A stretch of 64,000 nucleotides of DNA from Mesorhizobium sp. YIM 152430. GTDB taxonomy: Bacteria; Pseudomonadota; Alphaproteobacteria; Rhizobiales; Rhizobiaceae. Both the position numbers and the translations under genes were made by a program. Shown in pieces: positions 1 to 64,000 of this stretch (within the stretch, counting starts at the first letter, position 1; each line of letters begins with the position of its first letter). Location of the stretch: assembly GCF_029210365.1 (NCBI RefSeq), contig NZ_JARGES010000043.1, forward strand, positions 186,001-250,000, given 5' to 3'. Below the pieces are notes generated by a model. The model was not told where the DNA came from, ran no database searches, and saw nothing but the letters and a program-made list of their open reading frames with translations.

Positions 1-735
1 CATGCCGTCGAGAATGTAGCGGAAGCCCTTATGCTCCTCGCCGATCAGTGCGTCGGCGGGAATTTCGAGATTGTCGAAGAAAATCTCCGTCGTCGCGTGG
101 TTGATCATGGTCGCGATCGGCGTGATCCGCATCCTGTCCTTCGGCGCCGCCTTCATGTCGACGATGAAGACCGACAGCCCGTCCGTGCGCGAGGGCAGCG
201 AGCCCTTGGGCGCGGTGCGGGCAAGGAGGATCATCAGGTCGGAATGCTCCGCCCGGCTGGTCCAGACCTTCTGGCCGTTGACGACATAGACGTCGCCGCG
301 CTTTTCGGCCGTCGTCGCGATCGACAGCGTGTCGGTGCCCGCGCCCGGCTCGGTGACGCCGAACGCCTGCAAGCGCAATTCGCCGCTGGCGATCTTCGGC
401 AGGTATTTCTGCTTCTGCGCCTCGCTGCCATGCCGCAGGAGCGTGCCCATCGTATACATCTGGGCATGGCACGCGGCGCCGTTCGCACCCGAGGCATGGA
501 CTTCGGCGAGGATCGCCGCCGCAGCCCGCAAGGGCAGGCCGCTGCCGCCATATTCCGCCGGAATCAGCGCGGCGAGCAGCCCGGCTTCCGCCATTGCCGT
601 AACGAATTCGGTCGGGTATGCGCGGGCGCGATCCACCTTGCGCCAGTACGCGTCGGGAAAGCGCCGGCACAGCGCGCGCGTCGTCTCGCGAATGGGTTCG
701 AGGTCGTCGTCGGAAATGGGCTGAGCGGAATCCAT
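1..735 (-). CDS. Acyl-CoA dehydrogenase, C-terminus beyond window
   Basis: Oxidises an acyl-CoA to the 2-enoyl-CoA with FAD. The first 245 codons are present; the reading frame runs off base 1. After an N-terminal helical region the middle domain shows the family pattern: FGVTEPGAGTD around residue 128, then VNGQKVWTSRAEHSDLMILLAR, where the flavin sits. Start chosen at the ATG at 735 (M-D-S-A-Q-P). It is divergent from the LysR gene at 843, so that regulator is its likely controller (inference). It is not a close copy of the second acyl-CoA dehydrogenase at 17084-18217. The acyl substrate cannot be read from the sequence; the missing C-terminal half contains the catalytic base region. Confidence 0.9.
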   Translation of the reverse strand, partial: MDSAQPISDDDLEPIRETTRALCRRFPDAYWRKVDRARAYPTEFVTAMAEAGLLAALIPAEYGGSGLPLRAAAAILAEVHASGANGAACHAQMYTMGTLLRHGSEAQKQKYLPKIASGELRLQAFGVTEPGAGTDTLSIATTAEKRGDVYVVNGQKVWTSRAEHSDLMILLARTAPKGSLPSRTDGLSVFIVDMKAAPKDRMRITPIATMINHATTEIFFDNLEIPADALIGEEHKGFRYILDGM

Positions 736-842
736 CGGTCTCACGCAATTGCGGCTCGAGCCTGCAAATTGTGCCCGAACGGGCTCTAAGGCAAAGATAA
801 TTTCCTTTTAGCTATGATAGGTTTTCATTATATCGTGCCCGC
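736..842. promoter_or_regulatory. Divergent promoter region between acyl-CoA dehydrogenase and LysR genes
   Basis: A 107-bp gap whose right part (about 790-835) is clearly more AT-rich than its surroundings. It contains the small palindrome CTATGATAG (812-820) and ATAAT/ATTAT arms at 797-801 and 827-831. LysR proteins usually bind such spaced inverted repeats upstream of a divergent target. Which bases are the operator is not settled. Confidence 0.4.
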
Positions 843-1808
843 ATGGACATGCGGCATCTGCGCTATTTCATCGCCATCGCCGAGGAAGGTTCGCTGTCAA
901 AGGCGGCCGAACGGCTCAACGTCGCGCAGCCGGCGCTGAGCCAGCATATGCGCAACATCGAGGAGGACCTGAAGGTCACGCTCCTCTTCCGCTCCTCGCG
1001 CGGCGTGCAGTTGACGGAGGCCGGCAAGCGGCTTCTCGAACATGGCCGGCTGGTGGTCGAATCCTTCGAGCAATTGTTCGACATCGTCGGCGGGACCGAG
1101 GTCGAACTGTCCGGCGAGGTCCGCTTCGGCCTGCCGGGAACGGTGAGCCAGGTGCTCTCCGCGCGGCTGATCGACGAGGCTTCCCGGCGCTATCCGAAAA
1201 TCAGGTTGAGAATTGCCGAGGCGATGAGCGGCTTCATCTTCGACTGGCTGCGCGAGGGCAAGGTCGACATCGCCGTGCTCTACCGCGCCCGCGAGACGCG
1301 CGGACTGGCGCTGACGCCGGTGCTTTCGGAGGAACTGCGCCTGTTCGCAGCGCCGGGCATGGGCGTCGGCGCGGCGCAGCCGGGCGTCGACGCCGTGCGC
1401 TATGCGGACGCCATCGACCTGCCGCTGATCGTGCCGAGCCCCGGCCACGGCCTGCGCGACCTGCTCGACGAAATGGCGCTCAGTCATTGCGAAACGCCGC
1501 TCAACGCCCGCACGGAAATCGATTCCTATGCGCCGATCAAGACGCTGGTCGAACAGGGGCTCGGCTATTCGATCCTGCCGGCGATGGCGATCAAGGCCGA
1601 GACGGAGGCCGGTCGGCTCGTATCCTGGCGTATCGGCGAACCCGATCTGCGCCGCCAGCTTCTGGTCGCGACGCCGGCCGACAGGCCGATGAGCAGCGCC
1701 ACCAAGGCGATCGAGAACCTGACCATGGAGATGTTGTCGCGGCTCGTCGGCGAAGGCATCTGGGACGCAAGGCTCCTGCACGCGGCGAGGGACGCGCCCC
1801 GCTCATGA
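843..1808 (+). CDS. LysR-family transcriptional regulator
   Basis: DNA-binding regulator of 321 residues. The N-terminal winged helix-turn-helix (about residues 1-60) carries the family pattern: LRYFIAIAEEGSLSKAAERL, then QPALSQHMRNIEEDL and LFRSSRGVQLTEAG. The rest is the periplasmic-binding-protein-like effector domain (about 90-300). It is transcribed away from the acyl-CoA dehydrogenase gene and converges on the CoA-transferase gene, overlapping its end by six bases. Its likely role is inducer-dependent control of the neighbouring acyl-CoA genes (inference). The effector is unknown. Overall it resembles the Nac/Cbl-like branch of LysR proteins, but that is only an impression. Confidence 0.92.
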   Translation: MDMRHLRYFIAIAEEGSLSKAAERLNVAQPALSQHMRNIEEDLKVTLLFRSSRGVQLTEAGKRLLEHGRLVVESFEQLFDIVGGTEVELSGEVRFGLPGTVSQVLSARLIDEASRRYPKIRLRIAEAMSGFIFDWLREGKVDIAVLYRARETRGLALTPVLSEELRLFAAPGMGVGAAQPGVDAVRYADAIDLPLIVPSPGHGLRDLLDEMALSHCETPLNARTEIDSYAPIKTLVEQGLGYSILPAMAIKAETEAGRLVSWRIGEPDLRRQLLVATPADRPMSSATKAIENLTMEMLSRLVGEGIWDARLLHAARDAPRS

Positions 1809-2945
1809 CGCCTTGCGGCCGCGTTTCGGACTGAACTCGTCGCGAAGCTTCTCCGTATGGCTGCCGAGCGGCGGAACGGGGCCGGGCGCACGCACCTCGC
1901 CATCGAAGCTCGCCGCGCGCGAGAACATGCGGATGGCGCCGCCGGGAACGTCCAGATCGACGAAGCGCGCCTGGGGATGATCCTCGATATCGGCGACTTC
2001 CGACACCTTGCCATAGGCGATCGACGCCGCCTGCAAGCGTTCGACGACCTCGTAACCGGTCAGCCGGCCCAGCGCGTCCTGCACCGCGGCGTCGGTATCC
2101 GCCCGGCGCGCCACGCGGTCGTTGTTCGTCGCGAAGGACGCGTCGGCCGCCAGATCCGGCCGGGCAAGGACGTCGATGCAGAGTTTTTGCCATTCGACGT
2201 CGTTCTGGATCGAGATCAGGAAGGATTCTCCGTCGGCCGCGTCGAAGATTCCGTAGGGCGCGATGGACGGGTGGGCGAGGCCGAGCCGCTTCGGGGCCGA
2301 ATTGCCGTAGCGATGCGCGATCCAGGGCACGTTCATCCAGTCCATCAGCGAATGAAAGAGCGACACCTCGATATGGGCGCCCTCGCCCGTCCGCTCGCGC
2401 GAAATCAGCGCTTCGAGAATGGCTTCGTAGGCGTGCATACCGGTGGCGATGTCGCAGACCGAGACGCCGACCCGGGCCGGACCGTGCTCGGTGCCGGTGA
2501 TGGAGGAAAGGCCGCTTTCGGCCTGGACGAGGAGATCGTAGGCCTTGCGCGTCGCCATCGGACCGTCAGCGCCATAGCCGGAGATCGAGCAGGTGATGAG
2601 GCGCGGATTGGCGGCGCGCAGCACATCATGGCCGAGCCCCAGCCGGGCGGCGGCGCCGGGGGCGAGGTTCTGGATGAAGATGTCGGCGCCCGCGAGCATT
2701 TCGCGCACCATGGCGAGATCGTCTTCGGCGCGCAGATCGACGACGCAGCTTTCCTTGCCGCCGTTCAGCCAGACGAAATAGGATGACGAGCCTTCGGCGA
2801 AGCGGTCATATTTGCGCGCGAAATCGCCCTCGGCGCGCTCCAGCTTGATGACGCGTGCCCCCGCCTCCGCCAGACGCTCCGAGGCATAGGGGGCTGCGAC
2901 CGCCTGTTCGAGCGCGACGACGAGAAGACCGTCGAGTGGCCTCAT
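1803..2945 (-). CDS. Class III CoA-transferase (CaiB/BaiF family)
   Basis: Moves CoA between carboxylic acids through an enzyme-bound aspartyl-CoA thioester. The 380-residue length is normal for the family. It opens with the typical PLDGLLVVALEQAVAAPY segment. D165 in VSVCDIATGMHA aligns with the catalytic aspartate of formyl-CoA transferase. The frame stays open further upstream, but the ATG at 2945 is preferred because GGAGG lies eight bases before it and the family N-terminus begins there. It is divergent from the acyl-CoA ligase at 3131. It probably activates the imported acid in this block; donor and acceptor are unknown. Confidence 0.92.
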   Translation of the reverse strand: MRPLDGLLVVALEQAVAAPYASERLAEAGARVIKLERAEGDFARKYDRFAEGSSSYFVWLNGGKESCVVDLRAEDDLAMVREMLAGADIFIQNLAPGAAARLGLGHDVLRAANPRLITCSISGYGADGPMATRKAYDLLVQAESGLSSITGTEHGPARVGVSVCDIATGMHAYEAILEALISRERTGEGAHIEVSLFHSLMDWMNVPWIAHRYGNSAPKRLGLAHPSIAPYGIFDAADGESFLISIQNDVEWQKLCIDVLARPDLAADASFATNNDRVARRADTDAAVQDALGRLTGYEVVERLQAASIAYGKVSEVADIEDHPQARFVDLDVPGGAIRMFSRAASFDGEVRAPGPVPPLGSHTEKLRDEFSPKRGRKAS

Positions 2946-3130
2946 CCGATTGTACCTCCATTTGTTCGTGCGGATCGTGGTCGCCAAAGCCGGCCTGCGC
3001 CAATACTTATGCGCTATCTGACCTATAACATTCTGTTTTGGCGGCAGACGGCGGATCGCGAAACGAAACCGTTGTCGGACATTCGGACTTAGCCTAGCCT
3101 TCACGCGAAAGAGCCGGAAGGGAGGAACGG
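2946..3130. promoter_or_regulatory. Divergent promoter region, CoA-transferase and acyl-CoA ligase
   Basis: A 185-bp gap feeding the CoA-transferase leftward and the ligase rightward. It contains one copy of the TTGTCGGACAT operator described separately. A GGAAGGGAGG ribosome-binding stretch lies just before the ligase ATG at 3131. No small gene was seen. Confidence 0.5.
3072..3082. promoter_or_regulatory. Putative GntR/FadR-type operator, copy 1
   Basis: TTGTCGGACAT, 49 bases before the ligase start. It fits the GT-N3-AC core typical of FadR-subfamily operators and shares 11 of 12 bases (TTGTCGGACATT versus ATGTCGGACATT) with copy 2 at 4759. Its outer arms are imperfect. Confidence 0.5.
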
Positions 3131-4728
3131 ATGGCCTATCCGCAGACGCGCCATGAGGTGCATTACGGCAACCGCATGGTGCGGGCTTTCGTCGAGCGGC
3201 CGCCGACCATCGACGCCATGTTCCGCGCGGCAGTCGCGCAGGCGCCGCAGCGCGACGCGCTCGTGATGGACGGGGAACGCTTGAGCTATGCGGCACTTGA
3301 TGCGCGGGTCGAGGCCATCGCAGCCCGCCTCATCGCGCGCGGATTGACGAAAGGCGAGCGGCTCGCCCTGCTTCTGGACAACGGCTTCGCTTTTCTCGAA
3401 TGCGTGCTGGCCGCGGCGCGCGCGGGATTGATCGTGGTGCGATGAACACGCGCCAGCGGCGGCCGGAGATCGAATTCGTCCTCAACCAGTGCCGTGCCGC
3501 GGCGCTGGTCCATGGCGCCGAGCACGCCGCCAACCTGCCGACGGAGGATGCGGTGCCGGATCTGCGGGCGCGCTTCGTCGTCGGGGAGGGGCCAGGGATC
3601 GCCTACGAGGAACTGGCAAGGCCGGCCGAACCCGCTTCGTTCCCGCAGGTGGCCGAAGACGACGTCTTCTGCCTTCTCTACACATCGGGGACGACCGGAC
3701 GGCCCAAGGGCGCGAAGCTGACACATTTTTCGACCATCCACTCGACGATCAACTACGTCTCCGCGCTGGCGCTGACGCCAACCGATGTCGGGCTGCTGGC
3801 CGTGCCGGCCTCGCATGTCACCGGCCTTGTGGCGGTTCTTTTGACCATGATCCGCGCTAGCGGCACGACCGTGATGCTGCCCGCCTTCAAGGCGCGGCAT
3901 TTTCTCAAAGTGGCGGCGCGTGAGAGGGCGACCTTCACGATCATGGTGCCGGCCATCTACAATCTGTGCCTGCTCGATCCCGACTTTGGCCGTTTCGACC
4001 TGTCGAACTGGCGCATCGCCGGTTTCGGCGGCGCCCCGATGCCGCAGGCGACGATCGACCGCCTTGCTGTGACGGCGCCTTCGCTCAATCTCGTCAACTG
4101 CTACGGTTCGACGGAGACCACATCGCCGGCGACGATCCTGCCGGTCGGCGACATCGCCACGCATCCGAAATCGGTCGGACGGCCGGTCGCGGGCTGCGAC
4201 ATCCTCATTCTCGACGAGCATGGCCGCGAAGTCGCGCCGGGCGAAAGCGGCGAACTGATGATCGCCGGCGCGATGGTCGTGCCCGGCTACTGGGAGAATC
4301 CGCAAGCCGACGCCGCCGGTTTCATCGACGGCTACTGGGTCTCCGGCGATGTCGGGTCGGTGGATGCCGAAGGCTACGTCCACGTCTTCGACCGCAAGAA
4401 GGACATGATCAACCGGGCCGGCTTCAAGGTCTACTGCATCGAGGTCGAAAGCGTCCTGTCGCGCCATCCGGCGATCATCGAAAGCGCGGTCGTCGGCCGC
4501 CCCGATCCGGTTCTCGGCGAAAAGGTCCACGCCTTCATCGTCGCGCAGCCCGAGGGAGCGGATGCACAGGCGATCCGCGCCTACTGCGCCGAGCGCCTGT
4601 CCGACTACAAGGTGCCGGACGCGATCACCTTCCTCGATGCCCCCCTGCCGCGCAACCCGAACGGCAAGATTCTGAAAACTGCGCTGCGCCAGATGCTGCC
4701 GGCGGACGATGTCGCTGCGGCGCGTTGA
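3131..4728 (+). pseudogene. AMP-dependent acyl-CoA ligase, broken by a one-base frameshift
   Basis: Would activate a carboxylic acid to its CoA thioester with ATP. The first frame (3131-3445, 104 residues) ends ...AGLIVVR-stop. The family continues VVP-MN-T-R, and exactly that sequence is found one frame over, from the ATG at 3442. Adding one C beside base 3440 restores a 532-residue protein. The downstream part has all core motifs: YTSGTTGRPKG (about 3678-3710), YGSTETTSP, SGDVGSVDAEG, the hinge DRKKDMINRAGFKV and the C-terminal PNGKILKT catalytic lysine. The remainder is undecayed, so this is either a very recent mutation or a sequencing error. It is divergent from the CoA-transferase and upstream of the TRAP operon. 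Confidence 0.9.
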
Positions 4729-4755
4729 CAAGTCGCGAGGCCGGGTGTCAATGTT

Positions 4756-4772
4756 GGAATGTCGGACATTCC
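4756..4772. promoter_or_regulatory. Putative GntR/FadR-type operator, copy 2 (perfect palindrome)
   Basis: GGAATGTC-G-GACATTCC is a perfect inverted repeat of eight-base arms around one base. It lies between the ligase stop and the TRAP binding-protein gene. Its core ATGTCGGACAT matches the copies at 3072 and 8700. The GntR regulator encoded at 7900-8634 is the obvious candidate ligand (inference). Confidence 0.6.
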
Positions 4773-4909
4773 GATAATGCCTTTGGGAGGAGGCGACGAC
4801 GCTTGCAGGCCGGGAAGATGACCGTCCGGGACGGTATCGGAGCGCATCCGGGCTTGGTCACATGAAGATGGGGCGCATCGCCCCGCGATCTGTCATCCAG
4901 GGAGGAACC

Positions 4910-5998
4910 ATGACGAAACTCGCGAAATGGGCGGTGCTTGCCTCCGCCACGCTTTTGTCCAGTGCCGCGCTCGCCCAGACCAACCTCATGATCTCGGCCT
5001 CGCTGCCGCAGGTTCATTTCTGGGTCGGCCAGCACATGGACCCCTTCGCCGACGCCATCGAGGCCGAGACCAATGGCGAGATCGCCTTCACGCGCTTTTA
5101 TGCAGGCGAACTGACCTCGGTCGGCCGCGAGCTCGACGCGCTGCAGGGCGGCACGGTCGCCGTCGCGGCGCCGCTGCTCGCGCCCTATCACGAGGGCACG
5201 TTTCCGCTCTCCGACGTGACACAGCTTCCCACCATCGGCACCAATTCGGAACTGATGACCCGCGCCTTCCTGAAACTGATGGACGACGGCACCGAACTGG
5301 CCGACGGCAAGACCTTCTACCAATACGAGATCGAGCCAAAGGAAATCCGCGCCTGGCCGGTGGCGACGACTGCGGCCTATGCGATTTCCTTTGCCGGCGA
5401 AAATCCAGATTCGGTTTCCGGGCTGAGCGGCAAGCCGATGCGTGCCGGATCGGCGCTGCACACCATCTTCCTCAACGAACTGGGCGTCACGCCGGTCACG
5501 ATGCCCTCTTCCGCATCCTACGAAGCGTTGTCGCGCGGCACGGTCGAGGGCACGATCCTGTCGATCGGCGACTGGCGCTCCTATTCGCTTCAGGACGTCC
5601 TGACCCACACGATCACCGGCGTCGCCGTCGGCCACTGGGGCAGCTATCTGGCGATCAACAATGCGACCTGGGAGATGCTGACGCCCGAGCAGCAGGAGAC
5701 CTGGGACCGCGTCGCGCGTGAGATCGCCATGCAGAACGCCGCCGGCATCGACGCGCAGGACATCGAGGTGCAGGAAGAGGCTGAAGGCGCAGGCTCGGTA
5801 TTCACGCCGATAACCGAGATGTCGCAGGAAATGCAGGACCACATCGCCACGGCTTCGACCAACACCTGGCAGACCTGGGTGGAGCAGACGGAAGCCGCCG
5901 GCCACCCGGGCCGCGCGACCGCCAAGCGCTGGGCAGAACTCGTCGTCGAGGAAGGCGGAGAACTGCCGGAAGGCGTCGCCGAATTCCTCGAACTTTGA
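4910..5998 (+). CDS. dctP: TRAP transporter solute-binding protein (DctP family)
   Basis: Periplasmic receptor of a sodium-driven TRAP transporter for a carboxylate. It has 362 residues with a clear signal peptide (lysines at 3 and 6, hydrophobic core, cleavage after about residue 23 at ALAQ). The mature protein has the DctP layout, including KPMRAGSALHTIFLNELG; the arginine there is the residue that pairs with the substrate carboxylate in this family. Start chosen at the ATG at 4910, with GGAGGAAC directly upstream, rather than the open frame from 4862. It is first in an operon with the large and small membrane subunits. The actual ligand is unknown; the neighbouring CoA genes suggest an organic acid. 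Confidence 0.93.
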   Translation: MTKLAKWAVLASATLLSSAALAQTNLMISASLPQVHFWVGQHMDPFADAIEAETNGEIAFTRFYAGELTSVGRELDALQGGTVAVAAPLLAPYHEGTFPLSDVTQLPTIGTNSELMTRAFLKLMDDGTELADGKTFYQYEIEPKEIRAWPVATTAAYAISFAGENPDSVSGLSGKPMRAGSALHTIFLNELGVTPVTMPSSASYEALSRGTVEGTILSIGDWRSYSLQDVLTHTITGVAVGHWGSYLAINNATWEMLTPEQQETWDRVAREIAMQNAAGIDAQDIEVQEEAEGAGSVFTPITEMSQEMQDHIATASTNTWQTWVEQTEAAGHPGRATAKRWAELVVEEGGELPEGVAEFLEL

Positions 5999-6007
5999 AC
6001 GGGTGTG

Positions 6008-6027
6008 GGCGGCGCTCCGGCGCCGCC
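6008..6027 (+). terminator. Stem-loop between dctP and dctM
   Basis: Perfect 8-bp stem GGCGGCGC/GCGCCGCC with the four-base loop TCCG, followed by a pyrimidine-rich stretch (CTCCTTCTTTC). It lies ten bases after the binding-protein stop. It probably reduces readthrough or protects the upstream mRNA, so that binding protein is made in excess over the membrane subunits. Confidence 0.55.
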
Positions 6028-6056
6028 TCCTTCTTTCGACCAAGGGATGATGCCAA

Positions 6057-7361
6057 GTGTCGCACAGCCTCGCCTTGTGGTTCGTCGCCTTCTGGTTCGC
6101 AGTCTTCCTCCTTCTCGGGCAGAACGTCGCCACGGTGCTGTTCGGCGCCGGCCTCCTTGGCATGTATCTGTGGGTCGGTCCGCAGCTCTTCCAGGGAATT
6201 CTGGGGCAGGACATCTTCTTCACCGCCTCGTCCTATTCGCTGTCGATCATTCCGCTCTATCTCCTGATGGCGCAGCTTCTGATGCGTGGCGGACTGATCG
6301 TCGATCTTTTCCGCGTTGGCCATCGTCTTTCGGGCTATCGCCGCTTTCCGCTCGGGGTCGCGACGCTGGTGACGGGCGGCATGTTGGGAGCGGTGTCGGG
6401 TTCGGGCTCGGCCAGCGCGGCAGCGCTGGCGACCCTCGCCGGCCCTGAGCTCGAGCGCGTCGGCTATACGCGCCGCTTCGCGATCGGCCTTGCAGCCGTC
6501 GCCGGTTCGCTGTCGGCCGTCATTCCGCCAAGCCTGATCGTCATCATCTACGGATCGATCACCACAGTGCCGATCGGCCAGCTCTTCATCGGATTGCTGG
6601 GGCCGGGTATCCTGTGTCTTGCGGTCTATGTCATCTGCATCCGCATCTTCGGCGAAGTCACGCCGGGCGCGATCGAGGGCGTTGCGCCGACCGGCGCGGA
6701 ACATGTGGGCGGATCGAGCTTCGCTGCGAGCGCTTTTCTTGTCTTCCTGATGCTGGTCGTCTTCGGTGGCATATATGGCGGCGTCATCACGGTCGGCGAA
6801 GCTGGCGCCATCGGCGCCTTCACGGCGCTCGTCGGGCTGACATTCATGCGGCGCATCGGTATCGGCGACCTTGCCCATGCGCTCGCCGATTCGGTCAAGA
6901 TCACCGCCATGCTGATGATGCTGGTCATCGGCGCGCAGATCTTCGCCCGCTTCCTGTCGATCTCGCGCGTGCCGCGCGAACTTCTCGCTTTGGCCGAGCC
7001 GCTCCTGTCGAGTCCCGGCCTGATCGCCGGCCTGCTCTTGCTGCTGTTGTTCCTTGCCGGGATGATTCTTGAATCGGCGGCGGTCATCCTGCTGATCGTG
7101 CCGATCGTCCTGCCCATCCTGCAAGCCGCCGGCATCGACCTGCTCTGGTTCGGCGTGATGGCGAGTTTCATGATCGCGCTCGGTCTCCTGACGCCGCCCG
7201 TCGGCCTGTCTGCCTATGCGGCATCGGCCGCCGCGCGCTATCCGGTGGCGCAGGTATTCCGGCCGGCAACGCAGTTCGCCATTGTCGCGGCCATCATCGT
7301 GGGCGGAGCGATGATCTTCATGCCCGGTCTCGTGACCTGGCTCCCGAGCCATATCCGCTAG
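6057..7361 (+). CDS. dctM: TRAP transporter large permease (DctM family)
   Basis: The transporting subunit of the TRAP system, 434 residues, almost entirely hydrophobic with about 12 membrane segments. Typical features are GAVSGSGSASAAALATLAGPEL around residue 115 and PPSLIVIIYG around residue 160, matching the DctM sodium/substrate-binding hairpins, plus a second internal repeat with LTPPVGLSAYAASA near residue 380. The start is the GTG at 6057; the nearby ATGs at 6047 and 6050 are in other frames. It follows dctP after a stem-loop and is nine bases upstream of dctQ. This order (P-M-Q) differs from the commoner P-Q-M. Confidence 0.93.
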   Translation: MSHSLALWFVAFWFAVFLLLGQNVATVLFGAGLLGMYLWVGPQLFQGILGQDIFFTASSYSLSIIPLYLLMAQLLMRGGLIVDLFRVGHRLSGYRRFPLGVATLVTGGMLGAVSGSGSASAAALATLAGPELERVGYTRRFAIGLAAVAGSLSAVIPPSLIVIIYGSITTVPIGQLFIGLLGPGILCLAVYVICIRIFGEVTPGAIEGVAPTGAEHVGGSSFAASAFLVFLMLVVFGGIYGGVITVGEAGAIGAFTALVGLTFMRRIGIGDLAHALADSVKITAMLMMLVIGAQIFARFLSISRVPRELLALAEPLLSSPGLIAGLLLLLLFLAGMILESAAVILLIVPIVLPILQAAGIDLLWFGVMASFMIALGLLTPPVGLSAYAASAAARYPVAQVFRPATQFAIVAAIIVGGAMIFMPGLVTWLPSHIR

Positions 7362-7370
7362 GAGCCTTCG

Positions 7371-7910
7371 ATGAATTTCTATCGCGGTCTTGGAAAGTTC
7401 GAATGGGGCATGGCCTCAATCGGTGCGGGTCTATGCCTGTTCGTGATGATGATGATCACCGTGATCAGCGTCTTCGGCCGCTATGTGCTCCAGACCGACC
7501 TCGTGCCGGGCGCCTACAACATCATCGAGCGGGTGGTCTTCCCGCTGCTGATCTTCTGGGCGTTGCCGCTAGCCCATCGCGAGGGCGTGTTCCCCAGGCT
7601 CGAAATCGTCGCGGACACCTTGCCCTTCGCCGCCCGCAAGCTTCTTGCGCTCGTCGTCGTCACGGTCGAACTCGCGATCTTCCTTCTCCTGACCTGGTAT
7701 GTCGCGAAATTTGCCTGGGCAGGCTATTTGAGCGCGCGCACCATGCAGATCGGCTCGAGTTACTATCCCCTCTGGCCGCTCCTCATGATGGTGCCGCTCG
7801 CCTTCGGACTGATGATCATCGAGATGATCGCGATGCTTCTGCGCGACGGCAGGGCACTGGCCCGCGGGCGCGAGGACGAAGCGCCGAACGAGCAAGCCCC
7901 TACGGCGTGA
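7371..7910 (+). CDS. dctQ: TRAP transporter small permease (DctQ family)
   Basis: Small membrane partner of DctM, 179 residues. Four hydrophobic segments can be picked out (about residues 18-40, 55-70, 85-110 and 135-160). The order of hydrophobic and charged parts is typical of DctQ, including the HREGVFPRLEI segment after the second helix. AGGAGCC precedes the ATG. It is last in the TRAP operon and runs 11 bases into the end of the convergent GntR gene. Confidence 0.9.
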   Translation: MNFYRGLGKFEWGMASIGAGLCLFVMMMITVISVFGRYVLQTDLVPGAYNIIERVVFPLLIFWALPLAHREGVFPRLEIVADTLPFAARKLLALVVVTVELAIFLLLTWYVAKFAWAGYLSARTMQIGSSYYPLWPLLMMVPLAFGLMIIEMIAMLLRDGRALARGREDEAPNEQAPTA

Positions 7911-8634
7911 CGCCCGGCTCGATGCGCTGGTCGATGCTGAGACCAGCGAGCTCCCAACCGCGTTTCAAATCCGCGACATGCTTGCGCATCCACAATTCGG
8001 CATGGGCGCCATCGCGCCTCTCGATGCCGGCGACGACCTCGCGATGGGCCTCGACCAGCCGGCGTGCCGCCTGCGGCAGCTGCATCTGGAACGTCTCGAA
8101 GGCGGGATAGAGCAGGAGCCCGACCGGCTCGCGCGACAGGAGAAGCACCTTGTTGGCGGCTGCCGCCGAAACCAGCGAGTGGAATTCGAGGTCCAGCTTG
8201 CCGGGCGAAATGCCGCGTTCGACGACGGCGGAAGTGGCGTCGAGATTGGCCTTGAGGGCTGCGATCTGCGCATCGCTCGCCGCGCTTGCCGCAAGCTGTG
8301 CGGCCAGCGGCTCGAGCACCATCGCGACCTCCCACAATTCCTCGAACGTCACCTCGTGCATGACGAGTGCGCGGGTCGTGCGGGGGGCGAGATCGGCCGA
8401 ATGCGGCACCGTGACGAGAAGCCGCTTGCGTCCCTCGCGTCGCACGAGCCCCTCACTTTCGAGCTGGCGGATGCCCTCGCGCACCGTCGAACGGTTGACG
8501 CCGAACTTCGCCGCGAGCTCGATTTCGCTCGGCAGGGGCTCACCGGGCTTCAGCGCGCCCGAAAGAATGTGCTTTTGCAGTTCCGTCGATACGGCCTGGT
8601 AGGCCGGCGGCACTTTCAGTTTCTCGATTTCCAA
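7900..8634 (-). CDS. GntR-family (FadR/FCD subfamily) transcriptional regulator
   Basis: Repressor or activator of 244 residues. The N-terminal winged helix has the family pattern: LPSEIELAAKFGVNRSTVREGIRQLESEGLV at about residues 34-64. The C-terminal all-helical FCD domain keeps histidines placed for metal/ligand binding (EFHSLV, AHREVV, MRKHVADL). The frame opens with a TTG at 8634; no ATG or GTG lies near the expected N-terminus, and GGAGCGGGA lies upstream. It converges on dctQ. A palindromic TTGTCCGACAA sits 66 bases upstream, and related sites precede the ligase and dctP, so autoregulation and control of acid uptake and activation are likely (inference). Confidence 0.92.
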   Translation of the reverse strand: MEIEKLKVPPAYQAVSTELQKHILSGALKPGEPLPSEIELAAKFGVNRSTVREGIRQLESEGLVRREGRKRLLVTVPHSADLAPRTTRALVMHEVTFEELWEVAMVLEPLAAQLAASAASDAQIAALKANLDATSAVVERGISPGKLDLEFHSLVSAAAANKVLLLSREPVGLLLYPAFETFQMQLPQAARRLVEAHREVVAGIERRDGAHAELWMRKHVADLKRGWELAGLSIDQRIEPGVTP

Positions 8635-8699
8635 AGCGTCCCGCTCCGCACTCGATCCGGATTCGATCTAGCATGAATCCGCGTGCGGCAGGCAAGTTT

Positions 8700-8710
8700 T
8701 TGTCCGACAA
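8700..8710. promoter_or_regulatory. Putative GntR/FadR-type operator, copy 3 (perfect palindrome)
   Basis: TTGTC-C-GACAA lies just upstream of the GntR gene. It is the best match of the three copies to the FadR-subfamily pattern T-N-GT-N3-AC-N-A. Its position suggests autoregulation. Confidence 0.6.
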
Positions 8711-8728
8711 TCGGTCAGTTTGGTGAGG

Positions 8729-8752
8729 AGGGCGGCCGTATCGGGCCGCCCT
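8729..8752 (-). terminator. Stem-loop after the cyclase-family gene
   Basis: Perfect 9-bp stem AGGGCGGCC/GGCCGCCCT around a six-base loop, eight bases beyond the stop of the cyclase gene at 8761. No clear U-run follows on the minus strand, so it may be a weak terminator or an mRNA 3' end stabiliser. Confidence 0.5.
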
Positions 8753-8760
8753 GCCGAAAT

Positions 8761-9753
8761 CTATCGAATGGCCGTCGGGTTGATGATGGCCTGGACACCG
8801 CCCGTCATCTTCGAATGGCCGAGAACGAACATGAATTCGGACACGCCGTCAGCGACGAGTTCCTCGGTGTTCATGTTTTCCAGGATGTAGATGCCGTTCT
8901 TCGCGATCAATTCCTGATGGACCTCGAAGACGCCGGTGCCCTCCTCGAATGGAATGACCTCGAGCCCCCATGTATCGGCGCCGACCGCGATCACGTTCTT
9001 TTCGACGAGCCAGCGCGCGCCGTCGAGGCCGAGGCCGGGTTCGGAGGTGATGTAGCGCTCATTGTCGTTGCCGACGAGCGACAGCCAGCCGGTATAGAAC
9101 AGCACCACGTCGCCTTCGCGGATCTCGACGCCCTGCTTTTCGGCCTGCGCCTGGATCTCGGCGCTGTTGAAGGCGGTGCCTTCGGCCAGCACCTCCTCGC
9201 CGAAATGGTCGGTCATGTCGAGAACGACGCCGCGCGTGACGATGTTCGGCACCTTCTCGATGCCCAGTTTCGTCAGGCCATCGGCCTGCACGAAGAGGCT
9301 GTTCTTGTGGCAATTGTAGTAGACGTTGTTGATGCCGATATGGCCGAGGCCGTCGATCTGCGAGCCGGTGCCGACATAGCCCATATAGATGTCGTCATTG
9401 TAGTTGGTATTGGTCGGCCCAAGCCCGGTGCCGCCCGTCTGGCCGGGCTGGTTGATGACCAGCGCCCAGGAGCGCGGACCGAAGGCGGGTGTGTCCTTGT
9501 TGACTTCGACGCCGAGCGAATAGACCTTGCCTTCGGTGACGAGTTCGGCGGCGGCCAATGCGAGTTCGGGCGACAGCAGATTGGCCGCGCCGATCTCGTC
9601 CTCCGGCCCCCATTTCGACTTGCACCATTCCGGCGCATCGGCAGCATTGGCCGGCCATTCCTCCGTATCGGCGTCCTGCGCAAGCGCGCCGGTCGAAATC
9701 AGCGCCGCGGATGCGAGCGCCAGAAGGGGCAGGCGGTATGAATGCGAAAACAT
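8761..9753 (-). CDS. Exported cyclase-family protein (kynurenine formamidase/isatin hydrolase fold)
   Basis: The family are metal-dependent hydrolases acting on amides or cyclic ketones. The product is 330 residues with a Sec signal peptide (residues 1 to about 25, ending GALAQ). The usual metal site HxxxHxD is altered here: the stretch reads GTGSQIDGLGHI, so the aspartate and the later histidine remain while the two first histidines are glycine and glutamine. Start chosen at the ATG at 9753, with GGAGG seven bases upstream; the frame is open to 9777. Its neighbours are an SDR dehydrogenase upstream and the GntR gene beyond. The substrate is unknown; a periplasmic step before uptake is possible. 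Confidence 0.85.
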   Translation of the reverse strand: MFSHSYRLPLLALASAALISTGALAQDADTEEWPANAADAPEWCKSKWGPEDEIGAANLLSPELALAAAELVTEGKVYSLGVEVNKDTPAFGPRSWALVINQPGQTGGTGLGPTNTNYNDDIYMGYVGTGSQIDGLGHIGINNVYYNCHKNSLFVQADGLTKLGIEKVPNIVTRGVVLDMTDHFGEEVLAEGTAFNSAEIQAQAEKQGVEIREGDVVLFYTGWLSLVGNDNERYITSEPGLGLDGARWLVEKNVIAVGADTWGLEVIPFEEGTGVFEVHQELIAKNGIYILENMNTEELVADGVSEFMFVLGHSKMTGGVQAIINPTAIR

Positions 9754-9865
9754 GTTCGTCCTCCCTGACGAGATCATGGCGGGGAGGCGGTCGCCGGCCC
9801 CGCAAGGCTAGTCGATTGGCATTTTCGTCTTCGTTCCTGTCTGTGCCTGCCCTCCTTGCTTCTCG

Positions 9866-10612
9866 TCAGATCGTGCGTCCGCCATCCACTTCGAGGATGA
9901 CGCCGGTGATGAATTCCGCCTCGTCCGATGCGAGATAGAGACACGCATTGGCGATGTCCTTCGGCTGCGACATGCGCCCGAGCGGAATGGTGGAGATGAA
10001 TTTCGCCCGGTTTTCCGGCGTGTCCTCGACACCCATGAAGGCGGAGAGGAGACCGGTCGCTCCCATCACCGGGGCGACGCAATTGACCCGGATCTTGTCA
10101 GGTGCGAGTTCGACGGCCATCGAGCGCGACAGGAGGTTCACCGCGCCCTTCGTCGAATTGTACCAGGTCAGGCCCGGACGCGGCCGGATGCCGGCGGTGG
10201 ACCCGATATTGATGACGACACCGCCGCCCTGCGCGCGCATGACCGGAACCGTCGCGGCCGTCATGTGATAGAGCGACTTGACGTTGATCGCGTAGACCTT
10301 GTCGAATTCGTCTTCCGTGACTTCCATGATCGGCTTGTTGCGGTGGGTCCAGCCGGCATTGTTGACGACGATGTCGAGCCGACCGCCCTGCGTGGCGGCT
10401 TCCACGGCACGCTTGATGTCGGCCGCCTTCGTCACGTCGCCGCCGACGGCGACCGCGCCATTGCCGCAGGCTTCGGCCTGCGCCTTCGCCCCGGCTTCGT
10501 TCAGATCCATGATGGTGACGCGGGCGCCCTCGCGCGCGAACGTCGCCGCGATCTCCGCCCCGAAGCCGGAGGCTCCGCCGGTTACCAGTGCCGTCTTTCC
10601 CTGCAAACGCAT
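9866..10612 (-). CDS. Short-chain dehydrogenase/reductase (SDR)
   Basis: NAD(P)-dependent oxidoreductase of 248 residues, the classic SDR length. The cofactor loop is TGGASGFG (residues 11-18). The acidic residue after the second strand (MDLNEA) favours NAD(H). VNNAG is the structural motif, and the catalytic set is present: S in GSTAG, and Y and K in WYNSTKGA. The C-terminus is the typical ITGVILEVDGG. It sits between the aldehyde dehydrogenase and the cyclase-family gene, all on the minus strand. It probably oxidises a hydroxyacyl or alcohol intermediate; fatty-acid ketoreductase and sugar dehydrogenase relatives look similar, so the substrate is open. Confidence 0.92.
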   Translation of the reverse strand: MRLQGKTALVTGGASGFGAEIAATFAREGARVTIMDLNEAGAKAQAEACGNGAVAVGGDVTKAADIKRAVEAATQGGRLDIVVNNAGWTHRNKPIMEVTEDEFDKVYAINVKSLYHMTAATVPVMRAQGGGVVINIGSTAGIRPRPGLTWYNSTKGAVNLLSRSMAVELAPDKIRVNCVAPVMGATGLLSAFMGVEDTPENRAKFISTIPLGRMSQPKDIANACLYLASDEAEFITGVILEVDGGRTI

Positions 10613-10674
10613 AATCAGTTCTTTCCTTCAAAATCGATGGTGGAGCGGCACGTCGCCGCCCGAAATGATGGCAT

Positions 10675-12152
10675 CTAGTCGTGCTTGACGACGATGGTCT
10701 TGACCACGGATAGGTCCTTCAGCGCCTCGAAGCCCTTCTCACGGCCATGGCCGGACTTCTTCATGCCGCCGAACGGAAGCTCGATGCCGCCGCCCGCGCC
10801 ATAGGCGTTGACATAGACCTGGCCGGCGCGGACCTTGCGGGCGACGCGGGTCGCGCGATTGGCGTTCTGGGTCCATACGCCTGCGACGAGGCCGTAGTCG
10901 GTGCCGTTGGCAAGCGCCACGCTATCCGCCTCGTCCTCGAACGGGATGACCGAGAGCACCGGCCCGAACACCTCGTCGAGCGCCAGCGCATTGTCGCGCG
11001 GCACCCGGCCGAACATCTTCGGCGCGACGTAGTAGCCGCCTTCGGGAACGCCATCGGCGATGCTGCCCTCTGCGATCACCTCGATGCCGTCATTGCCGGC
11101 ATTGCCGCAAAAGCGCTCGACGCGGCGCTTCTGGCCGGGATTGATGACCGGACCGAGATCGAGGTCCATGTCGGGCGTGCCTGCGGTGAGCCTGGCAAAG
11201 CGCTCGGCGACCGCGCCGACGATGCGGTCATAGCCGGACTTCTCGACCAGCAGACGCGAGCCCGCCGAGCAGGTCTGGCCGGCATTCTGGACGATGGCGT
11301 TGACGAGCGAAGGCAGCGCCGCGTCGAGATCGACATCGGCGAAGACGATCTGAGGCGACTTGCCGCCCAGTTCCAGCGTGCAGCCGATATGGTTCTTCGC
11401 CGCCGCGATCTGTACCATTGTGCCGACTTCCGGGCTGCCGGTGAAGGACAGGAAATCGAAGCCGCGATGGGCGGTTAGCGCCGCGCCGGCCTCCTCGCCC
11501 AGCCCCGGCACGATGTTGATCGCGCCTTCCGGGAAGCCGACTTCGGCGGCGAGTTCGGCCAGGCGCAGCGGCGTCAGGCAGGCGTCTTCCGCCGGTTTCA
11601 TCACGGTCGCATTGCCGACCGCGAGCGCCGGGCCGAGCGTGCGACCGAACATCTGCGCGGGATAGTTCCAGGGGATGATCTGCCCGGTGACGCCGTGCGG
11701 CACGCGCTCGGTCAGCGCCAGATAGCCATTGAGGAACGGAATCGTGTCGCCATGCACCTTGTCGGCGGCGCCGCCATAGAACTCGAAATAGCGGGCGCAG
11801 GCGACGATGTCGGCGCGGGCCTGCTTCAGCGGCTTGCCGCAGTCGAGCGCCTCGAGCGCGGTGAGTTCATCGGCATGGTCCTCGATGGCGCGCGACAGCT
11901 TCAGCAGAAGCCGCCCGCGCTCGACGGCGGTGAGCCGCCCCCATGCGCCGTCCTCGAAGGCACGGCGGGCGGCCTTGTAGGCGCGGTCGACATCGGCGGC
12001 GCTTGCCGCCGCGATGCGCGCGACGACGGCGCCGGTCGCCGGCGCATGGACGTCGATCGTCCGGCCGGTTTCGTTGGCGTGCCACTTGTTGTCGACGAAG
12101 ATGCCCTTGGCTTCAATGATCTGGCCGGCGGCGGGTCTGGACTGGATGTTCA

Positions 12153-12153
<1 letters not shown>
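10675..12153 (-). CDS. NAD(P)-dependent aldehyde dehydrogenase
   Basis: Oxidises an aldehyde to its acid; 492 residues, full length for the superfamily. Visible motifs are FTGSPEVG (cofactor fold), LELGGKSP with the catalytic glutamate (about residue 263), and GQTCSAGSR with the catalytic cysteine (about residue 297). The C-terminus has the usual PFGGMKKSGHGREKG. Its start overlaps the livF stop (ATGA), so it is translated as the last gene of the ABC transporter operon. This coupling suggests the imported compound, or an early product, is an aldehyde or is turned into one (inference). Confidence 0.93.
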
Positions 12154-12827
<674 letters not shown>

Positions 12828-12829
12828 GA

Positions 12830-13570
12830 TCAGCTCCCGATCACGGTGCGGATGACTTCGGGATCGGTCAGCACTTCATCCGGCGGGCCTTCCTTCTGGA
12901 TGCGTCCCGCACTCCAGACCGCCACGCGATTGGCGTAGCGCGAAACCATTTCCATGTCGTGCTCGACGAAGACGGAGGTGACTTTCTGCGCCCGCAAAGC
13001 ACCGATCAGCGTGTCCATGATGGCGAATTTCTCCGACGAGGCGACGCCGGAGGTCGGCTCGTCCATCAGGAGAACGGCAGGCTTCAAGGCCAGGGCCAGC
13101 GCGATGTCGACGAGCTTGCGCTTGCCTTCGGGAAGCTCGGAGGCAACGCGATCCTTCACGTCCGAACAGCCGACCTGCTCAAGGATTGCCTCGGCGTCGC
13201 CGCGCTGGGAAATGTCGGCAAGGCGCGTGAACATGCCGAGCCGGCCCGCGCGCGAGGCGGAGGCGAGCAGCATGTTCTCCAGCACCGTCTGCTCGGCGAA
13301 GAGCTGCGGAATCTGGAAGGCGCGGGCGATGCCGAGCCGTGTGATCGCGCGCGGCGAGGAGCCGAGCAGTTCCCTGCCCTTGAAGGTGACGCGACCGGCC
13401 TGCGGCTTCAGGTAGCCGGTGCAGATGTTGAGAAAGGTGGTCTTGCCGGCGCCGTTCGGGCCGATGATGGCGAGATTGTCGCCCTCGAAGACGTCGAGCG
13501 CGACGCCGTCGGCCGCCACCACGCCGCCGAAGCGGATCTCGATGTCGCGCGCGGACAGGAGCGCATTCAT
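12830..13570 (-). CDS. livG: ABC transporter ATP-binding protein, LivG type
   Basis: Second ATPase of the HAAT importer, 246 residues. Walker A is GPNGAGKTTFLN. The LivG-specific insertion after it includes GIARAFQIPQLF. The signature is degenerate (ASELPEGKRKLVDIALAL instead of LSGGQ), and Walker B is VLLMDEP. Degenerate signatures occur in other LivG proteins (LSYGxQR type), so this need not mean loss of function. Start at the ATG at 13570; the frame remains open far upstream inside livM, but that part is antisense-like in composition. The start overlaps the livM stop. Confidence 0.92.
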   Translation of the reverse strand: MNALLSARDIEIRFGGVVAADGVALDVFEGDNLAIIGPNGAGKTTFLNICTGYLKPQAGRVTFKGRELLGSSPRAITRLGIARAFQIPQLFAEQTVLENMLLASASRAGRLGMFTRLADISQRGDAEAILEQVGCSDVKDRVASELPEGKRKLVDIALALALKPAVLLMDEPTSGVASSEKFAIMDTLIGALRAQKVTSVFVEHDMEMVSRYANRVAVWSAGRIQKEGPPDEVLTDPEVIRTVIGS

Positions 13571-14559
13571 CGCACCGCCTCCCTGGCCTGCCCGAGCGGG
13601 CTCGGCTTCTCCCTCGTCCTTCGGCCCCGCCAGCGATTGCCGACATTGACCAGCGAACCGACGATTCCGGCCGGCGCGAAGAGGATGATGCCGAGCAGCA
13701 TCAGGCCGAGCGTGAGCTGCCACGTATCGCCGAGATAGGCGGCGGCGGTGACGCGGATGAACTCGAACGAGAACGAGCCGGCCAGCGCGCCGAGCACCTG
13801 TCCGGCCCCGCCGAGGATGGCGACGAAGACGAATTCGCCCGAGCGCGTCCAGTAGGCGTAGTCGGGCGTGGCGATGCCCTGGAAGACGCCGACCAGAGCG
13901 CCGCCGACGCCGGCAAGCGCGGCCGAGACGACATAGACGACGAGCAGCGTGCGGCGCGGCGAGATGCCGAGATACTCGACCCGCGTCTCGTTGCTCTTGA
14001 TCGCCTTCATGGCATGACCGACCGGACTGTCCATCAGCCGCCAGGCGCCGAAGATGGCGAGCGCGAGCAGGGCGAGGGAAACGTAGTAGATGCCGAATTC
14101 GTAGTTCGCCCGCGACATCTCCTGACCGAACAGCGTGGGCCGCGCGATTCGCAGGCCGTCCGATCCGCCGGTGATGTGAATGAATTTCTCCAGAAGCGAG
14201 AACAGCACCATCGAGAAGGCGAGGTTGAGCATGGCGAAGAAGATGTAGCGGTAGCGGACCACGAAGATGCCGACGAAGAGCCCGGCGAGGACTGAAATGG
14301 CGAGTGCGGCGAGAAGCAGCAGCACGAGTTCGCCGCCGCCGCCCATCCAGCGGCCGACGAAGCCGGCCGTATAGGCGCCGATGGCGAAGAACATCGCGTG
14401 GCCGAACGAGACCTGGCCTGCCTGAAGGAGCAGGATGATGCCGATCACCGGCAGCGCCTTGGCGAAGACGATGGTCAGGAACGCGTCCCATTGCGGGAAG
14501 ACCAGCGGATTGAGCGCGGCCAGAAGGACGATCGCAGGGAAGATCACCCGCATCAGCAT
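13567..14559 (-). CDS. livM: ABC transporter permease, LivM type
   Basis: Membrane subunit of the HAAT importer, 330 residues with about 9-10 hydrophobic segments. The LivM hallmarks are GQVSFGHAMFFAIGAYTAG near the N-terminus and the cytoplasmic coupling segment with ALKS-type wording (MKAIKSNETRVEYLGI) in the middle. The C-terminal tail is basic. It overlaps livH upstream (TGATG) and livG downstream, so the whole transporter is translationally coupled. Confidence 0.92.
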   Translation of the reverse strand: MLMRVIFPAIVLLAALNPLVFPQWDAFLTIVFAKALPVIGIILLLQAGQVSFGHAMFFAIGAYTAGFVGRWMGGGGELVLLLLAALAISVLAGLFVGIFVVRYRYIFFAMLNLAFSMVLFSLLEKFIHITGGSDGLRIARPTLFGQEMSRANYEFGIYYVSLALLALAIFGAWRLMDSPVGHAMKAIKSNETRVEYLGISPRRTLLVVYVVSAALAGVGGALVGVFQGIATPDYAYWTRSGEFVFVAILGGAGQVLGALAGSFSFEFIRVTAAAYLGDTWQLTLGLMLLGIILFAPAGIVGSLVNVGNRWRGRRTREKPSPLGQAREAVR

Positions 14560-15464
14560 CAGATCTTCCTCGCGGTCGACTTGCCAAACAGGCCTTCGGG
14601 GCGGATCAGGAGCACCAGCACCATGATGAGATAGGGCATCACGACCTCAAGCTCGGGCGCGAAGAAGACGGCCGTGGAGCGACCGAGCCCGATCATGAGA
14701 GCGGCGACGGCCGCACCCTCGATCTGACCGAGGCCGGCCGTTGCCGCGACGGCGAAGGAAAGCACGATCATCTCCGCGCCCATGCCCGGCAGAACCGACG
14801 TGGTTGGCGAGGCGAGCGCGCCGCCGAGCGAGGCGAGCGTGACGCCGATGACGAAGGTGAGGAAGAAGACGCGCCGCGCATTGATGCCGATCGCCGTCGC
14901 CGCCTCCCGATCTTCCGTCACCGCGACGATGACCGAACCGGCGAGCGTGTAGCGCAGGAACCAGCGCAGGCCGATCAGAACCGCGAGCGCCACAATCGGC
15001 AGGAACAGCGTCTGGTAGGCGGTGTAGGTGATTCCGGCGACATTGACGTTGCCGAGCTGGCGCAGCGGATCGGAATAGAAATAGGGCTGCACGCCCCAGA
15101 CGAGGCGCTGCACGTTCTCCAGCATCATGAAGACGGCGAAGGTGACGAGAAGCTGGAGCGTTTCCTCATAGCCGTAGATGCGCTGAAGCAAGAACCGCTC
15201 CATCAGGCCACCGACCGTGATGCCGACCACGGCCGCCGCGACGATGAACATCGGGAAGGCGAGCCAGGGCGACAGGCCCATGCCGGCCATGGCGATGCCC
15301 AGGCTGGCGGCCGCGTAGGCGCCGAGCGCGTAGAACGAGCCATGCGCCACGTTGAGGATGCGCATGACGCCGAAGACGAGCGTCATGCCGACCGCGACGA
15401 GAAAGACCAGCGCCCCATAGGCGATGCCGTCGAGCGCGGCGAGAACGAGAATCTGAAAGGACAT
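14559..15464 (-). CDS. livH: ABC transporter permease, LivH type
   Basis: Second membrane subunit of the HAAT importer, 301 residues, about eight membrane segments. It has the LivH N-terminal pattern GALVFLVAVGMTLVFGVMRILNVAHGSFYALGAY and the coupling region VTEDREAATAIGINARRVF. The ATG at 15464 gives the family N-terminus MSFQILVLAALDGIAYG; an in-frame start at 15488 would add eight residues without a clear ribosome-binding site. It is separated from the upstream binding-protein gene by a strong stem-loop. Confidence 0.92.
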   Translation of the reverse strand: MSFQILVLAALDGIAYGALVFLVAVGMTLVFGVMRILNVAHGSFYALGAYAAASLGIAMAGMGLSPWLAFPMFIVAAAVVGITVGGLMERFLLQRIYGYEETLQLLVTFAVFMMLENVQRLVWGVQPYFYSDPLRQLGNVNVAGITYTAYQTLFLPIVALAVLIGLRWFLRYTLAGSVIVAVTEDREAATAIGINARRVFFLTFVIGVTLASLGGALASPTTSVLPGMGAEMIVLSFAVAATAGLGQIEGAAVAALMIGLGRSTAVFFAPELEVVMPYLIMVLVLLIRPEGLFGKSTARKI

Positions 15465-15507
15465 GAGCCGTTCGAGGCCTTTGCGCAATTGAACGGGATC
15501 GATGCGG

Positions 15508-15547
15508 CCGCCGCGCCTTCGCAGAACCGGAAGCGAAGGCGCGGCGG
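15508..15547 (-). terminator. Long perfect stem-loop between the binding-protein gene and livH
   Basis: Two 14-base arms (15508-15521 and 15534-15547, starting CCGCCGCGCC and ending GGCGCGGCGG) pair perfectly around a 12-base loop. It lies ten bases after the binding-protein stop and before livH. It probably lowers transcription or mRNA decay into livH so that the receptor is made in excess. Confidence 0.65.
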
Positions 15548-15557
15548 ATGGGGAGGA

Positions 15558-16853
15558 TCATTCCTCGTGCTTGTATTCGCTGGCCTCCGTTTCGATGAAG
15601 GACGCGTCGAGCGTGCCGATCCATTCGAGCGAGTTCTGGCCCGGAGGCGCCATGATGCCTTCCGCGTCGAAGATCATCATGTCGTCGATGATCGGGAAGT
15701 CATAGCCTTCGACGGTGCGCGAGACGCCCATCAACTGCGCTTCGAGCGCCTGGTTGTCCTCGCGAATGGTCAGCGGACGGCCATAGCCCTTGAATTCGAG
15801 CCCTTCCATCGCCGCGATGACCTGCGCGCGATCCGGGAAATCACCGCCATTCGCCTCGGCCGCCTTGTCATAGGCAGCCTGCAACGCGGCGAATGCCTGC
15901 GCCATGTGGAACACCGAATAGATCGGATAGGCGCCGGTGCGCTCCCTGAACTTCTCGACGAAGGCCTTCATGTCCTCGTCGTCCTTGGTTTCGGGATGCA
16001 GGAAGTAGTGATCGCCGCGCGCCCCGACGATCACGCCGTCCGGCAGAACGCCGCCGAGGCGCTGGATCGACGATTCGGCCAGCGGCAGAACGAAGGTCGA
16101 GTTGTTGAAGAGGCCGCGCTGGCTGGCCTGCTGAACGAAAGTGTCGAGATCGCCGCCCCAGGACGTCGACAGGATGACGTCGGGCTGGGTAGCGAGAAGA
16201 CGCGAGATCTCGGCCGAGAAATCCGGTGCTCCGAGGCGCGGGAAGAGTTCGGCCACCACCTCGACCTCGGGTTTCAGCTTCTTCAGCGCCGCCGAGAACA
16301 GTTCCCAGCTATCGCGCCCCCAGGCATAGTCCTGGTTGACGACCGCGATGGTCTCGAAATCGGGCTTGGTCTTCAGGAGATAGAGAAGCGCCGCCATCAT
16401 TTCCGGCGTCGCATTGGCCTGCGTTCGGAAATTGTAGGTCGATTCCATCTCCTCGAAGATGCGCTGCGTGCCGCAATCCCAAAGGATGTTCAGCACTTCG
16501 AGGTCTTCCATCAGCGGCGTCAGATTGATGCAGTTTCCCGACGAGATGGAAGCCATCATCACGTCGACGTTCTCGTCCTGGACGAGACGGCGCACCTCGG
16601 TCGTCAGCGCCTCCGCGCCCGCGCCTTCGTCGACGAAGAAAAGCTGCACCTGCACGCCCTGAATGCCGCCGGCTGCGTTGAGATCCTCGGCGATCATCTG
16701 CGCCGCAGCCTGGGCGGGAACGCCGAAGACCGACGCGGCGCCCGACGTGAACGTCGTGATGCCGATCTTGATATTTTCCTGTGCCAGCGCGGGCTGCGCG
16801 ACGGCGAGCGCGAACGCGGTCGCCAGCGACGCTAAGATGGGTTTGCCTTTCAC
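15558..16853 (-). CDS. livK: ABC transporter substrate-binding protein, branched-chain amino acid type
   Basis: Periplasmic receptor of the HAAT importer, 431 residues. Signal peptide at residues 1 to about 24 (KGKP then a hydrophobic core, cleavage near PALAQE). The mature protein starts with the family pattern IKIGITTFTSGAASVFGVPAQ and has the Leu/Ile/Val-binding fold, including FFVDEGAGAEALTTEVRRLV and AVVNQDYAWGRDSWELF. GGGAGGAATT precedes the ATG. It is first in the operon, upstream of livH-M-G-F and the aldehyde dehydrogenase. It is longer than true LivK (about 370), which fits receptors for other ligands; liv symbols are used by family only. Confidence 0.9.
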   Translation of the reverse strand: MKGKPILASLATAFALAVAQPALAQENIKIGITTFTSGAASVFGVPAQAAAQMIAEDLNAAGGIQGVQVQLFFVDEGAGAEALTTEVRRLVQDENVDVMMASISSGNCINLTPLMEDLEVLNILWDCGTQRIFEEMESTYNFRTQANATPEMMAALLYLLKTKPDFETIAVVNQDYAWGRDSWELFSAALKKLKPEVEVVAELFPRLGAPDFSAEISRLLATQPDVILSTSWGGDLDTFVQQASQRGLFNNSTFVLPLAESSIQRLGGVLPDGVIVGARGDHYFLHPETKDDEDMKAFVEKFRERTGAYPIYSVFHMAQAFAALQAAYDKAAEANGGDFPDRAQVIAAMEGLEFKGYGRPLTIREDNQALEAQLMGVSRTVEGYDFPIIDDMMIFDAEGIMAPPGQNSLEWIGTLDASFIETEASEYKHEE

Positions 16854-17083
16854 GAAATTCCTCCCTTTTTATCGACGCCGAAAAGCGCCATTCTTCCGGT
16901 AAGAATGGTCCCCGGTTTGAAACGGGAAGGCAAAGACAGATTTGCTTGAAGGGCTATAACGCGTTCTTATGGCGAACGCTGCGCGAACCCCATGCGCGGC
17001 TTATGGCTTCGATATCACTTTGCCACTCGGACCTGTCCGTCATCAAATGGCGGCCGCGTCGCTAATTGGGTCGGCAGTATATT
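16854..17083. promoter_or_regulatory. Upstream region of the ABC transporter operon
   Basis: A 230-bp gap with the operon promoter reading leftward. It holds a perfect inverted repeat, CCATTCTT-N5-AAGAATGG, at 16888-16908, 35 bases before the start codon, and a CGGAC-CT-GTCCG palindrome at 17028-17039. Either could be an operator; the first could also fold in the leader RNA. No small gene was seen. Confidence 0.45.
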
Positions 17084-18217
17084 TTAGCCGGCTATAGAGC
17101 GTGCGATGATTATCTTCTGGATGTCCGACGTGCCTTCGTAAATTTGACAGACGCGTGCGTCGCGATAGATGCGCTCAAGCGGGAAATCGGCCATGTAGCC
17201 ATAACCGCCGAACGTCTGCAGCGCTCCCGAAATGACGCGCTCGGCCGCCTCGGAAGCAAACAGCTTGGCGATTGCTGCCTCGGTGAGGCACGGCTCGCCC
17301 GCATCCTTCATCCGCGCCGCGTTCAGCACGAGCTGGCGGCCGGCCTCGATCTGCGTGCGCATCTCCGCAAGGCGGAAGGCGACGGCCTGGTGCTCCATGA
17401 GCGTCTTGCCGAAGGAACGGCGCTCCTGGGCGTAGGCGACCGCGTGATCGAAGGCGGCCTGCGCCATGCCGACCGACTGTGCGGCGATACCGATGCGTCC
17501 CGTCTCAAGGCTCGAAAGGGCGATGCGGTAGCCCTGGCCTTCCGCGCCGATCCGGTTTTCCTCCGGGATTTCCAGGCTTTCAAACAGAAGCGAGCAGGTG
17601 TCGGAACAGCGCTGGCCGAGTTTTTCCTCGACTTTTGCGACGACATAGCCGGGCGCATCCGTGGGCGTCAGAAAGGCGGTGATGCCGCCTTTCGGTCCGG
17701 CGCCATCCATCCGGGCGAAGAGGATCGTCCAGCCCCCGATCTTGCCCGAAGTGATGAATTCCTTGGCGCCGTCGATGACGTAGCGATTGCCCTCTTTGCG
17801 GGCGCGGGACTTGAGCGAGCCAGCATCCGAGCCGGCCTCGGCCTCGGTGAGCGCAAAGGCGCCGATGAACGCGCCCGCCGCCGCAGGACGCAGCACGCGC
17901 TCTTTCTGGTCCGCATTGCCATAGCGCTGGAGAATCGCGTTGAACGGCGCATTGTGAACGCTCATGACCGTCGAGACGGCGCCATCGCCGGCGGCGATCT
18001 CCATCAATGCAAGGGCGTAGGAAACATAATCCGCGCCGACGCCGCCATCCGCCTCGGGCACCGTCATGCCCATGAAACCGAGATCGGCCAAGCCCTTGAT
18101 GACCTCCGGCTCGATGGTCTTTTCACGATCGCGACGGGAAGCGCCCGGTGCAAGCACGTCGCGCGCAAAGGCGCGGGCCGTGTCGCGGATCATCGTCTGT
18201 TCGTCGGTGAAGATCAT
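17084..18217 (-). CDS. Acyl-CoA dehydrogenase, full length
   Basis: FAD enzyme making a 2-enoyl-CoA, 377 residues. N-terminal helices come first, then the substrate/flavin stretch FALTEAEAGSDAGSLKSRA, then FITSGKIGGWTILFARMDG. The C-terminal domain has QRRSFGK-type wording (ERRSFGKTLMEHQAV). Close to the C-terminus, FGGYGYMADFPLERIYRDARVCQIYEGTSDIQK contains the EGT segment of the catalytic base in short/medium-chain enzymes. Start at the ATG at 18217; the frame is open further upstream without family similarity. It pairs with the enoyl-CoA hydratase 10 bases upstream, giving the first two beta-oxidation steps. Confidence 0.94.
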   Translation of the reverse strand: MIFTDEQTMIRDTARAFARDVLAPGASRRDREKTIEPEVIKGLADLGFMGMTVPEADGGVGADYVSYALALMEIAAGDGAVSTVMSVHNAPFNAILQRYGNADQKERVLRPAAAGAFIGAFALTEAEAGSDAGSLKSRARKEGNRYVIDGAKEFITSGKIGGWTILFARMDGAGPKGGITAFLTPTDAPGYVVAKVEEKLGQRCSDTCSLLFESLEIPEENRIGAEGQGYRIALSSLETGRIGIAAQSVGMAQAAFDHAVAYAQERRSFGKTLMEHQAVAFRLAEMRTQIEAGRQLVLNAARMKDAGEPCLTEAAIAKLFASEAAERVISGALQTFGGYGYMADFPLERIYRDARVCQIYEGTSDIQKIIIARSIAG

Positions 18218-18227
18218 CGGTTGGCTC

Positions 18228-19019
18228 TCATCTGCCGGTGAAGTCGGGTTTGCGCTTTCCCAGGAAGGCGGTGACGCCCTCGCGAAAATCTGCCGTTTGC
18301 GTGCCTGCGAGGAAGGCGGCGCGCTCGGCCTCGAGATGCTCCGCGAGCGGGCGCTCCAACGCCGCGTCGGTGAGGCGCTTGAACTGGCCGAAGGCGCGCG
18401 TGGCGCCGCGGGCGACGCGTGTCGCGATGTCGTTGGTCGCCGCCTCCAGCTCGCCGACTGGAACGACGCGGTTGACGATGCCGGCCGCAAGCGCCTGCCG
18501 TGTATCGAGTGACTCGCCCAGAAACATCAGTTCGGCCGCTTTCGCGCGCCCGACCTTGCGCGGCAAAAACCACGTTCCACCGCAATCCGGCGCGGAACCC
18601 ACCTTGTCATAGGCGACGACGAACCGCGCGCCTTCCTCCGCAATGACCAGATCGGAATTGAGAACGAGCGAAAGACCGGCGCCGGCAGCGACGCCCCTGA
18701 CTGCGGCGATCACCGGAGCATCCAGCGCCCGCAGGCGCACTAGCGCTGGGTGAAGCGCGTCGAGAAGCGCGTCGACGACCTCGGACGACCGGCTGAAATC
18801 CGAGCCGAACGTAGCGACGTCACCGCCAGCCACGAAAGCCCGCCCTTCGCCGGACAGCACGATGGCGCGGACGCCGTCGTCCTGCGCCACCTCCTCCACT
18901 GCATCCCGAAACGCTTCGGCCAGCGGCACGTCGAGCGCGTTGAGGACCTCGGGACGGTTGAGAATGAGACGGGCGATTCCCGTTTGCGGGCTGCGCTCGA
19001 TCTTCACAAGTTCGGTCAT
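18228..19019 (-). CDS. Enoyl-CoA hydratase/isomerase family protein
   Basis: Hydrates 2-enoyl-CoA to 3-hydroxyacyl-CoA, or performs a related crotonase-fold reaction; 263 residues. The fold is clear: RLILNRPEVLNALDVPL, GRAFVAGGDVATFG (oxyanion hole region, about 58-72), AAVRGVAAGAGLSLVLNSDLVIAEEGARF. The second catalytic glutamate of classical hydratases lies in a stretch reading APDCGGTWFLPRKVG here, where D and C replace the usual residues, so isomerase or thioesterase activity is possible. It is co-directional with the acyl-CoA dehydrogenase downstream. Confidence 0.9.
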   Translation of the reverse strand: MTELVKIERSPQTGIARLILNRPEVLNALDVPLAEAFRDAVEEVAQDDGVRAIVLSGEGRAFVAGGDVATFGSDFSRSSEVVDALLDALHPALVRLRALDAPVIAAVRGVAAGAGLSLVLNSDLVIAEEGARFVVAYDKVGSAPDCGGTWFLPRKVGRAKAAELMFLGESLDTRQALAAGIVNRVVPVGELEAATNDIATRVARGATRAFGQFKRLTDAALERPLAEHLEAERAAFLAGTQTADFREGVTAFLGKRKPDFTGR

Positions 19020-19172
19020 GTTTTCCTCATGCCCTGCCGCACCCGCACCATCGCGTGCCGAAAGACCTATTCAGGGGAATGCAGGCAGGGTCAAGCTACC
19101 TGCCGCGATCGTACGGACTCTTGACAGCGGGGAGGATTCTTGAGCCCTAGAGCCTGACGAAAGCGGGAGCGA

Positions 19173-20207
19173 ATGGCACAGAAGAAGGCGCATGAGGTTG
19201 ACGGATGGCTTGCGCGCCCGCAAGGCGCGTTTCCGATCGTCCTGATCTACGGGCCGGATCGCGGCCTGGTCTCGGAGCGGGCCACGCTCTATGCCCGCAA
19301 GGCCGGCTTTCAACTCGACGATCCATTCTCCGTGACGCGGCTCGATGCCGGCGAACTCGAGAACGACCCTGGCCGGCTTGTGGACGAAGCCAATACGGTC
19401 GCCATGTTCGCCGACCGGCGACTGATCTGGATCAAGGGCGCCGGTTCCCACAAGGCGCTCGGCGCTTCGCTGAAGGATTTGTGCGCCACTCCGCCCGCTT
19501 CGACCCTCATACTCGTCGAGGGCGGCGATCTGAAGAAAGGAGCGCCGGTTCGCGCCGCCGTGGAGCAGGGATCGGCCGGGATGGCGCTGCCCTGCTATGT
19601 CGACCAGGCGCGCGCGATCGACGGCGTCATCGACGAGGTTCTGGCGCGCGACGGATTGACGATCGCGCCTGAAGCGCGCCAGGCACTGAAGTCATCGCTC
19701 GGCGGCGACCGGCTCGCCACCCGCTCCGAAATCGACAAGCTGGCGCTCTATGCCAGGGGCGATAGCAGGATCGAGATCGCGCATGTGACCGGCATCGTCG
19801 GCGACGTGTCGGCCAAGTCGCTCGACGACGCGACGGATGCCATCCTTGCCGGCGACATCGCCGGTTTCGACCGCGCCTTTTCGGGATGGGTTAATGCCGG
19901 CAACGCGCCATTCCAGCTCGTCTCGGCGGTGATGCGTCAGTTCCAGCAACTCGAATTGCTGCGCACGGCAGTCGATGGCGGGTCAAGCGCGTCTGGGGCG
20001 GTGACGGCTGCGCGGCCACCCGTTTTTTTTAGCCGGCGAAGCAATGTCGAACGCGCCGTTCAAAGATGGACCCCGTCTGCAATCGCCCGAGGGCTCGAGC
20101 GATTGCAATCGACGGTTCTTGCGATGCGAACGCGCTCGCAACTGGAAGAACCGACTGCCCGTCAGGCAATGCTGGCACTGGCAATAGAAGCGCGCCGCCT
20201 GCGCTGA
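19173..20207 (+). CDS. holA: DNA polymerase III subunit delta
   Basis: Clamp-loader subunit that opens the sliding clamp; 344 residues, the usual length. The N-terminal part (VLIYGPDRGLVSERATLYARKAGF) is the degenerate AAA+ domain, and the middle holds GDRLATRSEIDKLALYA, typical of HolA. Near the C-terminus the frame crosses a run of eight T at 20023-20030, and the protein remains normal afterwards. GGGAG precedes the ATG. In related genomes holA normally follows lptE and leuS; here an enoyl-CoA hydratase gene lies upstream, marking the edge of the accessory block. It converges on parB. Confidence 0.93.
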   Translation: MAQKKAHEVDGWLARPQGAFPIVLIYGPDRGLVSERATLYARKAGFQLDDPFSVTRLDAGELENDPGRLVDEANTVAMFADRRLIWIKGAGSHKALGASLKDLCATPPASTLILVEGGDLKKGAPVRAAVEQGSAGMALPCYVDQARAIDGVIDEVLARDGLTIAPEARQALKSSLGGDRLATRSEIDKLALYARGDSRIEIAHVTGIVGDVSAKSLDDATDAILAGDIAGFDRAFSGWVNAGNAPFQLVSAVMRQFQQLELLRTAVDGGSSASGAVTAARPPVFFSRRSNVERAVQRWTPSAIARGLERLQSTVLAMRTRSQLEEPTARQAMLALAIEARRLR

Positions 20208-20225
20208 TCAACACCCGCCGACGGC

Positions 20226-20241
20226 CGTTTCACGTGAATCC
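20226..20241. repeat. parS-like site 1
   Basis: CGTTTCACGTGAATCC matches the bacterial parS consensus (TGTTTCACGTGAAACA) at 13 of 16 positions. It lies between the convergent holA and parB ends. Confidence 0.7.
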
Positions 20242-20250
20242 GACTTGGTC

Positions 20251-21126
20251 TCAGTTTCGCTGGAGACGATGGCAGATCGTATCGAGCTGTTCGAGGCTCG
20301 AGTAACGAATCCTGATGTCGCCGCCACGCTGGCCGTGCGTGATCGAGACCTTCAGTCCCAGCGCGTCGGACAGGGTCTTTTCGAGTGCGATCGTATCCGC
20401 GTCCTTCTCAGGCGCATGACGTTCGGCTGTGCCATGCGCCTGCTTGACCGGCTGCTGCGCGAGCGATTCAGCCTGTCGCACCGACAGACCTTCATCGACG
20501 ATGCGCCGCGCAAGTCCGGCTGGGTCCAGTGCCGTGACGAGCGTGCGTGCATGACCCGCCGAGAGCGACCCGTCCGTAACCATCGATCGGACATGATCCG
20601 GAAGTTTCAGGAGGCGAAGCGTATTCGCCACATGGCTGCGGCTCTTGCCGATGACCTGGCCCAGATCGGCTTGGGTATACTGATGTTCATCGATAAGCTT
20701 TTGATATCCTAGCGCTTCTTCAACCGGATTGAGATCCGCGCGCTGGACGTTCTCGATGATTGCAAGTTCAAGGGCGACGCGGTCGGTCACGTCGCGGATA
20801 ACGATCGGCACAGAAGTCAATCCGGCGCGTTGCGCCGCGCGCCATCGGCGTTCGCCGGCGATGATCTCGTATCGTCCATCCGGCATCGTTCGGACTACGA
20901 CGGGCTGAACGATCCCATGCTCGCGAATCGACTGGGTCAGGTCCTCAAGATCGTCTTCGGCAAAACTGCGGCGGGGGTTGCGCGGGTTCGGTGAGACGAA
21001 TTCGATCGGCGCCGTTCGATCCGCAACAAGGTTGCCCGAAGGCGACGGGGCTGCCGGCTTGTCGAGATCGCCGATGAGCGCGGCGAGGCCGCGACCGAGC
21101 CGCTTGCGGGACAGATCCTCATTCAT
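20251..21126 (-). CDS. parB: Chromosome partitioning protein ParB
   Basis: CTP-dependent DNA clamp that loads at parS and spreads; 291 residues. The N-terminus KRLGRGLAALIGD is typical of chromosomal ParB. NPRNPRRSF leads into the ParB/Srx domain with the CTP-binding GERRWRAAQRAGL (about residues 90-102). The helix-turn-helix QADLGQVIGKSRSHVANTLRLLKLP follows, and the C-terminal dimerisation segment comes last. It is 12 bases downstream of parA, with five parS-like sites in the window, three within 4.2 kb of the locus. Confidence 0.97.
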   Translation of the reverse strand: MNEDLSRKRLGRGLAALIGDLDKPAAPSPSGNLVADRTAPIEFVSPNPRNPRRSFAEDDLEDLTQSIREHGIVQPVVVRTMPDGRYEIIAGERRWRAAQRAGLTSVPIVIRDVTDRVALELAIIENVQRADLNPVEEALGYQKLIDEHQYTQADLGQVIGKSRSHVANTLRLLKLPDHVRSMVTDGSLSAGHARTLVTALDPAGLARRIVDEGLSVRQAESLAQQPVKQAHGTAERHAPEKDADTIALEKTLSDALGLKVSITHGQRGGDIRIRYSSLEQLDTICHRLQRN

Positions 21127-21138
21127 CCAACTCTCCCT

Positions 21139-21939
21139 TTATGCGGCGCGCAGCACACGTTCACGACGGATCACTTCCGACGCAAGTTGCAGATAAGCCT
21201 GACTTCCGGAACATTTCAGATCATAAAGTATGGCCGGCTTGCCATAGGACGGGGCCTCGGAAACACGCACATTGCGCGGAATGACCGTATCGTAAACCTT
21301 GTCGCCCATATGGGTACGAACATCCTGCACGACCTGATTGGCCAGATTGTTCCGGCCGTCGAACATCGTCATCACGATACCCTGGATGGTCAGACGTGGA
21401 TTGAGGTTGGCCCGGACCTGGTCGACCGTGTGCAGCAACTGGCTCAAACCCTCGAGAGCGAAAAACTCGCACTGGAGCGGCACGAGAACCGAATCCGCTG
21501 CGGCCATGGAATTGAGCGTCAGCAAATTGAGCGATGGCGGGCAATCGATCAGGATGTAGTCGAAAAATGTTGCCCCCCCATCGGAAGATTCAATCGCGCT
21601 TCGGAGCCGAACCGCGCGATCCGGCGCAGCCGAGATCTCCATCTCGACGCCAAGAAGATCAAGCGTCGACGGCACAACCGACAAACCCGGAACCGCAGTC
21701 TTCACAGCCGACTGTGCAATGGTCGCTTCACCTATCAACAAATCGTAGGACGATATCTCACGTTCCACCCGATCGATGCCCAATCCGGTGCTCGCATTGC
21801 CCTGGGGGTCGAGGTCGACGATGAGCACCCGCTCGCCGATCGCCGCTAGGGCGGTGGCCAGATTGATCGCGGTCGTCGTCTTGCCGACACCGCCCTTCTG
21901 ATTTGCCACTGTGATGATCCGTGGCTGCGATCCCACCAT
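21139..21939 (-). CDS. parA: Chromosome partitioning ATPase ParA
   Basis: Walker-type ATPase that moves ParB-parS complexes; 266 residues. The deviant Walker A is KGGVGKTTTAINLA (residues 15-28) with both lysines. Walker A' is VLIVDLDPQGNAST, and IDCPPSLNLLTLNSM is Walker B. Its start is two bases after the rsmG stop, and it is followed by parB. Confidence 0.97.
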   Translation of the reverse strand: MVGSQPRIITVANQKGGVGKTTTAINLATALAAIGERVLIVDLDPQGNASTGLGIDRVEREISSYDLLIGEATIAQSAVKTAVPGLSVVPSTLDLLGVEMEISAAPDRAVRLRSAIESSDGGATFFDYILIDCPPSLNLLTLNSMAAADSVLVPLQCEFFALEGLSQLLHTVDQVRANLNPRLTIQGIVMTMFDGRNNLANQVVQDVRTHMGDKVYDTVIPRNVRVSEAPSYGKPAILYDLKCSGSQAYLQLASEVIRRERVLRAA

Positions 21940-21941
21940 GA

Positions 21942-22571
21942 TCAGTGCTCCAGACGCTGAACGTTGGACAATTCCAGAACGCGACTCATCGCGTCAACCA
22001 TGCTGGCATGTTCTACCAGATCAAATTGCCAATGGTCACGCGCTGCGTGAATTTCCTGTTGGAAATCGCGCCCTTTTGGAAAGAGCGCGCGGCCTCGTCC
22101 CGGCGCAAGCCACCTCTCCGTAAGTTCGAGGAGCCTTTTCAGCGGCGCCAGAGCCCGCGCCGAAACGAGAGAGGGGGTCAGGAATTCTGTGGCGGCTTCA
22201 ATGCGTTCGGACCGTATGACCACGGTTAATCCGAGCTCGACGGCGACCGAGCGAAGAAATGCCGACTTCTTCTGATTGCTCTCGACGAGCGTAGCCGTCA
22301 GTCCGGAAGGCGCTCCGAGGATGGCAATCACAAGACCTGGCAGCCCGCCGCCACTGCCAATGTCCGTCCAGTCCGATGCCGTCCCACGAAGTCGCCACAA
22401 CTGGGCCGAATCAAGAATATGACGTATCCAGAAGTCATCTTGCGCGCCGCTCGCCGCCAGATTGATCGAACGGTTCCAGCGCTGGAAGAGTTTTTCGAAA
22501 GCCAGAAGCTGTTCATAAGTTTCACGTGAAACGCCCCCCGCTACACGATTGAGAGAATCATACTGATTCAT
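21942..22571 (-). CDS. rsmG: 16S rRNA (guanine-N7) methyltransferase RsmG
   Basis: Methylates a guanine in the 530 loop of 16S rRNA (G527 in E. coli) using S-adenosylmethionine. It has 209 residues; the SAM-binding motif [12 protein letters not shown] spans residues 69-80. The start codon overlaps the mnmG stop. A parS-like site is embedded in its first 20 codons. Confidence 0.95.
22518..22533. repeat. parS-like site 2
   Basis: AGTTTCACGTGAAACG has the full 14-base palindrome GTTTCACGTGAAAC; only the outermost bases differ from consensus (14/16). It lies inside rsmG codons 13-18. Confidence 0.9.
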
Positions 22572-24448
22572 GCCGCAAGCGACGCATGTTTGCGCTGAAC
22601 ATGCGCCAGAAGGAGCGACAAAGCAGCCGGCGTCATTCCCTCGATCCGCCCAGCCTGGGCAATTGTCTGCGGACGGGCTTCGATCAATTTCGATCGCATT
22701 TCATTCGACAATCCGACGATCGCATCGATGTCCAGATCAACCGGGATCTCCAACCCTTCCTGCTTGCGCAATCGCTCGACATCGGCACCCTGACGCTGAA
22801 GATAGACCGCGTAGCTTGCGTCAATCTCGACAAGTTCGCGCGTTATCCGATCAAACTTGCGAAGTTCGGGCCAAACTCGATCGAGGTCTTCGAACCGAAT
22901 GGACGAGTTTCCCATCAGCTCATAGGCACTGCGCACCTTGCCGTCAGCATTGACGGCAAGGCCCTGCTTGATCGCGGCCGCTGACGACAATGTCAGCTCC
23001 CGCAAACGCTGCTTGAGTCCGGCCAGTCGTTCCGTTCGCGCAGCAAACATCTTCGCGCGCTCGGCGCCGACAATTCCGAACTTCAACCCAAGCGGCGTCA
23101 AACGCTCATCGGCGTTATCGGCACGAATTGACAGCCGGTATTCCGCGCGCGAAGTGAATATCCGATAGGGTTCGGTAACGCCCCGCGTGGTGAGATCATC
23201 GATCATGACACCGATATAGGCGTCGGCGCGGGACAGCGAGACGGGCTCACTGCCGCCCGCACGGATCGCGGCATTGAGGCCTGCAAGGATGCCCTGAGCC
23301 CCCGCTTCCTCGTAGCCGGTCGTGCCATTTATCTGCCCGGCCAGCAACAGGCCGCGACATGACCGCATCTCCAGGGCAGATGACAGTTCGCGCGGATCGA
23401 CATGATCATATTCGATGGCATATCCCGGTTGAACGATCTCTGCCTTATGCAAACCCTCCATCGAGCGGATGAAGTCGATCTGAACGTCCCAAGGCATCGA
23501 TGTCGAAACGCCATTCGGATAGACAAGATCGCTGTCCAGCCCCTCGGGCTCCAGAAATATCTGATGGCCGTCCCGGTCACCGAACCGGACGATCTTGTCT
23601 TCAATCGATGGACAATAGCGGGGACCGACACCCTCAATCGCGCCGCCATACATGGCCGACCTGTGCAGGTTCTCGCGGATAATGCGGTGTGAACGCTCGT
23701 TCGTTCGTGTGATGGCACATTCGATCTGCGGTATGGAGATCGAAGATGTCATGGACGAAAATGGAACCGGCACTTCGTCGGCAGCCTGACGTTCGAGCGC
23801 ATTCCATTCGATCGATTCGCGCTTGAGCCGTGGCGGTGTGCCTGTCTTCAAGCGACCGAGAGGAACGCCGAGGCGCGAAAAGGTCGACGCCAGGCCATTC
23901 GTTGCCTGTTCGCCCATGCGCCCGGCGACAATTTTGTCGGGGCCGATATGGATCAGCCCCCGAAGGAAAGTACCGGTCGTCAATACCGCAGCACCGCAGG
24001 AAATATAGCCAGCAGTCTTGAGGTGGACTCCGATGAGCTTCGCATCGTGGATATCGAGGTCCAGAACTTCATCCGCGACGAGATGAAGATTCTCCTGCGC
24101 AGCAACGAGTTCCTGGACGGCCTGTGCATAGAGTTTCCGGTCGGCTTGGGTGCGTGGGCCGCGAACGGCCGGGCCCTTGCTGCGATTCAACAGTCGGAAC
24201 TGAATGCCGGCCTTGTCGGCTGCGCGGCCCATGATTCCGTCGAGCGCATCGATTTCCCGCACCAACTGGCCTTTCCCAAGCCCCCCGATCGCGGGATTGC
24301 AGGACATGATGCCGAGATTATCGGCGCTCAGCGTCACCAGCGCAGTGACTGCGCCCATACGTGCGGACGCGCAGGCAGCTTCAACACCGGCATGACCGCC
24401 CCCAACGACGACGACATCGAATTTGGAGTGCTGTTTCACGTGAGTCAT
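22568..24448 (-). CDS. mnmG: tRNA 5-carboxymethylaminomethyl-U34 modification enzyme MnmG
   Basis: With MnmE it builds the (carboxymethyl)aminomethyl group at wobble uridine 34. It has 626 residues. The FAD-binding [21 protein letters not shown] is at residues 11-31. [22 protein letters not shown] follows, with the catalytic-region cysteine. The C-terminal helical domain recruits MnmE. The start overlaps the mnmE stop (ATGA). A parS-like site covers its first codons. Confidence 0.97.
24432..24447. repeat. parS-like site 3
   Basis: TGTTTCACGTGAGTCA matches parS at 14 of 16 positions. It lies across the first codons of mnmG. Confidence 0.75.
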
Positions 24449-25740
24449 TTCCCTATGCAGAAGCGAGAAAAGATGTCGCCAAGCAGATCTTCGACGTCGA
24501 TCGCGCCTGTCAACCGTCCAAGCGAATCTGCGGCTACTCGAAGTTCCTCGGCCGCCAGTTCAAAAGCAGGTGACTGGCGCGCGCGCGCAAGAGACTCACG
24601 GCATCGTTCCAAGTGCGCGACATGACGTTGCCGTGACGGCACGGTATCGTGGATTCTGGTTCGAGAATCAAGGATCGCGGAGATTTTCTCCAGAAGGTCA
24701 TCGACGCCGAAACCCGTCTTGGTCGAGATCGCTGGACTAGCCGGCAAATGCGGACGGATGTCCGCTTTGCTCTGCACGATCATCACTTGCTCGGCCACGA
24801 TATCAGGCACCGGTTGCGCGCCGTCATCCAGAACGATAACGAGGTCGGCCCCGCGTGTCGCGTTCCGGGCGCGTTCGACGCCGATCTGCTCGACCGGATC
24901 GGAGGTGGCACGCAATCCGGCGGTGTCGGTAATGCGCAGGAGCTTACCGTCAAGATCGAGACGAACTTCGATCAGATCCCGTGTCGTCCCCGGAATCTCG
25001 GTGACGATCGCAACGTCTCGTTTCGCCAAGTAATTGAAAAGACTTGATTTTCCCGTATTCGGCGCGCCAGCTACAACGAGGTGGAAGCCCTCGTTCACCG
25101 TCTCGGCAATTCTATAGCCGTCTAAATGAATGCCTATCCGAGCCTCAAGCGCCGCGAGTTGTTCGCGCACGAGGCTGCCGAATTCGGGTGGGACATCGTC
25201 CTGGTCGGAAAAATCGAGATCAGCCTCGATCCGCGCCCAGATCGACAGAAGTTCGCCGCGCCAACCCTCATAAAGCCGCCGCTGGGCGCCATCGGCATTC
25301 GACAATGCCAGCCGACGCTGAGCGTCCGTTTCGGCGACGATCAGATCGGAAAGCGCTTCCGCCGCAGTCAGGTCGATGCGGCCATTGAGAAAGGCGCGCA
25401 TGGTAAAGGCGCCGGCCTCGGCCGGTTCAAGCCCATCGAACATGGCGAGGCGACGAAAGAGCGCCGCTGTGACCGCGCGGCTGCCGTGAAGCTGGACTTC
25501 CAGCACGTCTTCCCCCGTAAAGCTCGCGGGCGCCGGAAAATGGATGCATAGCGCGTCGTCGATCGGCGCGCCGGTTTCGTCACGAACGGTGCAGAGCACG
25601 GCACGGCGTGGTTCGAGCAATGGCCGGCCGGTCAGTTCCGGAATGATGGCTGGAACGTGCGGGCCGGATATGCGCAGGACGGCGACGCCGGCGGGCAGCG
25701 TGCCGCTCGAAAGCGCATAGATCGTCGTCGTCGAACGCAT
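24445..25740 (-). CDS. mnmE: tRNA modification GTPase MnmE
   Basis: GTPase partner of MnmG, 431 residues. The N-terminal tetrahydrofolate-binding domain begins [19 protein letters not shown]. The G domain has [12 protein letters not shown] (G1, about residues 223-234) and DTAGLR (G3). The C-terminal FCIGK carries the functional cysteine. The frame also opens at a TTG at 25743, but the ATG at 25740 with GGAGTGATTG before it is preferred. A 73-bp gap separates it from rho. Confidence 0.96.
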
Positions 25741-25816
25741 CAATCACTCCAATGCGAAACGGCGGACATGAACTGCCCGCCGGATCGATATGCCTGCAAT
25801 CGTGACCGCGATCCGG

Positions 25817-27082
25817 TCAGGTATTCATCGAATCGAAGAAGTCGCTGTTGGTCTTTGTCTGCTTCAGCTTGTCCATCAGGAACTCGATCGCGTCGGTTGT
25901 GCCCATCGGCGCGAGGATGCGGCGCAGGACGAAAATCTTCTGCAGATCCTGACGCTGAACGAGGAGGTCTTCCTTGCGCGTTCCGGATTTGAGGATATCC
26001 ATGGCCGGGAAGATTCGCTTGTCGGCGACCTTGCGGTCGAGGACGATTTCCGAATTGCCCGTTCCCTTGAACTCTTCGAAAATGACTTCGTCCATACGAC
26101 TGCCAGTGTCGATGAGTGCGGTTGCGATGATGGTCAGTGAGCCGCCTTCCTCGATATTGCGCGCCGCGCCGAAGAAGCGTTTGGGGCGTTGCAGCGCATT
26201 GGCATCGACACCGCCGGTCAGGACCTTGCCGGAGGACGGCACGACCGTGTTGTAGGCGCGGCCGAGGCGGGTGATCGAATCGAGCAGGATGACGACGTCG
26301 CGGCCATGCTCGACGAGGCGCTTGGCCTTCTCGATCACCATCTCGGCGACCTGGACGTGGCGCACGGCCGGCTCGTCGAAGGTCGACGACACGACCTCGC
26401 CCTTCACCGAGCGCTGCATGTCGGTGACTTCTTCCGGCCGCTCGTCGATCAGGAGGACGATCAGATAGGCTTCGGGGTGATTATGCGCGATCGAATGCGC
26501 GATGTTCTGCAAAAGGACGGTCTTGCCGGTGCGTGGCGGCGCGACGATGAGGCCGCGCTGGCCCTTGCCGAGCGGCGCGACGAGGTCGATGACACGGGCC
26601 GACATGTCCTTAGACGTCGGAACCTCGAGTTCCATCTTGAAACGCTCGTTGGGATAGAGCGGCGTGAGATTGTCGAAATGCAGCTTGTGACGGATCTTCT
26701 CGGGGTCTTCGAAATTGATCGTGTTGACCTTGAGAAGCGCGAAATAACGTTCGCCTTCCTTGGGGCTGCGGATCGGACCTTCGACCGTGTCGCCCGTCTT
26801 CAAGGAGAAGCGGCGAATCTGGGAGGGTGAAATGTAGATGTCGTCCGGGCCGGGCAGGTAATTGGCATTTGCCGAACGCAGGAAACCGAAGCCGTCCTGC
26901 AGGATTTCGACCACGCCCTCGCCGATGATCTCGACCTCTTGTGCAGCGAGCTTCTTGAGAATCGCGAACATGAGCTCCTGCTTGCGCAGAACGCTTGCGT
27001 TCTCGACTTCAAGTGATTCGGCGAATGCAATGAGGTCGGTCGGACCCTTGCTCTTGAGCTCTTGTAGTTTCATTTCCTGCAT
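25817..27082 (-). CDS. rho: Transcription termination factor Rho
   Basis: Hexameric RNA-dependent ATPase that terminates transcription; 421 residues. The N-terminal RNA-binding domain includes [20 protein letters not shown]. The P-loop is [13 protein letters not shown] (about residues 180-192), and [13 protein letters not shown] and the secondary RNA-site [11 protein letters not shown] follow. Two in-frame ATGs (27082 and 27073) are possible starts. The 152-bp leader to hemJ shows no strong feature. Confidence 0.97.
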
Positions 27083-27234
27083 ATGCGCACTCGGCTGGCG
27101 ATGGGGAAGTCGATAAAGACGTAGGAAGGCGGCGGCGCGGAAATACCGTCATGAAAGAAGCGGGCCGCGCGGCGAAAGGAAGGATTGTCTCTTAGCGTCG
27201 CACTATTGAAAGCGCAAGCCGCGCCATTCGAGCC

Positions 27235-27765
27235 TCAGAACGGCTTTACCACGACCAGGATGACGATGACAATCATCAACAGCGTCGGCCCCTCGTTCAT
27301 GAGACGCCAGTGCCGTGCCGACTTCTGGTTGCGGTCCTCGGCGAAGAGACGCACGGCCTTGGAAAAATAGCCGTGCAGTCCCGACATGGCGACGACGAGA
27401 ACGATCTTCAAGTGCAGCCAGCCGCCTGAAAAGCCGAAGCCCTGCCAGGCGAGCCACAGGCCCATAACCCAGGCAACCGTCATCGCCGGATTGATGATGG
27501 CGCGCAATAGGCGTTGTTCCATCACCTTGAACGTCTCGGATTGCGGCGTTCCGGGGCCGATTTCGGCGTGATACACGAAGAGCCGCGGCAGGTAGAGCAT
27601 CCCCGCCATCCAGGAGACGACGGCGATCACATGGATCGCCTTGGCCCACAGATACGCCTCGGCCGGAAAGAGAAAAAGCGCAGCCGCGGTCAGGGCGAGG
27701 AAGATGGCAAGCGCAATGCCCGCACGCCTGCCGGGGCCCGTGCTGTTCGCGTTCGTGCGGCTCAC
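27235..27765 (-). CDS. hemJ: Protoporphyrinogen IX oxidase HemJ
   Basis: Membrane enzyme converting protoporphyrinogen IX to protoporphyrin IX, the alternative to HemG and HemY. It has 176 residues with about four membrane segments. [26 protein letters not shown] holds the key histidine (about residue 45) and the W-x-G-x-L-Y-LPRLF signature, and LHLKIVLV and RHWRLMNE follow. The start is a GTG whose bases overlap the hemE stop, so the two heme genes are coupled. The N-terminal 15 residues are polar and longer than in some relatives. Confidence 0.93.
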
Positions 27766-28793
27766 TGCCTCGCTCCCCGAACCTGCGCGATCATCGCCTC
27801 GACATGCGCGATCGGCGTTTGCGGCGTGATGCCGTGGCCGAGATTGAAGATCAGCGGCCCGTCGCCGAGATTGTCGAGAATGGCCTTCACACCGTCATGA
27901 AGCGCGTCACCGCCCACGACGAGCCGCAACGGGTCCAGATTGCCCTGCACGGCGCCTTCGGCCTGCAAGCGCTGCGCCTGGCTCCAGGGAACGCTCCAGT
28001 CGAGACCGAGTGCCGTGACGCCCGTCTTGGCACGATACCCGTCATAAAGCGCCCCTGCACCCTTCGGGAAACCGATGATCGGCACGTTTGGATGAACGGC
28101 GCGAACCTTGTTCACGATCTGCTTCATCGGCTGAATGCAGTAAGCCTCGAAAGACGTTTCGTCGAGCACGCCGGACCAGGAATCGAAAATCTGAACGCAA
28201 TCCGCACCCGCTTCGATCTGGCGGATGAGATAGTCAGCCGAGCAATCTGCCAGAAGCGCCAGCAGCTTTCGCATTTCGGTGGAGTGCCGGTAGCCGAACA
28301 TGCGCGCCGGCGCCTGGTCTGGGGTGCCATGTCCGGCGATCATGTAGGTCGCCACTGTCCAGGGCGCGCCGCAAAAGCCGATCAGCGTCGTTTCGGTCGG
28401 CAGTTCGGAGCGAAGGCGCCGTACCGTCTCAAAGACCGGCGCGAGATGATCGTGGATGCGAGACGCGTCGAGCCGCTCGACCTCGTCGGCCGCGATCGGC
28501 GTCATTAGCGGGCCGCGCCCCTCCTCGAAGCGCAGATCGCGTCCGAGCGCATGGGGTATGACGAGAATGTCGGAGAACAGGATCGATGCGTCGAAGCCGA
28601 ACCGGCGGATCGGCTGAAGCGTCACTTCGACGGCGAGATCTGGATTGTAGCAAAGGTCGAGAAAACTCCCCGCCGCTTTGCGCGTTTCCCGATACTCGGG
28701 CAGGTAGCGTCCCGCCTGCCGCATCATCCAGATCGGAGGCGGAAAGACGCTTTCTCCCTGCAAGACCTTCAGCATCTTCCGTTCGATCGACAT
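27762..28793 (-). CDS. hemE: Uroporphyrinogen decarboxylase
   Basis: Decarboxylates the four acetate groups of uroporphyrinogen III. It has 343 residues. The N-terminus [20 protein letters not shown] is the family signature with substrate-binding arginines. [15 protein letters not shown] is the second signature, and [11 protein letters not shown] is at the C-terminus. Start at the ATG at 28793 (MSIERKML); the frame stays open far upstream but without similarity. In alphaproteobacteria hemE flanks the replication origin, and the strand switch here fits that. Confidence 0.96.
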
Positions 28794-29196
28794 TCGCGGC
28801 CTTTCCGTCGAGCCCCTTAAGAAATTAAAGAAATTTTTAAGGAGTCTTATGGTTCTTAGAGTCTGTTGGAATCGGGGTTTCCCGCTTCTCCCCGAACGTG
28901 TGCGCGTCGGCCAGTGGTTATATCGCCGCAAGGCGAATTGCGAAACCTGTTGACGATCAACGGGGATCGTCGCGATTCGCGGTTTTGTATCAATGCCTTG
29001 AGCCCGCCCGATCCGGCCTAGCTTCGTCCTCGGCGCGTGCAGGACAAGGCCACGCCCCCCGCAATTTCCCACAGGCTCGATTCCGGCCCACAGTTTGGCG
29101 AATTGTGGAGAAACCGCCATCTGATACATTGGCCCGCGAACGGCCCTGCCGCTCTCCCGCTTTATGCACAGTCGCCCACAGGGCAGGCAGAATCCC
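28794..29196. other. oriC: Candidate chromosomal replication origin (hemE-ppsR gap)
   Basis: A 403-bp gene-free gap where genes switch from leftward to rightward. It contains a perfect DnaA-type 9-mer TTATGCACA (29162-29170), a minus-strand TTCTCCACA (29104-29112, one mismatch to TTATCCACA) and weaker relatives such as TTTCCCACA (29065-29073). An AT-rich imperfect palindrome of 28 bp lies at 28815-28842. Four GANTC methylation sites fall at 28842, 28859, 28974 and 29079. In Caulobacter and Rickettsia the origin lies in this same hemE neighbourhood. Leftward hemE and rightward ppsR promoters must also lie here. Confidence 0.7.
28815..28842. repeat. AT-rich imperfect palindrome beside hemE
   Basis: CCTTAAGAAATT-AAAG-AAATTTTTAAGG pairs at 10 of 12 positions. 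It stands out in GC-rich DNA. It may be the easily melted part of the origin or an operator over the hemE promoter. Confidence 0.5.
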
Positions 29197-30030
29197 GTGA
29201 ACAAACCGCAGAATTTCTTCCATCTCCACCTCATCTCGGATGCGACCGGCGAAACGCTGCTCGCGGCGGGGCGGGCGGCGGCGGCCCAATACAAGAACGC
29301 GCGCGCGATCGAGCACATCTATCCGCTGATCCGAACCGACAAGCAGCTCGAAAACGTCTTCGTCGATATCGAGGAAGCGCCGGGAATCGTGCTCTATACG
29401 GTCGTCGATCAGGCGCTGGCTGCCGAGATTGACCGACGCTCCCAGGCGCTCGGCCTGCCCTGCGTCTCGGTTCTCGAGCCCGTTCTGATGGTCTTCCAGT
29501 CCTATCTCGGGACGCCGGCCGGCCGCCGCGTCGGCGCGCAGCATGTCCTCGACGCTGATTATTTCCGCCGCATCGACGCGCTCAACTTCACCATGGAGCA
29601 TGATGACGGCCAGTTGCCGCCGGACATCGAGGAAGCCGACATCGTGTTGATCGGCATCTCGCGCACCTCGAAGACGCCGACCTCGATCTATCTCGCAAAT
29701 CGCGGCATCAAGACGGCGAACGTGCCGATCGTCATCGGCGTGCCGATCCCGCCGCAGATCGTAACGGCCAAGAAGCCGCTGGTCGTCGGCCTGATCGCGA
29801 CGGCGGAACGGATTTCGCAAGTCCGCCAGAACCGCGTGCTCGGCGGGACCGGCTTCAACCATGGCGACTATGTCGACCGGCTTTCGATTTCCGAAGAACT
29901 GGCCTATGCCCGTCAGATCTGCAACCGGCATGGCTGGCCAATGATCGACGTCACCCGGCGCTCGATCGAGGAAACCGCAGCCGCCATCGTCGCGTTGCGT
30001 AACAAGACCCATCGCGAGGAGGCGTTGTGA
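29197..30030 (+). CDS. ppsR: PEP synthetase regulatory kinase/pyrophosphorylase (DUF299)
   Basis: ADP-dependent kinase and phosphate-dependent phosphorylase. In E. coli it switches PEP synthase; in alphaproteobacteria the target is probably pyruvate phosphate dikinase. It has 277 residues; the N-terminus [15 protein letters not shown] is invariant in the family and the P-loop-like [11 protein letters not shown] is at about 153-163. GTG at 29197 gives the family N-terminus; an in-frame ATG at 29164 would add 11 residues. First rightward gene beyond the putative origin, equivalent to the conserved origin-side gene in Caulobacter and Rickettsia. Confidence 0.93.
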
Positions 30031-30626
30031 CGAAAAAGATCATACTGGCTTCGGGAAGCCCGTTCCGCAGCAGGATGCTGGAAGACGCCGGCATCGCCTT
30101 TACCGTGGAAAGACCGTCGATCGACGAACGCGCCGTGGAAGAGGCGGTTGCCGATACCGGCCTCCGGCCTGACGATCTGGCACAGATCCTCGCCGAGGCG
30201 AAAGCCGTCGATGTCAGCCAGAACCATCCGGGCGCCTTCGTCATCGGCTGCGACCAGACACTGTCTTTGGGAGAGGAACTTCTGCACAAGCCGGCCGACA
30301 TGGAGGAGGCGCGCCGGCGACTCCTGAAACTGTCCGGCAGGACGCATCAGTTGAACAGCGCCGTCGTCATCGCCCAGGACGGCGAAGCGATCTGGCGGCA
30401 CGTTCAGGTCGCGTCCCTGACGATGCGCGACCTTGATCCGGGTTTCATCGGGCGGCATCTTTCGGCGGTGGGAGATGCAGCGCTGTCGTCGGTCGGCGCT
30501 TACCAGATCGAAGGAAAGGGCATCCAGCTCTTCGACCAAGTCGAGGGCGACCATTTCACCATCGTCGGCCTGCCGCTGCTGCCGCTTCTGGCAAAGCTGC
30601 GCGAACTGGGCGCAATCGATGGCTGA
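30027..30626 (+). CDS. maf: Maf-family nucleotide pyrophosphatase
   Basis: House-cleaning enzyme that hydrolyses non-standard or surplus nucleoside triphosphates; 199 residues. The N-terminus [14 protein letters not shown] matches the Maf signature, with F where R is usual (SPRR). The middle has AEAKA and GCDQTLSLG. The start is a GTG at 30027 overlapping the ppsR stop, with GAGGAGG upstream. Its end overlaps aroE by eight bases. Confidence 0.92.
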
Positions 30627-31455
30627 CATGCGCGATGCCTTCGTCATCGGCCATCCGATCGCGCATTCCCGCTCGCCGATGATTCATCGCCACTGGCTGG
30701 CCGCCCACGGGATCGATGGCGACTACCGCGCCGTCGATGTCACACCGGCCGATCTGCCGGAATTTCTGGAAAGGTTGCGACGCGGGGCGTTCGTCGGGGG
30801 CAATGTCACCATTCCGCACAAGGAGGCGGTCTTCGATGCCGTTTCGCGCCGTGATGCGGCAGCAGGCGCGATCGGTGCAGTCAACACGCTCTGGACCGAG
30901 CATGGCGAACTCGTTGGCGGCAATACGGATGCTTACGGATTCGCGGCCAATCTCGACGCCGGCGCGCCGCAATGGCGCGAGGCGCAGACAGCCTTGGTGC
31001 TGGGAGCCGGCGGCGCGGCCCGCGCTGTGCTCCACGCGCTGCGCGAGGCGGGCATCGGCAAGGTGACGGTCGCCAACCGCTCGGCCGTGCGGGCGGGCGA
31101 ACTGGCTCTTTCCTTTCCGGGCGTCAAGCCAGCCGGCCTCGACCAGACGCCGGCGCTCCTCGCCAGGGCCGACCTTCTGATCAACACGACGGCGCTCGGC
31201 ATGAAGGGCCAGCCGCCGCTCGATCTCGATCTCGCGTCCCTGCCGGACCATGCCGTCGTGACCGACATCGTTTACGCGCCGCTGGTGACGCCGCTCCTGG
31301 AGCGCGCCGCGGCACGGGGCCTTGCAACGGTCGATGGGCTCGGAATGTTGCTGCACCAGGCCGTGCCCGGCTTCGAGCGCTGGTTCGGTGTTCGCCCGCA
31401 GGTGATGCCGGACTTGCGTGCGCTGATCGTCGCCGATCTGGAGGCGACGCGATGA
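30619..31455 (+). CDS. aroE: Shikimate dehydrogenase (NADP+)
   Basis: Reduces 3-dehydroshikimate to shikimate in aromatic amino acid synthesis. It has 278 residues. The shikimate-binding SRSP (about residues 18-21) and NVTIPHK with the catalytic lysine are present; the cofactor loop is GAGGAARAV. The ATG at 30619 lies in the end of maf. It is followed by coaE with an ATGA overlap. Confidence 0.95.
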
Positions 31456-32063
31456 ACCCCAAAATGCTGGTTGTCGGGTTGACCGGATCGATCGGAATGG
31501 GCAAGTCGACCACCGCGCGTTTCTTCCGCGAGGCGGGCGTGCCGGTCCATGATTCGGACGAGGCCGTTCATCGGCTTTATGCCGGCAAAGCCGCGCCGCT
31601 GATCGAGGCTGCGTTTCCGGGAACCGTCAAGAACGGCGTCGTCGACCGCGCTCTTCTCGGGCAGCGCATTCTGGGCGATGCCGAGGCGCTGAAGACGGTC
31701 GAGAAGATCGTTCATCCGCTGGTGCGTGCCGAGGCCGACGCGTTTGTGGAAGAACAGTGGGCGGCGGGCCGCAAGCTCGCCGTTCTCGACATTCCGCTTC
31801 TGTTCGAGACGGGCGGGGAGGGGCGCGTCGATCGCATCGTCGTGGTTTCCGCGCCGGCCGACATCCAGCGCGAGCGCGTGCTCGTCCGGCCGGGGATGTC
31901 GGTGGAGAAGTTCGAGGCCATCCTTGCCAAGCAGGTGCCGGACGCCGAGAAAAGGCGGCGCGCCGATTTCATCGTCGAAAGCGGCGAGGGATTGGAGGCG
32001 GCGCGCGCGGCGGTCGAGGCGATCGTGGCGAAACTGAAGGGCGAAGCGATATCCGATGCGTGA
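31452..32063 (+). CDS. coaE: Dephospho-CoA kinase
   Basis: Last step of CoA synthesis: phosphorylates dephospho-CoA. It has 203 residues with the P-loop [17 protein letters not shown] (about 9-25), [11 protein letters not shown], and the lid-region [17 protein letters not shown]. The start overlaps the aroE stop; the end overlaps dnaQ by eight bases. Confidence 0.96.
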
Positions 32064-32781
32064 GATCATTTTCGATACCGAAACGACCGGCCTCGACCCG
32101 AACGAGGACAGGATCATCGAGTTCGGCGGCATCGAACTCGTCAACCGCTTTCCGACCGGGCGCAGCTTCCACGTCTATATCAATCCGCAAGGTCGTCAGG
32201 TTCATCCCGAGGCGCTCGCCGTCCACGGCATCACGGACGCCTCGCTCGCCGACAAGCCGACCTTCGACGGCATTCTCGCCGATCTCCTGGCCTTTCTCGA
32301 CGGTGCGCATCTGATTGCGCACAATGCGAATTTCGACATCGGGTTTCTCAATGCCGAATTCGGGCGGCTCGGCGTCGACATGGTCGAGCCGTCGCGGGTG
32401 ATCGACACGCTGGCGATCGCGCGGCGCAAGCATCCGATGGGGCCGAACTCGCTCGATGCGCTTTGCCGGCGTTACGGCATCGACAATTCGCGTCGGACCA
32501 AACATGGCGCGCTGCTGGATTCCGAATTGCTTGCGGAAGTCTATATCGAACTGATCGGCGGCCGGCAGGCGGCGCTCGTGCTCGACGTCCAGACCAACGT
32601 CGACGGCGACAGGACGGATGGGCGAACGGTGATCGAAATCCGGCCACGTCCACGGCCGCTTTCCCCCCGTCTCACCGAAAGGGAGATCGTCGCTCATGAA
32701 AAGCTTGTCGCAACGCTCGGCGACAATGCCATCTGGCGCGTGGTCGAACCGTCTTACGCTGCGGCCGCCAACGGCTCCTGA
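32056..32781 (+). CDS. dnaQ: DNA polymerase III epsilon subunit (3'-5' exonuclease)
   Basis: Proofreading subunit, 241 residues. The DEDDh exonuclease residues are visible: IIFDTETTGLD (D7, E9), HNANFDIGFLN (D about 98), and the final block RTKHGALLDSELLAEVY (H and D). The C-terminal tail that binds the alpha subunit is present. It ends the ppsR-maf-aroE-coaE-dnaQ operon, with a terminator directly after it. Confidence 0.95.
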   Translation: MREIIFDTETTGLDPNEDRIIEFGGIELVNRFPTGRSFHVYINPQGRQVHPEALAVHGITDASLADKPTFDGILADLLAFLDGAHLIAHNANFDIGFLNAEFGRLGVDMVEPSRVIDTLAIARRKHPMGPNSLDALCRRYGIDNSRRTKHGALLDSELLAEVYIELIGGRQAALVLDVQTNVDGDRTDGRTVIEIRPRPRPLSPRLTEREIVAHEKLVATLGDNAIWRVVEPSYAAAANGS

Positions 32782-32785
32782 AACC

Positions 32786-32814
32786 GAAAAACCCGGCGCG
32801 AGGCCGGGTTTTTC
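32786..32814. terminator. Bidirectional intrinsic terminator between dnaQ and secB
   Basis: GAAAAACCCGGC-GCGA-GGCCGGGTTTTTC: a GC stem flanked by A5 and T5 on its two sides. It can therefore end both the dnaQ operon and the convergent secB transcript. Confidence 0.9.
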
Positions 32815-32835
32815 AATGCTTGCCGCGTGAGGCGC

Positions 32836-33366
32836 TCAGGCGGTTCCGGTCGGCTGCGCGACCTTGGCGCGGGCCTGTTCCTCGGCCATGCGGCGCTGGA
32901 ACATCTGAGCGAAATCGATCGGGTCGATCATCAGCGGCGGAAACCCGCCCTGGCGCGTGACATCGGCGATGATCTGGCGGGCGAATGGGAACAGCAGGCG
33001 CGGGCACTCGATGAAGAGCAGCGGCAGCATGTGTTCCTGCGGGAAGCCGTCGATGCGGAAGACGCCGCCATAGACGAGCTCGGCGTTGAAGACGACGGTC
33101 TTTTCGACTTCGGCCTTGGCGTTGATCGTCAGGACGACGTCGAACTCCTTATCGGCGATCGGGTTCGCATTGACGTTGACATTGATGTTGATGCCGGGCG
33201 GCTGCGTGCGTGTGCGAAGCGAGGCGGGCGCCCCCGGATTCTCGAAGGACAGGTCCTTCACATATTGCGAGATGACGTTGAAGGTCGCTCCCTGTTGCGC
33301 CTGGGCGCCGGGCTGCGCCGCGCCGCCGCCGTTCTGACCATTGGTGTTCTCAGGCGTTTCGGCCAT
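32836..33366 (-). CDS. secB: Protein-export chaperone SecB
   Basis: Tetrameric cytosolic chaperone that keeps preproteins unfolded for SecA. It has 176 residues. After a low-complexity glycine/alanine/glutamine tail (about 8-28) the family core appears: [26 protein letters not shown], and [23 protein letters not shown]. Convergent with dnaQ. The N-terminal extension is common in rhizobial SecB. Confidence 0.95.
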
Positions 33367-33461
33367 GTCGTCGTTCCTCTCCTCGTCCAGATTGCGCGTC
33401 CGGACGGCTGTTGTTCAAGAAATCGGGCGTTCGCTAACACGCACGCCGGATCGTGACAAGT

Positions 33462-33968
33462 TTAACGGGGCGGCAGGCGCGGATCGGAGGGCGAGTGGGT
33501 CTGCGGCTCGCCGTCCTGCGACAGGTCGCGATAGTCGTCCGCGTCGAGATCGACCACCCCGTCGTGGGCGTGCCGCCTCGCCTGCCATGCCGCGTCCGTC
33601 TGCACTGTGGTCACGCGGATGCGCTCACGCAGGAAGCGCCAGCCGAGATCGCGAACGGGCGGCAGGAAAAGCAACAGGCCGACCGCATCGGTGACGAAGC
33701 CTGGAATGATCAGGAGGATGCCTGCAACGACGATCATCAAACCGTGTACGAGATCGCGGCCGGGTGAGCCGCCACGATGGAGTTCGGTGCGAATGCGCTG
33801 GATGGTGTTGAAACCCTGGACGCGGACGAGAATAATGCCCAGAAAGGCCGAGGCGAAGATCAGTCCGAGTGTCGCAAGGACGCCGATCTGACTGCCAATC
33901 GCGATGAAGGTAGCGATCTCGACCAGCGGCAGGGCGAGAATGATCAGGGGAATCAGCGGAAATCGCAC
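33462..33968 (-). CDS. fxsA: FxsA family membrane protein
   Basis: Inner-membrane protein; E. coli FxsA relieves exclusion of phage T7 by F, but its cellular role is unclear. It has 168 residues with three or four hydrophobic segments: PLIPLIILALPLVEIATFIAIG, GVLATLGLIFASAFLGIILVR, and LMIVVAGILLIIPGFVTDAVGLLLFLPP. PGFVTDAVGLLL is the family hallmark. The C-terminal 50 residues are polar. The start is a GTG at 33968. Confidence 0.9.
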   Translation of the reverse strand: MRFPLIPLIILALPLVEIATFIAIGSQIGVLATLGLIFASAFLGIILVRVQGFNTIQRIRTELHRGGSPGRDLVHGLMIVVAGILLIIPGFVTDAVGLLLFLPPVRDLGWRFLRERIRVTTVQTDAAWQARRHAHDGVVDLDADDYRDLSQDGEPQTHSPSDPRLPPR

Positions 33969-34153
33969 GATGGGGGCCTCAAGAGCGGTTCGCCTTCATA
34001 TAGGAAGGCCAGTGCGCATTTGAATGCGGAGGGCGGGCGATCTATATGCAAAAGACGACGGGCACGCTTGATTTCGTGCCGGAGAACTTCACCTAGAGCG
34101 CAAGACATGCGTGCAATGTGCGCGAAGAGCGATCTAAATTGTTGATCAGACAT
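33953..34153 (-). CDS. Possible small protein upstream of fxsA
   Basis: Open frame of 66 codons starting at an ATG preceded by a G-rich stretch (GGGGGG) and ending 16 bases inside fxsA. The product is basic and partly helical (HIARMSCALGEVLRHEIKRARRLL) with no recognised family. Coding is uncertain; it may simply be part of the fxsA/timA gap. Confidence 0.2.
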   Translation of the reverse strand: MSDQQFRSLFAHIARMSCALGEVLRHEIKRARRLLHIDRPPSAFKCALAFLYEGEPLLRPPSCDFR

Positions 34154-34228
34154 GGGAACCCCCCGGCAAACCGGTTAGGATCGATCCCGTGTTTCAGTGT
34201 AATGACGAACAGGGTCTTGGCGGACGAC
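33969..34228. promoter_or_regulatory. Divergent promoter region fxsA/timA
   Basis: A 260-bp gap with somewhat lower GC than its neighbours. It must hold the fxsA and timA promoters. Apart from the doubtful 66-codon frame above, no gene, tRNA or strong repeat was seen. Confidence 0.4.
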
Positions 34229-34924
34229 ATGGAATTTTTCGATTTCGGAACCATCTTCTTCCTCGTCGCCGCCGCGGTGATCTTCTACCAGTTGCGCAGC
34301 GTGCTGGGACGCCGCACCGGAAATGAGCGACCGCCGCACGACCCTTATACGCGCCCCGATGCGGACAAGCAGGCGCCCGAGAACGTGGTCTCGCTGCCGC
34401 GTCGGCGCATGGGCGACGCTCCGCCTGCTCCCGATTTCGCTGCGATCGACGCCGTCGCGCCGGAAGGCACGCCCGTCAACAACGGTCTGCGCGCCATTCG
34501 CCAAGCCGACCCGAGCTTCGATCCCAAGCAGTTCGTCGACGGCGCCAAAATGGCTTACGAAATGATCGTCATGGCCTATGCGGACGGCGACCGGCGGACC
34601 TTGAAGAACCTCCTGTCGCGCGAAGTCCATGACGGTTTCGTCCAGGCCATCTCCGACCGCGAGACGCGCAACGAAAAGGTCCAGTCGTCCTTCGTCGGCA
34701 TCGACAAGGCCGAAATCGTCGGTGCCGAGCAGAAGGGCTCGGAGGCGCACATCACGCTGCGCATCGTCAGCGAACTGATCTCGGCGACGCGCAACGCATC
34801 GGGCGAGGTGATCGACGGCGATCCCGAAACGGTGGTCGAGGTCAAGGACGTGTGGACTTTCGCCCGCGACACCCGCTCGCGCGATCCGAACTGGAAGCTG
34901 GTCGCGACCGAAGCGGAAGAATAG
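34229..34924 (+). CDS. timA: Tim44/TimA domain protein
   Basis: Membrane-anchored relative of the mitochondrial import protein Tim44. It has 231 residues: one N-terminal membrane segment (GTIFFLVAAAVIFYQL, about 6-21), then RTGNERPPHDPY, a polar linker, and the Tim44-like domain from about 90 (DPKQFVDGAKMAYEMIVMAYADGD). The ATG at 34229 (MEFFDFG) is preferred; the frame is open from 34118 and an ATG at 34202 is possible. Next is mltA, in the same frame after a TAG and five codons. Confidence 0.9.
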   Translation: MEFFDFGTIFFLVAAAVIFYQLRSVLGRRTGNERPPHDPYTRPDADKQAPENVVSLPRRRMGDAPPAPDFAAIDAVAPEGTPVNNGLRAIRQADPSFDPKQFVDGAKMAYEMIVMAYADGDRRTLKNLLSREVHDGFVQAISDRETRNEKVQSSFVGIDKAEIVGAEQKGSEAHITLRIVSELISATRNASGEVIDGDPETVVEVKDVWTFARDTRSRDPNWKLVATEAEE

Positions 34925-34939
34925 GTTCGGTCCGCTGGC

Positions 34940-36004
34940 ATGGATGCGCCGGCTGCCCTCGATTTCCTCAGTTTCGACGCCATAGCGAACTGGTGGCAAG
35001 ACGACCATCGCGCCGCCTTCGACGCGTTCCGCCTCTCCGCCTTTCGCCATCTGGAAAAGCCCTATCGGACGGGCGAATTCGGCATTACTGCCAGTGATCT
35101 GGAGCCTGCATTTGCCGTCGCGCGGGAAGGCATCGATGATGATGCGCGCGCGTTTTTCGAGCGACATTTCCGCCCGGCGCGTATCGTGGCCGACGGCTTC
35201 GTGACCGGCTTCTACGAGCCCGTGGTGGAGGCGAGTCCGAGGCATACCGAGCGATTTCGCTATCCGATTCTGTCACGGCCGGCCGATCTCGTCGATATCG
35301 ATGAGGGAAATCGACTGGTGGGCTGGGACACCTGCATCGCCTTCGGCAGGCAGACGGCCGGGGGCACCGTGCCGTTTTTCGACCGCGGCGAGATCGAACG
35401 CGGCGCGCTCGACGGACGCGGGCTCGAGATCGCCTGGCTGGCCGACAAGGTCGATCTGTTTTTCGTCCACGTTCAGGGCGCAGCGCGGCTGGCCATGGCC
35501 GACGGAACGGAGCGCCGGGTGACCTATGCCGCGAAATCCGGCCATGCTTTCATCGGACCTGGCCGGATTTTGGCGAATCTCGGCGAAATTCCGCTGAAAG
35601 ATGTCACGATGCAGTCGATTCGGGCGTGGTTTTCCGTCAATCCAGACCGGATTGACGAAATCCTGTGGCAGGATCGCTCGTTCATCTTCTTTCGCGATGC
35701 GCCGGTGGACGACCCGGCGCTTGGTCCGATCGCGGCCGCGAAGGTGCCGCTGACTGCCGGGCGATCGCTCGCCGTCGACCGTAGGCTGCACACATTCGCC
35801 ACGCCGATCTTCGTGGAAGTACCGCAGATGGATTTCGCGCGGCTGATGGTCGCTCAGGATACGGGTTCGGCCATCGTCGGCCCGGCGCGGGGCGACATAT
35901 TCTGCGGCTCGGGCGATGCGGCCGGAGAGAGCGCCGGAATCATCAAGCACCCGGCTTCCTTCACCATGCTGGTGCCGAACCCGGCAGCGGAGCGGATGGC
36001 ATGA
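34940..36004 (+). CDS. mltA: Murein transglycosylase A (MltA, 3D domain)
   Basis: Lytic transglycosylase cleaving peptidoglycan to anhydro-muropeptides; 354 residues. The MltA domain begins GFVTGFYEPVVEAS (about 90), followed by FFVHVQGAARLAMADG. The C-terminal 3D domain holds VAQDTGSAIVGPARGDIFCGSGDAAG with the catalytic aspartate. No signal peptide or lipobox is present, and a stop codon lies six codons upstream in the same frame, so no longer start is available. It overlaps the Smr gene by four bases. Confidence 0.92.
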   Translation: MDAPAALDFLSFDAIANWWQDDHRAAFDAFRLSAFRHLEKPYRTGEFGITASDLEPAFAVAREGIDDDARAFFERHFRPARIVADGFVTGFYEPVVEASPRHTERFRYPILSRPADLVDIDEGNRLVGWDTCIAFGRQTAGGTVPFFDRGEIERGALDGRGLEIAWLADKVDLFFVHVQGAARLAMADGTERRVTYAAKSGHAFIGPGRILANLGEIPLKDVTMQSIRAWFSVNPDRIDEILWQDRSFIFFRDAPVDDPALGPIAAAKVPLTAGRSLAVDRRLHTFATPIFVEVPQMDFARLMVAQDTGSAIVGPARGDIFCGSGDAAGESAGIIKHPASFTMLVPNPAAERMA

Positions 36005-36552
36005 CGCGCCGGACGAAGGGGATGACGAAGGAGGATCGGCTGCTCTGGTCCAGGGTTGCGCGGTCCGTGGCGCCGATGCGCGGCAAGTCCTTTCCCGACG
36101 AAATGGAAGAGGGATCGGTGGCTGAGGACGAAAAGGCGTCCGTTGCCCTGCCGCCGGTCATCGCCGAGGCGAAGCACCGGGCGGAGATCCTGCGCCGCGA
36201 ACCGGTGCAGCGGCCCGTGATCGACCGGCCGACAAAGAAGAAGCTCGCCAAGGGTCGGCTGGCCATCGAGGGCAAGGTCGATCTGCACGGCATGACGTTG
36301 GCCAAAGCGCATGGCGTCCTGCTCGCCTTTCTGCACAATGCCTATGCGCAGGGGCGGCGGCATGTGCTGGTGGTGACGGGAAAGGGCTCGTCCATGGGCA
36401 GCGACGGGGTGATGCGCCGGCAGGTGCCGCAATGGTTCGCAACGCCGGCCTTTCGCGGCCTCGTCTCCGCGCATGAGGATGCGGCGCGCCACCATGGCGG
36501 GCAGGGTGCGATGTATGTGCGGCTGCGCCGGCGACCGGGAGATGCGGCATGA
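36001..36552 (+). CDS. Smr-domain protein
   Basis: Protein of 183 residues with a C-terminal Smr domain, a small nuclease/RNA-binding fold. The hallmarks are DLHGMTLAKAH (about 97-107) and VVTGKGSSMGSDGVMRRQVPQWF (about 121-143, the TGKG loop). The first 80 residues are polar and charged. Coupled to mltA (overlap) and the Xre gene (overlap). Smr proteins of this type act on nicked or branched nucleic acids or on collided ribosomes, but this group is not characterised. Confidence 0.88.
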   Translation: MTRRTKGMTKEDRLLWSRVARSVAPMRGKSFPDEMEEGSVAEDEKASVALPPVIAEAKHRAEILRREPVQRPVIDRPTKKKLAKGRLAIEGKVDLHGMTLAKAHGVLLAFLHNAYAQGRRHVLVVTGKGSSMGSDGVMRRQVPQWFATPAFRGLVSAHEDAARHHGGQGAMYVRLRRRPGDAA

Positions 36553-36953
36553 CGCCCTTCGGCGAGAAGGTGCGCGCGATGCGCACCGAGCGCGGCATCG
36601 CGCAAAAGGAGATGGCGGCGGCGCTCGGCGTCAGCCCGGCCTATCTTTCGGCGCTCGAACACGGCCGGCGTGGCGTGCCGAACTGGGCGATGGTGCAGAA
36701 GATCATCGGCTTCTTCAACGTGATCTGGGACGAGGCCGAGGCTCTGGAGGAACTCGCGCAACGCTCGGATCCCCGCGTCACGGTCGACACGGCCGGACTG
36801 TCGCCCGAGGCCACCTTGCTTGCCAACAGGCTGGCGGCGCAGATTTCCATGCTGTCACCCGACGATATCGAGCGGATCGTCGCATTGCTCGACGAGATCG
36901 ATCAGAAGAGCGCTTCGAGGTCTTCCAGCCGGTCGTTGACCAACCAGCCGTAA
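36549..36953 (+). CDS. Xre-family helix-turn-helix regulator
   Basis: Small regulator of 134 residues. The HTH at about 5-60 reads KVRAMRTERGIAQKEMAAALGVSPAYLSALEHGRRGVPNW. The C-terminal half is helical (LSPDDIERIVALLDEI) and probably dimerises. It starts inside the Smr stop (ATGA). Its last 17 codons lie on the complementary strand of the DUF1402 gene's 3' end. Target genes are unknown. Confidence 0.88.
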   Translation: MTPFGEKVRAMRTERGIAQKEMAAALGVSPAYLSALEHGRRGVPNWAMVQKIIGFFNVIWDEAEALEELAQRSDPRVTVDTAGLSPEATLLANRLAAQISMLSPDDIERIVALLDEIDQKSASRSSSRSLTNQP

Positions 36954-37864
36954 TAGTTCTCTTCGGGCAGGCGCGGCGCCTCGCCGCGCGCGGCGCGCTC
37001 GGCATTCTCGCGCTTGAGGCGATAGGCGCGCTGTTCGGGGTTTCCGACATTGTAGAGCGTCGCGGTGATGCCCGGATTACCCGATATGTCGAAACCGGCG
37101 AGCCGCCTGTAGGCATCAATGGACGTCTTCAGTGTCGCCGCGACATAGGCAAGCGTCAGGTCCGGGTCCATGATGGTGCGGTAGACCGCCTGCGGGTCCG
37201 AGGCATCGAGCTTCGGCAGGCCCGAAACCTGATGGACGAGATCGCTCATTTGCAAGGCCGTGAGCGGGTTGAGCTGGCCGATGCCGAAGGTCTGGCCGGC
37301 ATAGAAGGGCTGGAAGAAGACCGCGCCGAACCGGTTGTCGGGGTAGAATCTGTCATCGACGGACCGGCCGCGGAATTCGCGTTCCCAGATCATCTCGCGG
37401 CAGGACCACAGGTCGTAGCTGTCGGCGGCGACGGAATTGCATTCGGTAAATTCGGGCCGCCCGACAAAAGCGGCGATGTTTTCCCCGCCATGGGCGAACT
37501 GGAAGCTGGTCGACAGATAGGAGACCGCCTTGACGTAATAGGTCTGCAGCCGATCGTAGGCATCGACATTGTAGGTGTGCTCGCCGATGATGGCGCCCGC
37601 CATGTGAACGGGATCAAGATCGTATTGCGCGGAGACTTGGCGGATCTTCGCACGCAGCGATTCGTCCTGCTGGAAAAGCCGCAGAACGCGCTGATATTTC
37701 GCCTCATAGGTCGTCGAAAGCGCGCGCGTCCGGCTCGCCGAGCCGCCCGGAACGGTCGGCTGTTCGACATTGCGGTTGCCGGGCGGGATCTTGGTCACCG
37801 CAAATGCCTCGCCCACGCCAAGCGCGACCGACAGCGACAGGAAAAGTCCGGCTATTGCTTTCAT
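36902..37864 (-). CDS. Exported DUF1402 family protein
   Basis: Periplasmic protein of unknown function, 320 residues, with a signal peptide at 1 to about 22 (MKAIAGLFLSLSVALGVGEAFA). The family is largely rhizobial. Visible features are IIGEHTYNVDAYDRLQTYYVKA and FGIGQLNPLTALQMSDLVHQVSG, which vaguely recall the lysozyme-like GxGQLNPxTA pattern of lytic transglycosylases; a peptidoglycan role is possible but unproven. Start at the ATG at 37864. Tail-to-tail overlap of 52 bases with the Xre gene. Confidence 0.85.
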   Translation of the reverse strand: MKAIAGLFLSLSVALGVGEAFAVTKIPPGNRNVEQPTVPGGSASRTRALSTTYEAKYQRVLRLFQQDESLRAKIRQVSAQYDLDPVHMAGAIIGEHTYNVDAYDRLQTYYVKAVSYLSTSFQFAHGGENIAAFVGRPEFTECNSVAADSYDLWSCREMIWEREFRGRSVDDRFYPDNRFGAVFFQPFYAGQTFGIGQLNPLTALQMSDLVHQVSGLPKLDASDPQAVYRTIMDPDLTLAYVAATLKTSIDAYRRLAGFDISGNPGITATLYNVGNPEQRAYRLKRENAERAARGEAPRLPEENYYGWLVNDRLEDLEALF

Positions 37865-37984
37865 GAGATTCGGGCCCTTGGCCAAAGCGGCGCGACCATA
37901 GTCAGCCGCCATCGGCCCGTCGAGCGTAGATTGCGCCAGCCGGGCGGTGATCGCTCACTTCGTCGCGAGGTGTTGCTGAAGGGT

Positions 37985-39283
37985 CTACAGAATGAAACGG
38001 GACAAATCTGTGTTCTTGGCGAGATCGCCGACATATTTGCGCACATATTCGGCGTCGATCGTGATCGATGAGCCGGATTGGTCGGGCGCATTGTAGGAAA
38101 TGTCGTCGAGAACGCGCTCCATGACCGTTTGCAGACGCCGCGCGCCGATGTTCTCGACACTCGAATTCAGGTCGACGGCGATGCCGGCCAGTTCGTCGAT
38201 GGCGTCGTCGGTGAAGTCGAGCGTCACGCCTTCCGTGTCCATCAGCGCGATGTACTGCTTGATCAGGCTCGCCTCGGTTTCGGTGAGGATGCGGCGGAAA
38301 TCGTCCTTTTCGAGCGCCCGAAGCTCGACGCGGATCGGCAGCCGGCCCTGAAGCTCCGGCAACAGGTCGGACGGCTTGGTGACGTGGAACGCCCCCGACG
38401 CGATGAAGAGGATGTGGTCCGTCTTCACCGGCCCGTATTTGGTCGCGACCGTGGTGCCTTCGACAAGCGGCAGCAGATCGCGCTGGACGCCCTCGCGGGA
38501 CGGCCCGGTGCGGCTGTCGTTGCCGGCCACCTTGTCGATCTCGTCGAGGAAGACGATGCCGTCATTCTGGGTGACGTCGAGCGCCCGCGCGATCACCTCG
38601 TCATTGTCGAGCAGCTTGTCGGACTCGTCGTTGATCAGATGCCCGTAGGATTCCTTGACCGTCGTCTTGCGCGTCTTGGTGCGCTGGCCGCCCATCGCCT
38701 TTTGAAGCATGTCGTTGATGTTGAGCATCTGCGCGCCCGGCATTCCGGGGATTTCGAAGCCGCCCATCGGGGTGCCGGTATCGGCAACCTCGACCTCGAT
38801 CTCCTTGTCGTCGAGTTCGCCCGACCGCAGCTTCTTGCGAAAGGAATCGCGTGTCGCCGGGCTTGCCGTCTTGCCGACGAGTGCTTCGAGCACGCGTTCC
38901 TCGGCATTCAAATGGGCGCGCGCCTTGACGTTCTCGCGCATCTTGTCGCGCGTCAGGCCGATCGCGGTCTCGACCAGATCGCGGATGATCTGCTCGACGT
39001 CGCGGCCGACATAGCCGACCTCGGTGAACTTGGTCGCCTCGACCTTGATGAAGGGCGCGCCGGCGAGTTTGGCGAGGCGGCGCGAGATTTCGGTCTTGCC
39101 GACGCCGGTCGGCCCGATCATCAGGATATTCTTCGGCATCACCTCTTCGCGCATCTGGCCGTCGAGCTGCTGGCGGCGCCAGCGATTGCGCAAGGCAATG
39201 GCGACGGCGCGCTTGGCGTCCTTCTGGCCGATGATGTAGCGGTCGAGTTCCGAAACGATCTCGCGGGGGGAGAATGTGCTCAT
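37985..39283 (-). CDS. hslU: ATP-dependent protease ATPase subunit HslU
   Basis: AAA+ unfoldase of the HslUV protease, 432 residues. Walker A is GPTGVGKTE (57-65). The variable I domain follows, then [12 protein letters not shown] (Walker B), and the C-terminal NTDLSRFIL tail that docks into HslV. It starts within the stop of the GNAT gene (ATGA). Confidence 0.97.
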
Positions 39284-39795
39284 GAGTTTTCCATGTTCTG
39301 CGGTGCGTCCAGCGCCATCAGGTGGGCCGGGCCATATTGTGAATTGCGCGTGTCGATGTGGCGGAAGCCCGCCTTCTCGTATGCGCGGATCGCGCGGGCA
39401 TTGCCGGGATCGGGGTCGATGATCAGGCGCGGCGCGCCTTCGGCAAAGAGTTGCGCCGCAAACTGTGCGATGATCGCGCTGCCATGGCCCTTGCCGACGA
39501 GATCGGCGGCACCGACCGATATGTCGAGGCCGAGCGTGCCCATGGGCTGATCGGCATAGGGATGGTCGTCTTCCAGATGCGGATCATAGGACTGGAGATA
39601 GGCGATCGGCGCCCCGTCGAGCTCGACGATCAGAGGCTCGGTCGAAATATCGTCCATCGCTGCCTCGATCTCGGCCACGCCCTTGTCGGGATCGCCCCAC
39701 CATTCGCGCACATGCGCAGCCTGTAGCCAGTCGCGCAGCGTCGGCAGATCGTCCGCTTCCACGGCGCGGAAGGCGTAGCGCGGCCTATTCGGCAT
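39280..39795 (-). CDS. GNAT acetyltransferase between hslV and hslU
   Basis: Acetyl-CoA-dependent N-acetyltransferase, 171 residues. [18 protein letters not shown] is the acetyl-CoA loop and [20 protein letters not shown] the typical C-terminal segment. The closest look-alikes are the aminoglycoside 6'-N-acetyltransferase and IucB/RimJ-like groups, which does not prove drug resistance. The ATG at 39795 gives the family N-terminus and overlaps the hslV 3' end; an upstream in-frame start would lie wholly inside hslV. The operon order hslV-GNAT-hslU recurs in rhizobia. Confidence 0.9.
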
Positions 39796-40333
39796 CCAGC
39801 ACTTCCATGACGACGTTGGAATTCGTGTAGACGCAGATCTCGCCGGCAATCTTCATGGCGCGGCGTGCGATCTCCTCGGCATCCATATCGGTGTCGACCA
39901 GCGCCCGCGCGGCGGCGAGCGCATAATTGCCGCCGGACCCGATCGCCATGACGCCCTGCTCGGGTTCGAGCACGTCGCCATTTCCGGTCAGCGCCAGCGT
40001 CACGGATTTGTCGGCGACCAGCATCATCGCCTCAAGGCGGCGCAGATAACGGTCGGTGCGCCAGTCCTTGGCAAGTTCGACGCAGGCGCGCGTGAGCTGG
40101 TCTGGATATTGCTCGAGCTTGGCTTCGAGCCGTTCGAGCAGGGTGAAGGCGTCGGCGGTCGCGCCGGCAAAGCCGGAAATGACGTTGCCTTTGCCGATGC
40201 GGCGCACCTTGCGCGCATTGCCCTTCATGATCGTCTGCCCAAGGCTGACCTGCCCGTCGCCGGCGATCACCACCTTGTTGCCCTTGCGCACGGTGACGAT
40301 GGTCGTCGCGTGCATGGAAGTCTCGTTGGACAT
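39785..40333 (-). CDS. hslV: ATP-dependent protease peptidase subunit HslV
   Basis: Threonine protease core of HslUV, 182 residues. The active threonine belongs to TTIVTVRKG, here preceded by eight residues (MSNETSMHA) rather than only Met. [10 protein letters not shown] and [11 protein letters not shown] are family motifs. Either a short prosegment is removed or translation can start at the internal Met (MHA). First gene of the operon, divergent from hisB. Confidence 0.96.
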
Positions 40334-40473
40334 ATCATCTCCGATACTGTCTCCGGCAGACCCGGTGGCGTCTGCCGCCCGGCTCGTTATGTATGCTGCC
40401 GGGAAGGGTTTGCAATCCGCTCATCGAGGCTGGTATGAGGCGAACGCTATCCAAACGGCAAAGGCGCCACGAC

Positions 40474-41085
40474 ATGGCAGACGGCAAGAGCGCGCGCAGC
40501 GCGACGATCGAGCGCAAGACGAAGGAAACAGAGATCGCCGTCACGGTCGATCTCGACGGCACCGGACGGTCGCAGATTTCGACCGGCATCGGCTTCTTCG
40601 ACCATATGCTCGACCAGTTGTCGCGCCATTCGCTGATCGACATGACGATAAAGGGCAAGGGCGATCTCCACATCGACGACCATCACACAGTCGAGGACAC
40701 CGGCATTGCGGTCGGGCAGGCGATCGCGAAGGCTCTGGGCGAGCGTCGCGGCATCGCGCGCTACGCGTCGATCGACCTTGCCATGGACGAAACGCTGACC
40801 AAGGCGGCGATCGACGTTTCCGGCCGGCCGTTCCTGGTCTGGAACGTCGCGTTCTCGGCGCCGAAGATCGGCACGTTCGACACCGAACTGGTGCGCGAAT
40901 TCTTCCAGGCTTTGGCGCAGAATGCCGGCATCACGCTGCATGTCCTCAACCATTACGGCGTCAACAACCACCATATTTCCGAGACCTGCTTCAAGGCGGT
41001 GGCGCGCGTGCTGCGCATGGCGGTCGAGCCGGATGCGCGGCAGGCGGGTAGGATTCCGTCGACCAAGGGCACGCTGAAAGGCTGA
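40474..41085 (+). CDS. hisB: Imidazoleglycerol-phosphate dehydratase
   Basis: Step six of histidine synthesis. It has 203 residues. The repeats of the manganese-binding motifs are [13 protein letters not shown] and [11 protein letters not shown] in the first half and [12 protein letters not shown] in the second. Start at the ATG at 40474; upstream in-frame codons lack similarity. It opens the hisBHAFE run. Confidence 0.96.
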
Positions 41086-41089
41086 GACA

Positions 41090-41566
41090 ATGACAAGCTT
41101 TGTCGTGATGGAGCCGCCGCTGCGCGACCCGGCTGAAAAGGCCGTGCTGGTGCGCGACGGGTTTCACTTTTTCGGCTTTCTCGTCCCGTTCGTCTGGTTC
41201 GCTTTTCACCGCATGTGGCGCGAGGCGATCATCGCCCTTGTCGCAGCCGTGGCGCTTTCGGTTGCCGGCGCCTATGCGGGTTTCGGCGGCGCGACGGGGT
41301 GGCTGTCACTGCTCGTCGGAATTTACGTCGGCCTCGAAGGCGCTGCGCTGCGCATCGCCTCGCTGAAACGCGCGGACTGGAACGAATGGGGTGTCGTCGA
41401 GGCGCAATCGGCTGCGGATGCCGAGATCCGCTACCTCGCCGACCGTGACGTGATCGCCGAGGCCAAGACGCCGCCGCGCGTCATCGCGCCGTGGTCGCGC
41501 AGCGCGCCTGCCGCGCGCCACAGCGGTCCGGCGCTCGGGCTGTTCGGCTATCCCGGGGCGAAGTGA
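41090..41566 (+). CDS. DUF2628 membrane protein inside the his operon
   Basis: Small inner-membrane protein of 158 residues. A short cytoplasmic N-terminus has FVVMEPPLR and [23 protein letters not shown] (DUF2628 hallmark); two or three membrane segments follow (to about residue 90), then a polar tail. It lies four bases after hisB and overlaps hisH (TGATG). Function unknown; its place between hisB and hisH recurs in rhizobia. Confidence 0.88.
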
Positions 41567-42216
41567 TGCGGGTCGCGATCATCGATTACGGATCGGGCAA
41601 TCTGCGCTCGGCGACCAAGGCTTTCGAGCGCGCCGCGCGCGAGGGCGGCACGAATGCGCAGATCGAACTGACGGACGATGCGGAGCGTGTCGAATCGGCG
41701 GATCGGATCGTGCTGCCGGGCGTCGGCGCCTATGCCGACTGCCGCCGCGGGCTCGACGCCGTGCCAGGCATGGTCGAGGCGCTGATGGAGGCGGTCATCG
41801 CCAAGGGGCGGCCGTTTCTCGGCATTTGCGTCGGGATGCAGCTTCTCTCGACGCGAGGGCTGGAGAAGACGACCACGCATGGGCTTGGCTGGATAGCCGG
41901 TGACGTCAAGGAAATGGAACCGGCCGACCCGGCGCTGAAGATCCCGCAGATCGGCTGGAACACGATTCACGTGAAACAGGGCCACCCGCTCTTCGCCGGC
42001 ATTGCGACAGGCGAAGGGGGATTGCACGCCTATTTCGTCCACTCCTACCAGCTTGCCGCCGAAAACCCGGCGCATGTGCTGGCGACGACCGACTATGGCG
42101 GGCCGGTCACCGCCGCCGTTGGCCGCGACAACATCGCCGGCACGCAGTTCCATCCCGAAAAGAGCCAGGCGCTGGGCCTGGCTTTGATCGCGAATTTCCT
42201 GAAGTGGAAGCCATGA
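41566..42216 (+). CDS. hisH: Imidazole glycerol phosphate synthase glutaminase HisH
   Basis: Releases ammonia from glutamine for HisF. It has 216 residues; the class I amidotransferase triad is visible: GICVGMQLL (nucleophilic cysteine, about 88), FHPEKS near the C-terminus (histidine and glutamate). A parS-like sequence lies inside it at 41963-41978. Confidence 0.96.
41963..41978. repeat. parS-like site 4 (inside hisH)
   Basis: CGATTCACGTGAAACA keeps TTCACGTGAA and matches the consensus at 14 of 16 positions. It lies about 20 kb from parAB and 13 kb on the other side of the putative origin. Confidence 0.65.
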
Positions 42217-42980
42217 TCCTTTTTCCCGCCATCGACCTGAAGGACGGTCAGTGCGTGCGCCTGAAGCTGGGCGAGATGGACTCGGCGACCGTCTACAATC
42301 CCGACCCGGCGGCCCAGGCGAAGGCGTTCGAGGATCAGGGTTTCGAATGGCTGCATGTCGTGGATCTGAACGGCGCGTTCGAGGGCCAGTCGGTCAATGG
42401 CGCATCGGTCGAGGCGATTCTGAAGGCGACGAAGAATCCGGTGCAGCTTGGTGGCGGCATCCGCTCGCTGGTGAATATCGAAAGCTGGCTCGACAAGGGG
42501 TTGGCACGGGTCATTCTCGGCACGGTCGCGGTGCGCGAGCCCGAACTGGTCAAGGAAGCCTGCCGGCTCTTTCCCGGAAAGATCGCCGTCGGCATCGATG
42601 CCAAGGGCGGCAAGGTGGCGGTCGAGGGCTGGGCGGAAGCCTCGACGCTGGGCGTCGTGGAACTGGCGCAGAAATTCGAGGGCGCGGGCGTTTCGGCGAT
42701 CATCTACACCGACATCGACCGCGACGGGGTGCTGACAGGCATCAACTGGGAATCGACCATCGCGCTTGCGGATGCCGTCTCGATCCCGGTTATCGCATCG
42801 GGCGGACTCGCTTCGCTGGCCGACATCGTGCGGATGACGATGCCGGACGCGCAGAAGCTCGAAGGCGCGATCTCCGGCCGCGCGCTTTATGATGGCCGCA
42901 TCGACCCGGCCGAGGCGCTGGCGATCCTGAAAGGCGGGAAGGCGGTTGCACCGACACTGTTCGAGGAGCCGCGCGAATGA
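42213..42980 (+). CDS. hisA: Phosphoribosyl-formimino AICAR ribotide isomerase HisA
   Basis: Amadori rearrangement in histidine synthesis. It has 255 residues, beta/alpha barrel. The N-terminal catalytic aspartate is in [35 protein letters not shown] and [11 protein letters not shown] are the phosphate-binding motifs. Overlaps hisH (ATGA) and hisF (ATGA). Confidence 0.96.
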
Positions 42981-43762
42981 CACTGAAAGCGCGCGTCATT
43001 CCGTGCCTCGACGTCAAGGACGGCCGCGTCGTCAAGGGCGTGAACTTCGTTGACCTGATCGACGCGGGCGACCCGGTCGAGGCAGCGAAAGCCTATGATG
43101 CGGCCGGGGCTGACGAACTCTGCTTCCTCGACATCACCGCCTCGTCCGACAATCGCGAGACGATCTTCGACATCGTGGCGCGCACGGCCGAACAGTGCTT
43201 CATGCCGCTGACGGTCGGCGGCGGCGTTCGGCAGGTTGCGGACATCCGCAAGCTGCTGCTCGCCGGTGCCGACAAGGTGTCGATCAACACCGCCGCCGTG
43301 AAGAACCCGGATTTCGTCGCCGAAGCCGCCGACAAGTTCGGCAACCAGTGCATCGTCGTCGCCATCGACGCCAAGAAGGTGTCGGCGGCGGGCGAAACGG
43401 ATCACTGGGAAATCTTCACCCATGGCGGGCGGGAGAAGACCGGCATCGACGCGGTCGAATTCGCGCGGAAGATGGTCGATCTCGGCGCGGGCGAGTTGCT
43501 GCTCACGTCCATGGACCGCGACGGCACGAAGATCGGCTACGACCTAGCGCTCACCCGCAGCATCGCGGATGCGGTGCGTGCGCCAGTGATCGCGTCCGGC
43601 GGCGTCGGCAATCTCGACCATCTGGTCGAGGGCGTGCGCGATGGACACGCGACGGCGGTGCTTGCCGCCTCCATCTTCCACTTTGGTACCTATACGATTG
43701 CGCAGGCCAAGGCGCATATGGCACAAGCTGGATTGCCCATGCGGCTCGATCCTGCCGCATGA
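42977..43762 (+). CDS. hisF: Imidazole glycerol phosphate synthase cyclase HisF
   Basis: Makes imidazole glycerol phosphate and AICAR with HisH. It has 261 residues. Catalytic aspartates are in [16 protein letters not shown] (D11) and [23 protein letters not shown] and [10 protein letters not shown] bind phosphate. A 69-bp gap with CGGAGGG precedes hisE. Confidence 0.97.
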
Positions 43763-43831
43763 GCAATTCCAGGAAAAGTGCGTCGCGGTTCTCCGTCCGG
43801 AATTGCGGCGCGGCACGATCCGGAGGGTAGC

Positions 43832-44152
43832 ATGGCGGAATTCACGCTCGCCGATCTGGAGCGCATCGTGTCCGAGCGCGGGCGCTCGGGGGAGGACGAT
43901 TCCTGGACGGCGAAGCTGTTCGCCAAGGGACCGGAGCGGGCGGCCAAGAAGATGGGCGAGGAAGCCGTCGAGGCCGTCATTGCCGCGATCAAGCGCGATC
44001 GCGGCGAGCTCGTTTCCGAAACGGCCGACCTTCTCTATCATCTGACGGTGGTCCTGGCGCTCGCCGAAATCCCGATTTCGGATGTGATGGCCGAACTCGA
44101 ACGACGCACCGGGCAGTCCGGCATCGCCGAAAAGGCGTCGCGTCCGCAATGA
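43832..44152 (+). CDS. hisE: Phosphoribosyl-ATP pyrophosphatase
   Basis: Second step of histidine synthesis. It has 106 residues with the all-helical MazG-like core: [29 protein letters not shown] and [17 protein letters not shown], including the E-E-x-E and E-x-x-D metal ligands. Start at the ATG at 43832 with CGGAGGG upstream. Its stop overlaps coaA. Confidence 0.95.
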
Positions 44153-45150
44153 GCGCGCGCAAGCGACCACGCAAGGAAAAGGCGGGCGGCATGGACCAGC
44201 TCACGCCGGATCAGTTCTATTCGCCCTATCGCCGCTTCTCGGCCGAGGAATGGGCCGGCTTTCGCGCCGACACGCCGCTGACGCTGACGGAGGATGAAAT
44301 CCGCCGGCTGCGCTCGATGGGCGATCCGATCGACCTCGAGGAAACGCGGCGCATCTATCTGTCGATGTCGCGGCTGCTGTCGGCCCATGTTGAGGCGAGC
44401 CAGCTTCTCTTTCGCCAGCGCCAGGTTTTCTTCCGGTCCGAAACGGCATCGAAGACGCCCTTCATCATCGGCATTGCGGGCTCGGTCGCGGTTGGCAAGT
44501 CGACCACGGCGCGCGTCCTGAAGGAATTGCTCCAGCGATGGCCGTCGAGCCCGAAAGTCGATCTGGTGACGACCGACGGTTTCCTGCTGCCCAATGCCGA
44601 ACTGCGTCGCCAGAACCTGATGGAGCGCAAGGGCTTTCCCGAAAGCTACGATGTCGGCGCGCTCTTGCGCTTTCTGTCCGGCATCAAGTCGGGCGCCCGC
44701 AACATGCGCGCGCCGCTCTATTCGCACTTCACCTATGACGTTCTTCCGGGCGAGTTCGTCACCATCGACCAGCCGGACATACTGATCTTCGAGGGGATCA
44801 ACGTCCTGCAAACGCGCGATTTGCCGAAGGACGGGAAGGTGGTGCCGTTCGTCTCGGATTTCTTCGATTTCTCGATCTATGTCGACGCCGAGGAAAGCCG
44901 GATCCGGCAATGGTATGTCGAGCGCTTCATGCGCCTGCGCGAGACGGCATTCCGCAACCCGGACGCGTTCTTCCATAAATACTCGCAGCTTTCGGACGAT
45001 GCCGCGCTGGCGATCGCCGAAAACCTCTGGTCGAACATCAATATGAAGAACCTGATCGAAAACATCCTGCCGACCCGGCCGCGCGCGGACCTCATCCTGC
45101 GCAAGGGTGCCGACCATCTGGTCGAGGAAGTCGCGTTGAGGCGGCTGTAG
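44149..45150 (+). CDS. coaA: Type I pantothenate kinase
   Basis: First step of CoA synthesis. It has 333 residues; the N-terminal 15 are basic and an in-frame ATG at 44191 (MDQLTP) may be the true start. [16 protein letters not shown] and the P-loop [17 protein letters not shown] (about 105-121) identify type [10 protein letters not shown] and [11 protein letters not shown] follow. Last gene of this rightward run, three bases before the convergent alkB gene. Confidence 0.96.
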
Positions 45151-45153
45151 CCT

Positions 45154-45771
45154 TCAGACCGTCACGCGCCTGAGAGTCAGATTGATCCGCCCGCCATTCT
45201 TCAAGAGCGTCGACGTGCCGGGATAGATGCGGTCGACGCCGTGGAAGGCCATTCGGCCTTGACCGCCAAGGATGACGACGTCGCCGGAACAAAGCCGCAG
45301 CGAACGGGTGGCGTCTGAACGCTCCGTTCCGCCGATGCGGAAGAGGCAATCGTCGCCGAGCGAAACCGAGACGACCGGCGCGCCGAATTCCTGTTCGTCC
45401 CGGTCCTGATGCAGGCCCATTTTTGCCGATGCGTCGTAGAAGTTGACGAGGCAGGCCTGCGGCGGCTTGCCGAACTGCGCCACGTCGTCCCACAGCTTCA
45501 ATAGAGTTGACGGGATCGGCGGCCACGGAGCGCCACTCTCGGGGTGGGTCGGCTGGTAGCGATAGCCGCGATCCTTGTCGGTGACCCAGCCCAGATCGCC
45601 GCAATTCGTCATGCGCACGCTCATTTCCCTGCCGGTGCGCGGCATCCGCGGAACGTAGAGCGGAGCGGCTGCGACGACATCGCGGATTTCCGCGACGAGA
45701 GCCTCCTGCGCGGCGCGGTCGAAATATCCGGGCAGGTGACGGAAGCCGGAGGGCAGGACGAAACCGGCCAT
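45154..45771 (-). CDS. alkB: AlkB-type Fe(II)/2-oxoglutarate dioxygenase
   Basis: Direct-reversal repair of alkylated bases, for example 1-methyladenine. It has 205 residues; the iron ligands are H121 and D123 (MGLHQDRDE) and H177 (FHGVDR), with arginines R195 and R201 (GGRINLTLRR) for 2-oxoglutarate and substrate. The N-terminal substrate lid is present. Start at the ATG at 45771, overlapping the arfB stop. Confidence 0.93.
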   Translation of the reverse strand: MAGFVLPSGFRHLPGYFDRAAQEALVAEIRDVVAAAPLYVPRMPRTGREMSVRMTNCGDLGWVTDKDRGYRYQPTHPESGAPWPPIPSTLLKLWDDVAQFGKPPQACLVNFYDASAKMGLHQDRDEQEFGAPVVSVSLGDDCLFRIGGTERSDATRSLRLCSGDVVILGGQGRMAFHGVDRIYPGTSTLLKNGGRINLTLRRVTV

Positions 45772-46208
45772 CAGTCGAAGCCGACCTTGCCGCGATTCTT
45801 CTTGATCGTGGCGCGGCCGGACTTGGCTTTCAGGCGGCGCTCGACGGAGCCTTTCGTCGGCTTGGTCTTGCGCCGCGGCTTGGGCGGCGGTTCGGCTGCC
45901 TTGGCGATCAGTTCCGCGAGGCGTTCGCGCGCATCGTCGCGATTTTGCTCCTGCGTGCGGAAGCGGCCGGCCTCGATGACGATGACGCCGTCCTTGGTGG
46001 CCCGCTGGCCGGCAAGCTTGATCGTGCGCTCGCGCACGCGTTCGGACAGGGAGGGCGAGTTCGCGGCGTCGAAGCGAAGCTGGACGGCGGTCGCGACCTT
46101 GTTGACGTTCTGGCCGCCCGGCCCCGACGAGCGGATGAACTGCTCTTCGAGCTCGCTTTCGGCGATCTCGATGTTCGGGACGATGGAAAGGCCGTCGCGT
46201 ACCGTCAT
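45771..46208 (-). CDS. arfB: Alternative ribosome-rescue factor ArfB
   Basis: Releases peptides from ribosomes stalled without a stop codon. It has 145 residues. [16 protein letters not shown] carries the hydrolytic GGQ (31-33), and the C-terminal tail is rich in lysine and arginine ([20 protein letters not shown]), which enters the mRNA channel in ArfB. Overlaps the flavoprotein gene upstream and alkB downstream. Confidence 0.95.
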
Positions 46209-46873
46209 GACTTCCAGACGATGATCTCGTCAGCCGGCTTCTTAGTGATGTCGGGGACGAGCGCACCGTCTTCGGGATAGCCGGCGACGAGCAGGATCAA
46301 CGCTTTTTCGTGCTCGGGCCGCCCGCAAATCTCGTTGAGGAAGCCCATTGGCGAGGGCGTGTGGGTGAGTGTCGCCAGGCCGGCATTGTGGAGGGCGGCG
46401 ATGAGGAATCCGGTCGCGATGCCGACGGATTCCGGCACATAGTAATGCTTGACCCGCTTGCCCTCTGTCGTAAGGCCATAGCGCTGCGCGAAGATGGCGA
46501 TCAGCCAGGGCGCGCTTTCGAGAAAGGGCTTGTTCGCGTCGGTGCCGAGCGGAGCCAGCGCGTCGAGCCATTCGTCGGACGCGCGGCCGGCATAGAAATC
46601 GCGCTCTTCCTTCTCCGCCGCTTCGCGAATCGCCTTCTTGGTCGCGGCGTCGCCGATGCAGACGAAGGTCCAGGGCTGCTGGTTGGCGCCGGACGGCGCG
46701 CCGCCGGCCGTCATGATGCAGGTTTGGATCAGTTCGCGCGGGACGGGCCTTGCAGAAAAATCGCGCACCGTGCGGCGCGTCTTCATCATCGCATGGAAGC
46801 CGGCAGCGCGGCGCAGCATCTCCGCTTCGTCGAGCGTTTTGAATTCCAGCGGTCGGTGTGGCGCGTGCTTCAT
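46205..46873 (-). CDS. Nitroreductase-fold flavoprotein resembling iodotyrosine deiodinase
   Basis: FMN enzyme of 222 residues. [13 protein letters not shown] and [17 protein letters not shown] are the FMN-binding part. Its middle section matches iodotyrosine deiodinase (IYD) closely: E90, Y94 and K115 fall at the spacing of the halotyrosine-binding E-Y-K set of human IYD (four and 21 residues apart), and [31 protein letters not shown] and [17 protein letters not shown] follow. GGAGGAG precedes the ATG at 46873. It is first in an operon with arfB and alkB. Reductive dehalogenation of a halotyrosine or other halophenol is likely by homology, not proven. Confidence 0.88.
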
Positions 46874-46921
46874 TTCTTCTCCTCCGTCAGAGAAGATTTG
46901 CACCGGGCGCGGACAAAAGAA

Positions 46922-46945
46922 AAGGCCCGGACGCTGCCGGGCCTT
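46922..46945 (-). terminator. Intrinsic terminator after pckA
   Basis: AAGGCCCGG-ACGCTG-CCGGGCCTT is a perfect 9-bp stem. Read on the minus strand it is followed by CCTTTTCTTTT. It ends the pckA transcript before the flavoprotein operon. Confidence 0.85.
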
Positions 46946-46964
46946 GCCGATCCGTGGGCGCGCC

Positions 46965-48575
46965 TTATTCCGCCGCTTCCTGATAGCGGGGCGCGGCGTC
47001 CATGACGGTCGCGTCGACATGTTCCTCGAATTTGGTGAAATTGTCGGTGAACATGGTCGCGAGCCTTTCGGCCTGGCGGTCATAGGCGGCCTTGTCGGCC
47101 CAGGTGGAGCGCGGGTCGAGGATCGACGCATCGACGCCCTCGACCGCAACAGGCACCTCAAAGCCGAAATTCGCATCGGTGCGGAACTCGGCATCGCGCA
47201 GCGACCCGTCGAGCGCGGCGGCAAGCAGCGCGCGGGTCGCCTTGATCGGCATCCGCCTGCCGGTGCCGTAGGCGCCGCCGGTCCAGCCGGTATTGACCAG
47301 CCAGCAATCGACCTCGTGGCGGGCGATGAGATCCTTCAGGAGATTGCCGTATTCCGAAGGATGGCGCGGCATGAAGGGAGCGCCGAAACAGGTCGAGAAG
47401 GTCGCCTCCGGCTCGGTGACGCCCTTTTCCGTGCCGGCGACCTTGGCGGTGTAGCCGGACAGGAAGTGGTACATGGCCTGCGCAGGGGTCAGCTTCGCAA
47501 TGGGCGGCATGACGCCGAACGCGTCGGCCGTCAGCATGATGATGTTCTTCGGATGCGGCGCGACGCCGGTTTCGCTGGCATTGGGGATGAAGTCGAGCGG
47601 GTAGGCGCAGCGCGTGTTCTCGGTCAGCGAGCCGTCGTCGAAATCGGGCACGCGGGCCGCGTCGAGGATGACGTTCTCCAGGACCGTGCCGAAGCGCCGG
47701 GTCGTGGCGAAGATTTCCGGCTCCGCCTCGGCCGACAGCTTGATCGTCTTGGCATAGCAGCCGCCTTCGAAGTTGAAGATGCCATCCTCGCCCCAGCCAT
47801 GCTCATCGTCGCCGATCAGCGTGCGGGTCGGATCGGCCGAAAGAGTTGTCTTGCCGGTACCCGAGAGGCCGAAGAAGACGGCCGAATCGCCGTCGGGCCC
47901 GACATTGGCTGAGCAGTGCATCGGCATGACGGACTTTTCCGGCAGGAGATAGTTGAGCGCGGTGAAGACCGACTTCTTCATCTCGCCCGCATAGGACGTG
48001 CCGCCGATCAGCACGATCATGCGCGAGAAATCGACCGCGATGACGGTGTCGGTGCGCGAGCCGTGGCGTTCGGGATCGGCGCGGAACGATGGCAGGTCGA
48101 TGATGGTCAGCTTCGGCACGAACCCGGCGAGATCGGCGGCGTCGGGACGGATCAGGAGATTGCGGATGAAGAGCGAATGCCAGGCATATTCGGTGACGAC
48201 GCGGGTCGGCAGACGGTGCGAGGCGTCGGCGCCGCCGATCAGGTCCTGCACGAAGAGATCCCTGCCCTTGGCGTGGTCGAGAAAGTCGGCGTGAAGACAG
48301 TCGAAAGCCTCCCGCGACATCTTCTTGTTGTTGTCCCACCAGATGCGGGAATTCGTCATCTCGTCGGCGACGATGAACTTGTCCTTGGGCGAGCGTCCGG
48401 TGTGCTGGCCGGTGCGGGCGACGAGCGCACCATGGGCCGTCAGTTCCGCCTCGCCGCGCCGCAGCGATTCCTCGTAGAGTTCGGCAGGACCGAGATTGTA
48501 ATGGACCTTGCCGAGGTCCGTCAGACCACTGGCGTCGATCCCGCAGGCGGGGTTGCGCTTACCGATTTCCGTCAT
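46965..48575 (-). CDS. pckA: Phosphoenolpyruvate carboxykinase (ATP)
   Basis: Converts oxaloacetate to PEP, the entry to gluconeogenesis from organic acids. It has 536 residues, the normal rhizobial length. Motifs are [14 protein letters not shown] (kinase-1a, Walker A), [10 protein letters not shown], and [17 protein letters not shown]. The ATG at 48575 with GGTGGAG upstream is preferred over a TTG four codons earlier. It is divergent from chvI; in Agrobacterium pckA also neighbours chvG-chvI and is acid-inducible. Confidence 0.96.
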
Positions 48576-48923
48576 CTGCTCCACCAAGAAAACCGCACCG
48601 AAGAAAAGGCGAGGCCCGGCATGGTAGCCGACCGAAAACGGCGGCTGGCAGCAGGGCTGAAAGGTGGAGAAACAGAAAAGCCTAGCGATATCAAATCATT
48701 AATCGATTTAAAATTGAGGGTCCGACGTTTAATCGGTTATATGTTCTTTAATGGTGGCGTGGCGTCGCCATATGCGGCGGAAGTTGCCCGGAGTCGTTTC
48801 GGGCGCGGGCTGTGACATGGCACGAAATCTGTGCCACATTTTGTACCAGATTTGTCCCGCAAGAGACGGCCCGCGTTTCTTTGGAAGAGCAAGGGACAGC
48901 CGCCTATGAAGGAGCCGCTTGAG
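48576..48923. promoter_or_regulatory. Divergent control region pckA/chvI
   Basis: A 348-bp gap with an AT-rich centre (about 48690-48760). It has two direct copies of TTAATCGRTT, at 48699-48708 and 48729-48738, 30 bases apart start to start. The placement suggests a shared regulator of pckA and chvI. A run of purines (AAGAGCAAGGGACAGC) and AAGGAG precede chvI. No convincing small gene was seen. Confidence 0.5.
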
Positions 48924-49625
48924 ATGGCAACGATCGCGCTTGTCGACGACGACCGCAACATTCTCACATCGGTCTCGATCGCACTCGAATCCGAGGGCTA
49001 TCGCGTCGAGACCTATACCGATGGAGCGTCGGCGCTGGAGGGGCTTGGCGCGCGTCCGCCGAACCTTGCAATTCTCGACATCAAGATGCCGCGCATGGAC
49101 GGAATGGAGCTTTTGCGCCGCCTGCGCCAGAAGACCGACTTGCCGGTGATCTTCCTGACCTCGAAGGACGACGAGATCGACGAACTCTTCGGCTTGAAGA
49201 TGGGCGCCGACGATTTCATCCGGAAGCCGTTTTCGCAGCGCCTTCTCGTCGAACGCGTGCGTGCCGTGCTGCGCCGCGCCAGCGCCCGCGAGCCGGGCGC
49301 CAAGCAGACGACGCAGCAGGCCCGTTCGCTCGAGCGCGGACAGCTCGTCATGGACCAGGAGCGCCACACCTGCACCTGGAAGGGGGAGCCGGTGACGCTG
49401 ACGGTGACCGAATTCCTGATTCTGCATTCGCTGGCGCAGCGCCCCGGCGTGGTCAAAAGCCGTGACGCGCTGATGGATTCGGCCTATGACGAACAGGTTT
49501 ATGTCGACGACCGGACCATCGACAGCCACATCAAGCGGCTGCGCAAGAAGTTCAAGTCGGTCGACGACAGTTTCGACATGATCGAAACGCTTTACGGCGT
49601 CGGCTATCGTTTCCGCGAAGCCTGA
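48924..49625 (+). CDS. chvI: Response regulator ChvI
   Basis: DNA-binding partner of ChvG in acid/envelope stress, symbiosis and virulence control. It has 233 residues. The receiver domain has DDD at 8-10, phosphoacceptor D52 ([11 protein letters not shown]) and K at the usual place (RKPF). The C-terminal OmpR-type winged helix includes [13 protein letters not shown] and [16 protein letters not shown]. The ATG at 48924 matches other ChvI proteins; an ATG at 48906 would add six residues. Confidence 0.96.
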
Positions 49626-49668
49626 GGCCAGGGCCCGGAGGGGCTTGATGGAAGTAGCCGGATGAGAC

Positions 49669-51450
49669 ATGGCGGCTGATACGGATCGACCCGTCAGGAC
49701 GCTGCCACGCGCGGCGAGGCCGAGCGTGGTGCGCTGGACGCGCTCCTGGCGCGCCGTGCGCCGGCTGCTCGGCCAGTACATGTTCTCCAGCCTGACCAAG
49801 CGCATCCTGTTCCTCAATCTGGCCGCGCTCGGCGTGCTGGTCGTCGGCATCCTCTACATGAACCAGTTTCGCGACGGGCTGATCGATGCCCGCGTCGAAA
49901 GCCTGATGACGCAAAGCGAGATCATTGCCGGTGCGATCGCCGCCTCCGCCACGGTCGAGACGGATTCGATCACCATCGACCCCGAGAGGCTGCTTGAGCT
50001 TCAGGCGGGCGAAAGCCTGCCGCCGGACCAGCGCGCCCTCGACAGCCTCGAATTCCCGATCAACCCGGAAAAGGTCGCACCGGTCCTGCGGCGCCTGATC
50101 TCGCCGACCCACACGCGCGCGCGCATCTTCGATCGCGACATGAACCTCCTGCTCGATTCGCGGCATCTTTATTCGCGCGGCCAGATCCTGCGCTACGACC
50201 TGCCGCCGGTGGTGCCGGCCGAGCCCGGCTTTTTCGACCGGTTGCGGGTGATCTTTGCCGAGTTCTTCCGCCGCACGGACCTGCCGATCTATCGCGAGCA
50301 GCCCGGCGGCACCGGCACGGCCTTTCCCGAAGTCGTGGCGGCGGCCAACGGAACGGCGGGCTATCTCGTGCGGCTGTCGGAGCAGGGCGAGCAGATCGTC
50401 TCGGTCGCGGTTCCGATCCAGCGCTTCCGGGCGGTGCATGGCGTCCTGATGCTGTCGACGCAGGGCGGCGACATCGACCGCATCGTTGCGGCCGAGCGCC
50501 GCGCGATCCTGCGGCTCTTCGGTGTCGCGGCGCTGGTCACCGCGATCTTGTCCATGCTGCTCGCCTCGACCATCGCCAACCCGCTGCGCCGGCTTTCGGC
50601 CGCGGCGGTCCGCGTGCGCCGCGGCGGCAAGAACCGCGAGGAGATCCCCGATTTCTCCGACCGCCAGGACGAGATCGGCAATCTTTCGGTCGCGCTGCGG
50701 GACATGACGAACGCGCTTTACGCCCGCATCGAGGCGATCGAGAGCTTCGCCGCCGATGTCAGCCACGAGTTAAAGAACCCTCTGACCTCGCTGCGCAGCG
50801 CGGTTGAGACGCTGCCTCTGGCGCGGAATGATGAATCACGCGCGCGGCTGATGGAGGTGATTCAGCACGATGTCCGCCGACTCGACCGGCTGATCACGGA
50901 CATTTCCGACGCCTCGCGCCTCGATGCCGAACTGGCGCGGGAGGACGCCGCGCGGGTCGATGTCGAAAAGCTCGCGCGCGACCTGACGCGCCTCCTGTCG
51001 GAGCAAAGCCGCGTCCATGCCAAGGTCATCGCCGTCGAATTCAAGGTCGAGAAGGCGCCGCATCAGGGCAAGGGTTTCCTGGTCAACGGGCATGATCTGC
51101 GGCTTGGGCAGGTCATCACCAACCTCGTCGAAAATGCCCGTTCCTTCGTCCCCGATGACGGGGGCCGGGTCGTCGTGACGCTCGCGCGCACGCAGCGCTG
51201 GGTGCTGATCACCGTCGAGGACAACGGACCGGGCATCCGCATCGAGAACATCGATCGGATATTCGAGCGATTCTATACGGACCGGCCCTCCGGCGAAGCC
51301 TTCGGCCAGAATTCCGGCCTCGGCCTTTCGATCAGCCGCCAGATCATCGAAGCCCATGGCGGGACGATCACGGCCGAGAACATCCCCGGCGGCAAGCCGG
51401 GCGATCTGCGCGGCGCGCGCTTCACCGTCAGGTTGCCGGCGGAGGACTGA
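49669..51450 (+). CDS. chvG: Sensor histidine kinase ChvG
   Basis: Membrane sensor that phosphorylates ChvI. It has 593 residues: first membrane segment about 43-64 (ILFLNLAALGVLVVGILY), a periplasmic sensor domain of about 210 residues, and a second segment about 283-305 (LFGVAALVTAILSMLLAS). HAMP follows, then HisKA with H366 in FAADVSHELKNPLTSL, and the HATPase with NLVENARSF and DNGPGI. It starts 44 bases after chvI; hprK follows after four bases. Confidence 0.96.
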   Translation: MAADTDRPVRTLPRAARPSVVRWTRSWRAVRRLLGQYMFSSLTKRILFLNLAALGVLVVGILYMNQFRDGLIDARVESLMTQSEIIAGAIAASATVETDSITIDPERLLELQAGESLPPDQRALDSLEFPINPEKVAPVLRRLISPTHTRARIFDRDMNLLLDSRHLYSRGQILRYDLPPVVPAEPGFFDRLRVIFAEFFRRTDLPIYREQPGGTGTAFPEVVAAANGTAGYLVRLSEQGEQIVSVAVPIQRFRAVHGVLMLSTQGGDIDRIVAAERRAILRLFGVAALVTAILSMLLASTIANPLRRLSAAAVRVRRGGKNREEIPDFSDRQDEIGNLSVALRDMTNALYARIEAIESFAADVSHELKNPLTSLRSAVETLPLARNDESRARLMEVIQHDVRRLDRLITDISDASRLDAELAREDAARVDVEKLARDLTRLLSEQSRVHAKVIAVEFKVEKAPHQGKGFLVNGHDLRLGQVITNLVENARSFVPDDGGRVVVTLARTQRWVLITVEDNGPGIRIENIDRIFERFYTDRPSGEAFGQNSGLGLSISRQIIEAHGGTITAENIPGGKPGDLRGARFTVRLPAED

Positions 51451-51454
51451 CCGC

Positions 51455-51883
51455 TTGAACCGGAACGTCCACGGCACGCTCGTCCTCTTGGGGGACCGGG
51501 GCTTGCTGATCACCGGTGCCTCGGGAAGCGGCAAGTCGAGCCTGGCCCTCGATCTGATCGCTCACGCCGAGGGGTTTGCCAGGTTGGTCAGCGACGATCA
51601 GGTGCTGCTTGAAAGTCGCTCCCGCGGCCGACTCGTCGGGCGCGTGCCGCCGGTCATTGGCGGCCGGATCGAGATTCGCGGCATCGGCATCGTCGCCCGC
51701 ATCTTCGAAAAGCGCGCCATCATCGATCTGATCGTCGAACTCGTCGAACCCGACAGCATCGAACGGATGCCGGAGCCGATGGAGCGCGACGGCGTGCCTT
51801 TCGTCCGGGTCCCGTGGCGGGACTGTGCGCGGGCGCGGCAACATGTCGCCGCCGCACTCGACCGTGCGAAATCGGGACTTTAG
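51455..51883 (+). CDS. hprK: HPr kinase/phosphorylase, short alphaproteobacterial form
   Basis: Phosphorylates HPr on serine in response to metabolite levels. It has 142 residues, only the C-terminal catalytic domain of the 310-residue firmicute enzyme. The P-loop GASGSGKSS is at 21-29 and the signature region reads IGGRIEIRGIGIV. The start is probably the TTG at 51455, with GGAGG nine bases upstream inside the end of chvG; no ATG fits. Linked to chvG-chvI upstream and to EIIA-Man and HPr downstream. Confidence 0.92.
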   Translation: MNRNVHGTLVLLGDRGLLITGASGSGKSSLALDLIAHAEGFARLVSDDQVLLESRSRGRLVGRVPPVIGGRIEIRGIGIVARIFEKRAIIDLIVELVEPDSIERMPEPMERDGVPFVRVPWRDCARARQHVAAALDRAKSGL

Positions 51884-52150
51884 GCCACAGTCAGGTCTCA
51901 AATGACAAGAAAACTGCGTGGCAACGGTGGATTCGGCCTTGTCAACAGCCGAAGTCGTGACAAGGATACCGGCCCTGTCGGAAGGGGAGAACAACCGGAA
52001 CAAGACTGAGAAGCAAATCAGATCCGGTCGGCCGATACGGCATTCAGCACGACGCAAGCTTACGGAGCACCAATTGACCGAAACACGCACCGCGCGCTGG
52101 GGCCGGCGGAAACGTGCAGACAGGACCATCGACACCCGGACCTGTGTGGC
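51884..52150. promoter_or_regulatory. hprK-manX gap with an inverted repeat
   Basis: A 267-bp gap. CCTTGTC (51937-51943) and GACAAGG (51959-51965) form a 7-bp inverted repeat around 15 bases. A 36-codon frame from 51902 overlaps it and looks non-coding. A separate promoter for manX-ptsH is probable. Confidence 0.35.
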
Positions 52151-52548
<398 letters not shown>

Positions 52549-52552
<4 letters not shown>

Positions 52553-52842
52553 GCGAGACCGCCGACCGTCCGTCGATCGTCCGCGACCTGGCGATCGTCA
52601 ACCAGCGCGGTCTTCACGCGCGCGCTTCGGCCAAGTTCGTTCAGACCGCCGGCGCTTTCGACGCCGTCATCGAGGTCGAGAAGGACGGCACGACCGTCGG
52701 CGGCACGTCGATCATGGGGCTGATGATGCTGGCCGCGAGCCCCGGCTGCTGCATCCGGGTCTCGGCCTCCGGTCCGCAGGCCGAGGACGCCATGCGCGCG
52801 ATCGAGGAACTCGTCGCCAACCGCTTCGGCGAGGAAATCTGA
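52549..52842 (+). CDS. ptsH: Phosphocarrier protein HPr
   Basis: 97 residues. H23 in NQRGLHARASAKF takes phosphate from EI; S54 in GGTSIMGLMML is the expected HprK site. HprK and HPr lying together supports a functional serine switch. EI (ptsP) is not in the window. Confidence 0.94.
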
Positions 52843-52858
52843 AACAGCGCGGTTCACG

Positions 52859-52878
52859 ACATAACGATGTCTTTATGT
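52859..52878. promoter_or_regulatory. Palindrome upstream of ahcY
   Basis: ACATAACGATGTCTTTATGT is self-complementary at 16 of 20 positions, with perfect outer arms ACATAA/TTATGT. It lies 98 bases before the ahcY start. It could be an operator of a methionine-cycle regulator. Confidence 0.4.
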
Positions 52879-52975
52879 GCCATTGCCGATCGGGTGGTGG
52901 TCTGCTAGTTAGCGCGCCAGAATGGCCGCGCGCGGCCGATGACCCTTCATCCAAATTTCAGATCGGGAGCCGCCC

Positions 52976-54373
52976 ATGGCCGCCAAGGATTATGTAGTCG
53001 CCGATATTTCGCTGGCCGATTGGGGCCGCAAGGAAATCGAGATCGCCGAAACCGAGATGCCGGGCCTGATGGCCTGCCGTGAGGAATTCGGCGCCGATCA
53101 GCCGCTGAAGGGCGCGCGGATCACCGGATCGCTGCACATGACGATCCAGACGGCGGTGCTGATCGAGACCCTGAAGGCGCTGGGCGCGGACGTTCGCTGG
53201 GCCTCGTGCAACATCTTCTCGACGCAGGACCATGCCGCGGCGGCGATCGCGGCGGGCGGCACGCCGGTATTCGCGATCAAGGGCGAGACGCTGGAGGACT
53301 ACTGGACCTATACGGACCGCATCTTCCAGTGGCCGGACGGCGAGCCCAGCAACATGATCCTCGACGATGGCGGTGACGCGACCATGTACATCCTGCTCGG
53401 CGCGCGTGCCGAGGCGGGTGAGGACGTATTGTCGAAGCCGGGCTCGGAAGAAGAGGAAATCCTCTTCGCGCAGATCCAGAAGCGTCTCGCCGAGACGCCG
53501 GGCTTCTTTGCCCGCCAGCGCGACGCGATCAAGGGCGTGACGGAAGAGACGACGACCGGCGTCAACCGCCTCTACCAGCTCCAGAAGGCCGGTCTGCTGC
53601 CGTTTCCCGCGATCAACGTCAACGACAGCGTCACAAAGTCGAAATTCGACAACAAATATGGCTGCAAGGAATCGCTGGTCGACGGCATCCGCCGCGGCAC
53701 CGACGTGATGATGGCCGGCAAGGTCGCCGTCGTCTGCGGCTATGGCGATGTCGGCAAGGGTTCGGCCGCCTCGCTCAAGGGTGCCGGCGCGCGCGTCAAG
53801 GTGACCGAAATCGATCCGATCTGCGCGCTTCAGGCGGCGATGGACGGGTTCGAGGTCGTCACGCTGGAGGACGCCGCGCCGACCGCCGACATCGTCATCA
53901 CCACGACCGGTAACAAGGATGTCGTCACGCTCGACCACATGCGCCTTTTGAAGGACATGGCGATCGTCGGCAATATCGGCCATTTCGACAACGAGATTCA
54001 GGTCGCCGCCCTGCGCAACCTGAAATGGACCAACGTCAAGCCGCAGGTCGACATGATCTCCTTCCCCGACGGGAAGCGCATGATCCTTCTGTCGGAAGGA
54101 CGCCTGCTCAATCTGGGCAACGCCACCGGCCATCCGAGCTTCGTCATGTCGGCCTCCTTCACCAACCAGGTGCTGGCGCAGATCGAGCTTTGGTCGAAGG
54201 GCGAGCGCTACCGGAACGAGGTCTATGTCCTGCCCAAGCATCTCGACGAGAAGGTCGCGCGGCTGCATCTCGACAAGCTCGGTGCAAAGCTGTCCGTCCT
54301 TTCGGACGAACAGGCAGCCTATATCGGCGTGACGCCGAAAGGTCCGTTCAAGCCGGAACATTACCGCTACTGA
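52976..54373 (+). CDS. ahcY: S-adenosylhomocysteine hydrolase
   Basis: Splits S-adenosylhomocysteine to adenosine and homocysteine, removing an inhibitor of methyltransferases. It has 465 residues. [16 protein letters not shown] and [14 protein letters not shown] are substrate-binding; [28 protein letters not shown] is the NAD site; the C-terminus KPEHYRY carries the conserved tail lysine and tyrosine. The gene stands in its own transcription unit after ptsH. Confidence 0.97.
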
Positions 54374-54411
54374 CGCGAGTTGCGCGACACGCGGGCAACA
54401 CCGGGGATTTT

Positions 54412-54437
54412 CTTCGGCGGCGTCACAGCCGCCGAAG
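54412..54437 (+). terminator. Stem-loop downstream of ahcY
   Basis: CTTCGGCGGC-GTCACA-GCCGCCGAAG is a perfect 10-bp stem 38 bases after the ahcY stop. Only a weak T-run follows (TCGTTTC), so termination efficiency is uncertain. Confidence 0.6.
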
Positions 54438-54558
54438 TCGTTTCAAGGTGAGGCAAGCTTCACGCCGTCCGGGCGAGGCGATACATTGTCCTGATTCGTG
54501 GGGACGAGCCGGACGCTGAGGGGCAACCGGGGCAGGATGTGTCACTTCCCACTAGCGG

Positions 54559-57063
54559 TTGAGAGGTGGGACTTTGGGACGAGGCGAGGCGGAACCAGTG
54601 CGGACGAGCGCGCGCCGGCGCGCGGGCAGGTTCGGCGTCCGCGCCGCCATTGCCGCCCTGAGCGCGACGACGACGCTCGTTCCCGGTCCTGCCTTGGCGC
54701 AGGCGGGTCTTGAAGTAACGGACGTTGCACAGTTTTCGCTTTTGGCGGGGGTTGTCTCGGCAGCCTTCATTTCGGCCCTTCTCCTCATTCGCGAGCGCGG
54801 CCGCATCGACCGCGAGAACCGGCAGCTCAAATCCCGCCTCGCCGATCTCGGCACCGCCTTGCGGCGAGCCGAAGCGCTTCTCAACCTGCGCGACCAGCGC
54901 GTCGTCGTCTGGGAAGATCGCAATGCACGTCCCGAACTGATCGGCACGCTGCCGGCCGATGCGGGCGCGCCCGAAGATCGCGCGACGTTTCTCGCATTCG
55001 GACGCTGGCTTGTGCCGCAATCGGCCTCTGAACTGGAGCGCGCGCTCGGCCAGCTTCGCGACAAGGGAACGAATTTCGATCTCGTGATCGAGACGATTGG
55101 CGGTTCGGTGATGGAGGTTCATGGCCGCTCCAGCCTGTCGCATTGCGTCGTCCGGTTCAGCGCCCTGTCGCGCCGCCAGCGCGAAATGGCCGAACTTCAG
55201 CTCGATCATCAGCGCGTGCTGCGCGATCACGAAACGATCCTGGCGCTGATCGATGCCTTGCCCGCACCTTTCTGGCTCCGCGATGGACGCGGCAAGATCG
55301 AATGGGTGAACAAGGCCTATGCGCGGCTGGTCGACGGTGGCACCGTCGAGGCGGTGTTGCGGGACGAACGCGAGCTTCTCTCGGAAAATGCGCGCGAGGC
55401 CATGGCGCGGCATCATCTGGCCAAGCCCGTCTTCGAACAGACATTGTCGGTCGTGGTCGGTGGCGAACGGCATATGTATGCCGTGACCGATTTCGCCGCA
55501 CCGGATGCGTCGGCGGGCCTGGCGCTCGACAAGACGGAAGTCGAGGCCATCCGCGAGGAATATCAGCGAACCATCATCAGTCACGCCGACACGCTCGACC
55601 AGCTTCAGACGGCGGTGGCGATTTTCGATGCCGACCAGAAGCTACTTTTCTTCAATCAGGCCTTTCAGAAATTGTGGGCGCTCGACCCGGCCTTTCTCGA
55701 AAGCGCCCCCGACCAGACCCTGTTGCTCGACCGGCTGCGCAGCGATGGCAAGCTGGCCGAACAGCCCGAATGGCGCCGCTGGAAGGAGACGATCCTGGCG
55801 GCCTATCGCGCCATCGATCCGCAGGAACATGTCTGGCATCTGCCCGATGGGCGCACGCTGCGCGTCGTCGGCAATCCGCAGCCCAAGGGCGGCGTGACCT
55901 GGGTCTTCGAGAACCTGACCGAACAGCTCAATCTGGAAAGCCGCTATCATACGGCCGTGCGCGTTCAGGGGGAGACGCTGGACAACCTGGCCGAGGGCGT
56001 GGCCGTGTTCGGCCCGGACGGAAAGGTTCGCCTCGCCAATCCGGCTTTTTCCCATTTGTGGAGATTGTCGGAAGGACTTGTCAGGACGGGCACCCACATC
56101 GCCGTTATCCGTGCGGCTTGCGAGGGCTATGCGGTGGCGAGCCCGTGGAGCGAACTCGTTTCGGTGGTGACCGGCTTCGACGAGGAGCGCCGCGACCGTC
56201 ACGGACAGGTCGAGATGAACGACGGCACCGTGCTGCGCTATGCCGTCATCCACTTGCCCAACGGACAGGTGATGACGACATTCGTCGACGTGACGGACAG
56301 CGTCAATGTCGAGCGCGCATTGAAGGATCGCAACGAGGCGCTGGAACGCGCCGATCGGCTGAAGAACGATTTCGTCCAGCACGTTTCTTATGAACTGCGC
56401 TCGCCGCTGACCAACATCATCGGCTTCACCGAACTCCTGTCGCTGAACGGAACCGGGCCGCTGAACGAGCGCCAGCGCGAATATGTCGGCCATATCGGCT
56501 CGTCCTCGGCAGTGCTGCTGACCATCGTCAACGACATTCTCGACCTTGCGACCGTCGATGCGGGCATCATGCAGCTCGACATCGGCGAGATCGTCATCGA
56601 CGAAGCGGTGCAATCTGCATCCGACCTCGTCGTGGAGCGGCTGCGCGAGCACAATATCAGGCTCGCCGTCGATCTTTCGCAGGCGCCCGCGACCATCCAT
56701 GCCGACGGCCATCGGCTGCGCCAGATTCTCTACAATCTCCTGAACAATGCCGCCAACTACGCGCCGGAAGGATCGACCGTTCGCCTCGACGTGACGGCGA
56801 TGCACGGCGACGTGGTGGAGTTCCGCGTCAGCGACGATGGGCCGGGCATGTCGCAAGAGGTCCTGGAGACGATCTTCCAGCGTTTCGAATCGCACCCGAA
56901 TGGAGGCCGCAAGCGAGGGGCGGGTCTCGGCCTTTCCATCGTCAAGAGCTTCGTCGAACTGCATTCGGGAAAGGTAGAGATCAGGACGGGCAGGGATCAG
57001 GGAACGACGGTGATCTGCCGGCTGCCGGCGGTCGCCACGCAAAGCCGCGCGGCGGCGGAGTAG
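54559..57063 (+). CDS. divL: DivL-type tyrosine pseudokinase with PAS domains
   Basis: Cell-cycle regulator that in Caulobacter controls the CckA-CtrA pathway. It has up to 834 residues: an N-terminal hydrophobic/signal-like stretch and a membrane segment (FSLLAGVVSAAFISALLLI, about 57-75), several PAS-like repeats (about 220-590), then a kinase core. The H-box reads FVQHVSYELRSPLTNI, with Y611 in place of the phosphorylated histidine, the DivL hallmark. The ATP-binding domain keeps NNAANYAP, DDGPGMS and GAGLGLSIVKSF. The start is uncertain: TTG at 54559 or 54574, or GTG at 54598, each with some ribosome-binding sequence. Confidence 0.92.
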   Translation: MRGGTLGRGEAEPVRTSARRRAGRFGVRAAIAALSATTTLVPGPALAQAGLEVTDVAQFSLLAGVVSAAFISALLLIRERGRIDRENRQLKSRLADLGTALRRAEALLNLRDQRVVVWEDRNARPELIGTLPADAGAPEDRATFLAFGRWLVPQSASELERALGQLRDKGTNFDLVIETIGGSVMEVHGRSSLSHCVVRFSALSRRQREMAELQLDHQRVLRDHETILALIDALPAPFWLRDGRGKIEWVNKAYARLVDGGTVEAVLRDERELLSENAREAMARHHLAKPVFEQTLSVVVGGERHMYAVTDFAAPDASAGLALDKTEVEAIREEYQRTIISHADTLDQLQTAVAIFDADQKLLFFNQAFQKLWALDPAFLESAPDQTLLLDRLRSDGKLAEQPEWRRWKETILAAYRAIDPQEHVWHLPDGRTLRVVGNPQPKGGVTWVFENLTEQLNLESRYHTAVRVQGETLDNLAEGVAVFGPDGKVRLANPAFSHLWRLSEGLVRTGTHIAVIRAACEGYAVASPWSELVSVVTGFDEERRDRHGQVEMNDGTVLRYAVIHLPNGQVMTTFVDVTDSVNVERALKDRNEALERADRLKNDFVQHVSYELRSPLTNIIGFTELLSLNGTGPLNERQREYVGHIGSSSAVLLTIVNDILDLATVDAGIMQLDIGEIVIDEAVQSASDLVVERLREHNIRLAVDLSQAPATIHADGHRLRQILYNLLNNAANYAPEGSTVRLDVTAMHGDVVEFRVSDDGPGMSQEVLETIFQRFESHPNGGRKRGAGLGLSIVKSFVELHSGKVEIRTGRDQGTTVICRLPAVATQSRAAAE

Positions 57064-57069
57064 CCCTCG

Positions 57070-58560
57070 ATGATCGATCGCCTGCTTGCAGACGAGGCCG
57101 ACACGCGCGAGGCTGGCAACGACATTGCCGCAGCGCTGAAAAAGGGCGACGCGCTTGCGCTTCATGGGGATCTCGGCGCGGGGAAGACGACGTTGGCGCG
57201 GGCGATCATCCGCTCGCTCGCGGGCGATGCCGGTCTCGAAGTGCCGAGCCCGACCTTCACACTCGTCCAGACCTATCCCGGCCGGTTGCCGGTGGCGCAT
57301 TTCGATCTCTACCGGATCGGCGACGCCGAAGAGATGCGCGAACTGGGGCTCGACGAGGCGCTGGCCGAGGGCGCGGCTCTTGTCGAATGGCCGGACCGGG
57401 CCGGCCTTTACCTTCCCGAAACAACGATTCACGTGAAACTTCTGGAGGAAGGCTCGGGCCGGAGAATGACGATGGACGGCCCGGAAGCGGTGATTGCACG
57501 GTTCCAACGCGCCTTCGACATCCGTCGATTTCTGGATGTTTCGGGACGTATGCGCGCCACGCGCGGCTATCTCGCAGGGGATGCGTCGGCGCGCAGCTAC
57601 GAGACGATCGATTGCGCAGGCGGGCGTGAACTGCTGATGAACGCGCCGCGCCAGCCGGACGGACCGCCGATCCGCGACGGCAAGCCTTATAGCCAGATCG
57701 CCCATCTGGCCGAATCCGTTCTGCCCTTCGTGGCGGTCGACCGTGCGCTGCGCGCCAACGGATTCTGTGCGCCGGAAATCCGGGCTGCCGACCTCGATGC
57801 CGGGCTGCTGCTGATCGAGGATCTGGGCCGGGACGTCGTGCTGGCCGCGGACGGATCGCCGATCGCCGCGCGCTACCTGGCATCGGCCGAGATGCTGGCC
57901 GAAATGCATGGCCGGAAATGGTCGACCGACATCGCAATGGCAGACCGCTCGATCTATCATGTGCCGGCTTATGATCGTGAAGCGATGGCGATCGAGACCG
58001 AGTTGCTGATCGACTGGTATCTGCCTTTCGCGGCGGGACGGCCGGCAAGCGACACGGAGCGGCAGGCATTTCAGGCGGCCTGGCAGGCGCTTTTCGACCG
58101 GCTGGAGACGACGGAAAAAAGCCTCGTTCTGCGTGACTTCCATTCACCCAACATCATCTGGCGCGACGGTGAGACGGGAAGAGACCGCGTCGGCATCATC
58201 GATTTTCAGGACGCCCTGAGCGGGCCTTCGGCCTATGACGTAGCGTCGCTTTCGATGGATGCGCGCGTGACGATTTCCGAAGCGCTGGAAACCGACATTC
58301 GTAAAGCCTATGTCGAGGCGCGGGGAATGGGTTTCGACCGCACCGCATTTGACGAGGCCTATGCCATCATGGCTGCACAGCGCAATTCCAAGATCATCGG
58401 CATCTTCGTGCGGCTCGATATGCGTGACGGCAAGCCGCAATATCTCAAACACCTGCCGCGCATTCGCGATTATCTGGAGCGCGCGACGCGGCACGAGGCG
58501 ATGGCCAATCTGCGAAGCCTTTACCGCTCGATGCGAGTTCTGCCGGAAGGAGAGAGATGA
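57070..58560 (+). CDS. tsaE: TsaE-AmgK fusion: tRNA t6A ATPase plus sugar kinase
   Basis: Two enzymes in one chain of 496 residues. Residues 1 to about 150 are TsaE, the ATPase for threonylcarbamoyl-A37 tRNA, with P-loop GDLGAGKTT (33-41) and VPSPTFTLVQTY. From about 160 on is an aminoglycoside-phosphotransferase-like kinase with RDFHSPN (355-361) and IDFQDA, matching AmgK, which phosphorylates N-acetylmuramic acid and N-acetylglucosamine at C1. The next gene is murU, the AmgK partner in cell-wall recycling. This fusion is known from other rhizobia. A parS-like site lies inside the tsaE part. Confidence 0.92.
   Translation: MIDRLLADEADTREAGNDIAAALKKGDALALHGDLGAGKTTLARAIIRSLAGDAGLEVPSPTFTLVQTYPGRLPVAHFDLYRIGDAEEMRELGLDEALAEGAALVEWPDRAGLYLPETTIHVKLLEEGSGRRMTMDGPEAVIARFQRAFDIRRFLDVSGRMRATRGYLAGDASARSYETIDCAGGRELLMNAPRQPDGPPIRDGKPYSQIAHLAESVLPFVAVDRALRANGFCAPEIRAADLDAGLLLIEDLGRDVVLAADGSPIAARYLASAEMLAEMHGRKWSTDIAMADRSIYHVPAYDREAMAIETELLIDWYLPFAAGRPASDTERQAFQAAWQALFDRLETTEKSLVLRDFHSPNIIWRDGETGRDRVGIIDFQDALSGPSAYDVASLSMDARVTISEALETDIRKAYVEARGMGFDRTAFDEAYAIMAAQRNSKIIGIFVRLDMRDGKPQYLKHLPRIRDYLERATRHEAMANLRSLYRSMRVLPEGER
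57425..57440. repeat. parS-like site 5 (inside tsaE)
   Basis: CGATTCACGTGAAACT keeps TTCACGTGAA and matches 13 of 16 consensus positions; the left half is the same as in the hisH copy. Confidence 0.55.
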
Positions 58561-59285
58561 AGACGGCCGGGATGAAGGCGATGGTGCTGGCCGCCGGTCT
58601 CGGCACACGGATGCGGCCCATCACCGACACGATTCCCAAGCCGCTGGTCGCGGTCGGCGGGCGAACGCTGCTCGACCGCGCGCTCGATGCGCTCGAAGGG
58701 GCGGGGATCGAATCGGCCGTGGTCAACGTCCACCATCTTGGCGATCGGATCATAGCCCATTGCGCGGGGCGCACCCGGCCCGAAATCGTCATTTCCGACG
58801 AGCGCGACGGGCTTCTCGATTCAGCCGGGGGGATCGTCAACGCCTTGCCCATGCTGGGTTCGGCGCCTTTCATCCTGCTCAATGCCGACACGTTCTGGAT
58901 GGATGCCGGGCGATCCAGCCTTGCGATGCTCGCCGACGCGTGGGACCCTTCTCGCATGGACATGCTGCTGATGCTCGTTCCGGTGACGCATACGACCGGC
59001 CATGGGACCAAGACGGATTTCCTGATCGACAAGGCGGGGCGCCTGACCCGCGCCAAGGGTGATCCGTCGGGCCTGGTCTATGCCGGCGCCGCGATCCTCG
59101 ACCCCATCATCTTCGCCGGTGCAAAGACCGAGCCGCATTCGCTCAATCTCTATTTCGACCGTGCCATCGAAAGCGGGCGGCTGTTCGGCCATCTCATGGA
59201 CGGCCACTGGATCACCGTCGGCACGCCCGAAGCCATTTCGGAAGCCGAGGCAGCCATCAGGACGCATCAGCCGGCGCTCGCATGA
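58557..59285 (+). CDS. murU: MurNAc-1-phosphate uridylyltransferase-like nucleotidyltransferase
   Basis: Would convert N-acetylmuramate-1-phosphate and UTP to UDP-MurNAc, bypassing de novo synthesis. It has 242 residues; MVLAAGLGTRMRPITDTIPKPLVAVGG is the nucleotide and sugar-phosphate signature, and LLNADTFW holds the metal aspartate. It overlaps the AmgK part upstream (ATGA) and addB downstream (ATGA). An in-frame ATG at 58572 may also start it. Assignment rests on homology and the AmgK neighbour. Confidence 0.88.
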   Translation: MKTAGMKAMVLAAGLGTRMRPITDTIPKPLVAVGGRTLLDRALDALEGAGIESAVVNVHHLGDRIIAHCAGRTRPEIVISDERDGLLDSAGGIVNALPMLGSAPFILLNADTFWMDAGRSSLAMLADAWDPSRMDMLLMLVPVTHTTGHGTKTDFLIDKAGRLTRAKGDPSGLVYAGAAILDPIIFAGAKTEPHSLNLYFDRAIESGRLFGHLMDGHWITVGTPEAISEAEAAIRTHQPALA

Positions 59286-62200
59286 CGATTTCGCCGAACG
59301 TCCTGAACATTCCGGCGGCGGCGCCCTTTCTGACGACCCTGATCGACGCCCTGCTCGACGGCCGGATCGTCGACGGCTTTCGCCATGACGGCGCGCCGCT
59401 CGGCATGGCAGACGTGACGATCTACGTGCCGACGCGGCGCGCGGCGCGCGAATTGCGCTCGAGTTTCGTCGATAAGCTGGGTGGCCGCTCGGCGATCCTG
59501 CCGGTGATCCGTCCGTTGGGAGAATTCGAGGACGACGGCTGGTTGTCCGCCGACGGCGCGCTGTTCGACCTGCCACCGCCGATCGAGCCCCTGGAGCGCA
59601 TCGTTCGTCTGGCCCCGCTGGTGCAAGCCTGGAAACGTCGGCTGCCGGCTCATCTGGCGGCGCTTTATGGTGAGGAGCTTGCCATTCCAGCGTCGCTGGC
59701 CGACGCGGTGTGGCTGGCCCGCGATCTCTCTGCGCTGATCGACGAGATCGAGACGGAGGGCGGCGACTGGACGCGCCTGTCCGAACTCGTTCCGGCCGAT
59801 CTGGCTGGTTGGTGGCAGATAACGCTCGAATTTTTACAGATCGTCACGAAAGCCTGGCCCGATCATCTTGCTGCCGTCGACCGGTCGAATCCGGCTGCCT
59901 ATCGTGATGCGCAGATTCGCGCCGAAGCGAGGCGGCTGGCGACGCGCTCTACGCGTGGCCCGGTCATCGCCGCCGGGTCGACGGGCTCTATTCCCGCGAC
60001 CGCGGAACTCCTACAAGCGATCAGCCGGCTCCCGCAGGGAGCGGTCGTGCTGCCGGGACTTGACCGCACGATCGACGTGAAGAGTTGGGAGGCGATTGGA
60101 CGTGAAGACGCGCCGCCCTCGATTCACGGCCACCCGCAGACGGGACTGAAGAAGTTGCTTCAGTGGCTGGGCGTGGATCGTCGCGAAGTTGTGGACATAG
60201 GAACGGTCGCACCCGATCTCGCCGCGCGCATCGATCTTGTCGGGCAGGCGCTGCGTCCGGCTGAAACGACCGAGGCGTGGGCGCATGAACGCGACGTTCT
60301 GGACGCCGCGCTCGCTGCCGGTGCGCTGGAAGGCGTGACGCTGATCGAGGCGGCGAACGAGCGCGAGGAAGCGTTGGCGATCGCCGTGTCGCTGCGGCTT
60401 GCAATCGACACGCCGGACCATTCGGCGGCGCTGGTGACGACGGACCGCGAACTGGCGCGCCGCGTCGCCGGTGAATTGCGGCGCTTCGGCATCGTTGCCG
60501 ACGATTCGGCGGGTACCTTGTTGTCGGCGTCGCCGCCAGCTGTCCTGATGCATCTCGCCGTGGAAGCGGCGTTGAGGCCGGGCGATCCGGTGGCGCTCTT
60601 GTCCCTACTCAAGCACCCGCTGCTCCATCTCGGCTTTCCGCGAAGTCTCGTACGCCGCGCGGCCGAAACCATCGACCTCGTGGCGCTGCGCGGCGGCACC
60701 GGTCGTCCTGATATCGCGAAGACGGGCGAGGATTTTGCGGCGCGCCTTGCCGCGCACGATTTGGCAATGCGGCGCGCCTTCTGGCTCGACCGCCTAGGCG
60801 CGGAGCGGCGCGCTGAAGCGGCTGAAATCGCGGTGCGCATTGCAGCCGCAGTCAAGCCTTTGGCAGAATTGCGAGAAGCTGACGAAATCGATCTGGCGCA
60901 GGCGCTTCGCGCGACGGTCGAAACGCTGGAGGCACTCGGGCGCGACGAGACGGGACGACTGGCTCCGATATATGGCGGCGAGGCGGGCAGCCGGCTGGCG
61001 GAATTCCTGCGTGGCCTTGCCGGTCTCGACGGTGCGCTGAGCTTCGCGCCCGGCGAATGGCCGGAGATTCTCACTGCCTTGGTTGCGGGCGAGACGGTGA
61101 AGCCGACGCCGGCCGGCGATCCGCGCGTTTCGATCTGGGGACCGCTCGAGGCGCGGCTTCAATGCGTCGACACGATGATCATCGGCGGGCTCAATGAGGG
61201 AAGCTGGCCGCGCAAGGCCGAGCCCGATCGGTTCATGTCGCGCATGATGAAGTCGGGGCTCGATCTCGAGCCGCCGGAGCGGCGGATCGGTCAGTCCGCG
61301 CATGATTTCACCATGGCGATGGCGAATCGCGAAGTGGTCCTGACGCGCTCGGCCCGAGCCGGCGAGGCGCCCGCCGTCGCTTCGCGCTGGCTGCAACGCC
61401 TCGTTACCTGCGCCGGGCCGGCGGGTGCGGCCCGGATGCGCAAGCGGGGGACGGAGCGGCTTGCCTGGGCGCGGCAACTGGACGAACGCGAGGAAGTCCC
61501 CTTCGCCAGACGGCCGGAGCCCAAACCGCCGGTCGACTGGCGGCCGAAACGCTTCTCCGTCACCGAGATCGAAACCCTGCGGCGCGACCCCTACGCGATC
61601 TATGCGCGCGAAATCCTCCGGCTCCACCCCGTCGAGCCATTGCTGCGCGATCCGGGCGCGGCCGAGCGCGGCACGCTCTTCCACGACATATTGCATGGCT
61701 TTTCGGTCGCCGCGATCGATCCGTTCTCACCCGATGCGACGGGTGAGTTGCTGCGAATCGGCCGCGAGGAATTCGACAAGGCGACGCTGCCTGCGGATGT
61801 GGACGCCGTCTGGTGGCCGCGCTTTCGGAAGATGGCAAGCCGCTTCGTCGACTGGGAGCGCTCGCGGCTGGGCGTCACGCGCCGGTTTGCCGAGGCCCGC
61901 GCGACACCGACGGAAATCGGCCTGACCGGCGTGACGTTGCGAGGCTTCGCCGACCGCATCGACCTGCGGGCCGCCGGCATGGCGGACATCATCGATTTCA
62001 AGACGGGATCGAACCCATCGAAGGCGCAAGCGCACACGTTGCTCGCCCCGCAGCTCGCGCTTGAAGCGGCACTGCTGACGCGAGGAGCTTTCGGCGATAT
62101 CGGCGCGGCGATGCCGGCCGAACTGGCCTATGTCCGCCTGAAGCCCAATGGCAAGGTCGATCACGACCCGATTCACGAGTTGAAGGGCGTAAACAAGTCC

Positions 62201-62398
62201 ATCAAGTCCGGACCGGAACTGGCGCAGGAAGCGTGGGAGCGGCTCGAGAAGCTTGTCGCGCACTATCAGCGGCTGGAAGCCGGCTATCGTTCGCGCGCGC
62301 TGCCCTTTAGGGAGGGTGACGTCAGCGGCAATTACGACCACCTCGCCCGCGTTCTCGAATGGTCCGCCGGCGGCGACGAGGGAGCAAGCGAGGAATGA
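59282..62398 (+). CDS. addB: Double-strand break repair protein AddB
   Basis: Nuclease subunit of AddAB, which resects broken DNA for RecA. It has 1038 residues: an N-terminal inactive-helicase-like part with YVPTRRAARELRSSF, and a C-terminal PD-(D/E)xK nuclease with GTLFHDILHGF (about 797) and DIIDFKTGS (about 901-909). Coupled to addA (ATGA overlap). Confidence 0.95.
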   Translation: MTISPNVLNIPAAAPFLTTLIDALLDGRIVDGFRHDGAPLGMADVTIYVPTRRAARELRSSFVDKLGGRSAILPVIRPLGEFEDDGWLSADGALFDLPPPIEPLERIVRLAPLVQAWKRRLPAHLAALYGEELAIPASLADAVWLARDLSALIDEIETEGGDWTRLSELVPADLAGWWQITLEFLQIVTKAWPDHLAAVDRSNPAAYRDAQIRAEARRLATRSTRGPVIAAGSTGSIPATAELLQAISRLPQGAVVLPGLDRTIDVKSWEAIGREDAPPSIHGHPQTGLKKLLQWLGVDRREVVDIGTVAPDLAARIDLVGQALRPAETTEAWAHERDVLDAALAAGALEGVTLIEAANEREEALAIAVSLRLAIDTPDHSAALVTTDRELARRVAGELRRFGIVADDSAGTLLSASPPAVLMHLAVEAALRPGDPVALLSLLKHPLLHLGFPRSLVRRAAETIDLVALRGGTGRPDIAKTGEDFAARLAAHDLAMRRAFWLDRLGAERRAEAAEIAVRIAAAVKPLAELREADEIDLAQALRATVETLEALGRDETGRLAPIYGGEAGSRLAEFLRGLAGLDGALSFAPGEWPEILTALVAGETVKPTPAGDPRVSIWGPLEARLQCVDTMIIGGLNEGSWPRKAEPDRFMSRMMKSGLDLEPPERRIGQSAHDFTMAMANREVVLTRSARAGEAPAVASRWLQRLVTCAGPAGAARMRKRGTERLAWARQLDEREEVPFARRPEPKPPVDWRPKRFSVTEIETLRRDPYAIYAREILRLHPVEPLLRDPGAAERGTLFHDILHGFSVAAIDPFSPDATGELLRIGREEFDKATLPADVDAVWWPRFRKMASRFVDWERSRLGVTRRFAEARATPTEIGLTGVTLRGFADRIDLRAAGMADIIDFKTGSNPSKAQAHTLLAPQLALEAALLTRGAFGDIGAAMPAELAYVRLKPNGKVDHDPIHELKGVNKSIKSGPELAQEAWERLEKLVAHYQRLEAGYRSRALPFREGDVSGNYDHLARVLEWSAGGDEGASEE

Positions 62399-64000
62399 AA
62401 TTCCCCTTCGTCGTCCCCGAAACGACCATCAGCGACCAGGCCCGCGCATCCGATCCGAAAAACTCGGCCTGGGTCTCCGCAAATGCCGGGTCGGGCAAGA
62501 CGCATGTTCTGTCGCAGCGCGTGATCCGGCTCCTGCTCGAAGGCACCGACCCGTCACGCATTCTTTGCCTGACCTATACGCGGGCGGCGGCGGCGAACAT
62601 GTCGAACCGCGTCTTCGAGATACTGGGTTCCTGGACGGCACTCGACGACGGGGCGCTGGCAGGGAAAATCAGGGAACTCGACCGGCGCGAGCCGACGCGC
62701 GAGCGACTGGTCCGGGCCCGGCGGCTCTTCGCCGAGGCGCTCGAGACGCCTGGCGGACTCAAGATCCAGACCATTCACGCCTTCTGCGAGGCGATCCTGC
62801 ACCAGTTTCCGCTGGAAGCGAATGTGGCCGGGCATTTTGAACTGCTCGACAACCAGATGGAAGCCGCTCTTGTCGCCGAAGCGCGCCGCTTGATGATCGC
62901 CGGCGCGTCCGGCGGCAACGAGCCGGAACTGGCGGAGGCCTTTGCCGACATCCTCGACATCGGCGGTGAAGCGGGGCTCGAAGGACTTTTGGGCGCCATC
63001 GTCCGCCGCCGCGAGGACCTGCGGTCCTTCGTCGATCAGGTCGGCCCGGCGCCGGAAAACCATGCGCCTCTTTTCGCCGCCTTCGGTTTCGCGGGGGGCG
63101 AGACGGCCGACGACATCCTGGCAGATGTCTGGCCGGACGGGTATTTCGGCCGGCCAATGGCCGCGCGCTTCTCAGAGCGTGCATTTGCCGCCGGCAAGGT
63201 CAAGGCGCAGCAATTCGCCGACGATCTCTTCGCGGCCTGTGATGCCGGCGATGCGGAAGCCTGTCTTCAAGCCCTGCGCAAGACCTTTCTGACGAAGAAG
63301 GGGCAGGTTTACGAGCCGCGCTCCACGAAGCAAATTCTCGCCAAGGGCGTGGCCGAGCATTTTGATGGTTTCGACGACGAGTTCGCGCGCATGGCGGCTG
63401 CGGTGCAGGCGGCGCTCGACCGGGCCGCATTGCTGGCGATGCTCAAGGCGTCGCGATCCGCGCTGATCGTCGCCGACTGGCTGATCGCGCGCTACGAGCG
63501 GCTGAAGAGCGCGCGCGGCTTTCTCGACTTCAACGACCTGATCCGGCGCACGGCGTCGCTGCTTGCGCGGCAGGGTGCCGGCGCCTGGGTCCACTACAAG
63601 CTCGACAAGGGAATCGACCACATCCTGCTCGACGAGGCGCAGGATACGAGTCCCGAGCAGTGGCGCGTCGTCAAGCGGCTCGCCGACGAGTTCTTTGCCG
63701 GCCAGGGTGCGCGAGACATCGAACGCACCGTTTTTGCGGTCGGCGACGAGAAGCAGTCGATCTATTCCTTCCAGGGCGCCGAGCCGGAGGCGTTCGCGGT
63801 TGCAGGACATGAATTCGCGAGACATGTCGAGGCGGCCGAGCGCAGCTTCGAGCGGGTGCGGCTCAGCCATTCCTTTCGCTCGACGCAGGACGTGCTGTCG
63901 GCAGTCGATCTTGTCTTCGCGCGGCCCGAAACGCGCAAAGGTCTGACGCGCGACATCGAGGACATCCGGCACAGTGCGATCCGCACCGATGCGCCGGGAC
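62395..64000 (+). CDS. addA: Double-strand break repair helicase AddA, 3' end beyond window
   Basis: UvrD-like helicase and second nuclease of AddAB. The first 535 codons are present and the frame is open to the window end. WVSANAGSGKTHVLSQRV (about 23-40) is Walker A; LCLTYTRAAAANM (motif Ia), IQTIHAFCEAIL, DFNDLIRRT, and HILLDEAQDTSPEQW (motif II) follow, then FAVGDEKQSIYSFQGA (motif III). Confidence 0.96.
   Translation, partial: MKFPFVVPETTISDQARASDPKNSAWVSANAGSGKTHVLSQRVIRLLLEGTDPSRILCLTYTRAAAANMSNRVFEILGSWTALDDGALAGKIRELDRREPTRERLVRARRLFAEALETPGGLKIQTIHAFCEAILHQFPLEANVAGHFELLDNQMEAALVAEARRLMIAGASGGNEPELAEAFADILDIGGEAGLEGLLGAIVRRREDLRSFVDQVGPAPENHAPLFAAFGFAGGETADDILADVWPDGYFGRPMAARFSERAFAAGKVKAQQFADDLFAACDAGDAEACLQALRKTFLTKKGQVYEPRSTKQILAKGVAEHFDGFDDEFARMAAAVQAALDRAALLAMLKASRSALIVADWLIARYERLKSARGFLDFNDLIRRTASLLARQGAGAWVHYKLDKGIDHILLDEAQDTSPEQWRVVKRLADEFFAGQGARDIERTVFAVGDEKQSIYSFQGAEPEAFAVAGHEFARHVEAAERSFERVRLSHSFRSTQDVLSAVDLVFARPETRKGLTRDIEDIRHSAIRTDAPG

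Follow-up and report, generated by a model that had tools for sequence, protein, structure and literature searches.

The oriC of Sinorhizobium meliloti is said, on the word of Sibley et al. 2006 (cited in PMC4414408), to be a hemE-type origin. In Sphingopyxis granuli, too, oriC lies near hemE, an arrangement that, in keeping with Brassinga et al., most of the Sphingomonadaceae listed in DoriC share, and in this family the gap equivalent to the one analysed here is the predicted origin (PMC4741004, which also cites the work on the Caulobacter and Rickettsia origins). The Caulobacter Cori carries five CtrA sites, G- and W-boxes and the non-coding RNA CcnA (PMC8959179, PMC4285127); the S. meliloti oriC has no CtrA motif (PMC4433202). 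As to the opening of the strands, the basal unwinding system (BUS), known from Bacillus subtilis and from other bacteria, has been defined by a published rule that demands a DnaA box, a spacer of 0-16 bases and three or more NAN triplets, a single box being allowed at most two mismatches (PMC8287927), and in B. subtilis the DnaA residue N187 contacts the trio adenine (PMC10721633).

Here, we have analysed a window of 64 kb (bases 186001-250000 of a 585-kb contig) from the draft genome, 3.83 Mb in 60 contigs, of a member of the Rhizobiales that stands close to Aliihoeflea and whose HemE is matched best by Aliihoeflea (91%), then by Mesorhizobium, Aminobacter and others in the genome collection. 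An earlier note on this DNA had proposed that the gap between hemE and ppsR is the origin of the main chromosome, and it had placed the gap correctly: the two genes diverge from an interval of 403 bp that holds no annotated-type genes (Table 1). The gap has a median length of 404 bp in the 92 loci that possess both hemE and ppsR, and the GTG start of ppsR is conserved among relatives. The leftward genes are, in order, parB, parA, rsmG, mnmG, mnmE, rho, a hemJ-like gene and hemE, and the rightward ones ppsR, maf, aroE, coaE and dnaQ; Pfam was used to check the domains of parB, parA, mnmG, rho, the hemJ-like gene, hemE, ppsR and maf, and the names of rsmG, mnmE, aroE, coaE and dnaQ come from the ORF translations. 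The same genome has a repC gene on contig C25, so a second replicon, located outside the window, is likely.

Table 1. Features in and around the hemE-ppsR gap (window coordinates)
Feature	Position	Strand	Basis or remark
parB and parA	20251..21939	-	Pfam; 8 kb from the gap
parS-like site AGTTTCACGTGAAACG	22518..22533	.	parS search
parS-like site TGTTTCACGTGAGTCA	24432..24447	.	parS search
hemE, uroporphyrinogen decarboxylase	27762..28793	-	Pfam URO-D 5.2e-114; starts at 28793
Candidate oriC, entire hemE-ppsR intergenic gap	28794..29196	.	gene calls; gap length in relatives
AT-rich palindromic stretch, likely duplex unwinding element (DUE)	28815..28842	.	low stability
Four DnaA-trio-like triplets AAG AAC CAT AAG	28846..28857	-	conserved middle A
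Six-base spacer GACTCT	28858..28863	-	contains GANTC at 28859-28863
Degenerate DnaA box ATTCCAACA	28864..28872	-	4 mismatches in this genome
IHF consensus match TATCAATGCCTTG, uncertain	28989..29001	+	consensus match in just 7% of relatives
DnaA box TTTCCCACA	29065..29073	+	2 mismatches
Weak DnaA box CGGCCCACA	29084..29092	+	CCCACA core
DnaA box TTCTCCACA	29104..29112	-	1 mismatch; inside the most conserved box block, ATTGTGGA
DnaA box TTATGCACA	29162..29170	+	exact
Weak DnaA box TCGCCCACA	29172..29180	+	CCCACA core; kept as CCACAG/CAACAG
ppsR, kinase/pyrophosphorylase, RP001-type	29197..30030	+	Pfam Kinase-PPPase 6.6e-87; GTG start at 29197
parS-like site CGATTCACGTGAAACA	41963..41978	.	parS search

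This gap resembles the hemE-type origins of Caulobacter (Cori), Rickettsia, Sphingopyxis and S. meliloti in its gene neighbours, its several DnaA boxes, its AT-rich stretch and the par genes nearby. It is like S. meliloti, and unlike the Caulobacter Cori, in that a search of the gap for CtrA sites (TTAA-N7-TTAA) returned none; an Rfam scan of the gap gave nothing real, and thus a CcnA-like RNA was not found by that route. Judged from its sequence, the gap is very probably the DnaA-dependent oriC of the main chromosome, and this is supported by the flanking genes, the box cluster, the AT-rich stretch, parAB with parS, conservation across the family and the skew switch of a complete relative. 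Given the precedent of oriC at hemE, the earlier note's reading was right and was to be expected. DnaA binding, the direction of opening and the origin activity of the gap are what we infer from these features.

The evidence on the position of the origin is as follows: (i) The DnaA boxes are clustered. The perfect box, the near-box on the other strand and the weaker relatives that had been claimed are all present: TTATGCACA at 29162 is an exact TTATNCACA, of which the window has no other and the genome 11 in all, TTCTCCACA at 29104 differs from this motif by a single base, and the weaker relatives comprise TTTCCCACA (29065) as well as the CCACA cores of 29088 and 29176. Among 5000 dinucleotide-shuffled versions of the gap, an exact box had P=0.003 and four CCACA cores P=0.0004, and two boxes within one mismatch were never obtained (0/5000). 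With a relaxed box pattern the gap is the densest DnaA-box cluster on the contig, whereas boxes with at most one mismatch occur at chance level over the whole window (8 seen vs 8.15 expected); the signal is one of clustering, not of window-wide abundance. (ii) The parS-like sites surround the gap. A search of the whole genome with TGTTTCACGTGAAACA, allowing two mismatches, found three sites, all on this contig and within 13 kb of the gap (6.3 and 4.3 kb to the left, 12.8 kb to the right), and the reversed pattern, used as a control, found none. If the origin were elsewhere, either at dnaA on the separate contig C10 or at a local skew minimum some 41 kb left of the gap, it would have to be reconciled with the lack of any parS-like site beyond 26 kb around the gap; moreover, dnaA has no box cluster beside it, with two weak boxes in 3.5 kb. 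(iii) The skew of the contig itself, taken in stretches, is ambiguous in this draft: the cumulative GC-skew curve makes several turns and has no clean global shape, and its local minimum at 173.9 kb of the contig, 41 kb left of the gap, is the observation that favours an origin outside the gap. The KOPS-like GGGNAGGG, however, is distributed 11+/16- to the left of the gap and 29+/14- to its right, the pattern expected with the origin between. The relatives were sampled at points. In the complete relative G019 (3.78-Mb contig) nearly all skew samples are negative to the left of the orthologous gap and nearly all positive to its right, the change falling within 1.52-1.58 Mb, where the gap lies at 1.549 Mb, with GGGNAGGG polarity in agreement, which again speaks against an origin elsewhere. 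G055 points the same way, since its gap is at 3.77 Mb and its GGGNAGGG polarity reverses on the opposite side, at ~1.4-1.6 Mb; G258 does not, its skew being blurred around the gap and changing somewhere in 0.9-1.6 Mb, with the gap at 0.91 Mb. We consider an origin outside the gap extremely improbable.

Alignment of 85 distinct gaps, drawn from relatives that are not independent samples, revealed three conserved zones: a block on the hemE side (28843-28880), the ATTGTGGA block (29101-29111) and the two boxes on the ppsR side. Conservation is highest in the hemE-side block, above that of the DnaA boxes. The features described in the earlier note were borne out, but the best conserved part of the gap had been overlooked. 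Read 5'-3' on the minus strand, this block consists of ATTCCAACA GACTCT AAG AAC CAT AAG, followed by the AT-rich stretch; the middle A of each triplet (28856, 28853, 28850 and 28847) is conserved at 0.99-1.00, and the first and third positions are more variable. An exact 15-mer of the block was found in just 3 of 199 genomes across the order, too strict a criterion, and we therefore searched with a weight matrix, which placed the block ~52 bp from hemE in 74 loci of a family set of 80, roughly one from each genus, with a score above the best shuffled one, the matrix having been built from the first alignment and sharing some genera with the 80-locus set. As literal text, the block sequence had no relevant match in papers. 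We also noted that the block is kept, with ppsR unmatched in the stretch examined, at L135, L235, L245 and L248-L255, including Aurantimonas, and that L135 (Aurantimonas) matches the L093 locus. A record titled 'Bacillus subtilis strain SK6B4' (L092) contains a rhizobial hemE-oriC-ppsR locus (hemE 71%) and is probably mislabelled or contaminated.

A block lying ~50 bp upstream of hemE, at a promoter-like distance, and containing GANTC could also be the hemE promoter, perhaps controlled by GcrA/CcrM through that site, and the gap a mere divergent hemE/ppsR promoter region. This would leave the box clustering, parS and the skew unexplained, and a search for a sigma-70-like promoter found none. 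Importantly, hemE and the block can be separated: in three genomes (G277, G281 and G283, loci L327, L326 and L325) hemE is absent from the locus and the block, the boxes and ppsR remain at the usual spacing, and hemE copies distant from ppsR (L240, L052 and L090, and second copies at L049 and L077) lack the block. Since it stays with the boxes and ppsR without hemE, and a moved hemE goes without it, the block is not the hemE promoter; as far as sequence comparison can tell, it travels with the origin and not with hemE. The decoupled genomes have already largely refuted the promoter reading, which we regard as very unlikely. Two of the hemE-less loci (L326 and L327) have a rho reading frame on their left side, and one relative carries a second, divergent hemE copy (G234:C1:2011928-2012968, 48% identity). 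At the other end of the gap, a conserved ATTGTGGA...GCCATCTGATACA(G/T)T at 29101-29131 may serve as a promoter for ppsR that overlaps with a DnaA box; if so, DnaA could control ppsR.

With the block assigned to the origin, its layout can be compared with that of the BUS, which it equals in the order and strand sense of its parts: box, short spacer, NAN triplets and melting DNA (PMC8287927, PMC10721633). Set against the published rule, the spacer of six bases falls within the 0-16 allowed and AAG AAC CAT AAG supplies the triplets, but the box has four mismatches where two are the limit; for this reason we call the element BUS-like and not a member of the BUS class. Across the family, the 9-mer at the box position has on average 3.6 mismatches to TTATCCACA, compared with 6.8 in control 9-mers, and none of the other offsets tested was as low. 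In 14 of the 74 family loci this position holds a box with at most two mismatches; one of these, L262, has the perfect TTATCCACA, and CTATCCACC occurs there in several other loci. The sister families of the order have at this place layouts such as TTTCCCACA-GCC-TAATAATAGAAATACTAAGAA: a box set apart by 2-8 bases from three or more NAN triplets was found in 27 of 52 loci, compared with 1-5 in ten shuffles, the box being mostly of the TAATCCACC/TTTCCCACA type, with a spacer of 2-4 bases and 3-7 triplets. These comparisons suggest that the hemE end of the gap is likely to be a BUS-like opening site. The element differs from the B. subtilis BUS in the GANTC site of its spacer and in the DnaA that would act on it, which in this genome (L116:952-2535, minus) has W, A, I, K and E at the positions of N187, I190, I193, R202 and E228, the B. 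subtilis residues that capture bases of the trio (alignment to 8btg_A). With N187 replaced by W, a shared mechanism would have to rely on a different molecular contact.

In the mechanism that we propose, DnaA would bind the boxes arrayed towards ppsR (29065-29180), and opening would most likely begin at the hemE end, where DnaA on the degenerate box (28872-28864, minus strand) would polymerise over the six-base spacer onto the middle-A triplets (28857-28846) and would thereby stretch the DNA and part its strands at the adjoining AT-rich stretch (28842-28815). The AT-rich palindrome of the earlier note has been confirmed in this stretch (CCTTAA...TTAAGG), and the lowest-stability 50 bp of the window, calculated from nearest-neighbour energies, starts at 28817, in the palindrome region. 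Elsewhere in the gap we observed a mid-gap inverted repeat, CCTGTTGACGATCAACGGGG (28941-28960), and terminator-like stems at 28964-28983. An oriC at this very place could also be opened in another way, with the block bound by a different conserved factor and the AT-rich stretch unwound by an IHF loop-back: the IHF consensus at 28989 has P=0.008 in dinucleotide shuffles, the box is degenerate here and DnaA has the N187 change. This consensus is nevertheless conserved so poorly among relatives (Table 1) that we do not rely on it, and neither the period-3 conserved adenines, nor the perfect box of L262, nor the textbook box-spacer-triplet layouts of the sister families are in keeping with a different factor; we therefore hold this alternative to be unlikely.

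Opening by DnaA from the BUS-like element brings the GANTC in its spacer, a target of CcrM methylation, into consideration. Of the 74 family loci, 96% have a spacer that starts with GANTC; the N is C in 43 and G in 28, and the other four bases are fixed. The spacers of other families have no GANTC at that place, those of the sister families in the order being plain and often GCC. Six GANTC sites lie in the gap, vs 0.69 expected from the contig rate, and just 0.03% of contig windows have as many; in the gaps of relatives the mean is 4.8, vs 2.0 in shuffles. The genome encodes a RAMA-domain protein, a domain that in the control set occurred in Caulobacter only, and which is presumably CcrM. We found no literature linking CcrM and DnaA-trios at oriC in a search that took in few subscription journals. 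Tentatively, and with a probability that we put well below even, we suggest that in the family of Mesorhizobium, Brucella, Rhizobium and Agrobacterium the unwinding element may have gained a GANTC between box and triplets, such that the methylation state after replication would directly gate DnaA assembly and re-firing.

As an origin, this locus is what was expected; what the analysis adds is a defined, likely unwinding element for the origins of Rhizobiales. The GANTC in the spacer is the only potentially new point, the remainder being ordinary. Rhizobiales origins are without CtrA sites, and here a GANTC occupies a position at which methylation could affect the assembly of DnaA. If true, methylation gating would represent a SeqA-free way of limiting initiation to once per cycle.
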